A program made the translations under genes and the position numbers. This document shows, piece after piece, positions 1-64,000 of a DNA stretch of 64,000 nucleotides. This DNA is from Sipunculus nudus (Eukaryota > Annelida > Sipuncula > Golfingiida > Sipunculidae): positions 14,201,839-14,265,838 of the forward strand of contig CM049316.1 of NCBI GenBank assembly GCA_026874595.1. The letters run 5' to 3'. The number at the start of each line of letters is the position of its first letter. Position 1 is the first letter of the stretch. The notes below the pieces were generated by a model. That model searched no databases. It saw only the letters and a list, made by a program, of their open reading frames with translations, and was not told the origin of the DNA.

Positions 1-1150
1 GGAATTATGTTTAATCATTAATGGAACTCACTCTGTTTATTGAACATCATTATAGTGCATTTGGCAAGTCAACATCTGTCAATCAAAAATCGTTAATTAA
101 CTAAGAAATCTGAAAGATAAACGAATTACATATTGAATTATATATTTAAGTTTAAATAAGTGACTCATATCCTGTATAAAATACTGAGCCTGACTAGAGT
201 CCAAACTGCCATTCCGAGGAAAAGACAGCTCGTTAGGTTGTTTTATGTAATCTAATTAGAGAGAATAATATGATCTTAATTAGCACATCATATTAGTGCG
301 TACATTCCCATCAAATATGAATTCGAACCACAGCTGAGGACTTGTCAGAATTAAATTTAATTATTCATGAACTGTTTATGGGAGACATTTTTGGCACTTT
401 TTATAGGAGAGTCGTACAAACGTCGAACATTACGTTATATCGTTCAGTTACTAAAGAGAGTGAAAGTTAAAATGAACTTCATGTCTACCTATATATTAAA
501 GAGTATACCTATGCTTCATATACAAAATAATGTACCACGAAGACATATATGCTGTCTTGTCATCTTAATGAATTTGTCGTGTATGGTGTATGAATAAAAC
601 ATTCATTAAAATCCTTGCGAAAAAAAGCTCGTGGCAGAAGATCTGAGAGTTCACATTATAGAGCTGATAACTGTCACTATTCCGAGGTATAAAATATTAT
701 AATAATTTTCAGTAATCTAATAATTAGCTCAGATGATGTGCTTTACTTTCAATTATGACATCAAATTGATGAGAAAATTCCCGATAAATATAAATCATAA
801 GCCTGATAATTAGACAAACGGCGATGGCATAATAGGAGTTACGTTTAATAATTAATCACGTTGATCGGACACAGTAAGGAAAAGCCGTACAGCCGTTAAG
901 TAACCATGACTTATCCTGATACAGAACGATATTTTTCTATTAAGAATATTCTCTCTACATTAACATTAAATGCATCTGCTTAAAAGATCTTGCCTCGCAT
1001 ACTAATTAAGGCCAAGAAAGGACATTCTTTGTAATAATTTGGAATATAGCCGATAGATGGCACTGTGCCGCATGATAATGATGACGATTTACGTGCGCTA
1101 TTAATCAGGTATGCTGTGTCAAAATAACGCTGAAACATTTTACACACATG

Positions 1151-1152
<2 letters not shown>
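1..1152. other. AT-rich non-coding stretch
   Basis: I see no gene here. The longest open frame (367-597, 76 codons) has no recognisable domain, signal peptide or codon pattern and is best read as chance. No RNA gene or repeat boundary was recognised. Confidence 0.5.

Positions 1153-1193
<41 letters not shown>
1153..1193. repeat. (CT)n microsatellite
   Basis: About twenty perfect CT dinucleotides. The Arg-Glu string read from the other strand (ORF 980-1234) is a translation of this repeat and not a gene. Confidence 0.95.
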
Positions 1194-1198
<5 letters not shown>

Positions 1199-1338
1199 TT
1201 CCAGATCACGGAAAAGGTTAATTAATGATTTCATCTGATTTGATCCCCTTTTCGGAATTAAATTTCCTAGCTTTTCCCCTGAGGACAGTTAAATAGCTTG
1301 AAACTGGTAACATTTTTATTTTAAAACATGTACTTTCG

Positions 1339-1355
1339 CCCCCCCCCCCCCCCCC
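1339..1355. repeat. poly(C) run, 17 nt
   Basis: Uninterrupted C run. Similar C or G runs recur at 13.14, 15.22, 22.12, 34.23, 38.19, 44.68, 46.72 and 54.52 kb, so long C/G homopolymers are a general trait of this genome region. Confidence 0.9.
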
Positions 1356-3679
1356 TGTAAGCAATAACTTACACGGAAAGATTCTATTATCAACGCTCTA
1401 TTTTTCAACCCCTAGCTATTATAATCAGTCATGTTACAACCATGACCTTTAAGATTGGCTTGAACCCTTGCCCTCATATTCTAAAACATGTACTTGAAGT
1501 ATTACAGTTTCGGTTTAATCTGGTCGCTATAAGCATCAAGTTCTTGTACAATTAGCCTTAAACACTATATCAAAACGATCCAAGCCGCTTTTAATGAAAA
1601 AAAATATGACGGACTCCCTTGGATTATCCTGTATGTGTATGTTTTATTGATTGATATTGCATTTTGGAACCATATCTGGGTCCTTGGTGTTGAAACCTGT
1701 ACTCCGGGTTTAATGTGCTGGGATGAGGCCCGATTGTATGAGGTAGGTCACGCGTACAGATCTAAAGATACGGCCTGGGTCCCCTGAGACACGCCATAGG
1801 TTTTCCACTCCATCTATTTACTACACTCTGATCAGCGGGACCCCGACTGACGGTTAATGGTTCCAAACTTTATAATTCTGTTGAGAGTCTGCAAGGTGAG
1901 GCCATATCTGACATTAATCAATCAACATCCGATACCCATGCAAAATGGAGGTTAATTACTTCATTCCACAGGTTAGTCCTATACATGATATGAAATTATG
2001 GAATATAATTATCTGTGGAATATTGTGATCCCTATTGTAATCCTTTTATCAGTTTCTTTCTAATTTCATGATAAAAAGGTCAGTTTCATTGGAGGATATC
2101 GCCAAGGTTAAAGATACATTTTCTAGGCTTGCTAGTATTATGAACAATATTGGCATATTAAGCTGATTAAGTTCCGAGCAGTAATATGCACACATGGACA
2201 CTAGTAGAACACAGATATTCATAGATAAATACTTCCTAGGCGTTACAAATAATGTAATGTTTTTATTTAACAATTTATTATCTGCGAATTTATCTTTAAA
2301 CTTGCCGGTAATATTTATACGCGAGAGGTCCATCAAATTGAGATGACTTCAGATGGTTTGGATATTAGCAAATAATGTCACTTAACTACTGCTACAGATT
2401 TCCATAGGGAAAAAGAAAACACTGATCCTAGTTTTCTGATATATATATACCTGCCAGTGTGCCTAAGAGTCGGCCACAAAATACACAGATGGCTCTGGAC
2501 ATAACTTTTGATATTGATCCTGATATGAACAAGATTTTTTTACCTAAAAAAACTATTCTATAAGCCTAATTATGGAAAATATTTAAGTTGGTTTAAAGGG
2601 GGCTTTTGGGGGAGGAAAACTGAAAGTTTCAACTACTCACATTGCAGAGAGGAAGGATAGACAAGTGAATAATTCCAATTTAAATATAATGTTATACAAG
2701 GTCCACAGATTTTACTATCATCCAGCTTCGTCTAGATATTGGTTGGGTGGTGATCTAAGGCTTGACAGGTTGTACTAACAGGCCCTCCATGTATGACGAT
2801 GATAGTATTGAATTTTTATGGATCCATCATCAAGTGTGACTGTCACCGTGTCACGGGACACGCCGGGACTTGTCGCAGAGGCACCAGAGATGGCGACGCC
2901 TGCCAGTAAGATTATTTACATATACTACACGATTTGATGCTGAAAAGCTTTTTAAACCAAGCAAATAGTCCACCATAGGGTCCAAAGAACTTCTGCATAA
3001 TAAAGGTTTTCCTTTTGATGTTCTCTCAACCCGAGATATGGGATATGCTCTGTCCATTATTCGTTCATCAACCCAGAAAAACCAGAAAGAAGGTGATGAA
3101 CTTTTCAGGAAATTAAGAATTGAATTTTTGCCTTGTGGCTGGCAGAATTTAGGTCACCGTAAACTATTTGCAGATTTCCAAGAGATTTCTCAAATGGTCT
3201 ATAATAAGTATTGCTTTATCGTAGAGGGATGTAAAATATAGCTCAGATTACTTAAATCAGCTGAGTTTTAATCTGTTACTTGGTTTTTCGTTACAATAAA
3301 ATTAAAATGTCAAATATTAACGCCTGCATGAATAACCCTCAAAAATAACTTTTCAATATTTATTAATTATTTTTAGTATCATTGAATAACGTTGGACTAG
3401 TTTAGACAAACAAACAAAATTTATTGTGAAAAAAAGGTTGATACGCCTCCACATGTTACTACATGTCATCATGCATAATTTATATGTCATTTATATGCAC
3501 ACTTACATTCTTGACAAGCGGCTTTTTGTGGTGATAAGATCTCCAACACAAGCATATACTCATACAATTTAAGCAATAAGTCCATATCCATGGCTGATCC
3601 GTCCATATTTGCTCTGTTAAATCATCTAACGCTGTGTACAGCATTTAACATCATATATTTTTTTGTACATATGTGATGC
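1356..3679. other. non-coding stretch
   Basis: Only short open frames occur (2049-2336 minus, 2851-3057 minus, 3038-3241 plus), none with a recognisable motif. The frame at 3038-3241 has fairly protein-like composition, but there is no splice or homology support visible by eye. Confidence 0.45.
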
Positions 3680-3753
3680 TGAGGGAGAGAGGGAGAGAAA
3701 GAGGGGGAGAGAGAGGGAGAGAGAGAGAGAGAGGGGGGGGGGGAGGGAGAGAG
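3680..3753. repeat. GA/GGGA-rich simple repeat
   Basis: Purine-only tract of GAGA and GGGAGA units with an internal G run near 3733-3743. It is a polypurine strand able in principle to form triplex DNA; no gene is associated. Confidence 0.9.
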
Positions 3754-4269
3754 TACTGATTTATATTAACCCTTTTTTTCTCGAAACACAGACTAAATTT
3801 TCATGTAAATTTCATTGCCTATAAATAACATACTTTCCCTTAAACAAATTATCATTGCTTTAATATAAACTCGAATTCACCAGCAGTTTAAAAGTGTCAT
3901 ATTTATGCAGAAACTTCCACAAAATCGTAAAATCATAGTAAATTTTTTTAAAAAGATGATATATCTGATGACACTCCTGATACTTGGTCGAGCCCGATGA
4001 ACTTTTCCTTCAAAATGATTTGTGATTACAAGTTCTACAGAGATAATAAGCTTTACTTTGATTACCAGAAAACAGCTTTGATTGTTGGTAAGATTTCTCT
4101 TCAGCTGATTAAAGAAAAGCTATCATCAACGGGAATTACTTTCGTTTTCAATAAATACGGAGTATTTTCGCAAGAGAATTTCTTTATTTTTTTGTGCCAG
4201 GGAGTGCAAACACATATCAAATATCTTCTGGAGTTTACTAGAAGAGTTTCATTTTTCTTCATTAAATGA

Positions 4270-4500
4270 TTATGTGATGAAGTTAACTTTCACTCGGTAG
4301 GATTTCTGTAATTCTTTGTTTCCGTGACTCCAGCAGACGACGCTCATATTGCGGTCCCTCGTGTATACTAACAAGTCGATGAGATAATTAAGACGAAAAA
4401 GCGACCGGGTGTTAATCGTGCCCACAGTGACAAAGCAACTCACGACAAGTCTTGGTGTAAATCTGTCGCTTTGAATTACCGTATCATATATTACATTCAT
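4270..4500 (-). pseudogene. possible relic of a LINE endonuclease N-terminus
   Basis: The minus-strand frame of 76 codons contains VGTINTRSL followed about 20 residues later by MSVVC. This resembles the start of apurinic-endonuclease domains of non-LTR retrotransposons, where a G-T-x-N-x-R-S-L motif (the catalytic Asn) is followed by a hydrophobic strand. The expected QE(H/T) catalytic pair after the second strand is absent: the frame reads WSHGNKEL instead. No reverse transcriptase is visible nearby. The similarity is short and judged by eye, so it could be chance. Confidence 0.22.
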
Positions 4501-5172
4501 GTGAATATAATCTGCAGAATAACTATTTGAATGACTCTGGGTTCCTTACGGTAGCCTCCGGTGTCTTTTGTGATAGTTTACGGTAACGGCTGAAATTCAT
4601 CGTCAGTGGTACGCAGCCTCGTATGACGGAGTGTCCCAAGGGACAGCGGGCATTGTCAGTGTGAGGCCACAAAGGCCGCAAACTAACACCGACTGTGTGT
4701 CTGAGAACGTCATAAGAAGCCGGCGTCTGTTGTCAGATTGTCTGCGAAACATGTTTACTCCTGGGTAAATGTTGCATGAGTGAACTCAACATATTCACAA
4801 ATCGTTTATCCATTCTGCGGGGCGTCCGGTCCCCCCTCGCTTGTAATTCATCATAAGCCACCATGTAGTTTAATAATTATATAATTGTTGATGGCGCCAT
4901 TGCCTTTCTGGTCATGTTTACACACAGACCACTAGTGTCAGTTGTGATCACCACGACTCAGCTGTCCGTGAAACATAATGGTGAAACATAATGCGTATAT
5001 AACGACAGAAAATGAAGAAGAGAAGAATGAAGGAAATTTGCGTATATCCATCTATGATTTGCAGAGATCGTCATCCCCAGAGTTCGGGTTCTACTTGGAA
5101 GATAGTCATAGCAAAAGGAAAGAATGGAATGACTGATATTCTATTTAGACGCACACGTTTATCTACTCTCCG
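4501..5172. other. non-coding stretch
   Basis: No open frame of note and no repeat recognised. Base composition is more balanced (less AT-rich) than the flanks between about 4550 and 4860, but no coding or RNA signal was found. Confidence 0.45.
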
Positions 5173-5612
5173 TGAATGAATGAGTGAATGAATGAAAGAA
5201 TGAATGAAAGATAAGTATGAAAGAAAGAGGAGGTGTGCATCATAAATGCGAAAGACAGTCCTTTCCTTGATTGATTTTCAATCGGTTGGATGGGATGGGT
5301 GGATGGATGAATGAATGGAAGGGATGAATGGATGGATGGATGGATGGGATGGATGGATTGATGGAATGGATGGATGGATGGATAGGTGGGTGCGTGGATG
5401 GATGGATGGATGGATGGATGGATCGATGGATGGGTAGGTACATGGGATGGATGGACGGATGGAATGATGGGTGGATGGATGGATGGTTGGATGGATGGAT
5501 GTATGGATGGATTTATGGATAGATGGATCGATGGATAGATGGACGGATGGGTGGGTGGATGGATGAGTAAAGACATAAAATGAATGGATGAGTAAAGACA
5601 ATTATTGAATGA
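5173..5612. repeat. GAAT/GGAT tetranucleotide array
   Basis: A short GAAT-type stretch (about 5173-5215) is followed, after about 70 bp of unique sequence, by a long imperfect GGAT array (about 5284-5570). A short duplicated block containing GGATGAGTAAAGACA lies at its right edge (about 5561-5600). All the long frames here, including the Ile-His-Pro-Ser protein of 137 codons on the minus strand, are translations of the repeat in its three phases and are not genes. Confidence 0.95.
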
Positions 5613-6897
5613 GTAGTGAACATGTAGATGGATATTTTATTACTATTTTCCAAGGTAACTTTTTGATGGAAATAGGAAAGGGAGGACTGTAAAAACGTTA
5701 AAACTTTTAAAACGTGAGGATTTGGCAATGTTTGGTATTCAAAAATGAAAAGTTATGTGAATTTACGTGTATATGATGTATTGAAGCATATGAGCACATA
5801 AAAGATATGTATATCCATACATCTACATGAATATGGGCAAATGAATTCACAGTTATACTTTTACCTTGGAAGTTGATTACTTAAGAAGTAAAAGCGCTCG
5901 GTATACATGATTATATAACCATAATGATTTGAGATAAAGTAAAACGAATTATGTCACGCTTTCTAGGTGTAATGCCTCAGAAATTACGGAAAATTGACAC
6001 TCGATACAAAAATAAAAGCAATGTGCTTGGAAGACCGTGCTTCTTAGCTGTCTAAAGTTTCCAGTCATAAGGCTGTGACACTCTGTGAGTTACCAGTTCT
6101 AATTGGAAGGCAGATTACCCACAATTCGATAGGACTCAGACTAGATCACCTACGACGAATCTTGGTCGGGGTGTGGTCGGACTTCTTTAATCATCCTGCA
6201 GGTAAATACAGTGATAACGGGCTTTGTCTTCCGCTGGTCTAATTGAATACCTAGAATTTCTATTAATACCAGGCATTACCTACATTTCAGCCCCTTGTCC
6301 ACTAATTACTGAAACCTGCCTTGTGATACGTGGGATTTCAGAAGGCAATCTTTAATTAGTAAGGAAGATAATAGGCCAAGATGAGTGTATGCATGATCCC
6401 GGATGCAGCGTGCATGACTCTGATCATGAAATTAGTCAGATTGAGGGTGAGAGAACTGAAGGCGAAATGGATGGAACATTGTATCCAGAGTGTAAAGGGA
6501 GACTAAAACAGTTTTCTTTTTTCAATTACATCTATGGCGTAACTTACGACTTGTCTTCGTTTGGGTGATGCTATGTCTTCTTCGTTCTTGAAAGGCTATT
6601 GCAGTGACCATTTGCAGGCTTGCTTCAGTTTATTGAAGTCTTGTAGACAAGGGTCTTGCGTAGAATTAGTATGACCCGCGGGAAACACCCCGACTTCCGG
6701 TGCTATCAGCAGTAAAAGCTTGCACAGTGGGAAACGCAACGAGAGCCAATTTGTATCTTAATCCACAGACAGCTCCAGATATGGGCACAAACTTACGGCT
6801 TAAATAACCAGAGGAGAAGAGCTACAGTCTCCAACACAAAGGAAACTGCAGGCTGTGAAATCAAAGTGTTACAATGTTCAAGGACCTTATTTGAAGA

Positions 6898-6898
<1 letters not shown>
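5613..6898. other. non-coding stretch
   Basis: No gene is visible. The segment from about 6050 to 6450 is less AT-rich and has few simple repeats, so it could include conserved non-coding DNA, but sequence alone does not show this. Confidence 0.4.

Positions 6899-6938
<40 letters not shown>
6899..6938. repeat. (CT)n microsatellite
   Basis: Near-perfect CT dinucleotides with one CCC interruption. Confidence 0.95.
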
Positions 6939-6942
<4 letters not shown>

Positions 6943-7206
6943 GAACATTTCATATATCACTCCTATATATTTTGTTTTACCTGAATTAAGAGAATTTACA
7001 AGAATGTTAAAGTGTGTCTCTAGCTCTTTAGAGATAATTTATGTTTTACATGCAATCGAAAACAAATTTTCTTTGATACCAATGAAAATCTCGAAATTGG
7101 TTCAGCGTTGAAGACTTAATTGATGGTAACAAAGTAAGAAAATTGGATAATTTTTATAAATGTACGTACCAATCATTAGCCTCCGTTCTCTAATACAAAT
7201 TCCTTT

Positions 7207-7535
7207 ATCATCATCATCATCATCAACATCATAGTAATATGACTATTATTATTATTATTATTTTTATCATTATTATTAATATTATTATTATTATTATTAT
7301 GTTTATTATTTTGTTTATTATGCTTATTATGCTTATTATGTTTATTATTAATATGTTAATTATGTTTATTATTATTATTATGTTTTTTATTATGTTTATT
7401 TTTGTTTTGTAATTATTTTTATTATGTTTATTATTATGTTTATTTTTGTTATTGTTATAATTATTATAAATATTATTATTATTATATTTATTATCATTAT
7501 TATTACTATTATAATTATTATTACTATTATCGCTA
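7207..7535. repeat. ATC and ATT trinucleotide tract
   Basis: A short ATC run (7207-7226) precedes about 290 bp of degenerate ATT repeats, in which a nine-base TTATTATGT-like variant is itself amplified around 7300-7440. No coding content. Confidence 0.9.
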
Positions 7536-8940
7536 GTAAAAGCCGTATAAAAATGACAAATTCCCTGTCCCCTGGGTGGTGTCTACGGTGATAATTATTC
7601 TACACGTTCTGTTCAATGCCGTTAACAGTCATTAACCTATATCAATGCCGATATTATCAAGACCCGATGCGATTAATTAAGCCTACATAGACAAATCTTG
7701 CGTGGGCACCCAGAAAGATTTTCATCTGTACCGAGACCTCCATAAAGCTATCTCAAACATAATATCGTATCAAATACATTTAAACCGGTATCAATTATTA
7801 ACTACTATTAATATTTGTGACAGTTTGACATTGGAAATAAAATAAGTCAAGCCGTACTGTCAATTTGTTGTTGATCATTGTATCTGGACGAGACAGACGT
7901 ATTTTAAAAAATGATTATCTGATAAACAGGTATCGTTAAAAGTGAAATTCCTAGAAATATGACTATATCTTATCAGGTACATTGTTGGTCCAACGCTTAC
8001 TAGTTTAACAGATTATCACTAGAATAAGTCCTGCATAAATTGTTGTTTGAGTCAATCAGCTGCAGCTTTGACCAGGATAAAACATGTTTACAGAAATGAT
8101 TTTTTTAAGTTTATTTATTACTTTGTTCGCGAGTGCTCTGTGACATGATGATGTTTACCTTCAGGAAATTCTGAGCTCAGCAGATATGTCATGTCTGCGT
8201 AAAGCAGGACACGAATAACACACCTTCACCTTCAGCGAGCAAAATTTGATCTTGCGGTTTTAATCCAAAATCTAGGTCACTCAAGAGATGGATTAAATGT
8301 AAATGTCCGACTATTAAAGAATATTTGTCAGGTAATGTGAAAAAATTGACATGTTTTACCCAATCCTCCCAATATAATGAAATGGAAAGCTCACATAATG
8401 CACTGTCAAGGCTCCATTGCAGTGTCTGTCAGTCAATTACAGTGAGTTTGAAAAGGCTTCCTAGCTCAATATGCGTATATTGTAGGTACAGCTTCAATCC
8501 TCCTTATTTCCTCGCTCCACAATCGAAAGAATGATCTACAATAGTATACACCATTGGCAAGTCTGTATTTGTAAAGATATACAATGATACTAAGTAAAAT
8601 ATATCAAAGATGGAAACAAGGAAATGCCAATGACATTTTAATTATAGGAACGCTTGGTACTGTCTCCTAAGTTAGAATAAAGGTATTGATATCAGAAATA
8701 TAATATAATTATATAAAAAATTGGGCAACAGGATAATAAAAAAATATTCAGAAGTCCTTTAGTTTAGTTATTCTCAAAACAACGCCGTAACTGTACAGCC
8801 GGGTCCTACCTACTACCGGTAGTTCTTCTTTTGTTATGTAAACACAACAGTTGTAATATAAATACCTTTACCTTTGTAAGTGACCTCTCAATAAATCAAC
8901 ACTAACAGCAATCAAAATGCAGACCAACGAATAATAAAAA
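7536..8940. other. non-coding stretch
   Basis: AT-rich DNA without a credible gene. The 69-codon frame at 8325-8534 has no recognisable feature. Confidence 0.45.
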
Positions 8941-9056
8941 TAATATTAATAATAATGATTATAATATATATATATTATCGATTTATATTATATTATATTA
9001 TATTATATTATATTATATTATATTATATTATATTATATTATATTATATTAATCGAT
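8941..9056. repeat. AT-rich pentanucleotide (TATTA)n array
   Basis: After a short AATAAT stretch, the TATTA pentamer repeats from about 8984 to 9050. An ATCGAT hexamer bounds each side (8977-8982 and 9051-9056). Confidence 0.85.
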
Positions 9057-9833
9057 TATACCGATGGTATGTCGTTTTCTTTAATAATCGATCAAATCAT
9101 TTGCAATAAATCCCGTTAAAACATTCCTATTCTGTCAGGAATATACGAAAGACAGGGCACAAACCAGCGAACGAATTAAAACTTAACCTTGTGCAACGAA
9201 TAAGTGTCAACAACCTGGCCATTACCTTGACGTTACAGCGTGATGTGTACAAGTGAGACTGAATTTACTCTGTCAATATTGTAGGCAAGTAAAAATTAGA
9301 AAGTTTTTCACGGTGATGTATATGGTACATAAAATAAATGATTAAGGTTTTTTAAATGTTTAAATTGCTATTGAAAATCCGCATTCCATCAGTGTCGTTA
9401 GCGTACTGGTTTGTAAACCGTCATACCTGCAGACACATTTATTCAATCCATCAATATGCTTAATCCTGTAGATAATAATATCCATATCTTCCATACACAC
9501 TGAAATTTAATTATAAAATCTATATAAAAACTACAAGTTCATTTGAGAGAACTTTGAACACAGAGAAAGAGAGAGGAGAGCGATACCATTTTACTTAATA
9601 ACACAGTAACGGGTTATTGTTAATTTATTCATTTTATTCATTTATTCATTCATTCTTTCATTCATTTATTTATGTGATTGGAATGTTTCGGCTGGTTTGG
9701 CATAGAGAAGGATTATATTTCCTAAAAGGAGCTAGGAATTTAAAATATTTTCTCATATAACATATGTTTATAATTAATATAATTACAGAATGTTTAAGAA
9801 AATACGTGTATTTCTTCAGGAAAAATCTATGGT

Positions 9834-9845
<12 letters not shown>
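9057..9845. other. non-coding stretch
   Basis: Nothing recognised apart from a short ATTC-type repeat near 9627-9672. Confidence 0.45.

Positions 9846-9890
<45 letters not shown>
9846..9890. repeat. (TA)n microsatellite
   Basis: About 22 AT dinucleotides. The 73-codon frame across it (9790-10011) is driven by the repeat. Confidence 0.95.
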
Positions 9891-9892
<2 letters not shown>

Positions 9893-12800
9893 TGGTGTGC
9901 TATATACGCTCCTTTGGTTTGTCTGTAGTCCTCCGGGCGTTCAGACGTGCTGGTGAATCAATTACTTCTTCCTGTTTTTCTTTAACCCGCGGCTGGACTG
10001 GGTACATGTAATGCCACTATACACTGGCCTCCCATTAAAAATTCATGGCCATAAACCAGAAGCTCATAGCCGTAAGATACAAACGTCAGTTGAGACTTTG
10101 CTACCTAAAAAATACAGGAACTATATCGATTTATAACATGATGACGTGTTATGTCATATCATAAATGTCTTAGGCTTTTATCTGGCTCAATAAATCACGA
10201 AAATAGAGTCTTTCATTATGGAATTATGCTTGCGTTAAAATTATCACGCTGTTTCTTTAATTATGCAATAGGTGTGTTTATAAAGTAAGCAATAAATTTA
10301 AGGTATGTAACTTGCAAATAACCATTAATGATTGTACCTCTGATGATTCAGATACGGCAGATCAATGTTCATTGATGACTGAAGATAAATTTTATCCATC
10401 AATGAATATTATATAATAAAGTTACTATATTGGTCTCAGTGCAATAACATTAAAGAAAGTATTTCAAGAGGAAGCAAATAGCAGCTCAGCTGTTTTTTTT
10501 TAATATCATGTGCTTGTTCTTTATTTATTTTTTTAGTTTGTTAGATGTTTTTTGTTAAGTTATTTGTTCAATAATTGTGTTTTATATTCATAATATCACC
10601 GGATTCACCTTTTCATAAGTATATTGGAAAGTAAATGACCTTATAGTACCCCATTAATAAAAAAACGATAATTTTAGGTTTTACAGACGATGTTGCTACC
10701 TTAATCCGGAAGGTGTTTCTTTTCCATACCAAATCCTTTATTATACAATTTTTCTGTAATCATATTACAGAAAACTTAATATATTATATTATATTATCCC
10801 TTTTTAAATAATTACCATAAACCCAATTACAGAAACTACATGGAAGAAATTAAGAATATCCTAGAATCTGGAAATTTCAATCTGTCAAGTACATCCGAAT
10901 TAGTTCTTGTATATGGGTTAATTTAATTTGTGAAAATACAGTCAGTTAAGTTATAAGTGCCAATATGAAGCGAGTTGGTTTCTCAATGGTCTGCGGAGGG
11001 CGGGACCTGCTCGCTTAATAAATTGATAATTTAAAGGGGAAAAAAATTGTTGCTAATTTTTATGTTAAATTTAGTGTAAACATAATTTACGCTCCCTGTT
11101 GTTCGCAAATGGTGCGTATTAATAATTAATTTTGCGGATGAAAACATTAACCTTTATCTAAATGGCAAATCGTTTCTTTCATTTGCTTTTTTCTTACCAT
11201 TTAGTATTTCCTCTTTTATTTTTAAATGTTTAATATTTTAAAATACCAGTTACATACCGATGTGGTTACCATAGTAATTGTGAAACTGTAATGAGTTATA
11301 TAGGGCTTGAAATATCCGTAATGACCATTCTGGGAATTGCAACTAATATCCAATGTTTTGAAAGTACATTACTATTAATATACTTCAAAGAAGCACGATA
11401 TTTCAAACCATATTAAGAGGTACTGTATATTACATTATTGTATTAAGCTACTGTGTCGTCGTGGGGTGGCTTTCGTCCAAACAATAACATATTAGATTGC
11501 CGCGAATCTATAGAGATTATTTGGCTCACAGTACCGATATGGGATATCTCATTAGGCAAATCAACAGTTGGTTGAGCAGTTTTTTTGGACTTGTCGATAA
11601 TGATATGGGTTGGTCATGTTTTCCAATAGCAGGAAATTCTAACATATTATTGCTGCATGCTATTCCTCAAACGAGTGAAACCACCGAATAGTTTTTTTTC
11701 CTGATAAGTATTCTTAACATGCAATTAATACTTGCGAAGTTAACACAAGCATGCGTCATAGAATAAAATTGATTTTTAACATAAGAAAATCTAGCTTGAT
11801 TGCATGTGCATAGCGGGATTTTGCTCGTTTACTTTCGGTCCAGTTTAAGGTGTACATTGCCGTGTTTTCACGGTAAAGCTGTAGGATGATTACCAGTTCA
11901 TGCACACTTCATTTATACATATGCACTTGTATGTGTGTATCCTATTAAATGTAATATGGACGTATAAATTATGAAGGCGTTATAACTGGGCATTATATCA
12001 GTCTAAGGGGTTCAAAACCATCTTCTTCGTCTATGTTTCCCAGTCTCGTCGCACTATTTCCGCTATAGAATTTCCATATAAATAAGATAAACCGTGCTCG
12101 ATAAGCTCCATAATAACAAAGGCAAGTGAAAAAGAAGAGAGGAGAGGGATCTGTGGTGGTGCTTATCACTCGTCCGACAAAAATGGACAACAAAAAGTAG
12201 CTGAGCTGGCCGGCATCAGTTGCTAGCTCGACTGATTGAAAGTTGTTCCAGCAACAACGATCAGTCCATCCCCTTCAGAAATGCCGTCATCTGCCATTGT
12301 TACCGTAAGCCGGAGATGAAACTTCAAAGTGACAGCGTGACTCGGCTAGGTAAGATCTTCTTTGAAACCTGATTGTAGGTTACTGCAACAACTTCTCTCT
12401 AATATCTTGGCAAAACAGGTTTCTTATCATACGTGTTTTAATATCCCAGCGTTGTAACCATTGACAATGACTGAGCCTTTTGGGTTACTAATATAATAAA
12501 TTAACGGCATTAGTGAGGTCATCTTTAATTCTATACAGGGTTAACAAATGTATTTTCAGTGGAGCAAATTGTTAAAATACACATAAGTATACAATTAAGA
12601 TTAAAACTAAAATTTTGTTGTCATCCTTGCCTCATTCCGCACAATAAACTTATGGAACAGTACCAGTTTGGTTAGAATTAGCCAAAAGAACTAGATATAT
12701 TTAAGAGTATAAGCCTGACAAAACCTCTAGCATATGTGACTGTTTAAACCTTCCTTTTTTAAAAAATCATGCCTGATGCATTATAGGTTTATACGCACCC

Positions 12801-13138
12801 TGATACAACAACTCAAAGGTTATTTGTTCATATTTATAATTACAGCGCCTTTTCATAATGCGGCATTGAACATGGCTCTATACTTGTTATTCTTTTTTGC
12901 ACATATTTGGTCAAGCTGTACAATAACGTTTTTGTAGGGCGTTGGTCGAAAGATGAATTTTTGCCGACAGAAATAATATTTTTTTTTCATATTGCTCTTC
13001 ATTTCTTACCCGACATAAACGTTTTTCTATTTTCGATATTTATCAGTCTTCCTGGACTCAGCAAGTTTGCAGACCTTTGTCAAAAGAAAATCTCTTAGAG
13101 TCCACAAGGAAGCACTCAGTCGATCAGCTATAGCATAT
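9891..13138. other. long non-coding stretch
   Basis: About 3.2 kb without a convincing gene. The frames at 11497-11691, 11993-12193 and 12907-13098 are short, lack recognisable motifs and have no credible start context. No repeat family seen elsewhere in the window was recognised here. Confidence 0.4.
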
Positions 13139-13175
<37 letters not shown>

Positions 13176-13255
13176 TATGAATATATACATACCGATATAT
13201 ATATATATCCAAACACATATCATGGCCGGTCATAAACTGTTGTGGGCATTATTTT

Positions 13256-13315
<60 letters not shown>

Positions 13316-13348
13316 TATTCATATATATATATAAATGTGTGTGTGTGT
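13139..13348. repeat. compound C-run, (CT)n, (TA)n, (GT)n repeats
   Basis: A C run (about 13139-13149) leads into CT repeats (to 13174). TA tracts follow (about 13195-13210 and 13259-13312), then a short GT run near 13338-13348. The Arg-Glu frame on the minus strand (13027-13233) is repeat-derived. Confidence 0.92.
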
Positions 13349-15223
13349 AACATTCAAGTCTTACTTTCCGTAGTCGTCAAATATTTTTAATCAGTGTTTC
13401 ATTCCTTTCAATGATAATTTCCTTCAAAGACCACTTAGAACAAGATCCTCTCTCAGTTATCATAGAATGTTTCATAATAAGAATTTATCCATTAGTAATA
13501 ATGGCTCTTGCTCTTCTGTGTTAATGGTGAAAAAAGCCGCGTACATAAAACAGGAAGCTGGGCCCTCTAACACTAGAGACGGAGATTTACCGAACGTACG
13601 CTAAAAGGGCGGCTGAGCCAGTGGAAATGAAACAACCAGGGCTTAAGGTGACTGTGTTTGACGAGATGAAAGCTTGTAATTTGGACAGGAGGTCGGAACT
13701 AAGACAGAACTGCCAGATACAAGGTCTGTGGGAGACAAGCCGAGTTGACTAAATAGTCCCCCAGGGTCCAGTGCTAAGTAAAGTCACTGTCACTTGAGCC
13801 GAAACTGTCAAACCGCCGCGGGTGTAATACAGATATGACAACGGCCAGTCAACACCTCCTATCAACAGAAAAAAGGCAACGTAAAACCTAGGTGATGTTA
13901 AGCATAAAAAAATATATGGTCTCTCCGGGTGTATTCATCCAAACGTTCAAACCAAAGGCATTTACACTGCAGCCGGTTATTTTATACCACGTAAGTTCCA
14001 CAAAACAACATCGGTTTCTCTTTATGCCGTTGGTTGATTTTATTTCCCGCAGGTGGACATTTCAGGATCAGCTGCAGTAAAAATCATCATGTTCAGCGAT
14101 TGTATTGGCGACGAGGTGTGTACTGGTGAGTGACGTCACAAACGTGTCTGCCTGTTTGTCTGTCTGAGAACTGCACTTTCAAAACTCCATAATATAATTG
14201 ACATTTTATGACAGTTACTTACTATCTGTCCTGTTTTTTTTTTTTTTTTTGGTAATACACTTTCCTCCAAATGGTGGTCCATTCGCCTAGAAGATCAATT
14301 CTGCTTTTTGTAACGCTGACTTTGACATGAATTAGGCCGGAATCAACAAAACTTAATTTTCCTGAAATAGGCCTCGGAACCTGGTATTTTGTCATTAAGC
14401 TCTGTATCCGGTTTTATATGCGCGGGCACCGAAATAATCTGTTTAGACAATACATCTGATCTCTGAGGTTTCAATTTGTTGTTTCATTAATTATTTTTCC
14501 TGTCACTGAGTTTAATAATGTTTTCATGTACGCGTATAAATTATAATACTTGTGCTTCATCAAACTAAATTCAGTATTCAACACCATTTTCACGTTGCCA
14601 GTTAATTTAGTATATCTATGTATCACACAGGTGAGAAGTAGGGCCGGTTTTATATTTCATTGTACACAATTGTCTAAGCATGTTGTTATCACACTAAAAT
14701 AAACTGGTGGATCTGAAATGGCACATTTTAGCCGGATTACCTCTGACAGGACAACTTCAGAAGTGTGTGGGCGTCCTTCTCGAAAAATCTCTTGTTATAT
14801 ACTTAGAGGGTTACATTTTAAAAAAGCAGTCGCATTTTTGAAGAATGTTTTCAGTGTCAAACATGGCCACGTTGTAAATATGTTGAACTAATTTGTAACG
14901 ACACCCGGCGGGCTCCGCGGGACTCGTGGCTAGTGCTGTATAAATGTTTCTGGTTTTTTGGGGGCATGCAAGAAATGTTCAGACACGTGAGGAAAGTATT
15001 AAGTGTATCCAGAGGCGAAGCTGGGTGATGAAACAACTAATCATTTCAACCTTTCTTGAGACGAAGATGCGGTCATTTGCCCAATTTGTTATACATCAGT
15101 ATAACAAAACTCCGCACTCTTCCAGTAATTGATTGGTATTTCCGGTTCACCACCTGGCGTTGTCCGGTGGAGGTTGAACGAGAAACAATGACAAGTAGAT
15201 GTTTGTATAGGAAGCATGCAACT
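13349..15223. other. non-coding stretch with a less AT-rich segment
   Basis: No gene was recognised. About 13540-13880 is noticeably less AT-rich and free of simple repeats, a profile sometimes seen in untranslated or conserved regulatory DNA, but no motif supports a specific role. A T run occupies about 14234-14250. Confidence 0.4.
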
Positions 15224-15243
15224 CCCCCCCCCCCCCCCCCCCC
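15224..15243. repeat. poly(C) run, 20 nt
   Basis: Uninterrupted C run. The Gly-string frames on the minus strand and the Pro-string frame on the plus strand are translations of it. Confidence 0.95.
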
Positions 15244-15257
15244 TCCACCACCACACA

Positions 15258-15605
15258 CATGCCTGCAACCGGGCGATAATGGGGGATCGGCTATGAAGTG
15301 TAAGACCTTGGGAACATGGTCGAAATTTAAAAACAAATGCAAATATGTGACCCAGGACTATTACTGAGCACAAATTTAGGTTTTGTAAATCATCCATATT
15401 GGAGATCTAGCGCAAACAGAAAATGGCGGGTGAAAGCAAAAATAGAAAAAGAAGAAAATGGACAGCAATTGAAATCGATGGTTTTGCGCTGAGGGAGGGG
15501 GTTGCTATGTAGTTCCACCCACAAAATTGTTTTGCCTAAATATGAATAAAGAAATAAACTGATCAACCCCTATTAGCCTCTCTGTCCTACGGGGGGAGGG
15601 GGAGC
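15258..15605 (+). repeat. dispersed repeat R3, copy 1
   Basis: The left part (GGGCGATAATGG, then GGCTATGAAGTGTAA and a TTGGGAA block) and the right part (GAAATAAACTGATCAACCCC followed by TATTAGCCTC) match, in the same order and orientation, a segment at about 41,845-42,100. The middle is less similar. This indicates an old interspersed element of unknown class with no coding content. Confidence 0.6.
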
Positions 15606-16191
15606 TAAAATATCTACCTTAATGTCGGTACAGCATTCACAGAGAAGTGTTGATAGCCACTTGGATAAGAAAAATCATATTGTTTCTTGGTTTATTTCAC
15701 AATAGGAGGGACAAGTATTGCATCAAATAATGGTTAATGCATTTTGAGTGTGCTAAGGTTCTGTTTGCATTGTGTTGATGACGTACCGAGAGTTACTATT
15801 GAGTTGGCATTTTCACCAGTGTATTAGGCCCAACCTCCTTCTTTTGTCCAGTTTCACGAAACAGCGCCTCGGCTGTGGTGTCTATTATAGGGGAACGTTC
15901 TCCATCTTCTGAACACATTTGTGTTGAATAATGTAAAAAAGAACAAGTTCCAACTCCGAGACGAAAACGCTTTGTTTACATTTCTGGAATACCCGATGAC
16001 ATATCTCACCAAGACAAAGGTGATGTTATTGATTATATTCAGTTTGAAACAGAATTCTGGATATAAATAAATATCAGTAAGTAGACAAAGGATAATTGTA
16101 GTAAGGGTATAGTTGTCGTATATCTGCATGTAGCTAAGGCTAGGTTTCGTATTACTATCCTTGTAATGAGCCCTACAGCCCGTCTTGAATT
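15606..16191. other. non-coding stretch
   Basis: No gene or repeat recognised. The minus-strand frame 15854-16129 has no recognisable domain. Confidence 0.45.
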
Positions 16192-16234
16192 TGCAATAAT
16201 AATAATATTATTATTAATAATAATAAAATTATTT

Positions 16235-16287
<53 letters not shown>
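16192..16287. repeat. (AAT)n microsatellite
   Basis: Imperfect then perfect AAT trinucleotides. Poly-Ile and poly-Leu frames on both strands (16039-16534) are its translations. Confidence 0.95.
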
Positions 16288-16288
<1 letters not shown>

Positions 16289-17180
16289 GCAAATTTAAAA
16301 TCATTTTTAAAAAATAATTTAAAAAAGTCGGGTTTGGAAAAAATAACAGGACAGTCCTGCATCCATAATCCCAGAGTTTTTTATGTTTTCTTGGCACGAC
16401 GCACAGGAATATGCTCCCTGTTTATATTTAAAAGAATTTTGGCCATGAACAGGGAATTAAAAAGGAACATGTTTGTGGAACGAAAACACACCTTGACCTG
16501 TCGTGTCGCCGTTCATTATAATCGCATTCTATGACCTCAAATTGATGAAAAGTGTCAGCGGTTCTGCCCTCTATTGCAAGTTGGCCGACACTGGTCACAG
16601 GGTGCGGGTATAGGTCATGCTTACGTGACAATCCAGTTCTATTAAACAACTAAACTTATGCATTGTTTTAAACAAAAAAAAAAACATATAATGGAGACTT
16701 TATACCAGGGTCTCAGCTGATTATACTGACTAGGACAAATTATTATTCCTGTTTCTGCTTTCTCATACACGTACATGTATTGATAATAGCCTTCAGTGAC
16801 GCTAATTGTTCATACAATACCATTGTGCGGGCAGTACAAGTAACAGTAAGCCTAACATTAGTTTATATGCATGTCATACTGTTTCCAGCTGAAAAAATTA
16901 CTTGACGTACTTGCGAATTTACATTTATTTCTAGACGTAAATTGTTCTCTTATCAACTAATTTGTATATCATTTCATGTGAAAACCCACCAGAATATTTC
17001 AAGGATAGATTTTCACATCCCATCAAAACTAATGCAAGATATGCAATTAAATATAATTTTACATATTTGTCCGTAAACTAGCATTTCATATCCTATAAAA
17101 AGCCATAACACATATCACATATCACAGTTTCAATGAAACTCCCACAGTAAGTATGAGTTTAAATGACAGTGGATATAAAA
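16288..17180. other. non-coding stretch
   Basis: No gene recognised. The sequence leads directly into the satellite array. Confidence 0.45.
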
Positions 17181-20165
17181 CATGGTGGTCAATGGACGTA
17201 CCATACAGTGACTGAACAAAGTATAACGCTGTGAACACTAGACGTACCATACAACGACCGCAGAAAGTATAATACGGTGGACATTAGACGTACCATACAA
17301 CGACCGCAGAAAGTATAACACGTGGACATTGGACGTACCATACGTTACCGCAGAAAGTATAACAGGGTGGACATTGGACGTACCATACGGTGACCGAAGA
17401 AAGTATAACACGGTGGACATTGGACATACTATACGGTGACCGGAGAAAGTATAACAAGGTGGACATTGGACGTATCATACGTAACCGCAGAAAGTGTAAC
17501 ACGGTGGACATTGGACGTACCATACGGTGACCGGAGAAAGTATAACACGGTGGACATTGGACGTACCATACGGTGACCGGAGAAAGTATAACACGGTGGA
17601 CATTGGACGTATCATACGTTACCGCAGAAAGTATAACACTGTGGACATTGGACGTACCATACGGTGACCGGAGGAAGTATAACACGGTGGACATTGGACG
17701 TACCATACGGTGACCAGAGGAAGTATAACACGGTGGAGATTGGACGTATGATACGTTACCGCAGAAATTGTAACACGGTGGACATTGGACGTACCATACG
17801 GTGACCGCAGATAGTATAACACGGTTGACATTGGACGTACCATACGTTACCGCAGAAGGTATAACACGGTGGACATTGGACGTACCATACGTTACCGCAG
17901 AAAGAATAACACGATACCATACGGCGACCGGAGAAAGTAAAACACGGTGGACATTGGACGTACCATATAACGACCGCAGAAAGTAAATTATGGTGGACAT
18001 TAGACGTACCATACAACGACCGCAGAATGTATAATACGGAGGTTATTGGACGTATCATATGTACCGCAGAAAGTATAACACGGTGGACATTGGACGTACC
18101 ATACGGTGACCGGAGGAAGTATAACACGATACCATACGGCGACCGGAGAAAGTAAAACACGGTGGACATTGGACGTACCATATAATGACCGCAGAAAGTA
18201 AAATACGGTGGACATTAGACGTATCATACAACGACCGCAGAATGTATAACACGGCGGACATTGGACGTATCATACGTTACCGCAGAAAGTATAACACGGT
18301 GGACATTGGACGTACCATACGGTGACCGGAGGAATTATAACACGGTGGACATTGGACGTACCATACGGTGACCGGAGAAAGTATAACACGGTGGACATTG
18401 GACGTATCATCCGTTACCGCATAAAGTGTAACACGGTGGACATTGGATGTACCATACGGTGACCGCAGATAGTATAATTCGGTTGACATTGGACGTACCA
18501 TACATTACCGCAGTAGGTATATCACGGTGGACATTGGACGTATCATACGTTACCGCAGAAAGTATAACACGGTGGACATTGGACGTACCATACGGTGACC
18601 GGAGGAAGTATAACACGGTGGACATTGGACGTACCATACCGTGACCGGAGAAAGTATAACACGGTGGACACTGGACGTATCATCCGTTACCGCAGAAAGT
18701 GTAACACGGTGAACATTGGATGTACCATACGGTGATCGGAAAAAGTAAAACACGGTGGACATTGGACGTACCATACGGTGACCGGAGAAAGTATAACACG
18801 GTGGACACTGGACGTATCATCCGTTACCGCAGAAAGTGTAACACGGTGGACATTGGATGTACCATACGGTGACGGCAGATAGTATAATTCGGTTGACATT
18901 GGACGTACCATACATTACCGCAGTAGGTATATCACGGTGGACATTGGACGTATCATACGTTACCGCAGAAAGTATAACACGGTGGACATTGGACGTACCA
19001 TACGGTGACCGGAGGAAGTATAACACGGTGGACATTGGACGTACCATACCGTGACCGGAGAAAGTATAACACGGTGGACACTGGACGTATCATCCGTTAC
19101 CGCAGAAAGTGTAACACGGTGAACATTGGATGTACCATACGGTGATCGGAAAAAGTAAAACACGGTGGACATTGGACGTACCATACGGTGACCGGAGAAA
19201 GTATAACACGGTGGACACTGGACGTATCATACGTTACCACAGAAAGTGTAACACGGTGGACATTGGATGTACCATACGGTGACGGCAGATAGTATAATTC
19301 GGTTGACATTGGACGTACCATACATTACCGCAGTAGGTTTATCACGGTGGACATTGGACGTACCATACGGTGATCGGAAAAAGTAAAACACGGTGGACAT
19401 TGGACGTACCATACGGTGACCGGAGAAAGTATAACACGGTGGACATTGGACGTATCATACGTTACCGCAGAAAGTATAACACGGTGGACATTGGATGTAC
19501 CATACGGTGATCGGAAAAAGTAAAACACGGTGGACATTGGACGTACCATACGGTGATCGGAAAAAGTAAAACACGGTGGACATTGGACGTACCATACGGT
19601 GACCGGAGAAAGTATAACACGGTGGACATTGGACGTATCATACATTACCGCAGAAAGTGTAACACGGTGGACATTGGATGTACCATACGGTGATCGGAAA
19701 AAGTAAAACACGGTGGACATTGGACGTACCATACGGTGACCGGAGAAAGTATAACACGGTGGACATTGGACGTATCATACGTTACCGCAGAAAGTATAAC
19801 ACGGTGGACATTGGACGTACCATACGGTGTTCGGAAAAAGTAAAACACGGTGGTCATTGGACGTACCATACGGTGACCGGAGAAAGTAAAACACGGTGGT
19901 CATTGGACGTACCATACGGTGACCGGAGAAAGTAAAACACGGTGGACATTGGACCTACCATACGGTGACCGGAGAAAGTAAAATAGGGTGGTCATTGGAC
20001 GTACCATACAGTGACCGGAGAAAGTAAAACACGGTGGACATTGGACGTACCATACGGTGACAGGAGAAAGTAAAACACGGTGGACATTGGACGTACCATA
20101 CGGTGACCGGAGAAAGTAAAATAGGGTGGTCATTGGACGTACCATACGGCGACCACAGAAAGTAC
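17181..20165. repeat. 45/46-bp satellite array with 410-bp higher-order repeat
   Basis: About 65 tandem units. The common core is GGTGGACATTGGACGTA. Two unit classes alternate: a 46-bp class with CCATACGGTGACCGGAG and a 45-bp class with TCATACGTTACCGCAG. Between about 18,400 and 19,350 a block of nine units (five of 46 bp and four of 45 bp, 410 bp) is repeated slightly more than twice with private variants such as AGTATAATTCGGTTGAC. From about 19,500 the array becomes more uniform, with 46-bp units and an AAAGTAAAACACGG variant. All open frames on both strands across this block are satellite translations. No centromeric or regulatory function can be read from it. Confidence 0.95.
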
Positions 20166-20258
20166 TCTTTTGTCTCGCCGCACTTTGACCGGTGAACTTA
20201 AATATGGTTCGAAGAACCTGCACTGAAAAGCAACGTATGCAACTGCATGTCCATAATT

Positions 20259-20260
<2 letters not shown>

Positions 20261-20297
<37 letters not shown>
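20261..20297. repeat. (TA)n tract, left flank of hairpin element copy 1
   Basis: Pure TA dinucleotides directly left of the hammerhead-bearing hairpin element. The second copy at 44 kb is also bounded by TA tracts on both sides. Confidence 0.95.
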
Positions 20298-20298
<1 letters not shown>

Positions 20299-20523
20299 CC
20301 AATATAATACATTAAGGTTCAATACATCACAGTGAAAGTGCTCTACCGTACGCAGAGCATCAATAATATTATACTATGTATATAGTTTGCTTGATTTCAT
20401 GATGTACTACAGTACTGTTTCGTGGGTTCCACGTAGTACCTGAGGAGTCGGCCGGCTAGCAAGCTGAACCCACGAAACAGTACTGTAGTACATCATGAAA
20501 TCAAGCTAACTATATACATAGTA

Positions 20524-20530
<7 letters not shown>
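20298..20530 (+). mobile_element. hairpin element with hammerhead-like core, copy 1
   Basis: The element has a unique left part (TTCAATACATC at 20318-20328, eight bases, then AGTGCTCTACC at 20337-20347) and a large inverted repeat: arms 20365-20429 and 20466-20530, 65 nt each with one mismatch, around a 36-nt loop. The same two left-part blocks, with the same eight-base spacing, occur inverted at 44242-44271 beside a second hairpin, so this is a dispersed family. No protein is encoded. The hammerhead core suggests a Penelope-like or retrozyme-type retroelement derivative; this class assignment is an inference from known families that carry type-I hammerheads. Confidence 0.7.
20436..20491 (+). 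ncRNA. degenerate type-I hammerhead ribozyme
   Basis: The conserved core CTGAGGA (20440-20446, fits CUGANGA) is followed by a stem II region (20447-20473) and GAAA (20474-20477). Stem III is the self-complementary ACAGTACTGT (20477-20486). The cleavage triplet would be GTA, with the cut after 20487. Stem I has only GTAC paired with GTAC (20436-20439 with 20488-20491). Stem II has four pairs and a C-C mismatch. All catalytic residues are present but both supporting stems are weak, so self-cleavage is doubtful. The complete copy at 44126-44193 supports the reading. Confidence 0.5.

Positions 20531-20582
<52 letters not shown>
20531..20582. repeat. (TA)n tract, right flank of hairpin element copy 1
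   Basis: Pure TA dinucleotides directly after the right arm of the inverted repeat. Confidence 0.95.
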
Positions 20583-20585
<3 letters not shown>

Positions 20586-20681
20586 CGTACTAGCTCCAGT
20601 TTAAACCTTTAGGCCACTGTAAACTCTGGTTAAATTACGACCTGTGTCAATTAAGAAATGAAGATTTTCCCTTAAGGACCC

Positions 20682-20683
<2 letters not shown>

Positions 20684-20730
<47 letters not shown>
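20684..20730. repeat. (CA)n microsatellite
   Basis: About 23 perfect CA dinucleotides. Confidence 0.95.
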
Positions 20731-20732
<2 letters not shown>

Positions 20733-20852
20733 TGTACATATGCTAACGTAGCCAGGATTATATTAGATTTCTAAAAGGTTGGAAAGGTTTCTGTATTATT
20801 CCCACTCACCTTAATTTATGTAGGTATATATGTATGTATACACACACATACA

Positions 20853-20855
20853 TAC

Positions 20856-20886
<31 letters not shown>

Positions 20887-20965
20887 CATGTGGCCTGATG
20901 ATTGTGGCATTTATTATGCATGAAACCTCAGGTAGCGAGAACCATGTTAATCGACTTGACTCCAA

Positions 20966-21053
<88 letters not shown>

Positions 21054-21055
21054 AG

Positions 21056-21088
<33 letters not shown>

Positions 21089-21132
21089 CGAGTTAATATT
21101 TTTATCGTTGTCCGGACGATGGTCCTGGTTTT

Positions 21133-21204
<72 letters not shown>
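20853..21204. repeat. cluster of (TA)n and (GA)n microsatellites
   Basis: TA tracts at about 20858-20885, 20975-21006 and 21138-21204, and a GA tract at about 21007-21088. The Tyr-Ile and Arg-Glu frames (20902-21217) are repeat translations. Confidence 0.95.
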
Positions 21205-21205
<1 letters not shown>

Positions 21206-21904
21206 GTGCTTATCTAGAGCATTCCTCACACTTGTTCAATAACTACCCTGCCCGAACAAACCAACCCCCGCGTGGGACATCAATAGAGGTACCTCTCATA
21301 TTACGAGCCTCGTTGTGGTCGAGGTACGAAGCTTAACAATCAGTTTCAGAAATCAGTCTGTTTGTATAGAGAACGGCAACATCCTACAGGGTGACAGAAC
21401 ATATTATAAAGACGTGTAACATTACAGCAGATACAAACAAAATTAAGAGCTGTGGCAGAGTTCTTTGTCCCTTTGGGTTTAATTGCGCCCGTCCCCGGAC
21501 ACTTAAACCAAACAGTGGTTTAATGTACATGAGCGGTCATTAATGTATGAATTAAAAATGAGTAAATCGACGCTCATATTTTCACGCCCCTGGCTGTTCT
21601 GAGCACTGCAGGCTGACTATCTCGCTCCTTTACCGACGTAGGAAGATAAATCAGTATCAAATTATCGAATTACACGTGATCCAGGTGTCAACGTATGCCA
21701 GCCAGAACACCATATAACTTCTAATTAAGGTTTGTAATCATTTATTAATCAGGGTCTCTTGGGGTTGCAGGGGGTTAAAAGATTCCCAGCACTTAACGAA
21801 ATATAATTTCCTGATCTTCACAAAGTTCTCACTGATCGACTTTGAAAATTCCAGTATAATTCCAGTAAAAAATAATACAATATCAATGAATTCCACACTA
21901 AAAT
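21205..21904. other. non-coding stretch
   Basis: No gene recognised. Composition is moderately balanced and free of simple repeats. Confidence 0.45.
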
Positions 21905-22112
21905 GCTACAATCTTAAATCCAGATCTCCTTCGCTGTGTAGAAAGATTGTCCGGGTCTCACCACCAGGGTTCGCACAGGGAAAACCATTGTAACATAACC
22001 AATGAGAGCGTGGCATCGCATTGTGCATCCAGCTCCAAGATTTAAACCTGCGACATCCCGCTCTCGTTGGTCTGATTCTTGGTCCTGTGACAGCCCTGGC
22101 GTTGAGACCACC
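21905..22112 (-). mobile_element. tRNA-derived SINE, copy 1
   Basis: Read on the minus strand, a tRNA-like head contains GGTCTCAACGCCAGGG (box A-like) and, about 60 nt on, AGGTTTAAATCTTGG (box B-like, plus-strand 22035-22050). A tail domain with CTGTGCGAACCCTGGTGGTG follows. The block GCCAAGAATCAGACCAAC or its one-base variant and the tail domain recur at 57,655-57,900, and the tail alone at about 29,311-29,443. Three copies sharing modular parts fit a SINE with a conserved 3' domain. The tRNA of origin cannot be named. Confidence 0.6.
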
Positions 22113-22121
22113 CAAACGGTG

Positions 22122-22133
22122 CCCCCCCCCCCC
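22122..22133. repeat. poly(C) run
   Basis: About 12 consecutive C residues next to the SINE head. Confidence 0.9.
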
Positions 22134-22843
22134 TACCCCCGTTGAGCTGAAACATTATTAATTTTATCTATTTCTAATTTTCCCATTTTTCCATTATTAC
22201 ACTCTGCTTGGTGACAGCACTGAGAAACCTCCCAAATTGCTTTGCCTGTGAAGCATGGCCTTCCCATAAGCCCGAAGAGCTAAGCCTGGGTTGTGGTTGA
22301 CCGTGAACAAAGAAGATCTGCTATGACTGCAGACGAGTGTAGATTTGCCCCAGGTTTTGGGAATTTTTTTCTCTCTAAATCTCTAACTTTGAGTTGGAAA
22401 AGAGAAACTTTTTTAGATTTCCCCTGATTATAAGGATGGCTCTGAACCCTGGGTTAACCGTAAAACTGAAGTTTTGTTTGAAAAAGAACGTCTACAATAC
22501 ATTCCTTTACCGAGACTGATATAGGCACCGAGAATGCCCGCGTGTGAACCAGTTGCGTCACCTGACCATGCACCCTTATGTATTCACTGTCTGTATTACT
22601 GGAGAGGATTTTTCGTTTTCGATATTGTACAGATTACAATCAGATTACGACGTATTGTTAGGACAGGAAGCTTATAAAATAAGCGGTAGTAGGGCGATTT
22701 AAACATGTTTTATAGCTGTGATATAAATATACATTTAACAAACATAATTAGTACTTTTTAAACAATTGGCTTGACCAGGGCACTGAATCACGAAAGAATT
22801 CCACAATACTTCACGGAGTGACCTATTTACTACGCTGCGAAAT
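22134..22843. other. non-coding stretch
   Basis: No gene or repeat family recognised. Confidence 0.45.
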
Positions 22844-23155
22844 CATGAGCGGGTCGCTAACTTAAATCTTTAGATGGTTAGACTAACAATTAAGACGTAT
22901 TAGTTCGGTGACATCATTGTGGCAACACATATAGCTGTATAATAAAGTATAATTTTATCATTAAATGCAGTATTGATAATAATTCAGGTGAAGCCCCCTC
23001 ATGAGCGGGTCGCTAACTTAAATATTTAGATGGTTAGACCAACAATTAAGACGTATTAGTTCGGTGACATCGTTGCGGCAACACATATAGCTGTATAATG
23101 AAGTATAATTTTATCATTAAATGCAGTATTGATAATAATTCAGGTGAAGCCCCAG
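22844..23155. repeat. 156-bp tandem duplication
   Basis: A unit starting CATGAGCGGGTCGCTAACTT at 22844 is repeated from 23000 with very few substitutions (for example ATCATTGTGG versus ATCGTTGCGG) and ends with CAGGTGAAGCCCC in both copies. The near identity indicates a recent duplication. It lies about 0.8 kb beyond the stop codon of the neuropeptide gene, so it could fall in its 3' flank. Confidence 0.9.
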
Positions 23156-23920
23156 GCTAATGGAGCAATCGGAAGTCCCCAGCGGTAGCTGTATTTGGGC
23201 GAGGATTATTGCCCGCTGTGAGCTCCGGTTGGCGGAATACCACCATATACAAATCATACGTTATTACCGGATATCATGACATTTTGATCAGAACCGTGAT
23301 AGCAATCAGCGGACGCCTTGGCGCCTATCATGGTATTTATCCAAATCTACTGCAGTTACGTTCGGTTCACTAAGAGTACATTTATTCTGTGGCCTTCAGA
23401 GTCTTTAAATAATGAATTTGGACACGCTGGCCTTAAGGGGTTAAACTACATTAAGCACTGTATCATTCATTCCATTGCCCTGACAACGTAGAACTTTCAC
23501 CCATCAGCACACATTTAAATAGATACAATGTCAATATAACAGTAATAGGTTTTACTCAGAATTCAAAGGTCCACACGGTCCACAGGCTAACAATGGCAGA
23601 AACAAAGCATTGACACCAATTCAAGGCCGAGTCCAAAAGATGTCTCTTGTTTACAAAATGGACAATTAGTAGCCCATACGACACTATAATCTGCTAATAC
23701 CCTCATAAAATTAATATAATGTGCTTTTATACACACAGAACAGGGCATGATATGGTTCCGTTCATGTTATGCTTACATGGGAGGGCTTAACAAGCAGTAT
23801 CACAGTTAACTAAACATATTTAAAGTTTAAAATAGCAGGCGACCGGCGTTACCTGTGGTGCTTGTGCCGATAAAAGATGCGGTTGTTTGATTTTCTGCTT
23901 GGCTGAATGCTGCAGTCTCG
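23156..23920 (-). other. probable 3' flank or 3' UTR of the neuropeptide gene
   Basis: No other gene is present. On the minus strand this follows the TAA stop of the neuropeptide precursor. A canonical AATAAA lies at 23381-23386, about 540 bp past the stop. The transcript end is not otherwise defined. Confidence 0.35.
23381..23386 (-). terminator. candidate polyadenylation signal AATAAA
   Basis: TTTATT on the plus strand reads AATAAA on the minus strand, about 540 bp downstream of the neuropeptide stop codon. It is the first canonical hexamer I could find; an upstream non-canonical signal could be used instead. Confidence 0.3.
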
Positions 23921-24931
23921 TTACGCGTAAAAGCTGGCGCGGTTTTCTCTTCCGCCAAGTAAGAAGTCCAGGAATTCTCTGGCTTCCATGTTCTCTGGCA
24001 CGGAGCGTTTGGACCCTAGAAGAAAGTCCATGTAGCCTGGTCGATGGTTCTTCTTTCCGAACAGAAACTCTCTGTAGCCCGATAACCTAGCCCTTTTCAA
24101 GTCTTCCAAGTTGTTCATGCCGTAGTTAGGGTACTCGGGTAAACTTCGTTTGCTGCGTTTTACCTCTTCCACACTTCCTGTGCTTGCGTCCTTCTTTTCC
24201 ATGCCTTGACCGAGCAAAAATTCCAGGAATTCTGGATCTACCCGCTTACCAAGCAAAAATTTTACATAGTCCTCTTTGTTTGCGAATCTTTTTCTTGCGC
24301 CGAGAAGGAATTTAAGATAATCGGAGTTTGGGTTTCGCTTACCCAGGACAAAGTCTATGTAGTCTTGAGCATTCTTTTTCCCCATCAAAAAGTCCATATA
24401 CTCCTTGCTGCGTTTTGCTGCTTTAATATCCATATCATTTTCGTCACGCTTGCCCAGTAGAAAATCCACGTAATTCTTTCCATCTCTTTTGCCCATCAAA
24501 AAGTCCAAATAGTCTTTACCTCTCTTTCCCAACAGAAAATCGACATAATCTTTCCCCCTTTTTCCCATTAGGAAATCAAGGTAATCTTTACCTCTTTTGC
24601 CCATTAAGAAGTCTACGTAATCCTTTCCACGTTTTCCCATCAGGAAATCCATGTAGTCCTTTCCCCTTTTTCCCATTAGAAAGTCCATATATTCTTTTCC
24701 GCGCTTACCCATTAGAAAGTCCATGTATTCTCGTGATCGTTTCCCCATTATGAAATCCATGTAGTCTTTTCCTCTTTTCCCCATCAGGAAATCCATGAAG
24801 TTCTGTCTTGAAGGGGTTCTTTTGTCATCTTCCTGTGTTTGTTCCTCGGCACAGCGAGACTGCGTGACCACTAGCAACACAAGTGCGCTTACCAGCCACC
24901 AGTAGAAGTTCATGGTTCCGGATACTGGCAT
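23921..24931 (-). CDS. neuropeptide precursor with repeated YxDFLM-amide peptides
   Basis: A secreted prohormone of 336 residues (330 if the second Met, at plus-strand 24911-24913, is used). The second Met is preferred because it starts a typical signal peptide directly (MNFYWWLVSALVLLVV, with predicted cleavage after about Cys-Ala). After an acidic spacer ending DDKR there are about nineteen copies of a short motif, [YF]-x-[DEK]-F-[LIV]-[ML], most in a 12-residue period. Fourteen are followed directly by GKR or GKK, the signal for dibasic cleavage and C-terminal amidation, giving for example GKDYMDFLM-amide. Later copies diverge: GARKR, GQGMEKK, GSKR and a terminal GGR. Two spacers lack the motif (around DIKAAKR and SLPEYPNYGMNN). 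Asp or Glu usually precedes the Tyr, a context suited to Tyr sulfation. The reading frame is uninterrupted in one exon. I cannot place the peptide in a named family with certainty. Confidence 0.93.
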   Translation of the reverse strand: MPVSGTMNFYWWLVSALVLLVVTQSRCAEEQTQEDDKRTPSRQNFMDFLMGKRGKDYMDFIMGKRSREYMDFLMGKRGKEYMDFLMGKRGKDYMDFLMGKRGKDYVDFLMGKRGKDYLDFLMGKRGKDYVDFLLGKRGKDYLDFLMGKRDGKNYVDFLLGKRDENDMDIKAAKRSKEYMDFLMGKKNAQDYIDFVLGKRNPNSDYLKFLLGARKRFANKEDYVKFLLGKRVDPEFLEFLLGQGMEKKDASTGSVEEVKRSKRSLPEYPNYGMNNLEDLKRARLSGYREFLFGKKNHRPGYMDFLLGSKRSVPENMEAREFLDFLLGGRENRASFYA

Positions 24932-25161
24932 TGATGCGCGTATTTACCTCGTCTTAGCGTTTTCACCAGATTTACTTCCAAGCAGCAATATCAGAAGCTT
25001 CTGTGGGGAATGGACTTGCGGACGAAACCACCTTGATATATTTTAGCCAGAGATAAATCAGTCCACGTGTGCGAGGTCTAAAGTATTTCTTAGGTATTTG
25101 CATTCACAGACTGCAGCTTAACGGCTGGCAGTTGTAGTGGCAGACTTCCTACGCGCAAGAG

Positions 25162-25168
25162 GTCTTAT
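25162..25168 (-). promoter_or_regulatory. candidate TATA box of the neuropeptide gene
   Basis: Minus-strand TATAAGA about 230-250 bp upstream of the start codon. CCAAT-type pentamers occur further upstream on both strands (near 25204-25208 and 25231-25236). A start about 30 bp downstream would give a roughly 200-nt 5' leader. An upstream non-coding first exon is also possible, in which case this is not the promoter. Confidence 0.3.
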
Positions 25169-26019
25169 AGGCTATCGCTGTAACCGCTTTAGGATACTGT
25201 CGTTATTGGCTGAAGCTTCATCACCATGTAACCAATAGCGTCCCTTGTCTCCGCCCTGAGATCGATCGCCGCTATCCGTTTAGCACCGAAACCAACTGAT
25301 GGCGTAAATTGCTTGAGGCAGCATTTCTCAGCCAATTACAAGAGCCCTGCTAACATGCAATAGTTCCCCTGCTTCTCAGTGGAATATAATCTATCCGATG
25401 GCATCATAAACCTACCACTGTTGATATGTTTCAGTTTTACTTATGTTGTGGCATCTTAATTTAATGACGCCTCTAGCTGATCAGGTTTTAAGGATCGCCC
25501 AATGGCTGAAATTTAAAGACTTGAAATCATACACAACCTTAGTATATATGGTCGTGGGATTATGTGAAAATCTTATTTTTTCAGGATTACCACCACCTGA
25601 TATAAATGGGATTGGAAACTGAAAACCTGTGTTATAAAACCTATTTGTATTAAATATGCCAGAAAAGCATACGTCCTGCCTGACAGTCGAAGTGATAGGT
25701 GTAGATTTTTCAATTTCGTTATACTTGCTTCTGTTGAAAAAAGGTGAGTCAAAGTCTGAGTGACGTCATTTCAACCTCAACTTTATATTTTTCTGTTTGT
25801 GTTGACATATATAAATGGTACACTTCGTGGTTTTTGTTGCATTTTTTATGTAAAAAATTCAATACTAATTTATATTTCATTTCTTTGCTTAAAATTAATA
25901 TATTAAGTAAACCATCTCTAACACTTTAAATCACGAAGAGAGTCACTAACTCTCGTGTTAAAAAAATTATATAAATTTGCAATAAGTTTGGCCGGAATAA
26001 CAAAGAGTTATCATAGTAG
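25169..26019. other. upstream flank of the neuropeptide gene
   Basis: The part up to about 25,400 is less AT-rich than the surroundings and free of simple repeats, which fits a promoter-proximal region. No other gene was recognised; the frame at 25744-25929 is uninformative. Confidence 0.4.
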
Positions 26020-26480
26020 CGGTGTGGTCGTATTACAGGCATAATTGTCATAGTTAAATGATCGTTTTCATTTAGATCGGGTGGTCGTTTCAGAGGTGTG
26101 GTTGTGTTAGGGGGATGTTTGTATTAATTCAATGGTCGTTATCATTTAGATGTTGTGATTGTGATAGCGTGGTGGTTGGGTAAAAGGGGTATTTGTATTA
26201 TTTCAATGGTCGATTTCATTTAGATGTTGTGATCGTGTAAGTGGTGTGGTTGTGTTACAGGGGTGTTCGTGTTAGTGAGATGGTCGTTTTCATTTTCATC
26301 GGGTGATTGTTTTGGCGGGGTGGTTGTTTTAGAGAGGTGTTTGTGTTAGTTTAGTGGTCGTTTTCATTTAGATGGTGTGATCGTGTTAGATGTGTGGTTG
26401 TGTTAGATGGGTATTCGTTTTGTGCATTGGCCGTATTTATTTTGATCGGGTGATTGTGTTAGCGGGTCGTTTAGGTGGAT
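26020..26480. repeat. 74-bp minisatellite
   Basis: The phrase AATGGTCGTTTTCATTTAGAT and its variants recur at about 26057, 26131, 26205, 26279, 26353 and 26427, a constant 74-bp step over about six diverged units. The GT-rich half of each unit contains phrases such as GTGATAGCG and GGGGTGGTTG, which also build the 18-bp array at 37.2-38.0 kb. Confidence 0.85.
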
Positions 26481-26844
26481 GGGTCATGTTGGCGGAAAGT
26501 TTATCTTATTGCCGTACATTTCAGTAATAACTCAAGCCTTCGGTATTCTTTTGGCTTAAAATGAACATTTAAAATTAAGAAATGATATGAATGATTAAAC
26601 CATTTGAACCACCAAAATATGTCTATTTATTTCTCATAAGCTTGTGAGAGACCAGTAAAGACCAGGGAGAGAATTTCTAGTTCTATATCCAGCTGGTTTT
26701 TCTGAAATAATAACAACCCTAAAATTGCCTTCGTAATGTTGGTTTGCAAAATCAGCAAACTTTTACTTTCTTAATGCTAGCATGAATACTTCAAACAAGT
26801 TGTTGACAGATAATATCTCGCCCACGTTCGATTCGCTTCATAAT
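26481..26844. other. non-coding stretch
   Basis: No gene or repeat recognised. Confidence 0.45.
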
Positions 26845-26995
26845 CCACGCATATTTAATGAGGTCACCAGACTGGTGAAGCCGTGATGACTTAACAAACA
26901 TCTGATGGATATTCATGAAACTCAACCAATTAACGAATACAGTTTCTCGTCTGAATTTAATTCTTGGCAAAATTCACGCATATTTAATGAGGTCA
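26845..26995. repeat. duplicated 21-nt motif, 130 bp apart
   Basis: CACGCATATTTAATGAGGTC followed by A occurs exactly at about 26846-26866 and 26975-26995, with no tandem similarity between. The motif has an AT-rich TATTTAAT core. It could be a paired regulatory site or remains of a repeat; nothing in the sequence decides this. Confidence 0.6.
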
Positions 26996-28117
26996 GAGAT
27001 CACAAGACATAACACAGGCGTATTATGCACGGTTGTGGTGCTCTTGTTATAGATTTATATCAGCAAGATGTTATACTGCCCCTTGTCATACAGGCAGTAC
27101 ATTATGTGTGACGCGGCCAGCGCTTGGAATCATACACAACTCTTATCTGCATGCCCCATATTAATTATTTATTATTTACAGTATGTTTTGAGGTTTTAAA
27201 CACGTTTGATGATCCAAGTATCTGTGTCTTTGTTGCAAGTCATGTGACACAAGTGCTTGTAAGGTGTCGATGCTACTGCATACAGTGGTAACAAAATGAT
27301 AGAAACATTCACGGTTCAGGCAGTCCAATTTTGTCCAGATCGATTCAAAACTCCTTGAACATTTCACGAATTCGAAAAATCGTTGTCAGCGCTTCTCTAC
27401 CTAGAAAAAAAATTAAACCTCTCAATCAATGGAGTCTGACATTAACAAAAGGAATGAAAACTTGGATCGTCCGTCCACTATTATATTCGGAATATTTCTC
27501 AGAATATTAATCTTTTTATAAAAAGATATTTCATTCCGCAATTATCATGAAAATGTTTCTAGGCGTTTTTTGAAAAGAAACAAAATAAAAAAACAGACCA
27601 TATAGGAAGACATAAGGGTGAAATACTTAAAGACTAAGAACCTTCACGTGTGCAACAGAAACGTCTTCCTAAAAGAATGACATCCCAACTTGAACATAAT
27701 TCCAATACCAGCAAAATCCAAACATGAGTAATATTCCAACATGGACAAGATTCAGAAAAGTTCCAACATTCCAATACTTACTACAATCTGGCAAGACAAA
27801 CGTAGTATTCCATCTGGGACAACATCCCAACCGGATGCTATGTTCCAAAAGAGTCGACCTTCTAGGAGGCACAACATTATGTGTGGACAATGTTTACTTT
27901 TTTCAATATGACTAACTTTCTCAACGCTACGTTTAATTTTAAACATTTCAAAATTAATTGACTATATACAAATAATATTTCCACACATGTAAATATTGCC
28001 GAAATAACTTATATACACGTTTCATATCTCACCAGTATAGCTGTGCAGGGAGTGAACGATTCAGAATTTGAGTAAAGGTGGTGTTACACACCCTGTCACA
28101 CATAAAAATTTTGCCGG
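26996..28117. other. non-coding stretch
   Basis: No gene recognised. Around 27,680-27,870 the ATTCCAA phrase recurs irregularly, suggesting a decayed tandem repeat. Short frames on both strands there have no recognisable domain. Confidence 0.4.
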
Positions 28118-28460
28118 CAGTACCGGCTTCTGTGGCTTCTGGGATGATTGTGAGTTCGAATCTCAGCCGAGGCGATGAGACCTTTCACCGTGACGGTTGG
28201 CCCCCACGCAGGTTGGGGGCGCTCTGCAGGCTTTATGGGGAGACTATGCCCAACAGTCGTGTTTCACTTACAATCAAGTGCGTCTTTCGGGGGTTCCTCG
28301 TTGTTATGACCCAGACAGGGGGTTGACACGCACGCACCCAGGACTCGCAGGAGCGGTACACCGAGCCTGGTTGACGCCAGGATAATCGAGTGTAAGCTCC
28401 TGTCACGTAGTTCGAAACCGGAATGGAACTCTGCAGATGTGCATAGTACAGAGTTAAGCA
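28118..28460 (+). mobile_element. possible tRNA-derived SINE fragment
   Basis: GTGAGTTCGAATCTCAGCC (28150-28168) is a good box-B/T-arm match, and TGTGGCTTCTGGGATGAT just before it could be a decayed D-arm region. A further 300 bp of relatively GC-rich sequence follows. No second copy was recognised in the window, so the element class rests on the box-B match alone. Confidence 0.35.
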
Positions 28461-29310
28461 AGCATTAAAAAATAGAGGCGGATACCTCCACTTAACGAAA
28501 GTTTGCCGGCAGTGTTATTAGACTTTGTACATAACCCTTGCGTGCAGACATAAAAGGATAAACGGTGCGAGACACAAATATATTATACTATTACCTAGAT
28601 TTCATGTATAAAAGGGGAAGCGGCTCCCTCTAAATCTGTCCCTGCTTCGCCTGCTTAAGATATGGAACTACAGTATGGGTCTACCTAAGATATGGGTCCA
28701 GCTTGCAACTAAGTTTTACTTAACCACTTTTTAAACTGTTCCGAATGTCCTAAATCAGGTCAAACTTTTAAAATCAATTCAGCGATCTTTTTTTGTGTGA
28801 TAAATCAAAGTGTCAGGCGTTTAGTAATTCTTGCTGACATCATGTCCCCTCATGCATGTCACTTGAATTGAAAGTGTGTATTTATTTTACTGCTCAAATC
28901 AGTCTTAGAAACTGATGGCATCAACATAACAATTTCCTAAACAAATGCTTTCTAGGCCGTTCCCATGGTGAGCCAGATGTTTTGCCGCCAACATTGAAAC
29001 AGGTGCACCCGCATGTTAAAGATGAATTTGAATGACGCTCTGAGACCAGAGACACATCGATACTAAATGCTCAGACACGAGGAGATTACAGTAATCGGTT
29101 TTCTCTCTGGCTGATTTGGTGGCTAACCAAGTATACACGGTTGTCATGAAAGCTGTGAAACCCCAGAGGACAATGGCGTTGTCTCCGCGCTTGGGCCTCT
29201 ATTTGAGCAGCAAAACAACACCATAACTGATGTCCTACGCTCTTTACTCAGCGGTTATATACTGCAGTCGTTTTGTATCTCCTTCATTTTAACTGTGCTT
29301 TCTAAACGAA
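28461..29310. other. non-coding stretch
   Basis: No gene or repeat recognised. Confidence 0.45.
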
Positions 29311-29443
29311 TTCTCGTTGGCCTCATTCTTTGCCCTGTGCGAACCCTGGTGGTGAAACCCGGAGAATCTTGCTATACAAAGCAGCGGTTAAAACGAAGGA
29401 GACCTGAAACGACTGCAGTGCATAACCGTTGCATGGGGAGTGT
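29311..29443 (+). mobile_element. tRNA-derived SINE, 3' fragment (copy 2)
   Basis: Matches the 3' domain of the SINE seen at 21.9 and 57.7 kb: CTGTGCGAACCCTGGTGGTG, then AATCTTGCTATACAAA and AGCGGTTA. The tRNA-like head is absent, so this is a 5'-truncated copy. Confidence 0.6.
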
Positions 29444-30933
29444 ACTGATGTTGTGAAGGCGTCAGGGTGGTAGTTCAGGATATAGGTTCATCCAATTCAT
29501 GTACCATTCATCATTTGTTCTCATTTGTATTTGTATCATTAAAAGGTATATTACCACTTCTGACGAATTTTTGGGAAGTTATGTTTTTACCCATGTCGTC
29601 ATGTCGTCTGTCTGTTAATGTAAAATAATAGGTTAAATTTTGGAAATAATTCCTATCATGAATTTCAAAATTATTTACATGAATTTTTTTTCTCTAAAAT
29701 TTTATTACAATTATCACAAAAGATATATACCAATATGGAACCAATATGTGTTTCTATATACTGGATTTTTAACACAAATATGTATAGTTGCTAGGAAAAT
29801 GCAATCATTGCCCAATCTACAACGCATTTTTGTGCAGTTGAGATAGATTTACTTGAGGTATACGGTAAATGGGAGAATCTTCCTTGTTACAGATAGGAGT
29901 ACACGACAGTAGATGTATCAACGATTTCTCACAATTCTGGTTTTCGTACTGATAAGTTTTACCGTCCGGTCGGTTGATGGATCGAGCCTCGATCCTGGGC
30001 CTCTGGGTTAAAATATACAACCACAGGGGTCCATTTAGGTAAAAAAAACATGCAAGGAACAGCTGCCGGATAGCAATCAGAAATATCATGTACAGTTCCC
30101 ATTTTTTAATTTGATCGGAGAAATAACTTTCTCTTTGCAGCCGTAATGAATCATATGTTGGCTCTGTATTATCTGGGTCTTTATGGACTGGGAAATAACA
30201 TGGGCTATACGCGTGACATTTATATATGAAGTGGAAATTTATGCATTCTACATATTGTATGAGTTTTAGTATAAGTTAATTGGTAGATGTAGTGACGGGC
30301 AGCAATACGTTTCCCCGCAGACTTGGATCAATGTGAACTGCCCACGTGCTGTACAACGCCTGACCTTTGAACGGCGTACTAAACTCTACGTAGTCTGTGT
30401 CGTTTGTCCGGGTGTCAGTCATGTCATATATGAGGCAAGCACGGCATTTGATTCATCATCGGATAATGTTCAAAGATTTTAAGGTTTCATGAAAGGGAAG
30501 GTTACCTTTTGATCAGTTAGGATCAGAAAAAGCAAATCGTCACTAGCTTTTATTTCAAAGTTTTTTTTTTTTTTTACATTCAACATTTCCAGCTTTTATT
30601 TCCCGCTTGTTTTTACAGCTGAATATTCTCTTCGTCCGGGTCCATGAAGATTTATTTGATAAAATTATTTCCATTTATCTTAATTTTTTGCTGTACATTA
30701 CACTCCACAGATTAAGATATGGAGAGACCCAGGGTCAGTTGTCCAGAAGACCAGTTTTGGAATAACTACCCAAGACGAGCCGGCTAGATCAATAATTCTG
30801 AAGTACCTATACCGACCAATTTTCTAAATTTAATTATTTTATCTTATATCTCTCTATAATTTTGATTACAATACCATGATTTTTCTCAACACAATGGACG
30901 GGCCACATTTACATAAAAAACTAGACCTTGTTT

Positions 30934-30970
<37 letters not shown>

Positions 30971-31382
30971 ATTGATAAGCTTTTGATACTCTGTATTTAA
31001 TATTGTTTACTGGACTGGCCCAGATATTCTACTTCCATCCTCTGCACCGTCATTAATTCATGATACTGTTATATGTATATATCTAAAATATATCGCTCGT
31101 GTATCATGGTCCCTTGTGATAGTTATATACAGCTACAATCAACTAATCAGATTTCCCCATGTATATTATTCCTAATGCTTTGTCCATTTGCTATCTTTTG
31201 TTATTAACCTGCCATTGTAAAACAATATAACCATTGTAAGTCAGTTAACCAAAGGTTCATATATCTATTATCCTGCAATCTAATATGCCGGTTGCCATTG
31301 TTCCCCATTTGGTGTTTTTGCTGTATTTTTCCACTTCATAAATTTCAAAACGTATTCCCAAGTTGGTAAAATCTAGTTCATT
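29444..31382. other. non-coding stretch
   Basis: No gene recognised. It contains a perfect 8-bp inverted repeat GGATCGAG-C-CTCGATCC at 29979-29995, a T run near 30560-30576 and TA tracts near 30934-30972. Confidence 0.45.
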
Positions 31383-32026
31383 CTGGAGACGACTGCAGGT
31401 CATCTACCATCATCTGGTTCATCCTGGAGACAACTGGCCGTCATCTGGATCATCCTGGAGACAACTGTCCGTCATCTGGTTCATCCTGGAGACAACTGTC
31501 CGTCATCTGGTTCATCCTGGAGAAAACTGACCGTCATCTGGATCATCCTGGAGACGACTGACCGTGATCTAGTCTTTCCTGGAGACAACTGACCGTCACC
31601 TGAATCATCCTGGAGACAACTGACCGTCATCTGGATCATCCTGGAGACAACTTACGGTCATCTGGTTCATCCTGGAGACAACTGACCGTCATCTGGTTTA
31701 TCCTGGAGACAACCTACGATCATCTGGTTCATCCTGGAGACAACTGACCGTCATCTGGATCATCCTGGAGACGACTGACCGTCATCTGGATCATCCTGGA
31801 GACAACTTACCGTCATCTGGTTCATCCTTCGCAACTGACGGTCATCTGGTTCATCCGGGAGACAACTGACGGTCATCTGGTTCATCCTGGAGACAACTGA
31901 CCGTCATCTGGATCATCCTGGAGACAACTGACCGTCATCTGGTTCATCCTGAAGACAACTGACGGTCATATGGTTCATCCTGGAGACAACTGACGGACAT
32001 CTGGTTCATCCTGGGGACAACTGACC
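31383..32026. repeat. 31-bp minisatellite
   Basis: About 21 tandem units built on GGAGACAACTGACCGTCATC plus a TGGTTCATCCT or TGGATCATCCT half. The GGTTCATC/GGATCATC variants alternate irregularly, and one unit near 31830 is shortened. No frame is kept open, so it is non-coding. Confidence 0.93.
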
Positions 32027-32223
32027 CCCTACCAAGTGCTTCCACGACCCTCAATTGAGATCGTGGTGAACCGTAGACCGAACGCGGTAAGTTGGGCCTA
32101 GGCTTAAGTGAAGTGAACTCGTATCAAAATGCCCTCACATCAGCAATCGCCGCAATAACAACACCACTGCGTGTGTGAAACCTGAGTTTAAACAAAATGT
32201 CTAAGTAACGTGTTTTCACAATT

Positions 32224-32254
<31 letters not shown>

Positions 32255-32974
32255 TTGGTATGATATGGTTAGGTATGATATATGTATGGTATGTATTACT
32301 CAAGAATGTTTTCTTTGACTACACACGGAACTTGGCGCGACCGAGCCACCTGTTTTGTAAACCACTGCCCGGACTCATTCATGTTCTGTCTATTTATTTG
32401 TATTTACTTGCGTTTTTTTATGCAAATACTTTGAAGAGCAAAATGTTCACAGCCGATGCTAAATTTGAAACAATAATAAAAAATCCCTGAATCTGCCTGA
32501 GAATACATAACCAAGATCATCCCTGTGGAAAACTATTACTGCGCCCACTTTTGTAGAAATAGTCCTTGAAATGAGTGGGTTGTAATTCTATTATGTATTC
32601 TAGCAAAAAATGAACAAGATACCCTGCCAATAGCAAGTTAGCTACCATAAAACAGTTCAAAGCAAATGTGTTTACCTGGTAAGCGTTCCTGTCCCTGCAC
32701 ATGCCTAGCAGATATACGACCACCTGATTATAGTAAGGTCAATATTTGGCTCAATATAACAAAAAGATCCTAAAACGCCCCCGCGGAGCAAGTTTGAATC
32801 GCGTTATTTCCGAAGCAAGGACTTCTGGTCCGGAAACCTTAATTATATGTGGTGACCTTAATGCAGCTTTTGTACTTTCCACGGTAACACAATGAAGGCT
32901 CAGCTGACACCAATAGTTAAAGAGCAACCTAGGATTACCGAAAATTCTAGGACATTATCTGGACTGTGTATATA
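32027..32974. other. non-coding stretch
   Basis: No gene recognised. An ATT/TA microsatellite lies at about 32222-32254. Confidence 0.45.
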
Positions 32975-34190
32975 GACCACAGACCAGACAACAACGACAA
33001 AAAAGAACAAACAGCACACGCGCCAGATAACAACGACAGCAACAACAAACATTCAATAGGCATGAACAACAACACACAACATACAGTCGAGATAACAACG
33101 TCAACAGCAACAAACATCCCACAGACGAGATAACAACGTCAACAGCAACAAACAACACACAGGCCAGATAACAATATCAACTGCAACAAACAACACACAG
33201 GCCAGATAACAACGTCAACAGCAACAATCATCCCAAAAACTTGTTAACAAAGGGAACAGCAACAAACAACACACAGCCAAGATAACAACATAAACTGCAA
33301 CAAACAACACACAGGCCAGATACCAACGAGAACAGCAACAAACATCCCACAGGCCAGACAATAACGACAACAGCAACAAACAAATCACAGACCAGATAAC
33401 AACGACAACAGCAACAAACAACCCATAGGCCAGATTACAACGACAAAAGCAACAAACATGCCGCACCAGCTAACAACGTCAACAACAAACAACACCCAGG
33501 CCACAAAACAATGACAACAGCAACAAGCAGTCAACGATTCAGATAATAAGGTCAACAGCAACAAACATCCCACAGGTCAGATAACAACGACAAAAGCAAC
33601 AAACATGCCGCACCAGATAACAACGTCAACAACAAACAACACCCAGGCCACAAAACAATGACAACACCGACAAGCAGTCAACGATTCAGATAATAAGGTC
33701 AACAGCAACAAACATCCCACAGGTCAGATAACAACGACAAAAGCAACAAACATGCCGCAGGCCAGATAACAACGACAAAGCAACAAACATGCCGCAGGCC
33801 AGATCACAACGACAAAAGCAACACACATGCCGCAGGCCAGATAACAACGACAAAAGCAACAAACATGCCGCAGGTCAGATAACAACGACAAAAGCAACAC
33901 ACATGCCGCAGGCCAGTTAACAACGACAAAAGCAACAAACATGCCGCACCAGATAGCAACGTCAACAACAACAACAAACAAATCACAGGCTAGATAACAA
34001 CGACAACAGCAACAAACAACCCACATACCAGATTACAACAACAACAGCAAAAACAACCCACGGACCAGATCACAACGTCAACAGCAACAAAGATCCAACA
34101 TGCCAGATAACAATGAAAACAGCAACAAACATCCAAATGGCCAGATAACAACATCAAAAGCAACAAACAACCCACGGACCAGATAACAGA
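32975..34190. repeat. 38-bp minisatellite with 147-bp higher-order repeat
   Basis: About 32 units on the pattern CCAGATAACAACGACAACAG plus CAACAAACAT and a short variable end (CCCACAGG or GCCGCAGG). Between about 33,458 and 33,750 a 147-bp four-unit block is duplicated with the same private changes (for example AAGCAGTCAACGATTCAGAT). The Cys/Leu-rich frames on the minus strand are translations of the repeat. Confidence 0.93.
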
Positions 34191-34224
34191 TATCTTGGGT
34201 GTATACAGGATTATAGAATTTCAA

Positions 34225-34241
34225 GGGGGGGGGGGGGGGGG
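34225..34241. repeat. poly(G) run, 17 nt
   Basis: Uninterrupted G run. Confidence 0.9.
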
Positions 34242-35794
34242 TAGAGGGTGCGGGTTCCTCAAATAGTGTAGAAACATTGTAAAGTGTTAGGCGGGATAGG
34301 GTTAGTTTAGATCTGGGTTAGTTTAAAATCCATCAGTTTTTTTCAAAATGATCTTTATCGGTATAAGGCCTTATTGTACTATATCCCCGAATTTTCGGTT
34401 GAAAAGGGGGAACCCCTCCAGCTTTTAATGCGGCCTGACTACAAACACTGACAGCGAAAAGTCCAGGTGACAACGGCAGCGATCAGAGGCAAGATGTTAA
34501 AAGTCCGTCAATACCACAACTATTCACTTCCAATTTTTACATTGAAAGATATCCCTCGACCTATCACGGAGTAACATCAGCGACCCTGGCCAATCATCAA
34601 AGCCGACATTACAGCGACATTGGGCAAGCAGAAGCAAACATAAAAAAAAGCTTTACCAGCTAACATGAAATATATAACCCTGGTCGATGGCAGGTTCTTG
34701 GTGCGATCCCATCAGCGACATAAAACGTTTTTGTGACAATTCTGCCGGCACTTTTATTTTTATTGAGTTTGATAAATTATGGTATGAGCTTTTACCTCTG
34801 CTCATTTCAGTCTGATACCGAGACAATGTTTGAGTGCGTATTGGCCGCTGATCTGCCCCTGGGGACTTCTTTCCGCTTGTTGACAAAATCCGATATTGAA
34901 ATCATAAGCGTAAAAGTGACACGTGCTCGGACGGAGTTACTTGTGAGTCTGCGCATGTCGGGGCTGAACGCTCAATGACTGCGACAGACAGCGAGGTATT
35001 GTGTAGCTTCCGGCAGCAGACGACACCTGACAATGAAACGTGGTGTATGACGAGGAAAACCAGGAAACAATAGGTCTTCCTTCAGGTTATAGGCGTGCAT
35101 TTGAGAGTCGCTGAAATATCAGATAAAGCTGCGAAAAAAGGGGAATGCTGCGCGGGATATAAAGTAATGTGGAGTAAAGAATTGCTGTAATAAATCTAAC
35201 GACTGCCGCCAGGTGTGGTTGACATATGCGGTATGTACTTATGTACCGGTTCATATGGTTGGCGGGAAGGCTTCACGTATTTATCTTCTTCCAAAAGTTC
35301 TTCACTATTGAACTCTGATATTTGAAATACTTTGAAATCAAATGAAATCAATAAAAAATAAACCAAATTAATAATTGTTGATATAAAGGACCATACAGTC
35401 ATTTATGCTATTGGTCAGGTGTGTTGTGTGTGAGCGTATGCTTAAACGTTTGCGCGTGTGTACGTATGTATGTGATGCGTATTGGTTCATGCATGTTTGT
35501 GCGCATGCGCGCTTGTACACGTGTTAGAGTGCGCGTCAACGGTTTGTTGTACTATAAAAATCTATAAAAATTGTCCATCTGGATCCAGATATTGATCCTG
35601 ATCCAGTTAACGTCTTGTCCACCTGTCTCCGTCCAATATCGGATTTTAATAGAAGACAGCCTTTAGGAAAGCAGTGGTTCCTTTTGCTCTCCTGTTGTTC
35701 CTTTGGTTAGTGTGTATATTCTCAAATACATCGACCAGGTTTAAATCATGGTACGGAAGATTTGTATGGGGTATTTTATACTCTAACTTTCCGT
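34242..35794. other. non-coding stretch
   Basis: No gene recognised. The segment about 35,410-35,530 is rich in alternating purine-pyrimidine steps (GTGTGT, GCGCATGCGCGC), a composition prone to Z-DNA. Confidence 0.45.
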
Positions 35795-35930
35795 TATCTG
35801 AGCTTGAATGCTCCCCCTCAGCCAAGGTCTCACAAGTTCTCTCCTCAGCGTCTTATACCCTTCCGCCAGAGGTCGTTTCTACTCAAAATAAAACTCTATC
35901 ATGTTAGACACTGTGGGAAGGCCGGAACAA
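35795..35930 (-). repeat. dispersed repeat R4, inverted fragment
   Basis: CTTCCGCCAGAGGTCGTTTC followed by TACTCAAAA and, further on, CACTGTGGGAAGG is the reverse complement of the right part of the direct repeats at 62,458-62,706 and 63,275-63,511. This gives three copies in the window. Confidence 0.7.
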
Positions 35931-37189
35931 ATTGTCTCAATTGTCAAATACATTCTGTTTACATTTCACATGCGCATGCTAACAAAATATTACTAATTTC
36001 TTGAAATCCTTACCACGAAAAATCAATGTTTATGTATTTTGTCTTGGGACATTTCTTAGCGAACATATTTGAACAGAATACATTTCCATCTCTACAAGAC
36101 TATATACCTACGCCGCTGGTGTATGTGGAATTGGAGTACATTGTGAGGGTTGAATTTCATTGCCATAAACCCTAACAGGAGAGTCGTGCGGAGTGCGAAC
36201 ATATTGTTGCATCACATGTTTAGCCCGATTTCTTCTGTTTTCTTCAAACAATAAACAGAAGGAGATTACCTAATTGATAAACTGATGTTATTGATATTTC
36301 TTTTTTCTTCAATAGAAAGGCCCACGGCTATTGAGTGGCATTTTCTACGGTATGAATATGAGGGTAAGCGTACAGTACGAATGATATTTTATTAATAACC
36401 CTTCTACATAACCCTTTTGTTTGTATTCAAGGTGCTAGGAATAAATCTAGGAATCATGGGATTGAATTGCTGAGGTGTTATCAAGATTTTCACTTCTTTT
36501 TCCTTTTAGCCCTGGGCGGGGTTTACGAACAGGAAACTCTCCCTATTCATTTTCATAAAAATATGTCTTTTCGGTATTTTATTACCTATAAAGAGGATTC
36601 AGAGATAAATCAACTAAACTTAAGATTTAGTAAACGGAAATAAGAGAAAAGGAAGGATAATTTATCTGTTTTCTTGCACTTTACGGTTATTCTAATCCAA
36701 TTGCGTGAAGTCAAAGTTGTATATTTCGTCCAAACCCAAGGAATGTCCAATATGTGCTAAGTTAATCCGACGTTTAAAAATATATAGCTCCCCACGCCGT
36801 CCTTAAAAATTGAGTTTATGCAACCTTGAACCACGGTATCTACAGCCAATTAACCAGAAATGGATGCACATTTACTTCAGGAAAGAGTGTCAAAAGGTTT
36901 TGACCATTATGATTATGACCAGCGATATGTTATATATAAAGGACAATAATTAAGTTTCCTACAGTGTCGGGGTACGTTCAATGAACTGCTTGTTATGGAT
37001 TGGTAGTGGCTTTATTTTAATAGTGTCTTGGCTGCTCTGGCCCTTGTGGGATTGTGGGGATTATAAATATACCAGAAAGTCGTTTAGACAAAAACCCTGT
37101 AGCACCAATAACACTGGTCGTGTTTGTAAGATGGACATTCACGAAAAAGGCTTTATATTCCCAGAAATATTTTGTTAGTGATAACGGGG
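35931..37189. other. non-coding stretch
   Basis: No gene recognised; the small frames at 36981-37178 and 37054-37353 run into the minisatellite that follows. Confidence 0.45.
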
Positions 37190-38040
37190 TGATTATGATG
37201 GCGGGATGGTTTGTGATAACGAGATGGTTTCTGATAGCGTGGTTGGTTTGTGATAGTAGGTTGGTTTGTGATAGCGGGGTGGTTGGTGATAGTGTGGTGG
37301 TTATGATAGCGAGATGGTTTGTATTAGCGGGGTGGTTTGTGATAGCAGGGTAGTTGTGATAGGAGGGTGATTTGTGATAGCGGGGTGGTTTGTGATAGCA
37401 GGGTAGTTTGTGATAGGAGGGTGGTTTGTGATACCGGGGTGGTTTGTGATAGCGGGGTGGTTTTTTAAAGCGGGGTGGTTTGTGAAAGCGGGGTTGTTTG
37501 TGATAGCGGGCTGGTTTGTATTAGCGGGGTTTGTTTGTGATAGCGGGCTGGTTTGTATTAGCGGGGTGGTTAGTGATAGCGGGCTGGTTTGTGATTGCGA
37601 GATGGTTTGTGATAGCGGGCTGGTTTGTGATAGCGGGGTGGTTTGTGATAGCGGGAAGGTTTGTGATAGCGGGGTGGTTTGTGATAGCGGGGTGGTTGGA
37701 AATAGTGGGATGATTATGATAGCGGGATGGTTTGTGATAGCGAGATGGTTTTTGATAGCGGGGTGGTTTTGATGGCGGGATGGTTTGTGATAGCGAGATG
37801 GTTTCTGATAGCGGGGTGGTTTGTGATAGTGGGTTAGTTTGTGATAGCGGTGTGGTTTGTGATAGCGGGATGCTTTGTGATAGCGGGTTGTATTTTGATA
37901 GCGGGGTGGTTTGTGATAGCAGGGTGGTTTGTGATAGCGGGGTGGTTTGTGATAGGAGGGTGGTTTGTGATAGCGGGGCGGTTTGTGATAGAGGGGTGGT
38001 TTGTGATATCAGGGTGGGGTTTGACTGTGGAGTGGTCGTT
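37190..38040. repeat. 18-bp minisatellite
   Basis: About 47 units of TTTGTGATAGCGGGGTGG and variants (CGGGCTGG, CGAGATGG, CAGGGTGG, AGGAGGGTGG). Because 18 is a multiple of three, long frames stay open on both strands (six-residue FVIAGW repeats on plus, AITNHP on minus, up to 177 codons). They lack a signal peptide, a conserved start or any non-repeat domain and are taken as non-coding. Confidence 0.93.
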
Positions 38041-38186
38041 ATACCCGTTATCATAGTTATTCATTTTAATATGACGATTTTAAAGCTCCATCCACCCGTC
38101 ACTTATGTTAAAGGACACCTTAACATATAAATGTCATGATTCACTGAATACATGTACTGGTTAAACGGAGAGGGGGCTTTATAGAT

Positions 38187-38201
38187 CCCCCCCCCCCCCC
38201 C
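38187..38201. repeat. poly(C) run, 15 nt
   Basis: Uninterrupted C run. Confidence 0.9.
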
Positions 38202-39444
38202 ATACCAAACCCATTAATCCAAGAGACAGCATGTGTAAATGAAACAGGGTGTCAGGCATGAATTTGGCTAGAAACTCCCTGAAACAGAAACTTACATTGT
38301 TACTGTGCCAAGTAAACCGTGTACGACGTGAATCCCTGATTCGTAATTTTTGCAGCCATGAGCTGATGAAAGGCAGAAGTGACTCATTAATTCAGCTTAA
38401 ATCTCGGCGTTTAGCAATTAAGGCTGAGACCTTGTTTTCTAATTTCATTTGAATGTTTTAATATTTCTGCACCAATGTGATAACAGGGTACAGGATCAAG
38501 CAAAAGTCATTAGGCTTCACATACAAACGACTTAATGAATTCATCCATGTACTATAACAAGACCTAATAACTAAGTATTTTTTTTTTAATATTAACTAAC
38601 ACAACATGAGCCGACGTGCATGACCTGTTTGTGCTTTAATATGTAGTCTCTGTACCAGTCTCAACGATCGACCTCTGACCTTGAAATACCCATGCAGGGT
38701 GTCCAATTTCCTATCACAGTATAAAAGTTGGGGACCTCGACCCCCCCCCCCCCTAAACACACACACGTATGTGTACACGGTCCCTTGTAACTGAGTGTAA
38801 CATATTTTGAAAAGCTGACCAAATAGCAATCTCCTTTTCTCAATAAAGTGTAATGATAATAATACCAGCTGTGATGGTTCCTGAATCAAAATCTACCGGA
38901 GACAAGTAATTTCACGGAAGCGCGATCGTGGAGGGTGCTTTGTGGAGTTTTGTTTTTTTTTTTTGGTTTGTTTTATTTTTGCAATATGCAATAAGAGTTA
39001 ATGAAGTATTGAAACAAAAGGGTATACAATAACAGGGAATAGTATCCATTCATTGACCACTTAGAAATAAAAATCTTTGCCCTAAAAGATCTAACTTATA
39101 AAACATGCGTGTTTACATTGAGCGTTTTATGGCTGTGTACCACAATGTTGTAGGAACGGGTGAACCATGTCATATTACTAGTCGTTTGTAAGTTTATTAA
39201 ATTCTGAAGTTTACTGATATTTGAGGAGCTTTGCAACACTTTGACCCATACATCAATATATTTCAATAACTCGTAACTCAGATTGAAAAAAAAACCTTAA
39301 GGGGCCTATTTTATGAGAGGATGCCATTCAATTCATTTGCTAAAAGTGGGAGGGAGCCCCTTGGATAAAACATGGTATGTGCTCTATGATCGAAAATGTG
39401 TGTATGTGGGGGGGGGCATGTCAGAAATCAGAAATTTCCGGATA
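38202..39444. other. non-coding stretch
   Basis: No gene recognised. A C run at about 38741-38752 and a T run near 38950-38962 are the only simple repeats. Confidence 0.45.
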
Positions 39445-40775
39445 AACATCAGCTTGGTTTCCTTAATATCCCAGTTATCATCATTCAATAACGGGTAATG
39501 AGCAGGAATATCTGGATCAACATCCGATTGATCATCATTCAATAACGGATCAGGATCCGAAATATCTGGATCAACATCCGAATGGTCATCATTCAATATC
39601 GGATCAGGATCTGCAATATCTGGGTCAACATCCAATCGGTCATCATTCAGAACGGATCAGAATCCGAAATATTTGGATCAACATCCGATTGGTCATCATT
39701 TAATAACGGATCAGGATCCGCAAAATTTTGGTCAACATCCGATTGGTCATCATTTAATAACGGATCAGGATCCGCAATATCTGGATCAACATCCAATCGG
39801 TTATCATTCAGACCGGATCAGGATCCGCAATATCTGGATCAACATCCAATCGGTCATCATTCAGAACGGATCAGAATCCGCAATATTTGGATCAACATCC
39901 GATTGGTCAACATTCAATAACGGATCAGGATCCGCGATATCTGGATCAACATCCCATTAATCAGCATTAAATACCGGATCAGGATCTGCAAGATCTTGAA
40001 TAAGATCCGATTGATCATCATTCAATAACGGATCAGGATCCATAATATTTAGATCAACATCCGATTGGTCATCACTTAATAACGGATCAAGATCCGCAAT
40101 ATCTGGATCAACATCCGATCGGTCATGAATAATAACGGATCAGGATCTGCAATATTTGGATCAACATCCGATTGGTCATCATTAAGAACGGATCAGAATC
40201 CGCAATATTTGGATCAACATCCGATTGGCCATGATTCAATAACGGATCAGGATCTGCAAGAATTTGATCAAAATCCGATTGATCATCATTCAATAACGGA
40301 TCAGGATCCGCAATATTTGGATCAACATCCGATTGGTCATCATTCAGAACGGATCAGAATCCGCAAAATTTGGATCAACATCCGATTGGTCAACATTCAA
40401 TAACGGATTAGGATCCGCAATATATGGATCAACATCCCATTGATCAGCATTCAATACCGGATCAGGATCTTCAAGATCTTGATCAAGATCCGATTGATCA
40501 TCATTCAATAACGGATCAGGATCCATAATAATTGGAACATCATCGGATTAGTCATCATTCAATAACGGATAAGGATCTGCAGTATCTGGATCAACGTTGG
40601 ATTGATCATTATTTAATAAAGGATCAGGATTGGTAATTTCTGGATCAACATCCGATTGGTCATTATTCAATAATGGAACAGGACCTGCAAGATCTGGATC
40701 AACATCCGATTGACCATCATTTAATAATGGATCAGCATTCGCAATGTCTGGATCAACGTCGGTGAACATCATGGA
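39445..40775. repeat. 54-bp minisatellite
   Basis: About 24 units containing GGATCAACATCCGATTGGTC, then ATCATTCAATAACGGATCAG and GATCCGCAATATCT. The period is 18 codons, so acidic frames (DPDP..LLNDDQSDVDPD) stay open on the minus strand in pieces (39384-39635, 40344-40526, 40548-40829) and glutamine-rich frames on the plus strand. The pieces are separated by frameshifts and stops, and there is no signal peptide, so I treat it as non-coding. Confidence 0.93.
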
Positions 40776-41799
40776 AGGGAAATAGATTCCGTGTATACTT
40801 AAAATGTAACAAAAATAAAAACAATACATTAAATTGCAAGCCCTCCATTTAAATTACAATTGATTATTAACCTCTGTCTCGCTTCTTTCGATAAATAGTT
40901 TTTTGTATGTACCATCCCGAAATCCTCTGTGTGCTCTCTATTCTTACAGAGCAGTTCCCGATGACAAAGTTCTTTACAGTGTGTGTAGCCCTAAATCTGT
41001 TTAAAACGTTCGCTGGTGGACCACTCCATTTGCATAGGAACATATATGGCGGTGACAAACAGAGGAAGAGCTACGTTTTTTCTTTATTTACTGAAGTTTA
41101 CATGTATCCAGTTTGCTTAATTTGCTTTTATTTTTATAAATGACCGAAACTTACTACTTAAGTTAGAACTGAATCGAAAATTGAATCGAAGATGAAGAAT
41201 CGATAATTGACTCAATTTAAAGAGCCCTCACAATTTACAGGTCTAATGTATAAAATAATAATGTATAGGTAATTACTAATTGTCTCGCATTGTATATGCC
41301 AATTTTAGCAGAATGCAGGCTAATTCAAAGCGGCCAAACATAATTGGCCTTGACACAAATCTCAGGCGGGATGAGATCAAATTCCGCTGTGTCAGCAACT
41401 TTTCTTTGTCAAGTTGATACATTGAGGTGATCAGTCGTGTTTCTCGTGATACTTAATATTTTTTTTCTGAGCAGGTTAGGAGAAAAACTGGGTGTATATC
41501 GTGCGCTGTGTGTTTTTCTACAGGTCATATTACAGAGTCTGAAGCATTTTATTAACTGACACAGCATGCCGGTGGTTGCAATTCATGCTTCAGCATCAAG
41601 GCCTGACTTATTAAATCAGTGCATCGTGTGATCTTTGAAATGTGGTATTAGACCTTTCTGAGAATTCGCAATGTCTGCATGTTTATTACTTATTGCCTCC
41701 TACACAATTTTAGGTTCTGGCTTCATTTAAGATCTGAGAGGTTACCAACTTTATTTTAAATTTATGTAACATATTTAACGTATGGGTGTAGCTGTGTGC
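40776..41799. other. non-coding stretch
   Basis: No gene recognised. A short GAATCGAAAATT-type repeat sits near 41168-41205. Confidence 0.45.
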
Positions 41800-42115
41800 A
41801 ACCGCCGAGCGATCACTGGAATACTCAAACGGCCTATATTGGGCGATAATGGAGAATTGGCTACGGAGTGTACAACATTGGGAATAAAGTCAATTTCAAA
41901 AATAGATATCAGGTAAAAATATGTCACAAATCACAACAATTCTGCCCAATTATCATCTTTATTAGAAGTCAGCCATTTTTTTACATCCAGCGACAACACG
42001 AGTTGTGGCCTCTAGGGAACTTACGAAGGCCACCCACTAAAACCTTTGACCCATTATGACCCATAATGGAAATAAACTCATCAACCCCTAAAAGCCTCGA
42101 TCCCCTCCGCTATAA
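41800..42115 (+). repeat. dispersed repeat R3, copy 2
   Basis: Shares GGGCGATAATGG, GGCTACGGAGTGTA and TTGGGAA on the left and GAAATAAACTCATCAACCCC plus AAAAGCCTC on the right with copy 1 at 15.26-15.6 kb. A phrase at its left edge (GCAACCGCCGAGCGATCACT) also resembles 52,357-52,377, so the family may have a further fragment there. Confidence 0.6.
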
Positions 42116-42789
42116 AAAGAAATGTAACATCTCCTCCACATGCCAAATCGATATTGGTATTTGTATTCGCAGGTATTCTGCACAGTACGCAAGTCTGAAA
42201 AGTTCTAAACTATTACTCAAGTCTGAAATCATGAGTAAATTTACTCGCGTGTACCCGTATATTTAGAAATAATTATGTATGTGTTCACACAGTTATTATT
42301 AGGCTGGCATTTATCTTACTCCGATCTTTCTACCATAAAGGATTATATTTGAAATAAATTACACTATTCAGTCAGCACACATAAGACAAGGGGAGGCCTA
42401 TTCACTTTCCGAGTTAGGTCATGTCAGCCTGTACTTTAAATGTGCACACTAGTACGCCGTAGGTTATACTCGTAAGTGTTATGCCGGTATTTGCGATAGT
42501 AGGCCGAAGAAACTTTGTTTTCTCAGGGACCACGTGCTCTCTCAAAATAATCATTTCGGGGTTATTGATACTAGCGTTACTCTCTAAGACAAAAGGGTTC
42601 TTGTGGGTTATTCTAAGAACAACCCATTTTCCCAGTGAAAAGGTTCCATCTGGCACTTGGAGGTTCATTGCCCTGGTCATAACTTATAACAATAAGGTTC
42701 CAGATGGAACTCGTGTTGTCAGTGGTGTCAATTTATCTTCAAGGGTGGTTGGTGATTCTGAGGCGTGTGAGAGAAGTCAAAGTTGGGAC
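42116..42789. other. non-coding stretch
   Basis: Frames on both strands (42414-42680 minus, 42481-42804 plus, 107 codons) overlap the same DNA and have no recognisable domain. Inside, CCATCTGGCACTTGGAGGTT at 42648 and CAGATGGAACTCGTG at 42701 suggest a small inverted element rather than a gene. Confidence 0.35.
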
Positions 42790-42850
42790 AACTTTTTTTA
42801 TTAACCTTTCATTGTCTGTGTTACACATTTAAAAAATATTACAATTTAGT
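42790..42850 (+). repeat. dispersed repeat R5, copy 1
   Basis: CATTGTCTGTGTTACACATTT followed by AAAAATATTA is near-identical to TATTGTCTGTGTGACACATT at about 54,224-54,255, and both are preceded by a GA(C/T)(A/T)ACTTTTTT-like phrase. A short shared fragment of an unknown repeat. Confidence 0.45.
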
Positions 42851-44028
42851 AGAAGTCTAAAAAAAAGTTGTTTCCGGTCGAGGTTAATTTGAAACCAGAT
42901 TTAGAAATATAATTATTAATCTCAGAAATGGAACCAAAGTATGATTATTAAATTTATTTTTTAATTTATTAATGTATTGACGCCACTGTGTGTTGTGATC
43001 GGAAGTCTCGATCATTAGGACGTGCATGCGCACTTTATTTGAACTATGAGATCAACGCCCAATGGTTCAATGGCCTGGTGTTTTGGTCTCCCAAGATAAA
43101 AGGAAAGTAAATAATATGAGGTAAGACCAACATTTATATTTTATATTTCATGTAAAGAATTTCGAGGTCATCTGTCAAGAGATTAACTTCCAGCAAAAAA
43201 TTGTTCCTATTTAGTCTCTGTCTGCAAAATAATTTACATTCACTTCATCTGACGTGGTTAAAGGCCGGTGATAAACACGCTATATTGGCAGTATTGCGTG
43301 CATGAAATCGTTGCAATCATGAGTAATACAAGGTCATGATTATACAAGTCATGTAGATCTTGATAGATTTCCAGCATTGTAAAATGAAAATTACCGCTTG
43401 TTAACACGAGTCACGAAACAAAAGTATAATTTTGCTTTCGAAGTTTAGTTCTTTAAAGTTAACAAGCCAGAACACTAAACATGGAATGCATTCATAACCT
43501 CCTATTTTGTGTTACCATTATTACTCTCTCCTTGTAATTGGCAGATAAATCATTTATCATAAAAAGACTTCATACACATCTTATTACCAAGCCTATTTTG
43601 AGCCTAGCCAGTAGTAGGAGAGATTGGAGAGTTGGTTTAAAAAAACTATTCAACCGGGGGTTTCAACTGATGGGCCTGAAGGACAAAACGAGTTTTTTCT
43701 CAGTGTTTGGTCACGCTTAATAACACATTCACTGAAGGGCTTCTGTAACTATTAACTTGGTGTTATAGTGACTTATTACTAGCATATAAATAGACCCATC
43801 CATTCTTTCTCTTTGCAGAAACCAGATACATCTGCCTTGCCAGCAAGCGTGCAAATGAAAAAGAAAAAAGGATTTTTAATTTGAAAATGACCCATGATTA
43901 TGATATGGTATGTTTTTCAACAGTTATTCGTATATTATAGAAAGTGTTAAAAATACACATTTAATTGTGTATCACAAAGCTAAAAAACCAAGATTGCTTT
44001 GTCTGTATTAACCACTTGATTATAAGGA

Positions 44029-44031
<3 letters not shown>
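42851..44031. other. non-coding stretch
   Basis: No gene recognised. Confidence 0.45.
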
Positions 44032-44076
<45 letters not shown>

Positions 44077-44292
44077 CTTAAGTACGGTTAGTTTGACTTC
44101 ATCAGTTTGTGCGACAGATCTACTCCAGTTTGTACCTGAAGAGTGAGCCGGCTTGAATGCAGCTCTCACGAAACAGATCTGTCGCACAAACTGATGAAGT
44201 CAAACTAACCGTACTTTAGTTATTTATAAACGCTCCCATATGGTAGAGCACTATCACCACGATGTATTGAATGCACGCTATGTGAACAATAC

Positions 44293-44346
<54 letters not shown>
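44032..44346 (+). mobile_element. hairpin element with hammerhead ribozyme, copy 2, with TA flanks
   Basis: Layout: TA tract (44032-44074); 47-nt arm (44075-44121); 53-nt loop; second arm (44175-44221, one mismatch); then the family flank in reverse orientation (GGTAGAGCACT 44242-44252, eight bases, GATGTATTGAA 44261-44271); then a TA tract (about 44297-44346). The flank blocks match copy 1 exactly, with identical spacing. No protein is encoded. It is probably a non-autonomous retroelement or a fragment of a Penelope-like element, based on the ribozyme type. Confidence 0.75.
44126..44193 (+). ncRNA. type-I hammerhead ribozyme
   Basis: A self-cleaving RNA motif with every core element present. 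Stem I pairs CAGTTTGTAC (44126-44135) with GCACAAACTG (44184-44193), nine of ten pairs. CTGAAGA (44136-44142) fits CUGANGA. Stem II pairs GTGAG (44143-44147) with CTCAC (44165-44169), starting with the G10.1-C11.1 pair. GAAA is at 44170-44173. Stem III is the self-complementary ACAGATCTGT (44173-44182). The cleavage triplet is the canonical GTC, with the cut predicted after 44183. Very short palindromic stem III is known from hammerheads of Penelope-like elements and retrozymes, which often act as dimers. Activity is not shown by sequence, but the number of independent matches makes chance unlikely. Confidence 0.82.
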
Positions 44347-44348
<2 letters not shown>

Positions 44349-47300
44349 CATAATTTAGACATATGACCTGCGAAATCTGATTTTCAAAATGGCTGCCCCC
44401 ATGAGCGGTTTCGAGAACCTGTGAGAAATAAACCTGTCATGGTCAGACAAAGGCGACACAAAAGTACTCCGAGGACAGCGTCCAACGTGTGTTTGCAAAG
44501 TTTAGATTAGAGAATAGAGACCATGCCCAAATCCTAAAATTATAGTAGAATTTATATATGAGAACCAACAAAGTGTATACAGGGGAATACTCAATTTACG
44601 GGCAAATCTCTATTAATTACGAGATCCCCTCTGTAATGGATACTCCCGTCATCCCACAGTACGTAGCCTCTGCCCCCCCCCCCCCTTGAGATCTAAGGAT
44701 TCTTCGGGGGCGGGGGGGGGGATGTTGGCTGTATTTGGAATACAGTTCAATTTGACGGGTGACTATCACCCTGTGAATAAGGATTAAGTTTATGTGTTTA
44801 GAGCTTATATTATAAGAAAAAAATACCCACAGAAATGCTAATTTATAGCATATATTTTGACAAATTTCCACACTGTGGAAAGGGGATTACATGCATACAG
44901 ACCCCCAGACTTTGCTACGGCTACGGCCCAGTCCTTTTAAAGGTGGAATCCGACTTCCGTAACCTGTCTTACACTGGTAATTCTTTATTTTGGGAAAGTA
45001 TTCCGGTCCCTTTAGTGGACAATAATTGTGCCGCTTTATTTTTACGTGGACGGTAATATGCTTATGTGCTGTTGTGTTTTCGGCAATCTCATTTTTTAAA
45101 TGTATGAAATCCGAGCAATTTTTAATAATTCTTTTTGGTGCCGTTATCAATTGGGAAAGCAATCCAAGCTTAGGATTAGTTGCTAGACTGGTTCGGGTCT
45201 ATACGTCCAGTTCTATTCAAATCCTTTGTAATAGCTTTACCGTTCAACTGCATATCATCATCCAGCTATATGAAAAACAATGCAACTCTGCGTTATTTCA
45301 ATAGTTTTAATATGTTTGATATAAATCCTTCATTTTATTCTGAATTACGTGATATAAATATCTTTAAAGATTTTGAAAGACTGAATTCTTAAGATGCGGT
45401 GAAAGTGTCAAGATGATGACTGATATAAAAGCTCACAGGGGGCAGAATTAAAGGGACCCTTTCATCAGTTGAGATCGCCGGATCGTAAGCACATCGAATG
45501 GAAGTTTAAGTCCTCGGCTACTTCAAAAGAAGCGGCTTTTCATTCCACTAAAAGGCATCTGATGTATCGCTCGTTTACAACGGCAGTGTCGAGAGCTGCC
45601 AGCGGCTAATACTTTAATGTTACTTACGCAATGTTAGGGTGATTTTTCACTCGAGAGATCAGATAGACAGCTTGATAGTGGATAAAGTCCTCACATAAAC
45701 ACGGATTGTACGATTACAACTATTTGTTGTTTTGTGCAATCAAAGCCCCCGGACTTAGACACCTGTTGACAAAGAAAGCTGGCTTGAACTATGACGCCTC
45801 TTCTCATACCGGTAGCAGGTTGTCCACATGCAGAAGGGCTGCAAGACACGCTCTGTGTCAAGAAACACGCACCGGAAATGGATTTCCTGTGGGAGACAGA
45901 TACATCGATCAGAATTTCCGACGAGTAGTGAGATGACTTATCAAGTTTCCCTCGATGTCAGTGTGGCTGATCCAGCGAATTTTAGTTCAACAACGGCCGG
46001 GTAAGATTAATAGCACCAGCGATTTTATCAATAATTTCTCTCCTTCCTTTCTCCACTTAACCGTGAGAGATTTAGGGTTTTTAATCCCTAAAAGGTCTCT
46101 GACTTCCCTGTTAAAATTTTGTGATGCAAGTTATCACGCACACCCATTTTTGTCGAGGAAGAGGAATAATTACATGATAAATGTTTTTAAATCAACTTTG
46201 AAAGTTTCGCAACTTCTGGGAAAATTTTTACAGTACGCAATTTTATGCATTCCAGATTTGGTCTTGGGAGGGTATCCTAAACATTTTGTATTGTAACACA
46301 TAACAGGGGTTTTCACAGTTCCCTGCGCTTTAGTCACATCTTTATTCTTTAGTTTATTTTTTAAAGGGCATTAACAAAGAGCCAAACTTGCAGCCGAACA
46401 ATAAATTCTATGCATCTGCTAAACATAACCATTGTTAAGGCCCTACTATCCTCTAACACATGTATATAATAAATGTATGAACTGGTAGTTAATATTTATA
46501 TTCATCTTATACAAAAACGTGTTCTTGACAATATTTTAATTAAAAAATGTAGCATTTTAATTTATCCAAATTTCTTGACAGAACGTGCATTTCTCAATCG
46601 CTCCCATGCCAAAGACAGATTGCAGTGATTATAGACATCTGAAAATTCTAAGAAATGTGTAGATGTATGCTAAACTACTCATGTAGTTTTGGATAACCAA
46701 ATATTATGACCTCGTTTATTGGGGGGGGGGGGTCATTTTGTACCCCCATAGGAGAAGGAAAGACTATAAAATGACCGACGTCGACTCGGTTTAGCTTCCC
46801 GTACTCCTTTTTCAAAATCCCCTCCTGGTGCACCAATTATCACAATTTTTCGGACACATTGATCACATCACTGACATTTGGTTTAAACATATTTATTTCT
46901 ATTGAATTGCACAAGTAGCATAAAAGTGCTAATGAACGCACTTTTCAATATTCAGTAATATATAATGCAGTAAATCCCATCTGCATGCACCTGTGTTAAA
47001 TTACTTTCTACCACTTTCTACTGTCTCTTTATATTTTTTTAGCTTTTTTAACACTTAAAAACACTTTAGGTTTCAAATCATGGACAACAAATTCTTAGAG
47101 CAAGACACACGAAGGATGCTGAATTTAGTAGAATATTTTAAAAAAAAACGTCGTTTCCAAGTTTTATGATCGAAAAATAATATGATTTCATTTAAGAGTA
47201 GAAGTGCAGAAAATCCCCTTCATGTATCATCTAATTTTTTCCCACGACATACTGGTATGACTGATATCTGATTGTCACTTGCAAATGAAGCCATCTTTGG

Positions 47301-48010
47301 TGACTTTTTATCCGTTTTTAAATTTTGCCCCAGGTTTTTTAACCCTTTCGCTTTCATGTCATAATGAATTTTTAATTTCAGATCAAGAGATATTCACTGA
47401 TTATGAATTTAGTTGAATTATTCTCAAAACGGCTGGTTCAATTAATTTTACCTTTTAACGACACCATTATTATGACGAATCAAGGTATTTGCATAATGTT
47501 AACATTTATTTCGAAAAAAAAATCCCAGGAACTGCGATATTGCAGCTCGTGCTGACATTTCTGATATTTTCCATTTTTTCCGTCTAAATTTTTTTGTCAA
47601 AGCTAACCATTACTTGGAACTAGGGGAATATTTACAAACCCAGTTGATGGTTGTCTTTAAATTTCAGCAGTTAGGTGATGCCATACATTTCGAGTTATGC
47701 ATGCGGTTTGGACTATTCGAGACATGTGATTTTTCACCGTATGTAGTATATAAAAAATACCCACAGAGTTTCTGCTGCTCTGATTCACTATTTTTTATAA
47801 AAAAAATGTGAAGGTGTAAGATGGTAATTTTTTTTCAGAATTTTAAATGTTTTTTATATTTTCAGATTGTTTAAATACTTATTTTCTGAAAAATTGAAAA
47901 ATTATTGACCAATGTCATAGCTTTCTGCGTGACAAAATAAAAAAAAATACGCCTCCCACTAACCGTGATTTTTCGGTGAGATTTGGAGATATGAGGGTGC
48001 TACCCGTCCA
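44347..48010. other. non-coding stretch
   Basis: About 3.7 kb without a credible gene. The frames at 44617-45392, 45706-45936 and 45955-46296 (113 codons) show no signal peptide or domain I recognise. C and G runs face each other at 44674-44685 and about 44705-44721, and a G run lies at about 46721-46732. Confidence 0.4.
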
Positions 48011-51000
48011 TTTTTAGCTTAGTTGACTGTAAGTCATCTGAGCTATAGCGATCACTCTTTGTCCGTCGTCCGTCCGGCCGTCCGGCCATCCGGCCGTCTG
48101 TCCGTTAACAAGGCACAAATTGTAACCACTGGACCTGGAATCTTCTTATACTTTACATCCAGAGTGGTCCATGAAAAATCTCCTGGGAAACCTGGAATTA
48201 GGTCTCTGTTACCCATATCCTTTGAGCTATAGGGCCATAAAGTACCCCCCAGAATAGTCTAAAATTTCATACAAAAACTTCAATATCTCATTAACTACAT
48301 CACTGATGGTCATGATTTTTGGCATACACATTGATCATGAGATGTTCCATCAGTTCCTGCAGACTAGTGGCGCCACCTTATTTTTTTTATTTTTTACGAA
48401 TTTTTTTCTCTATTTTTGAGACCTTAAAAATGTGGACATCTGTTAACAGGGCACAAATCGTTAAGCCTGGACCTTGAATCTTCATTCTTGACATTCTAAG
48501 AGACTTATGAAAAGTCTCCATGGAAACCAGAAATTAGGTCTCTGTTACCCATATCCTTCGAGCTATGTGGCCCCAAAGTACCCCCCAGAATAGTGAAAAA
48601 TTTCATACAAAAACTTCAATATCTGATTAACTATATTCACTGATGGTCATGATTTTTGGCATACATATTGATCATGAGATGTTCCATCAGTTCCTGCAGA
48701 CTGGTGGCGCCACCTGTATTTTTTTTTTACCAATTTTTATCTCTATTTTTGAAACCTTTAAAAATGTGAACACCTATTAACAGGGCACAAATCTGAAAGA
48801 CTGTACCGAGAATCTTCTTTCTTGACATTCTGAGAGATTTATGAAAAGTCTCCATGGAAACCAGAAATTAGGTCTCTGTTACCCATATCCTTCAAGCTAT
48901 AAGGCCCCAAAGTACCCCCAGAATAGTAAAAAATTTCATACAAAAACTTCAATATCTTATTAACTACATCACTGATGATCATGATTTTTGGCATACATAT
49001 TCATCATGAGATGTTTCATCAGTTTCTGCAGACTGGTGGCGCCACCTGTATTTTTTATTTTTTTTACTTATTGTTTTCTCTATTTTTGAGACCTTTAAAA
49101 ATGTTAACATCTGTTAACAGGGCACAAATTGTCAAGACTGGACCTAGAATCTTCATTCTTGACATTCTGAGAGACCTATGAAAAGTCTCCATGGAAACCA
49201 GAAATTAGGTCTCTTTTACCCATATCCTTTGAGCTATGGGGCCCCAAAGTACCCCCCAGAATAGTAAAAAATTTCTTTAAAAAAACTTCAATATCTCATT
49301 AACTACATCATTGATGGTCATGATTTTTGGCATACATATTGATCATGAGATGTTTCATCAGTTTCTGCAAACTGGTGGCGCCACCTGTATTTTTTTATTT
49401 TTTACTTATTGTTTTCTCTATTTTTGAGACCTTTAAAATTAACAGCGGCACAAATCGTAAAGACTGGACCTAGAATCTTCATTCTTCACATTCTGAGAGA
49501 ACAATGGAAAGTCTCCATGAAAACCTGAAATTAGGTCTCTGTTAGCCATATCCTTTGAGCTATGGCACTCCAAAGTACAGCTCAGAATAATGGAAAATTT
49601 GATACAAAAGCTGAAGTATCTGAACAACTAATGCAGAGATCACCATAATTGTTTGCATGGATATTGATCATGGAGTGTTTCATGAGTTTCCGCAGCCTGG
49701 GTAGGCCACCTCTATTTTTTTTATTTTTTACAAATTTTTTTCTCTATTTTTGAGACCTTTAAAAATGTGAACATCTGTTAACAGGGCACAAATCGTAAAG
49801 ACTGGACCTACAATCTTCATTATTGACATTCTGAGAGGCCTATGAAAAGTCTCCATGGAAACAAGAAGATAGGTCTCTGTTACCCATATCCTTTGAGCTA
49901 TGGGGCCCATAAGTAACCCCCAGAATAGTCAAAAATTGCATAAAAAAACTTAAATATCTCATTAACTACATCACTGATGGTCATGAATTTTGGCATACAT
50001 ATTGATCATGAGATGTTTCATCAGTTTCTGCAGACTGGTGGCGCCACCTTTATTTTTCAAATTTTTACAATTTTTTTCTCTATTTTTGAGACCTTTAAAA
50101 ATGTTAACATCTGTTAACAGGGCACAAATTGTCAAGACTGGACCTAGAATCTTCATTCTTGACATTCTAAGAATTTTATGAAAAGTCTCCATGGAAACCA
50201 GAAATTAGGTCTCTGTTACCCATACCCTTTGAGCTATGGCACTCCAAAGTACAGCTCAGTATTATGGAAAATTTGATACAAAAGCTGAAGTATCTGATCA
50301 ACTAATGCAGAGATCACCATAACTGTGTGTATGGATATTGATCATGGAGAGTTTCATCAGTTTCTGCAGCCTGGTGGCACCACATATTTTTCCGGGCTTT
50401 TTTTTCGAAATTTTTTCTCTATTTTTGAGACCTTTAAAGATATGAACATCTGTAAACATGGCAAAAATCGTAACAACTGGACCTAGAATCTTCATTCTTT
50501 ACACACAGGGAGACCCATGAAAAATCTCCATGGAAACCAGAAATTAGGTCTCTGTTACCCATATCCATTAAGCTGTATGGCTCCAAAATACCCCCAAGAA
50601 TAATGAAAAATTTGATACAAAAACTCCAGTATCTCAATAACTACAATACTGGTCACATATTTTTCCGGGCTTTTTTTCGAATTTTTTTCTCTATTTTTGA
50701 GACCTTTAAAGATATGAACATCTGTAAACATGGCAAAAATCGTAACAACTGGACCTAGGATCTTCATTCTTTACACACAGGGAGACCCATGAAAAATCTC
50801 CATGGAAACCCGAAATTAGGTCTCTGTTACCCATATCCATTAAGCTGTATGGCTCCAAAATACCCCCAAGAATAATGGAAAATTTGATACAAAAGCTGAA
50901 GTATCTAAACAACTAATCCAGAGACCACCGTGCTTCTTTGCATTGATATTGACCATTAACTGTTTTATTAGTTTCTGCAGACTGGTGGAGCCACCTGTAT

Positions 51001-51187
51001 TTTTTTTAAAGTTTACGCATTTTTTCTCTTGTTTTGAGATATATTAATACAGACACAATCTCAGCCTGTTGGTTAATCTGTTTGATGCTTCAGTTGAATG
51101 GTTATATACTACCATTCAGATGATAAAATTTCCTTTTGCAAATCTCTTCCAAGTCAGCTGAGCGTCATGACCCATGGGTCACTTGTT
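48011..51187 (+). mobile_element. Helentron-like (HINE/pearl-type) element A with 335-bp internal repeats
   Basis: The left end is TTTTTAGCTTAGTTGACT followed by AAGTCATCTGAGCTATAGCG. The right end carries AGTCAGCTGAGC (51152-51163, an inverted copy of the left end), the perfect palindrome TGACCCATGGGTCA (51168-51181) and a terminal CTTGTT. About 140 bp of right-end sequence is shared with element B at 57.07-57.21 kb. The interior is about nine tandem units of roughly 335 bp (one short, about 272 bp), each starting near CTGTTAACAGGGCACAAAT. Subterminal inverted repeats, central tandem repeats and a 3' hairpin are the known plan of non-autonomous Helentrons, including bivalve pearl-type elements. 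No protein is encoded; small frames are repeat translations. Confidence 0.65.
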
Positions 51188-53104
51188 TTTAATCCGGCCG
51201 AAAAAAAAAATCTGCTGCAAATTCATTGATAGTATCAAGGATTTTTGTCGATCTTCATCCGGATGGAAATATCGGTAGATGTGAAGACGGTACCAAGTAA
51301 ATGGCTGAGCTGTTAGTAAGGTTTTTTAGCATCCGATAAAGGCAAACAGGTATTCCATCTAACACGTGCCTTACTAAAAGAGATAACCTTATTACATTGG
51401 TTGTTTTACGGTTAACATAAAGTAAACATGGCGGCAGTTAGATCCACCAGTCATCGGCTAACAGAACTGAGGGTGTTTCCTTGATACGTCAGTTAATCGG
51501 GATCTTTCATGGAAGCGTAGGTCATTCAATCATCGCAGTTCTTTACTTAAAACGTGACTTATATGCAAATATCAGTAATAAGGCGTATATAAGTAAGTGA
51601 TAAATATAATTACAGTGTCTGACAGATATTGATATTGTTGAACAACAACTGAAATAAATCAGCACGTTTGGTCAATATAAATATTTCTGGAAAAGTGATT
51701 ATTTAAAAAAGAAGTATGACAACCATATTATGACATAATCTGAACTAGAAGATTGATGGTGAAGAAAGGACGTATATCACCAGCAATACACCGCATGCGA
51801 TTAATGGATGTGATAAACATTAGTACGTGTCACCAGCGTAACTTCAGCATTACTCGGAGAAGATGAGTCACCTGTCGTCAGAAAGTCGTCAACCTGTTGT
51901 AGCCTGTCGTAGACTATTGTCGTAGCAGAGGTCCAGTTGCCTGTGTTTCGGCCATGAGGCGACAGCCTGGTCGCCTGTAGTAGCCTATAGAGTCGCCTAA
52001 GTGGGAGAGCCCCATTATATTAATCGTTGTCTCGTAAAATAATTTCCTTTCTTTCTTTCTTGTATTTGAATGATGACAGCCACAACCGGGTAAAACATTC
52101 GGCTTTTAATTTTTCCTTTCCATCATAAAAGCAATCTTTAATGCAATTTTATCCGCAGCGCATAAATTTTCAAAATGTATTAGCCGAGGTACAATAATAA
52201 CCACTAGGCCATGAAGAGATTATCATAAGACAAAAAGGCTATATAGTAAACTTTACCTATTGGGGGATTTTCAATTTAAAGCAAGAAATGTACATATGTC
52301 TTGGTGACTTCTGTTGTGTCTGTAGACGAAGAACGTACACTAACCAGATGTACATGCAATCGCCAAGCGATCACTATGTGGAGAAAGCCGTATAGCTACA
52401 GGTAAGAAGGCAGTTGGTAAGAGGATAGGTCAGAGTACAATGGGCGGTCACTGACATGCATGGTTACAACGAACTCAAACAAACATGGCGGTCAGTCAAA
52501 CACCACACGGAAGGACGAATCAATTATACATGGATAGGCCATTTATCACACTGTGTATTCCTGACGTTGTATCAATTTTCCTGGAATAAGAATAGAGTTT
52601 CATGGAGACTCTAATGGTATGTCTTATTGGGGACAGGTCGCTGAATTTCATATAGCCCTGAATATTTGATTTGCTGAAAATTTAAATCTTTTGAGAAACA
52701 AATGGCATCCATTTCGTCTTCCATTAGTATATTGTTTATGTAAACAATTATGAAATTATGAAATTACCCTGTGTCACCATATCACAGTTGATTCATTATT
52801 AATTCTTTAAATGTAGGTGTAGAACTGCATAAAAGAAATGCACGGTGAGCGGTTCCTGTATGTTTACGCATTAAGCATTACGTGTTTGTTATCCGGGAAG
52901 GACTGGCATGTGTTCTGCCCTAGCTCATGAGGAATGAATCTATGTTTACACTATAATATATATAGTCTATATCAGTCAGTGGGAAGGGCCGTTGAAAATA
53001 CGCTGCTCAGTAAATGAGATTTAGAGTCACAGGAGAACGACTCAGGGCAGAGAAGAGGAGAGAAGAAAGTCACAGAAATGGAGGAGACCAGCAGATGACA
53101 GGAG

Positions 53105-53106
<2 letters not shown>
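51188..53106. other. non-coding stretch
   Basis: No gene recognised. The sequence just after element A (CCGGCCGAAAAAAAAAATCTG) resembles the tail of repeat R2. Confidence 0.4.
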
Positions 53107-53176
<70 letters not shown>

Positions 53177-53258
53177 GGAGAGACAGAGAGAAAGAAAGAG
53201 AGAGAAAAAAAGAAAGTAAGAAAGAGAAAGAAAGAAAGAGAGAGACAGTCCGTGTGTC
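53107..53258. repeat. (GA)n / AAAG microsatellite
   Basis: About 70 bp of perfect GA dinucleotides grading into AAAG and GAAA units. The 103-codon plus-strand frame (53014-53325) is mainly Glu-Arg from the repeat. Confidence 0.95.
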
Positions 53259-55394
53259 CACCTGGCTGCCGATCTTGGTAACTAGGACAGGTCATGGAAC
53301 TCAAGTCAGTGCAGCACTGTCATAACGATGTTATCTACGTGTTCTTACGTAGACAACAACAAAACTAAAAATTATATATTTGTACAACCAACTATAGTTC
53401 GATCTAATGTGTACGGTTATCTATTTACTTTTCATTAAAAGTATCTGAAAACGTTTACACATTTAAACATGTATATTAAAGCAAGCTTATGAGAGAGTAT
53501 ATTGTCAAGGATTTAGCTCACCAATTCAATTCACTTTGATTTCATACCGCCCACTCTTATTATTATACCCTTTAATGTTGGCCTCTCCAACCAGGATGCC
53601 CACTTGCCTGAATAACCGTAATAGAATCTGTAAGATACCTTGATGGATGTATAAGAATAAAAGACCTTAAATGGTGGGTTGGTTTTCGTTACAGCCGATT
53701 GATCATCTTTCTTTCCAGTCAGGTACCTAAGCAACTCGTCAAAATCAGGTTCGAACTAATTGAAATACTACATGGGATATTAAATAGTGCTCAGACTGAT
53801 TCCTAGAACCAACTACTTCTTGGTGACCCAATTAACGACCAACCTGTTAATTTTCAATCAATTTAAACTGTTTTCCCACATTCGACTGATATACATGTAC
53901 ACATCTCCTTGAAGCCACGTGAGTGTACACCTGTACACGCGGATCTGGTATAAGAAAGGCATAAGAATCACTTTGTCCATTTTGGGGTGCAGAGTGCGGT
54001 CCGGTGTACGGCTGCGGATACGTTCTTGCCCATCGAACCATGTAGCCGCTGCCGTGATACGGAAACGTGCCAGTGCATCGAAATGTGCTTTTTATGAAGA
54101 AATAAAAGACCCCGAAAAAAATTGACAAACACACACACGGATACACACACAGTGGCAATAAATTGTATTTAAGGGTGGGGGGATGACTTTTTTCAAACAC
54201 AGACACATTATTTACGCCCCTTTTATTGTCTGTGTGACACATTTCAAATATATTATAATAAAGTATAAGGTTTCAACAAATAAGGTTTTATTTCTCCAGT
54301 ATAAGTCAATTATAAATCAGGTTTTGCTATAAAATATTTAATATTAAACTGAGAAAAGTCTATAATTAAAATATTAATATATTTCATTTTCCATATGTAA
54401 ATAATATATTCTGAATATCAGGGGATGATTATAATGACCATACCCCCTTACTGAAAATCCCCCCTATATTAACGCCCCTTTACATACAAAATGTGTCCGT
54501 ATCAGCATGCATATAACCCCCCCCCCCCCCCACAGACGCATCGCACTTGTACAACTAGACCCGGAGGTTAATGAAGAAAACACTCATGATGTTAACTAGT
54601 GGTAGGTGCTTTGTGACGGGCTCTCGTATACATACTGTGTTGCTCATAAAGCTTACCTTTTTACCTTTTTCCTTAGTGGAAAAAAAAAATGTTCTCCTTT
54701 GTAACAGACGAGATCACAGTTATATAAGTTAGGTTACACGATCAAATTTCTCTTTTCTTAATCGATAGGATTTGACAAGAAAAAATGGTTGCCATGGCAA
54801 CAAAATAAAGTCTAGTTATATCAGCAAATTTTTAAGAACTGGGTTGCAATATACTCAATTCATCACACAAAAATCACCCAGCGAGGCGAATACAGCAATA
54901 AAAGTTCCATTACGAAAATCAGTTTCATTTGGTTCGTCAAGGGGTCAGTTCACATACTCTAACCGAAGACGACCATATACATTTGTCATTCCCATGTTTT
55001 CATCAGTGGGCATACTTTGATCTTCGCAGTATTAGTATTGAGTCTTTACGGCTGATTACAGCTGCACTTCACCACCCTCACCACACCCTGCCAATAAAGA
55101 GGCAGTCTCATGCTTAAGACACGTGCTGAGGATTTTTCTATTGAACTATCACTTAATGGAGACCATAATCTGCCCCCATACATTTGCAATGATGCTTCAT
55201 GAAGACAGATGTTACACTTCCTTTTAACCTTACTGGAGAAAAGACAACTGTGACCTTAGAAGTGTTTCCGGACAGCTAATGAGAATTCAGGACGTTTAAC
55301 ATATTTTTCGTGTGCTACAAACATTTCTTATTGTATATTTGTTACATATCTTCCTCTCTGCTTGTAGAATATACATTTGTTGTTGGAACAAATG
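53259..55394. other. non-coding stretch
   Basis: No gene recognised; frames at 53847-54242 and 54772-55020 have no identifiable domain. It includes a fragment of repeat R5 (about 54,185-54,262) and a C run at about 54518-54532. Confidence 0.4.
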
Positions 55395-55491
55395 CCCGGA
55401 TTTAAAGCCTGCTTGGAAGAACTAGACTGGTCCCATGCCTTCTTTCTTTCCTTTCGTATCCCCGTCGTTGAGCCGCCCTCCAATATTGGTT
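55395..55491 (+). repeat. dispersed repeat R2, copy 1, left part split by element B
   Basis: GAACTAGACTGGTCCCA, CGTATCCCCGTCGTTGA and GCCGCCCTCC match, in order, the R2 copies at 57.27-57.62 and 60.2-60.71 kb. The match breaks exactly where element B starts and resumes after it (ATCGAATTCATTTTATTG at about 57219-57236), so element B inserted into this copy. Confidence 0.7.
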
Positions 55492-57213
55492 TTTTAGCTC
55501 AGCTGACTGAAAGTCATCTGAGCTATAGCGATCACTCTTTGTCCGTCGTCCGTCTGTCCGTCTGTCCGTCCGTTAACCAGGCACAAATCGTAACCGCTGA
55601 ACCTAGAACCTTGTAACTTGGGATTCTGAGAGGTCCATGAAAAATCTCCTTGGAAACCAGAAATTAGGTCTCTGTTACCCATATCCTTCGAGCTATGGGG
55701 ACCTGAAATTCGGCATGCGTATACATTCTATATAGCTTTCTTGATTTTATGACAGGTGGCGCCACCTACATTCTCATTTACGCTGATGACATCCAAGCTC
55801 ATATTTCTGGAAACCGTTTGACCGATCGGGCCAAAATTTTGCATGTATATTGATCTAACATAGCTCTTTATCATACGCTAAACTGGTGGCGCCACCTGCA
55901 ACCATTTTTGCACAGTGTCTGTCTGTTTGTCTGCTGTGCAATAATGTCACTCATATCTCGGCAGTGGTTTGACATATCTGCCTAAAATTTTGCAGTTTTA
56001 TACATCCTGGATAGCTTTCTTGATTTTATGACAGGTGGCACCACCTACATTCACGTTCACGCTGATGACATCTAAGCTCATATCTCGGGAACTGTTTGAC
56101 CGATCGGGCCAAAATTGTGCATGTGTATAGATCTAACATAGCTCTTTATCATACACAAAACTGGTGGCACCACCTGCAACCATTTTTGCACAGCGTCTGT
56201 CTGTTTGTCTGCCGTGCAATAAAGTCACTCTTATCTTGGCAGTGGTTTGACATATCTGCCTAAAATTCTGCAGTTTTATACATCCTGGATAGCTTTCTTG
56301 ATTTTATGACAGGTGGCGCCACCTTTATTCTAGTTTATGCTGCACACATCCAAGCTCATATCTCGGGAACCGTTTGAACGATTGGGCCAAAATTTTGCAT
56401 GTGTATAGATCTCACATAGGTCTTTATCATACACAAAACTGGAGGGGCCACCTGCAACCATTTTTGCACATTTTGCACAGCGTCTGTCTGTTGGTCTGCC
56501 GTGGCCTTAAATCACTCATTTCTCTGTAGTGGTTTGACATAAATAACTGCCTAAAACTTTGCAGGTTTATACATCCTGGATAGCTTTCTTGATTTTATGA
56601 CAGGTGGCGCCACCTACATTCTAGTTAACGCTGCACACATCCAAGCTAATATCTCAGGAACCATTTGACCGACTGGGCCAAAATTGTGCTTGTGTTTAGA
56701 TCTCACATAGGTCTTTATCATACACAAAACTGCAACCATTTTTGCACAGCGTCTGTCTGTTTGTCTGCCGTGGGCTAAAATCACTCATATCCATGTAGTG
56801 GTTTGACTTTTCTGCCTAAAATTTTGCATATGTATACAACTTGGCCAGCTTTCTGGATTTGTGGTAGGTTGCACAACCTACATACACATTTAGGCTGCAG
56901 ACATCCATGCTAATATGCAACATACCTCACTCTGTTTCCCCTTGCCACTCAATCCATGCCTCACTTCACTCTGATTTTGGCAGATACACGTAGTCACTTG
57001 TCGGCTACCCGTATTCTAGTTTTTATTCTAGTATTTAAAGTTTACACATTTTTTCTCTATTTTCCAGATATATAAATACAGACTAAATCTTGGCCTGTTG
57101 GTTAATCTGTTTGATGCTTCAGTTGAATGGGTATCTACCATTCTGATGATAAAATTTCCTTTTGTGAATCTCTTCCCAGTCAGCTGAGCGTCATGACCCA
57201 TGGGTCACTTGTT
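55492..57213 (+). mobile_element. Helentron-like (HINE/pearl-type) element B with 280-bp internal repeats
   Basis: Same ends as element A. The left end contains GCTCAGCTGACTG (55497-55509) and AGTCATCTGAGCTATAGCG. The right end contains the exact inverse CAGTCAGCTGAGC (57177-57189), the palindrome TGACCCATGGGTCA (57194-57207) and CTTGTT. The interior differs from A: four to five units of about 280 bp, each with CTTGATTTTATGACAGGTGG and ACCATTTTTGCACAGCGTCT. The element sits inside an R2 repeat. The insertion point lies in a T-rich site without an evident target duplication, as expected for Helentrons, which insert between T residues. Confidence 0.68.
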
Positions 57214-57620
57214 CCTGATCGAATTCATTTTATTGCCAAGAAAAAAATATATATTTTCATCCATTGTTGAGGTCTGAAAGCCCTGAATATATAATTAAGA
57301 TATGTCCTTTGTCTTGAGGTGATAATTTTGTAAACTGATTCACAATTGAACGTGGCGTTGTTATTACATATCCGTGACAAATACAAGACCCGAGATGTCT
57401 TAGCACGGTCATTTACAAAAAGTATTATCATAATTTTAAATGTACATCATGATTCACATAATGTAAACGGCCATAGACTCCAAGACCTGACCCTCCGAAC
57501 ACCTGTAAGATCTAGATTGGTGTCACGCCCTCTTTTTTATACTTTCATATCCCCGTCGTTGAACCTCTCTCCCATTCATTGGTTGTTTTGCCAATCGAAT
57601 TAATTTATCGGCCGGACAAA
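57214..57620 (+). repeat. dispersed repeat R2: end of copy 1 and copy 2
   Basis: 57214-57250 is the right remnant of R2 copy 1. From about 57,270 a second copy begins (CCTGAATATATAATTAAGAT, TTGAGGTGATAATTTTGTAA) and runs to the GGCCGGACAAAAA tail at about 57,620. It matches 60,362-60,710 throughout. Its small frames (57225-57431, 57346-57603) are in the repeat and have no recognisable domain. Confidence 0.7.
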
Positions 57621-57654
57621 AATATTGAAGTATTGCTGATAACATCATTTCTGA

Positions 57655-57900
57655 CACAGAGCCAAGAATCAGACCAACCAGGGCGGGCGTCCTGGTGTAA
57701 TCAGACCTCCGAGACCGGGTGTCGCATGTTTAGAATTTAAGACAAGCGGCACAATGCGATACCACGCTCTTTATGTCTGCGTACAATTCTTGATTCTGTG
57801 CGCACCCTGGTGTTCGCACCCATAAATCTTGCTATACAAATTAGCGGTTACAAGAAAGGAGTTCTGGGACGACAGCAATGTGTATTTGCTGCATGAGTGG
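57655..57900 (+). mobile_element. tRNA-derived SINE, copy 3
   Basis: Contains GCCAAGAATCAGACCAAC, GGCACAATGCGATACCACGC and the 3' domain CTGTGCGCACCCTGGTG with AATCTTGCTATACAAA and AGCGGTTA, all shared with copies 1 and 2. A 20-30 bp insertion relative to copy 1 lies near 57,690. Confidence 0.6.
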
Positions 57901-60199
57901 GCCAAGACAAAGAAGAAACATCCTTGCTAAAAATGGTCGATCTTTTCGGGTTCGTCGTAACATATCTCGTATATAATCAGTTAAAAATAGACCAAAAATC
58001 TTAAATGTAGCCGATTTTTACAGTTGGATTTTTTAATCGAGCCTGCAGCAATATTACATCTAACGATCCTTCTGAAAATCGATAGGTGGGAGGCCGTCGT
58101 GAGACCGTAAATACTGAACTTTGGTACCCGTACCTGTATTACATACACGAGCATATTTTATGACACGGGATCTATTACATCATGCGTTGTGACGTTTTGA
58201 TGATGGAGCAGTTTTTAGTAACTCCTGAACATCTTTTGATTTACATCTAGCTAACGACATAAAATGAAATCTCCATCAGTGTCATGTTGTAGACTCATAG
58301 ATGAGATATACTTCATAAAACTTACATAAAGAAGGGTTGTATCTAATATTAATGTTCTTGTTTAGCTCTGTGCAAGTTTTTTTTTTTATTCCTGATATAT
58401 CTCTATCTTCATCTCTGTCTTATTTCAACTGTCTAAGCTTCATATAAAAGACCTTCATGTGTTTCTTTCTAGATCCTGCTTAACATAAAGAATGATATTT
58501 ACCACGACATGCTGAGAGCCGAGGAACAGTCTATTATATATCTTTGTTATTAAGGTATCCACCATGGGATTATTAAAGCCGGTGATCGCCTTTTCACCCA
58601 AATAAAGGAGGGTCCATTCATAAAAGGATATTTCGGTCACATTGATTATAGATAAGTTCAGTTTATGGTGAACATAAAATTTAATAGCGGAAGATCTTCC
58701 TTTGTGAGTGGTACGTACAGTCAATAAGTATAACTTTAAAAAGAAAACGAATCTCAACATCAATGTTATTATATGTACAAGAATTAAGATATGAATTATA
58801 GAACCCAAAAACCCGACTAAATCTGATGACAACGCACAATATCTTGGAATTATTCAAAATAATTGAAACCCATGGTAGTAAATACGAGGTATAAACCATT
58901 TTAGTATGTTGACTGACAGGGCTTTTTTCATAAGAAAAGTTTTTTTAATGACTCCAGTATTTTTATATAGAAAAAAATAATGATAAATGTGCTAGAAAGT
59001 TAAATTTTACACCCACAGACTTACACCGTTATGTTATTGCTTGTACTGTTCCTTCTTGAACCATTTATTAACATTTTTTCTTCTATTTTTTGTTATATGT
59101 AAAAATGTAAAGACCGTTCACGGTAAAGCGGCCTCTCGGTATACCAGGCATTGACGTCACTAATAGTTTTTCGTACATGGCAGTCGATAACACCATGCAG
59201 TGCATTACACGCAATCCCCCAAGGTGAAGCGAAAATCAAAACTTAAAATAACAACAACGTTGCGAACCCCTGATGATTCACGTTTGAAGTTTACTAAGAA
59301 ATTAATTCACATGTAGATGTTTGCGTCACGCATCTGTAAGTTTTGTTTAATAAAAATCCACAGGTACATTTCTGTCCTTGCGTTTGGATAGGTCCGTGGG
59401 ACAGGTTTTTCCTCAAGACCCCCATTGAAAAATCCTCTGTCATACCCCGGTCAATAATGAGTGCATCAAACCTTATCTGTCAATGTTCAGGACTAAAATG
59501 ATATATCAGGTTTACGAGTGATTTATTCGTATGAAGTCATTTTCTAGACTTTTTTTTAAAGTTTAAACAACAAAGTTGTTGAAAAATTTAGTAAAATAAC
59601 ACATACAACATACAACATGTCGGGGTTAATTAGATTGTTTATCCACAAATACACTGAGGGTAACCCCTTACTCTCGCTGTTTTAGACGTATAAGTAATTG
59701 TTGAGATAGTGAAAATTATATGAACCAATTAACGAAAAATAACATAGAAGGTTTAATCAATTATGGGTGAGCAATGTTATAACCTCCACTTGTTTGATGA
59801 GCTCTCATCTTATAAATCGTAATTTTCTGCTGACGTGAAGTGGTCTTTTCCAACATGGAAGAAGATTGTTTATATTTCGCTCACATAAACAATATGTCAT
59901 GCTCATGGCGAAAAACATATTAAAAGATATTCAAACAAATGTTGTAGTTGATGACTTGTAATAGTTTCTACCGTAAGAATTGTTCGCACACCGGTAATGA
60001 CACACAGAAATAAAGACGGGCAATTGATAAATTATCTTAAAAATGCAAGAAAATAACAACACGGAATGCCGTTATTAAAAATATTATCTTTAGCTTTCCT
60101 TAAAAACTGGTAACGGTGGCTGACAGTTTTCTATCACCGGGGATGCCGTTCCAGAGAGATGGTGTAACACACGAACATGCACCTACATCATGGCATCGT
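57901..60199. other. non-coding stretch
   Basis: No convincing gene. The 125-codon minus-strand frame 58455-58832 starts with a hydrophobic stretch but shows no known domain, and an overlapping frame (58681-58899) covers the same DNA, so I treat it as chance. Confidence 0.4.
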
Positions 60200-60710
60200 G
60201 AATGAACTAACTGACTTTTGTTAGTCACTGGTACATTGGAAGGAAAACCCTGAATATCCAATTAAGACATGTCCCTTGTCCTGTAGTGATAATTTTGTTA
60301 ACTGAGTCAACCCTTTCAACGAATTAACTGACATTTGTTTGTCATTGGCACATTAGAAAGAAAACCTGAGTATGTAATCAAGATGTGCTTTGTCCTGAGG
60401 TGATAATTTTGTAAACGGGTCCTCCCTGAACGAGGCGTTATTAGATATCCATGACATCTAATAATAGCATGCGACAAGTCCAAGTTCTGTCGTTTTAAAG
60501 AAAAGTATAATCATGATTTTAGGTGTCCATCATGATTCACAGACTCACAGACCTGATCCCCCGAAACCTCGGCAAACACCTGTGAGAACTAGACTGGTCC
60601 CAAGCCCACTTATTTTAAATTCCTTATCGTCGTCGTAGAGCCGCCCTCCCATATACTGATTGTTCGGCCGGTCGAATTCATGTTATCGGCCAGAAGAAAA
60701 AATCTGACAC
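60200..60710 (+). repeat. dispersed repeat R2, copy 3, with internal duplication
   Basis: The left part is present twice in tandem, about 118 bp apart (AACTGACTTTTGTTAGTCA at about 60209 and AACTGACATTTGTTTGTCA at about 60327, each followed by a CATT(G/A)GAA and GATAATTTTGT block). The right part gives the uninterrupted sequence of the site where element B inserted in copy 1 (GCCGCCCTCCCATATACTGA, then GGTCGAATTCATG). Confidence 0.7.
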
Positions 60711-62029
60711 GATGTGTATTATTCATCTGCAGTGACTTCTCGGTGATAACTCATTATCAAAAAATGCCATGCATAACAGGATTAATCAACGTTGAAATTG
60801 TACACTTAAGCTACGGAATATGATGGCCTTTTTCCCCGAAGGGTTCTTTGTAAAATTGGGGCTACAGGGAAACCAGTTTCAGTCGGAAACGTAAACTTTC
60901 TGTGACCGAGCGTCTCGTATATGGACGCAGTGCCGGATGAAACAACAAGAGGCCTTAGAGCTCCTTGACCTTCTTAGGCGGATGTTTAAAAGCATCTCCT
61001 CTTGATAAACTAAAAATCCTTTCCTTATAAAATATAAGCTTAAAATAAATTATTACTTTTTATTACCTTTAAAATTTTTTTTTAAGTTTTGAATTTATGA
61101 AGAATCGCAAAGTGAACATTCGGAGTTGTGCTGAAAGGTATCCCCTTATCAAAATTTGAGCAGTTTTTCGTGCTTTTCCCTTTTTGTAAACGGCCTTTAT
61201 CCGGTGGTTCGCATGTAACCTTGATATTTAATTGATTGTCAGGAGAAATCGCCACCGTCAATTTAAGTCACACGTCCTTGTTTAATTAAGACGGGCTGCT
61301 GACCTGTGATTACCAATTACCAATAATGCATAACAGTTTAAGTTCTGCATGAGTTACAAAAGTGTTAACTGCATGTATTTATTTTGAAATTTGTCTGACA
61401 TGTTTTCCGTGACAGACCTGTTAATCAAGAACTACTTGGCTTAATGTTAATACAGTACAAACTTTGTTCACACATGTACTTAATAATAAATTTTGGAAGG
61501 CACCTGCAAACTTGGAATTACATGTATATAAATGCGACTGATGAAGGAAACGGGCATGAAGAGAAGTCGTTAACATACATTCTCAATTAAAGAAATATGA
61601 CATAATTATCATGGCTTATCAGTATATATTGAAGATTATTCAAGACAGCCTTTATATTCATTTATTTATTGACTTGAAGCTTGGAATCTGATAGTTTCCT
61701 GGCTATTTCTTCTGAAAAAAAAATTTAATAAATAATTTTGGGAAAATTCCAAAATTATGGCTTACTTTAGGTCTCTTCTGAGTGTAGCCATATAACCATC
61801 CTATCTCGACATACTAAGAAGTTTTAATTGAAACTTAAAATCTTCTTGGACATACTGTTTTATCACCCCAACTGCACATGTAGTCACCTGATACAAGGGC
61901 AGATACAAGGATTTCAAACTAACCTGCTAGTGTCGAAACTACTCTCCATACCATGCTAGTGTCAGAACTATTTTTTTTCTATACACTTTTCACCCAGTAG
62001 TCTTGGAAGTATGGACGTATCGTCCGCCC
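60711..62029. other. non-coding stretch
   Basis: No gene or repeat recognised. Confidence 0.45.
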
Positions 62030-63247
62030 AAGTGCCGGTGTCCGCTAGTTTTTTCCGGGATAATTTTTTTTATACAGGTGAAGCAGTGTAAACCTGTCTG
62101 GTCCAAAGATTGCAGGTGCTAAAGAATAAAACCTCACCTTGCTTTGATTTTGTAATAATTTAAAATATGACAAAACAGGTTACAGCATGAACGACTTTTT
62201 CATTGCCAGAACAAAGAGTGTAGGCCTAATATGAATGATGAACTCTGGCTCGAATAATAAGCCAGGCAAACTGATGACATCAGTCCATTGAAGGTGACGA
62301 TCATTGTGACGTCATGCACATTGTCTCATCACACTGCGCAGACTCGGACTCTCAAGAGTACGACACTGCTGTCTTGGAATTGTTGGAGTCAAAATCTGAC
62401 TCCAATAATGCACCGCGCGGCAGTCTGACTATTAGCTGATACTATTAGCATAATATGTACGGGGCTGAACTTCGGCAAGTTACTTAAGGGAACCCACAAT
62501 TTTAGCTCAGCTGACGTCTGACAGTTAGCTGATAAGTAACCCGGTATATATGTGCTGTAGTTACGGTTAATCGTCCGTCCGTCCGTTAATTTCGTGTTAA
62601 GAGAATTTGGTACCAGGCTACACTTGTCAAGTAGTTCGGTCCTTCCCACAGTGCCCAAACAGAAGAGATTCGTTTTGAGTAGAAACGACCTCTGGCGGAA
62701 GGGTGAAACATGTACACTGACAGCGGAAATACACAAGTAGTGAAAAGGAGCCAATGTAGTCCGTTAAAATGCGTTGAATTTTGTGTAAAGTAGTTCTATG
62801 TCATGTAAAACGAATTTACTTTGCGACTCTTTTGCCTTATTAATGCTGAAATACCGTGGTTGGCGTCTTATCGGCACTGCTGGACAGTACATTCCTCCAT
62901 GGTACACTTTCAGTGTCTATGGCTGCGTTTTGTGTTCGTACGTTAGACAACAGTGACGTCACAAAGACGTCACAATGTTCGGTCGCGCGTCACCTTCAAT
63001 TGACTGACGTCATATGCTTGACTGGCTTTTTTATTATCAGTTCTCAGACAAGGAATAATTCGTAAACGCTGTATTGTGTTTTGTCATATTTTAGATTGTC
63101 TCATACAAAATCAAAACAAGGTAAGGCATTACTTTTTACGCAGGTAGTCGGCGGAATAGCTCCTGCAACATTTGGACAAGAAAGGTTTACACTGCTTTAC
63201 ACGTATGAAAAATTATCCCAGAAAAACATGTTGACACGGGTACTGGG
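62030..63247. repeat. inverted repeat with about 300-bp arms
   Basis: The left arm (about 62030-62335) and right arm (about 62943-63247) are diverged reverse complements: for example AAGCAGTGTAAACCTGTCTG on the left and its counterpart CAAGAAAGGTTTACACTGCTT on the right, and TGACGTCA-containing blocks at both inner ends. The spacer of about 600 bp contains the first copy of direct repeat R4. The frames 62389-62754 and 62856-63065 are in repeats and have no recognisable domain. Confidence 0.7.
62458..62706 (+). repeat. dispersed repeat R4, copy 1
   Basis: Starts ACGGGGCTGAACTTCGGCAA and includes TTTTAGCTCAGCTGACGTCT, which resembles the left end of elements A and B, then a CGTCCGTCCGTCC run and GAAACGACCTCTGGCGGAAG at the right end. 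It matches copy 2 over its whole length with a few small indels. Confidence 0.8.
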
Positions 63248-63274
63248 ACGTACTTTATAGGTGCATAATATATA

Positions 63275-63511
63275 CGGGGCTGAACTTCGGCAAGTTAAGG
63301 GTACTCACAATTTTAGCTCAGCTGACGTCTGACTATTAGCTGATAAGTAACCCGGTATATATGTGCTGTAGTTATGGTTAATCGTCCGTTAATTTCGTGT
63401 TAAGAGAATTAGGTACCAGGCTACACTTGTCAAGTAAATCGGTCCTTCCCACAGTGCCCAAACAGAAGGAATTCGTTTTGAGTAGAAACGACCTCTGGCG
63501 GAAGGGTGATT
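63275..63511 (+). repeat. dispersed repeat R4, copy 2
   Basis: Direct copy of 62458-62706, about 95 percent alike by eye, with a shorter CGTCCG run. A third, inverted fragment lies at 35.8-35.93 kb. Confidence 0.8.
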
Positions 63512-64000
63512 GTCTCACAAACACCATGCAGCCATGACATGGAATGTGTTCGGACAGTGTTCCATGGATGAATGTTCTTTCAAGCACTGCAGCAGTCAAT
63601 CGGTCCATCAGCATAAATTTCGCAAAAGAGCCGCAAAGTAAATAATTTTTTACATGATATATAATATCTCTTTACACAAGATAAGCAGAATATCTGTTTA
63701 TTTACTTTAAACCAAACTGTAATATTTTTTAAAATAAAATATTATTTGCGAGCAATACATGCGGACAAGGATTTTTGGGACGGATAAAATATATTTTCAC
63801 CAAAAATTATCTATGTACGTAAGGATACACTAAAATAAAAAAAGAAAGGAACTAAATAATTACGGGCCCCCTTTAACATACATATATACTGATATAGCTT
63901 GACACCAGGGAATATGATGCCTGCTGTTCCACGACATATACCTACCCTGCACTTAGGAGAAACTTCAGGTGGCAGAAAATGTTGTCAAAATGATCTTCTA
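63512..64000. other. non-coding stretch
   Basis: AT-rich DNA to the end of the window; nothing recognised. Confidence 0.45.

What the first reader, a model, noticed from the sequence alone, without database searches (positions are those of the whole stretch)
23921..24931. Neuropeptide precursor with about nineteen YxDFLM-type peptides, family not recognised
Seen: signal peptide, dibasic sites, fourteen GKR/GKK amidation signals, and a 12-residue period with consensus GK[DE]Y[MVL]DFL[ML]GKR. Known: this layout is diagnostic for multi-copy neuropeptide prohormones. Inference: the mature peptides (such as GKDYMDFLM-amide) match none of the common molluscan families I can recall (FMRFa, myomodulin, luqin, tachykinin, SCP, APGWa, pedal peptide, buccalin), so this may be a poorly described or lineage-specific family.
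Basis: partly seen in the sequence, partly recalled or inferred. Interest (0 to 1): 0.85.

Follow-up and report, generated by a model that had tools for sequence, protein, structure and literature searches.

The report
Fulicin/EFLGamide-type neuropeptide precursor gene
This looks like an intact animal gene for a precursor that would be cut into about fourteen amidated brain peptides; they resemble the already named fulicin/EFLGamide family, invertebrate relatives of thyrotropin-releasing hormone, more than a new family.

Summary
Minus strand 23921-24931 is one uninterrupted ORF (336 aa; 330 from a better-placed second Met) with a signal-peptide-like start, 18 copies of a [YFL]x[DEK]F[LIV]xG motif plus one decayed unit, and exactly 14 GKR/GKK signals. 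Over nine fixed-period 36-nt units, silent sites are saturated (pS 0.97) while replacement sites are conserved (pN 0.13), so the peptides were under selection.

'Family not recognised' does not hold. The oyster Crassostrea gigas fulicin precursor encodes peptides with the signature (F/Y)S(E/D)FL(M/o)amide, most MS-detected, and treated there as counterparts of annelid EFLGamide, a TRH-type receptor ligand (PMC8398477 section 17; PMC4772807 passages). The window's Y[MVL]DFL[ML]amide fits except at position 2: strict 0 of 14, position 2 free 8 of 14, terminal residue also free 13 of 14.

One difference: oyster and annelid peptides of this kind share a gene with FVamide (Mytilus inhibitory) peptides; here a leader and all copies lie in one exon, and no such peptide signal was found elsewhere in the window. 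Species, transcript and receptor are untested.

The parts
23921..24931 (-). Precursor ORF, 336 aa, no intron within the coding sequence; probable true start at the second Met (24913), which has A at -3 (ACCATG)
   Evidence: start choice is inference from the sequence
24851..24913 (-). Signal-peptide-like segment MNFYWWLVSALVLLVVTQSRC
   Evidence: read directly from the translation; no predictor run
24485..24808 (-). Nine 36-nt units in strict 12-residue period, consensus GK[DE]Y[MVL]DFL[ML]GKR
   Evidence: pS 0.969, pN 0.128
24452..24472 (-). Tenth motif copy YVDFLLG, GKR-terminated, one residue out of period
24410..24445 (-). Decayed unit DENDMDIKAAKR: dibasic site kept, motif and amidation Gly lost
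   Evidence: translation
23954..24400 (-). Eight further, mostly more divergent motif copies: four with GKR/GKK (YMDFLM, YIDFVL, YVKFLL, YREFLF), four with altered ends (GARKR, GQGMEKK, GSKR, GGR)
24092..24190 (-). Spacer DASTGSVEEVKRSKRSLPEYPNYGMNNLEDLKR with dibasic sites but no G-dibasic amidation signal
   Evidence: translation
23381..23386 (-). AATAAA 534 nt after the stop codon, candidate poly(A) signal
   Evidence: a single consensus match, not evidence of use

Best explanation
The ORF is a prepropeptide of the protostome fulicin/EFLGamide (TRH-type) kind. Shown by the sequence: a hydrophobic N-terminal leader, tandem units bounded by dibasic sites, a Gly before 14 of them, and peptide-level conservation. 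Inferred from established prohormone biology: the leader sends it to the regulated secretory pathway; prohormone convertases cut after KR/KK; carboxypeptidase trims the basic residues; PAM turns the Gly into an amide, giving 14 peptides (13 distinct sequences; 9 of 14 are nonapeptides), such as GKDYLDFLM-NH2 and GKDYVDFLL-NH2, with a common [YF]x[DE]F[LVI]x-NH2 end in 13 of 14. Inferred from relatives: the peptides act on a G-protein-coupled receptor orthologous to the annelid EFLGamide/TRH receptor, the many copies raising the yield of near-equivalent ligands. Control of reproduction-linked muscle or neurons is the best guess, from what is reported for snail and oyster fulicins.
For: Architecture and selection. 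Family: oyster fulicin signature (F/Y)S(E/D)FL(M/o)amide, most peptides MS-detected, and protostome core E-[L/F]-[L/F/V] (PMC8398477 section 17 read); FSEFLGamide is the ligand of a Platynereis TRH-type receptor (PMC4772807 and PMC5818035, passages). Window peptides: 13 of 14 fit [FY]x[DE]F[LVI](x) at the end and 8 of 14 fit [FY]x[DE]FL(M); 0 of 14 fit any of the 15 other C-terminal patterns tried, most of which I wrote from recall. Rough background chance of [FY]x[DE]FL at the end of a peptide: 3e-5, a pattern chosen after the fact. Role: reproduction-linked actions of fulicin reported in PMC8398477.
Against: Strict oyster signature 0 of 14, because position 2 is M/V/L/I/R and never S; strict Glu core only 1 of 14; annelid EFLG, arthropod E[FL]L and nematode ELF endings 0 of 14 each. 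No full-length relative could be aligned: the oyster sequence is in a figure and no animal sequence database was available. Short neuropeptide motifs can converge (so argued in a PMC6188537 passage). Gene organisation differs from oyster and Platynereis. The name 'fulicin-like' is also used for LRNFVamide in Biomphalaria, so the label is loose; the main text of the pan-mollusc survey PMC6425005 names neither fulicin, EFLG nor TRH. A 2024 paper states that EFLa/EFLGa-TRH homology rests only on receptor deorphanisation and that function is elusive (PMC11039832 passage).
Confidence: 0.8

Rival explanations
1. A lineage-specific neuropeptide family that converged on a DFLM-amide end and signals through a different receptor.
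For: Position 2 never S, Asp instead of Glu in most copies, C-terminal residue M/L/F, own leader and no FVamide-type signal elsewhere in the window.
Against: The oyster signature itself allows D, Y and terminal M, so for most copies the difference reduces to one variable position; terminal L or F and the K of YVKFLL remain outside it.
Confidence: 0.15
2. Another named family: annelid FVMamide, phoronid LKFL, or CCK/sulfakinin-like peptides with a sulfated Tyr.
For: FLM-amide resembles FVM-amide; one copy reads LKFL; D/E next to Tyr is a plausible sulfation context (inference).
Against: 0 of 14 end FVM or DF/RF; the LKFL string occurs in 1 of 18 copies, and that copy (GARKR) lacks a canonical amidation site. 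FVMa is described as having orthologs only in annelids and LKFL as phoronid-specific; their sequences were not seen.
Confidence: 0.04
3. Not a neuropeptide gene: a decaying or chance tandem-repeat ORF, as many minisatellites surround it.
For: Large satellite arrays lie in the same window.
Against: ORF far longer than in 50 simulated windows; silent-site saturation with amino-acid conservation; leader and cleavage grammar.
Confidence: 0.01

Closest known systems
Crassostrea gigas fulicin precursor (LOC105328755, XP_034305797.1)
   Same: Amidated peptides with aromatic-x-acidic-Phe-Leu-(Met) ends, most MS-detected there (PMC8398477 section 17 read)
   Different: Oyster peptides have Ser at position 2, include one QGEWVamide, and come from a gene that by alternative splicing also makes Mytilus inhibitory peptides. 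Window: position 2 M/V/L/I/R, no EWV peptide in the precursor, leader in the same exon. Oyster sequence itself not seen
Annelid EFLGamide (Platynereis FVa/EFLGa precursor; ligand FSEFLGamide)
   Same: Aromatic-x-acidic-Phe-Leu core near an amidated end
   Different: Ends in Gly-amide; the Platynereis EFLGa region lacks its own start Met and signal peptide and lies after a stop codon behind FVa peptides (PMC3890597 passage)
Snail fulicin and fulyal (Achatina)
   Same: Fulicin gives the family its name; the recalled ends are NEFV-amide and AEFL-amide
   Different: Pentapeptide with a D-amino acid (sequences and its place at position 2 are recalled); nothing here bears on D-residues
Arthropod EFLamide/ELLamide and nematode ELFamide (TRH orthologs)
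   Same: Acidic-hydrophobic-hydrophobic-amide end
   Different: Shorter ends; 0 of 14 window peptides have these exact endings

Membership tests
Multi-copy neuropeptide prohormone (generic) | Signal peptide, dibasic-bounded repeats, amidation Gly | tested here: met
   14 G[KR][KR] sites, 18 motif copies, hydrophobic leader; leader judged by eye only
Multi-copy neuropeptide prohormone (generic) | Expression and processing in neurons | not testable with these tools
   no transcriptome or MS data available
Fulicin/EFLGamide/TRH-type (protostome) | Peptide end aromatic-x-[E/D]-F-[L/V]-(x)-amide | tested here: met
   13 of 14 with position 2 and terminal residue free and Ile allowed; 8 of 14 ending FL(M). 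This relaxed form is my own, drawn from the oyster and annelid peptides
Fulicin/EFLGamide/TRH-type (protostome) | Exact oyster signature (F/Y)S(E/D)FL(M/o)amide | tested here: not met
   0 of 14: Ser at position 2 never present. Ser is a feature of the oyster and Platynereis peptides, not of snail fulicin (FNEFV, recalled)
Fulicin/EFLGamide/TRH-type (protostome) | Published protostome core E-[L/F]-[L/F/V] | tested here: inconclusive
   1 of 14 with Glu, 13 of 14 if Asp and Ile are allowed; the oyster signature in the same paper allows Asp
Fulicin/EFLGamide/TRH-type (protostome) | Linkage to Mytilus-inhibitory/FVamide peptides in one gene (oyster, Platynereis, Capitella) | tested here: not met
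   no P-x-F-[VIL]-G-[KR] or F-[VI]-G-dibasic site in the six frames outside 23900-24950; sites split by introns or outside the window would escape. Whether this linkage defines the family is doubtful
Fulicin/EFLGamide/TRH-type (protostome) | Activates a TRH/EFLGamide-type receptor | not testable with these tools
   needs a receptor assay
Glucagon/secretin (Pfam Hormone_2) | Single longer peptide hormone matching the profile | tested here: not met
   whole-protein score 22.3 against cut-off 21.2, but 0 stretches pass on their own at E 10 and the best piece is 13 residues; taken as a sum of weak repeat matches
Other amidated families (FMRFa, luqin/RYa, myomodulin, SCP, APGWa, MIP, buccalin/AstA, leucokinin, tachykinin, CCK/sulfakinin, FVRIa, FVMa, SGLVa, enterin, allatotropin) | Their C-terminal motif | tested here: not met
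   0 of 14 for each of 15 patterns, most written from recall

The most novel reading that the evidence does not exclude
A fulicin/TRH-type gene that is uncoupled from the FVamide (Mytilus inhibitory peptide) gene it shares in oyster and annelids: a signal peptide and 18 copies in one exon, and ligands shifted to an extended DFLM/DFLL-amide end, possibly with a matching change in the receptor.
Probability: 0.3. Interest if true: 0.45.

Novelty: new member of a known kind. Interest (0 to 1): 0.3.

Why it matters
It turns an apparently orphan precursor into a testable set of TRH-type ligands. If the stand-alone organisation is real, it bears on how the strange annelid/oyster arrangement (two peptide families from one gene, by alternative splicing or proposed stop readthrough) arose or was lost.

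Tried and rejected
Literal motif searches of the paper library gave nothing relevant in the rows listed (2 of 2 papers, 2 of 2, 20 of 100 listed). A search for FSEFL, YSDFL and similar strings (30 of 34 listed) led to neuropeptide reviews but no new family. The link came when EFLGamide was followed. Searches (40 of 47 listed; 15 of 93 listed) added no paper with a closer precursor among the rows shown. Finds in main texts gave no precursor sequence in the Patinopecten, Pinctada/Crassostrea 2014, Biomphalaria, Haliotis, Urechis and pan-mollusc papers. Reishia clavigera has fulicin precursors, with fragments seen by MS; its sequences are in supplements, which I could not open. In nemerteans, brachiopods and phoronids EFLGamide/TRH propeptides were reported only in nemerteans (PMC8557429, section 5 read).

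Relatives by sequence: viral contigs none; genome contigs 8 pattern matches, 0 confirmed; phages 18 records, all below 60% identity, best E 1e-4, 14 of 18 annotated as tail, tail-fibre or adhesin genes, which I take for repeat or composition matches without having tested it; PDB one hit at E 0.8. Pfam at E up to 10: five families; DUF5905 and Hormone_2 just above their cut-offs with no passing stretch, PBECR4 (E 0.00066, one stretch) below its cut-off, two weaker. Rfam at gathering scores: 0 matches in the window. Neighbours: 123 of 330 ORFs (394 before dropping those over minisatellites) scanned with Pfam; four families matched one ORF each, best RasGAP E 0.0011 before allowing for 123 scans; I did not take any as a gene. 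RNA fold round the start: z 0.87, unremarkable. Retrocopy idea: no A-run follows the AATAAA in the stretch printed.

Full report
What is there. The minus strand at 23921-24931 holds one ORF of 336 codons. Its second Met (24913) sits in ACCATG and begins MNFYWWLVSALVLLVVTQSRC, a typical leader by eye. Then come KR-bounded units. A script found 18 copies of [YFL][MVLIR][DEK]F[LIV][MLFI]G and 14 G[KR][KR] signals. Copies 1 to 9 keep a strict 36-nt period, copy 10 has one extra residue, then a decayed unit, then eight further, mostly more divergent copies with a spacer among them. Of the 18, four lack a canonical amidation signal. The last (FLLGGR) could give a Gly-amide after monobasic cleavage, which would resemble the annelid Gly-amide end; this is speculation.

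Is it more than chance? The stop-to-stop ORF of 340 aa compares with a maximum of 233 in 50 first-order Markov windows. For nine fixed-period units, taken without regard to amino acids, pS is 0.969 and pN 0.128; the other two sense frames contain stops and give pS 0.29 and 0.13, the antisense strand 0.26. In 300 random synonymous recodings with this ORF's codons pS averaged 0.934 (sd 0.058), 212 of 300 at or below the observed value: silent sites are saturated overall, so I infer that the array as a whole was not recently copied or homogenised and that the peptides have been held by selection. Third-position excess: permutation P 0.004. An earlier figure over the 18 copies (pS 0.92, pN 0.18) is biased because copies had been chosen by amino acids; I do not rely on it.

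What family. Exact-motif searches of the literature gave nothing relevant in the rows listed. The oyster paper PMC8398477 (section 17 read in full; a figure legend and passages) states that Cragi-fulicin peptides have the signature (F/Y)S(E/D)FL(M/o)amide, most of them or their extended forms detected by MS, and relates them to annelid EFLGamide and to protostome TRH orthologs with core E-[L/F]-[L/F/V]. PMC4772807 and PMC5818035 (passages) report FSEFLGamide as ligand of a Platynereis TRH-type receptor. PMC3890597 (passages) calls annelid FLa and FVa/EFLGa fulicin-related. The window peptides match the oyster signature except at position 2 and, in some copies, at the last residue: strict 0 of 14; position 2 free 8 of 14; terminal residue also free and Ile/Val allowed 13 of 14; the odd one is YVKFLL. 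The terminal Met, which made the peptides look unmatched, is part of the oyster signature.

Membership. The relaxed peptide-end feature is met, the strict oyster signature is not, and linkage to FVamide peptides is not seen in the window. I therefore call it a probable member, 'fulicin/EFLGamide-type', and not a proven ortholog. Working like one (amidated ligands of a TRH-type receptor) is the most likely mechanism; the receptor step is inference. Against it: the label 'fulicin-like' is used loosely (LRNFVamide in Biomphalaria); the main text of the pan-mollusc survey names neither fulicin, EFLG nor TRH; a sea-urchin TRH paper says the EFLa/EFLGa-TRH link rests on deorphanisation only and the function is elusive (passage).

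Difference from relatives. In Platynereis the EFLGa region has no start or leader of its own, and stop readthrough is proposed. In oyster a third splice form makes fulicin. Here a leader and the 18 copies lie in one exon. This could be a stand-alone state, as I recall for snail fulicin, or a change in this lineage; I could not tell.

Host and context. GC is 38.1% and CpG observed/expected 0.83. No neighbouring gene was identified among the 123 of 330 ORFs scanned, so the phylum is unknown; lophotrochozoan is likely only by the peptide family. The own-genome search was busy in all eight tries.

Verdict. A sound observation with an over-called novelty. Real precursor about 0.98; fulicin/EFLGamide/TRH type 0.8; separate family 0.15.

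Noticed in passing
window 17179-20164: Large minisatellite, 46-bp unit, about 65 copies, with higher-order 91- and 137-bp periods.
   Followed up: no
window 48104-50915 and 55491-57213: Long-period arrays (336-, 272- and 278-bp units); several copies of the first array are 81-83% identical to 55491-55700 (one 52-bp piece 96%), and 51005-51187 is 90% identical to 57034-57213, so the two regions share a repeat family.
   Followed up: partly
window 31406-32026, 33065-34188, 37174-38017, 39468-40757: Further minisatellites with 31-, 38-, 18- and 54-bp units.
   Followed up: no
window 22843-23153: A 156-bp tandem duplication (96% matches) about 230 bases beyond the gene's candidate poly(A) signal.
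   Followed up: no
window 35857-35934, 62628-62704, 63440-63507: Short dispersed repeat, the first copy inverted relative to the others, 84-85% identical to each, possibly a SINE or MITE.
   Followed up: no
window 24410-24445: Decayed repeat unit DENDMDIKAAKR keeps its length and dibasic site but lost the motif and the amidation Gly.
   Followed up: partly
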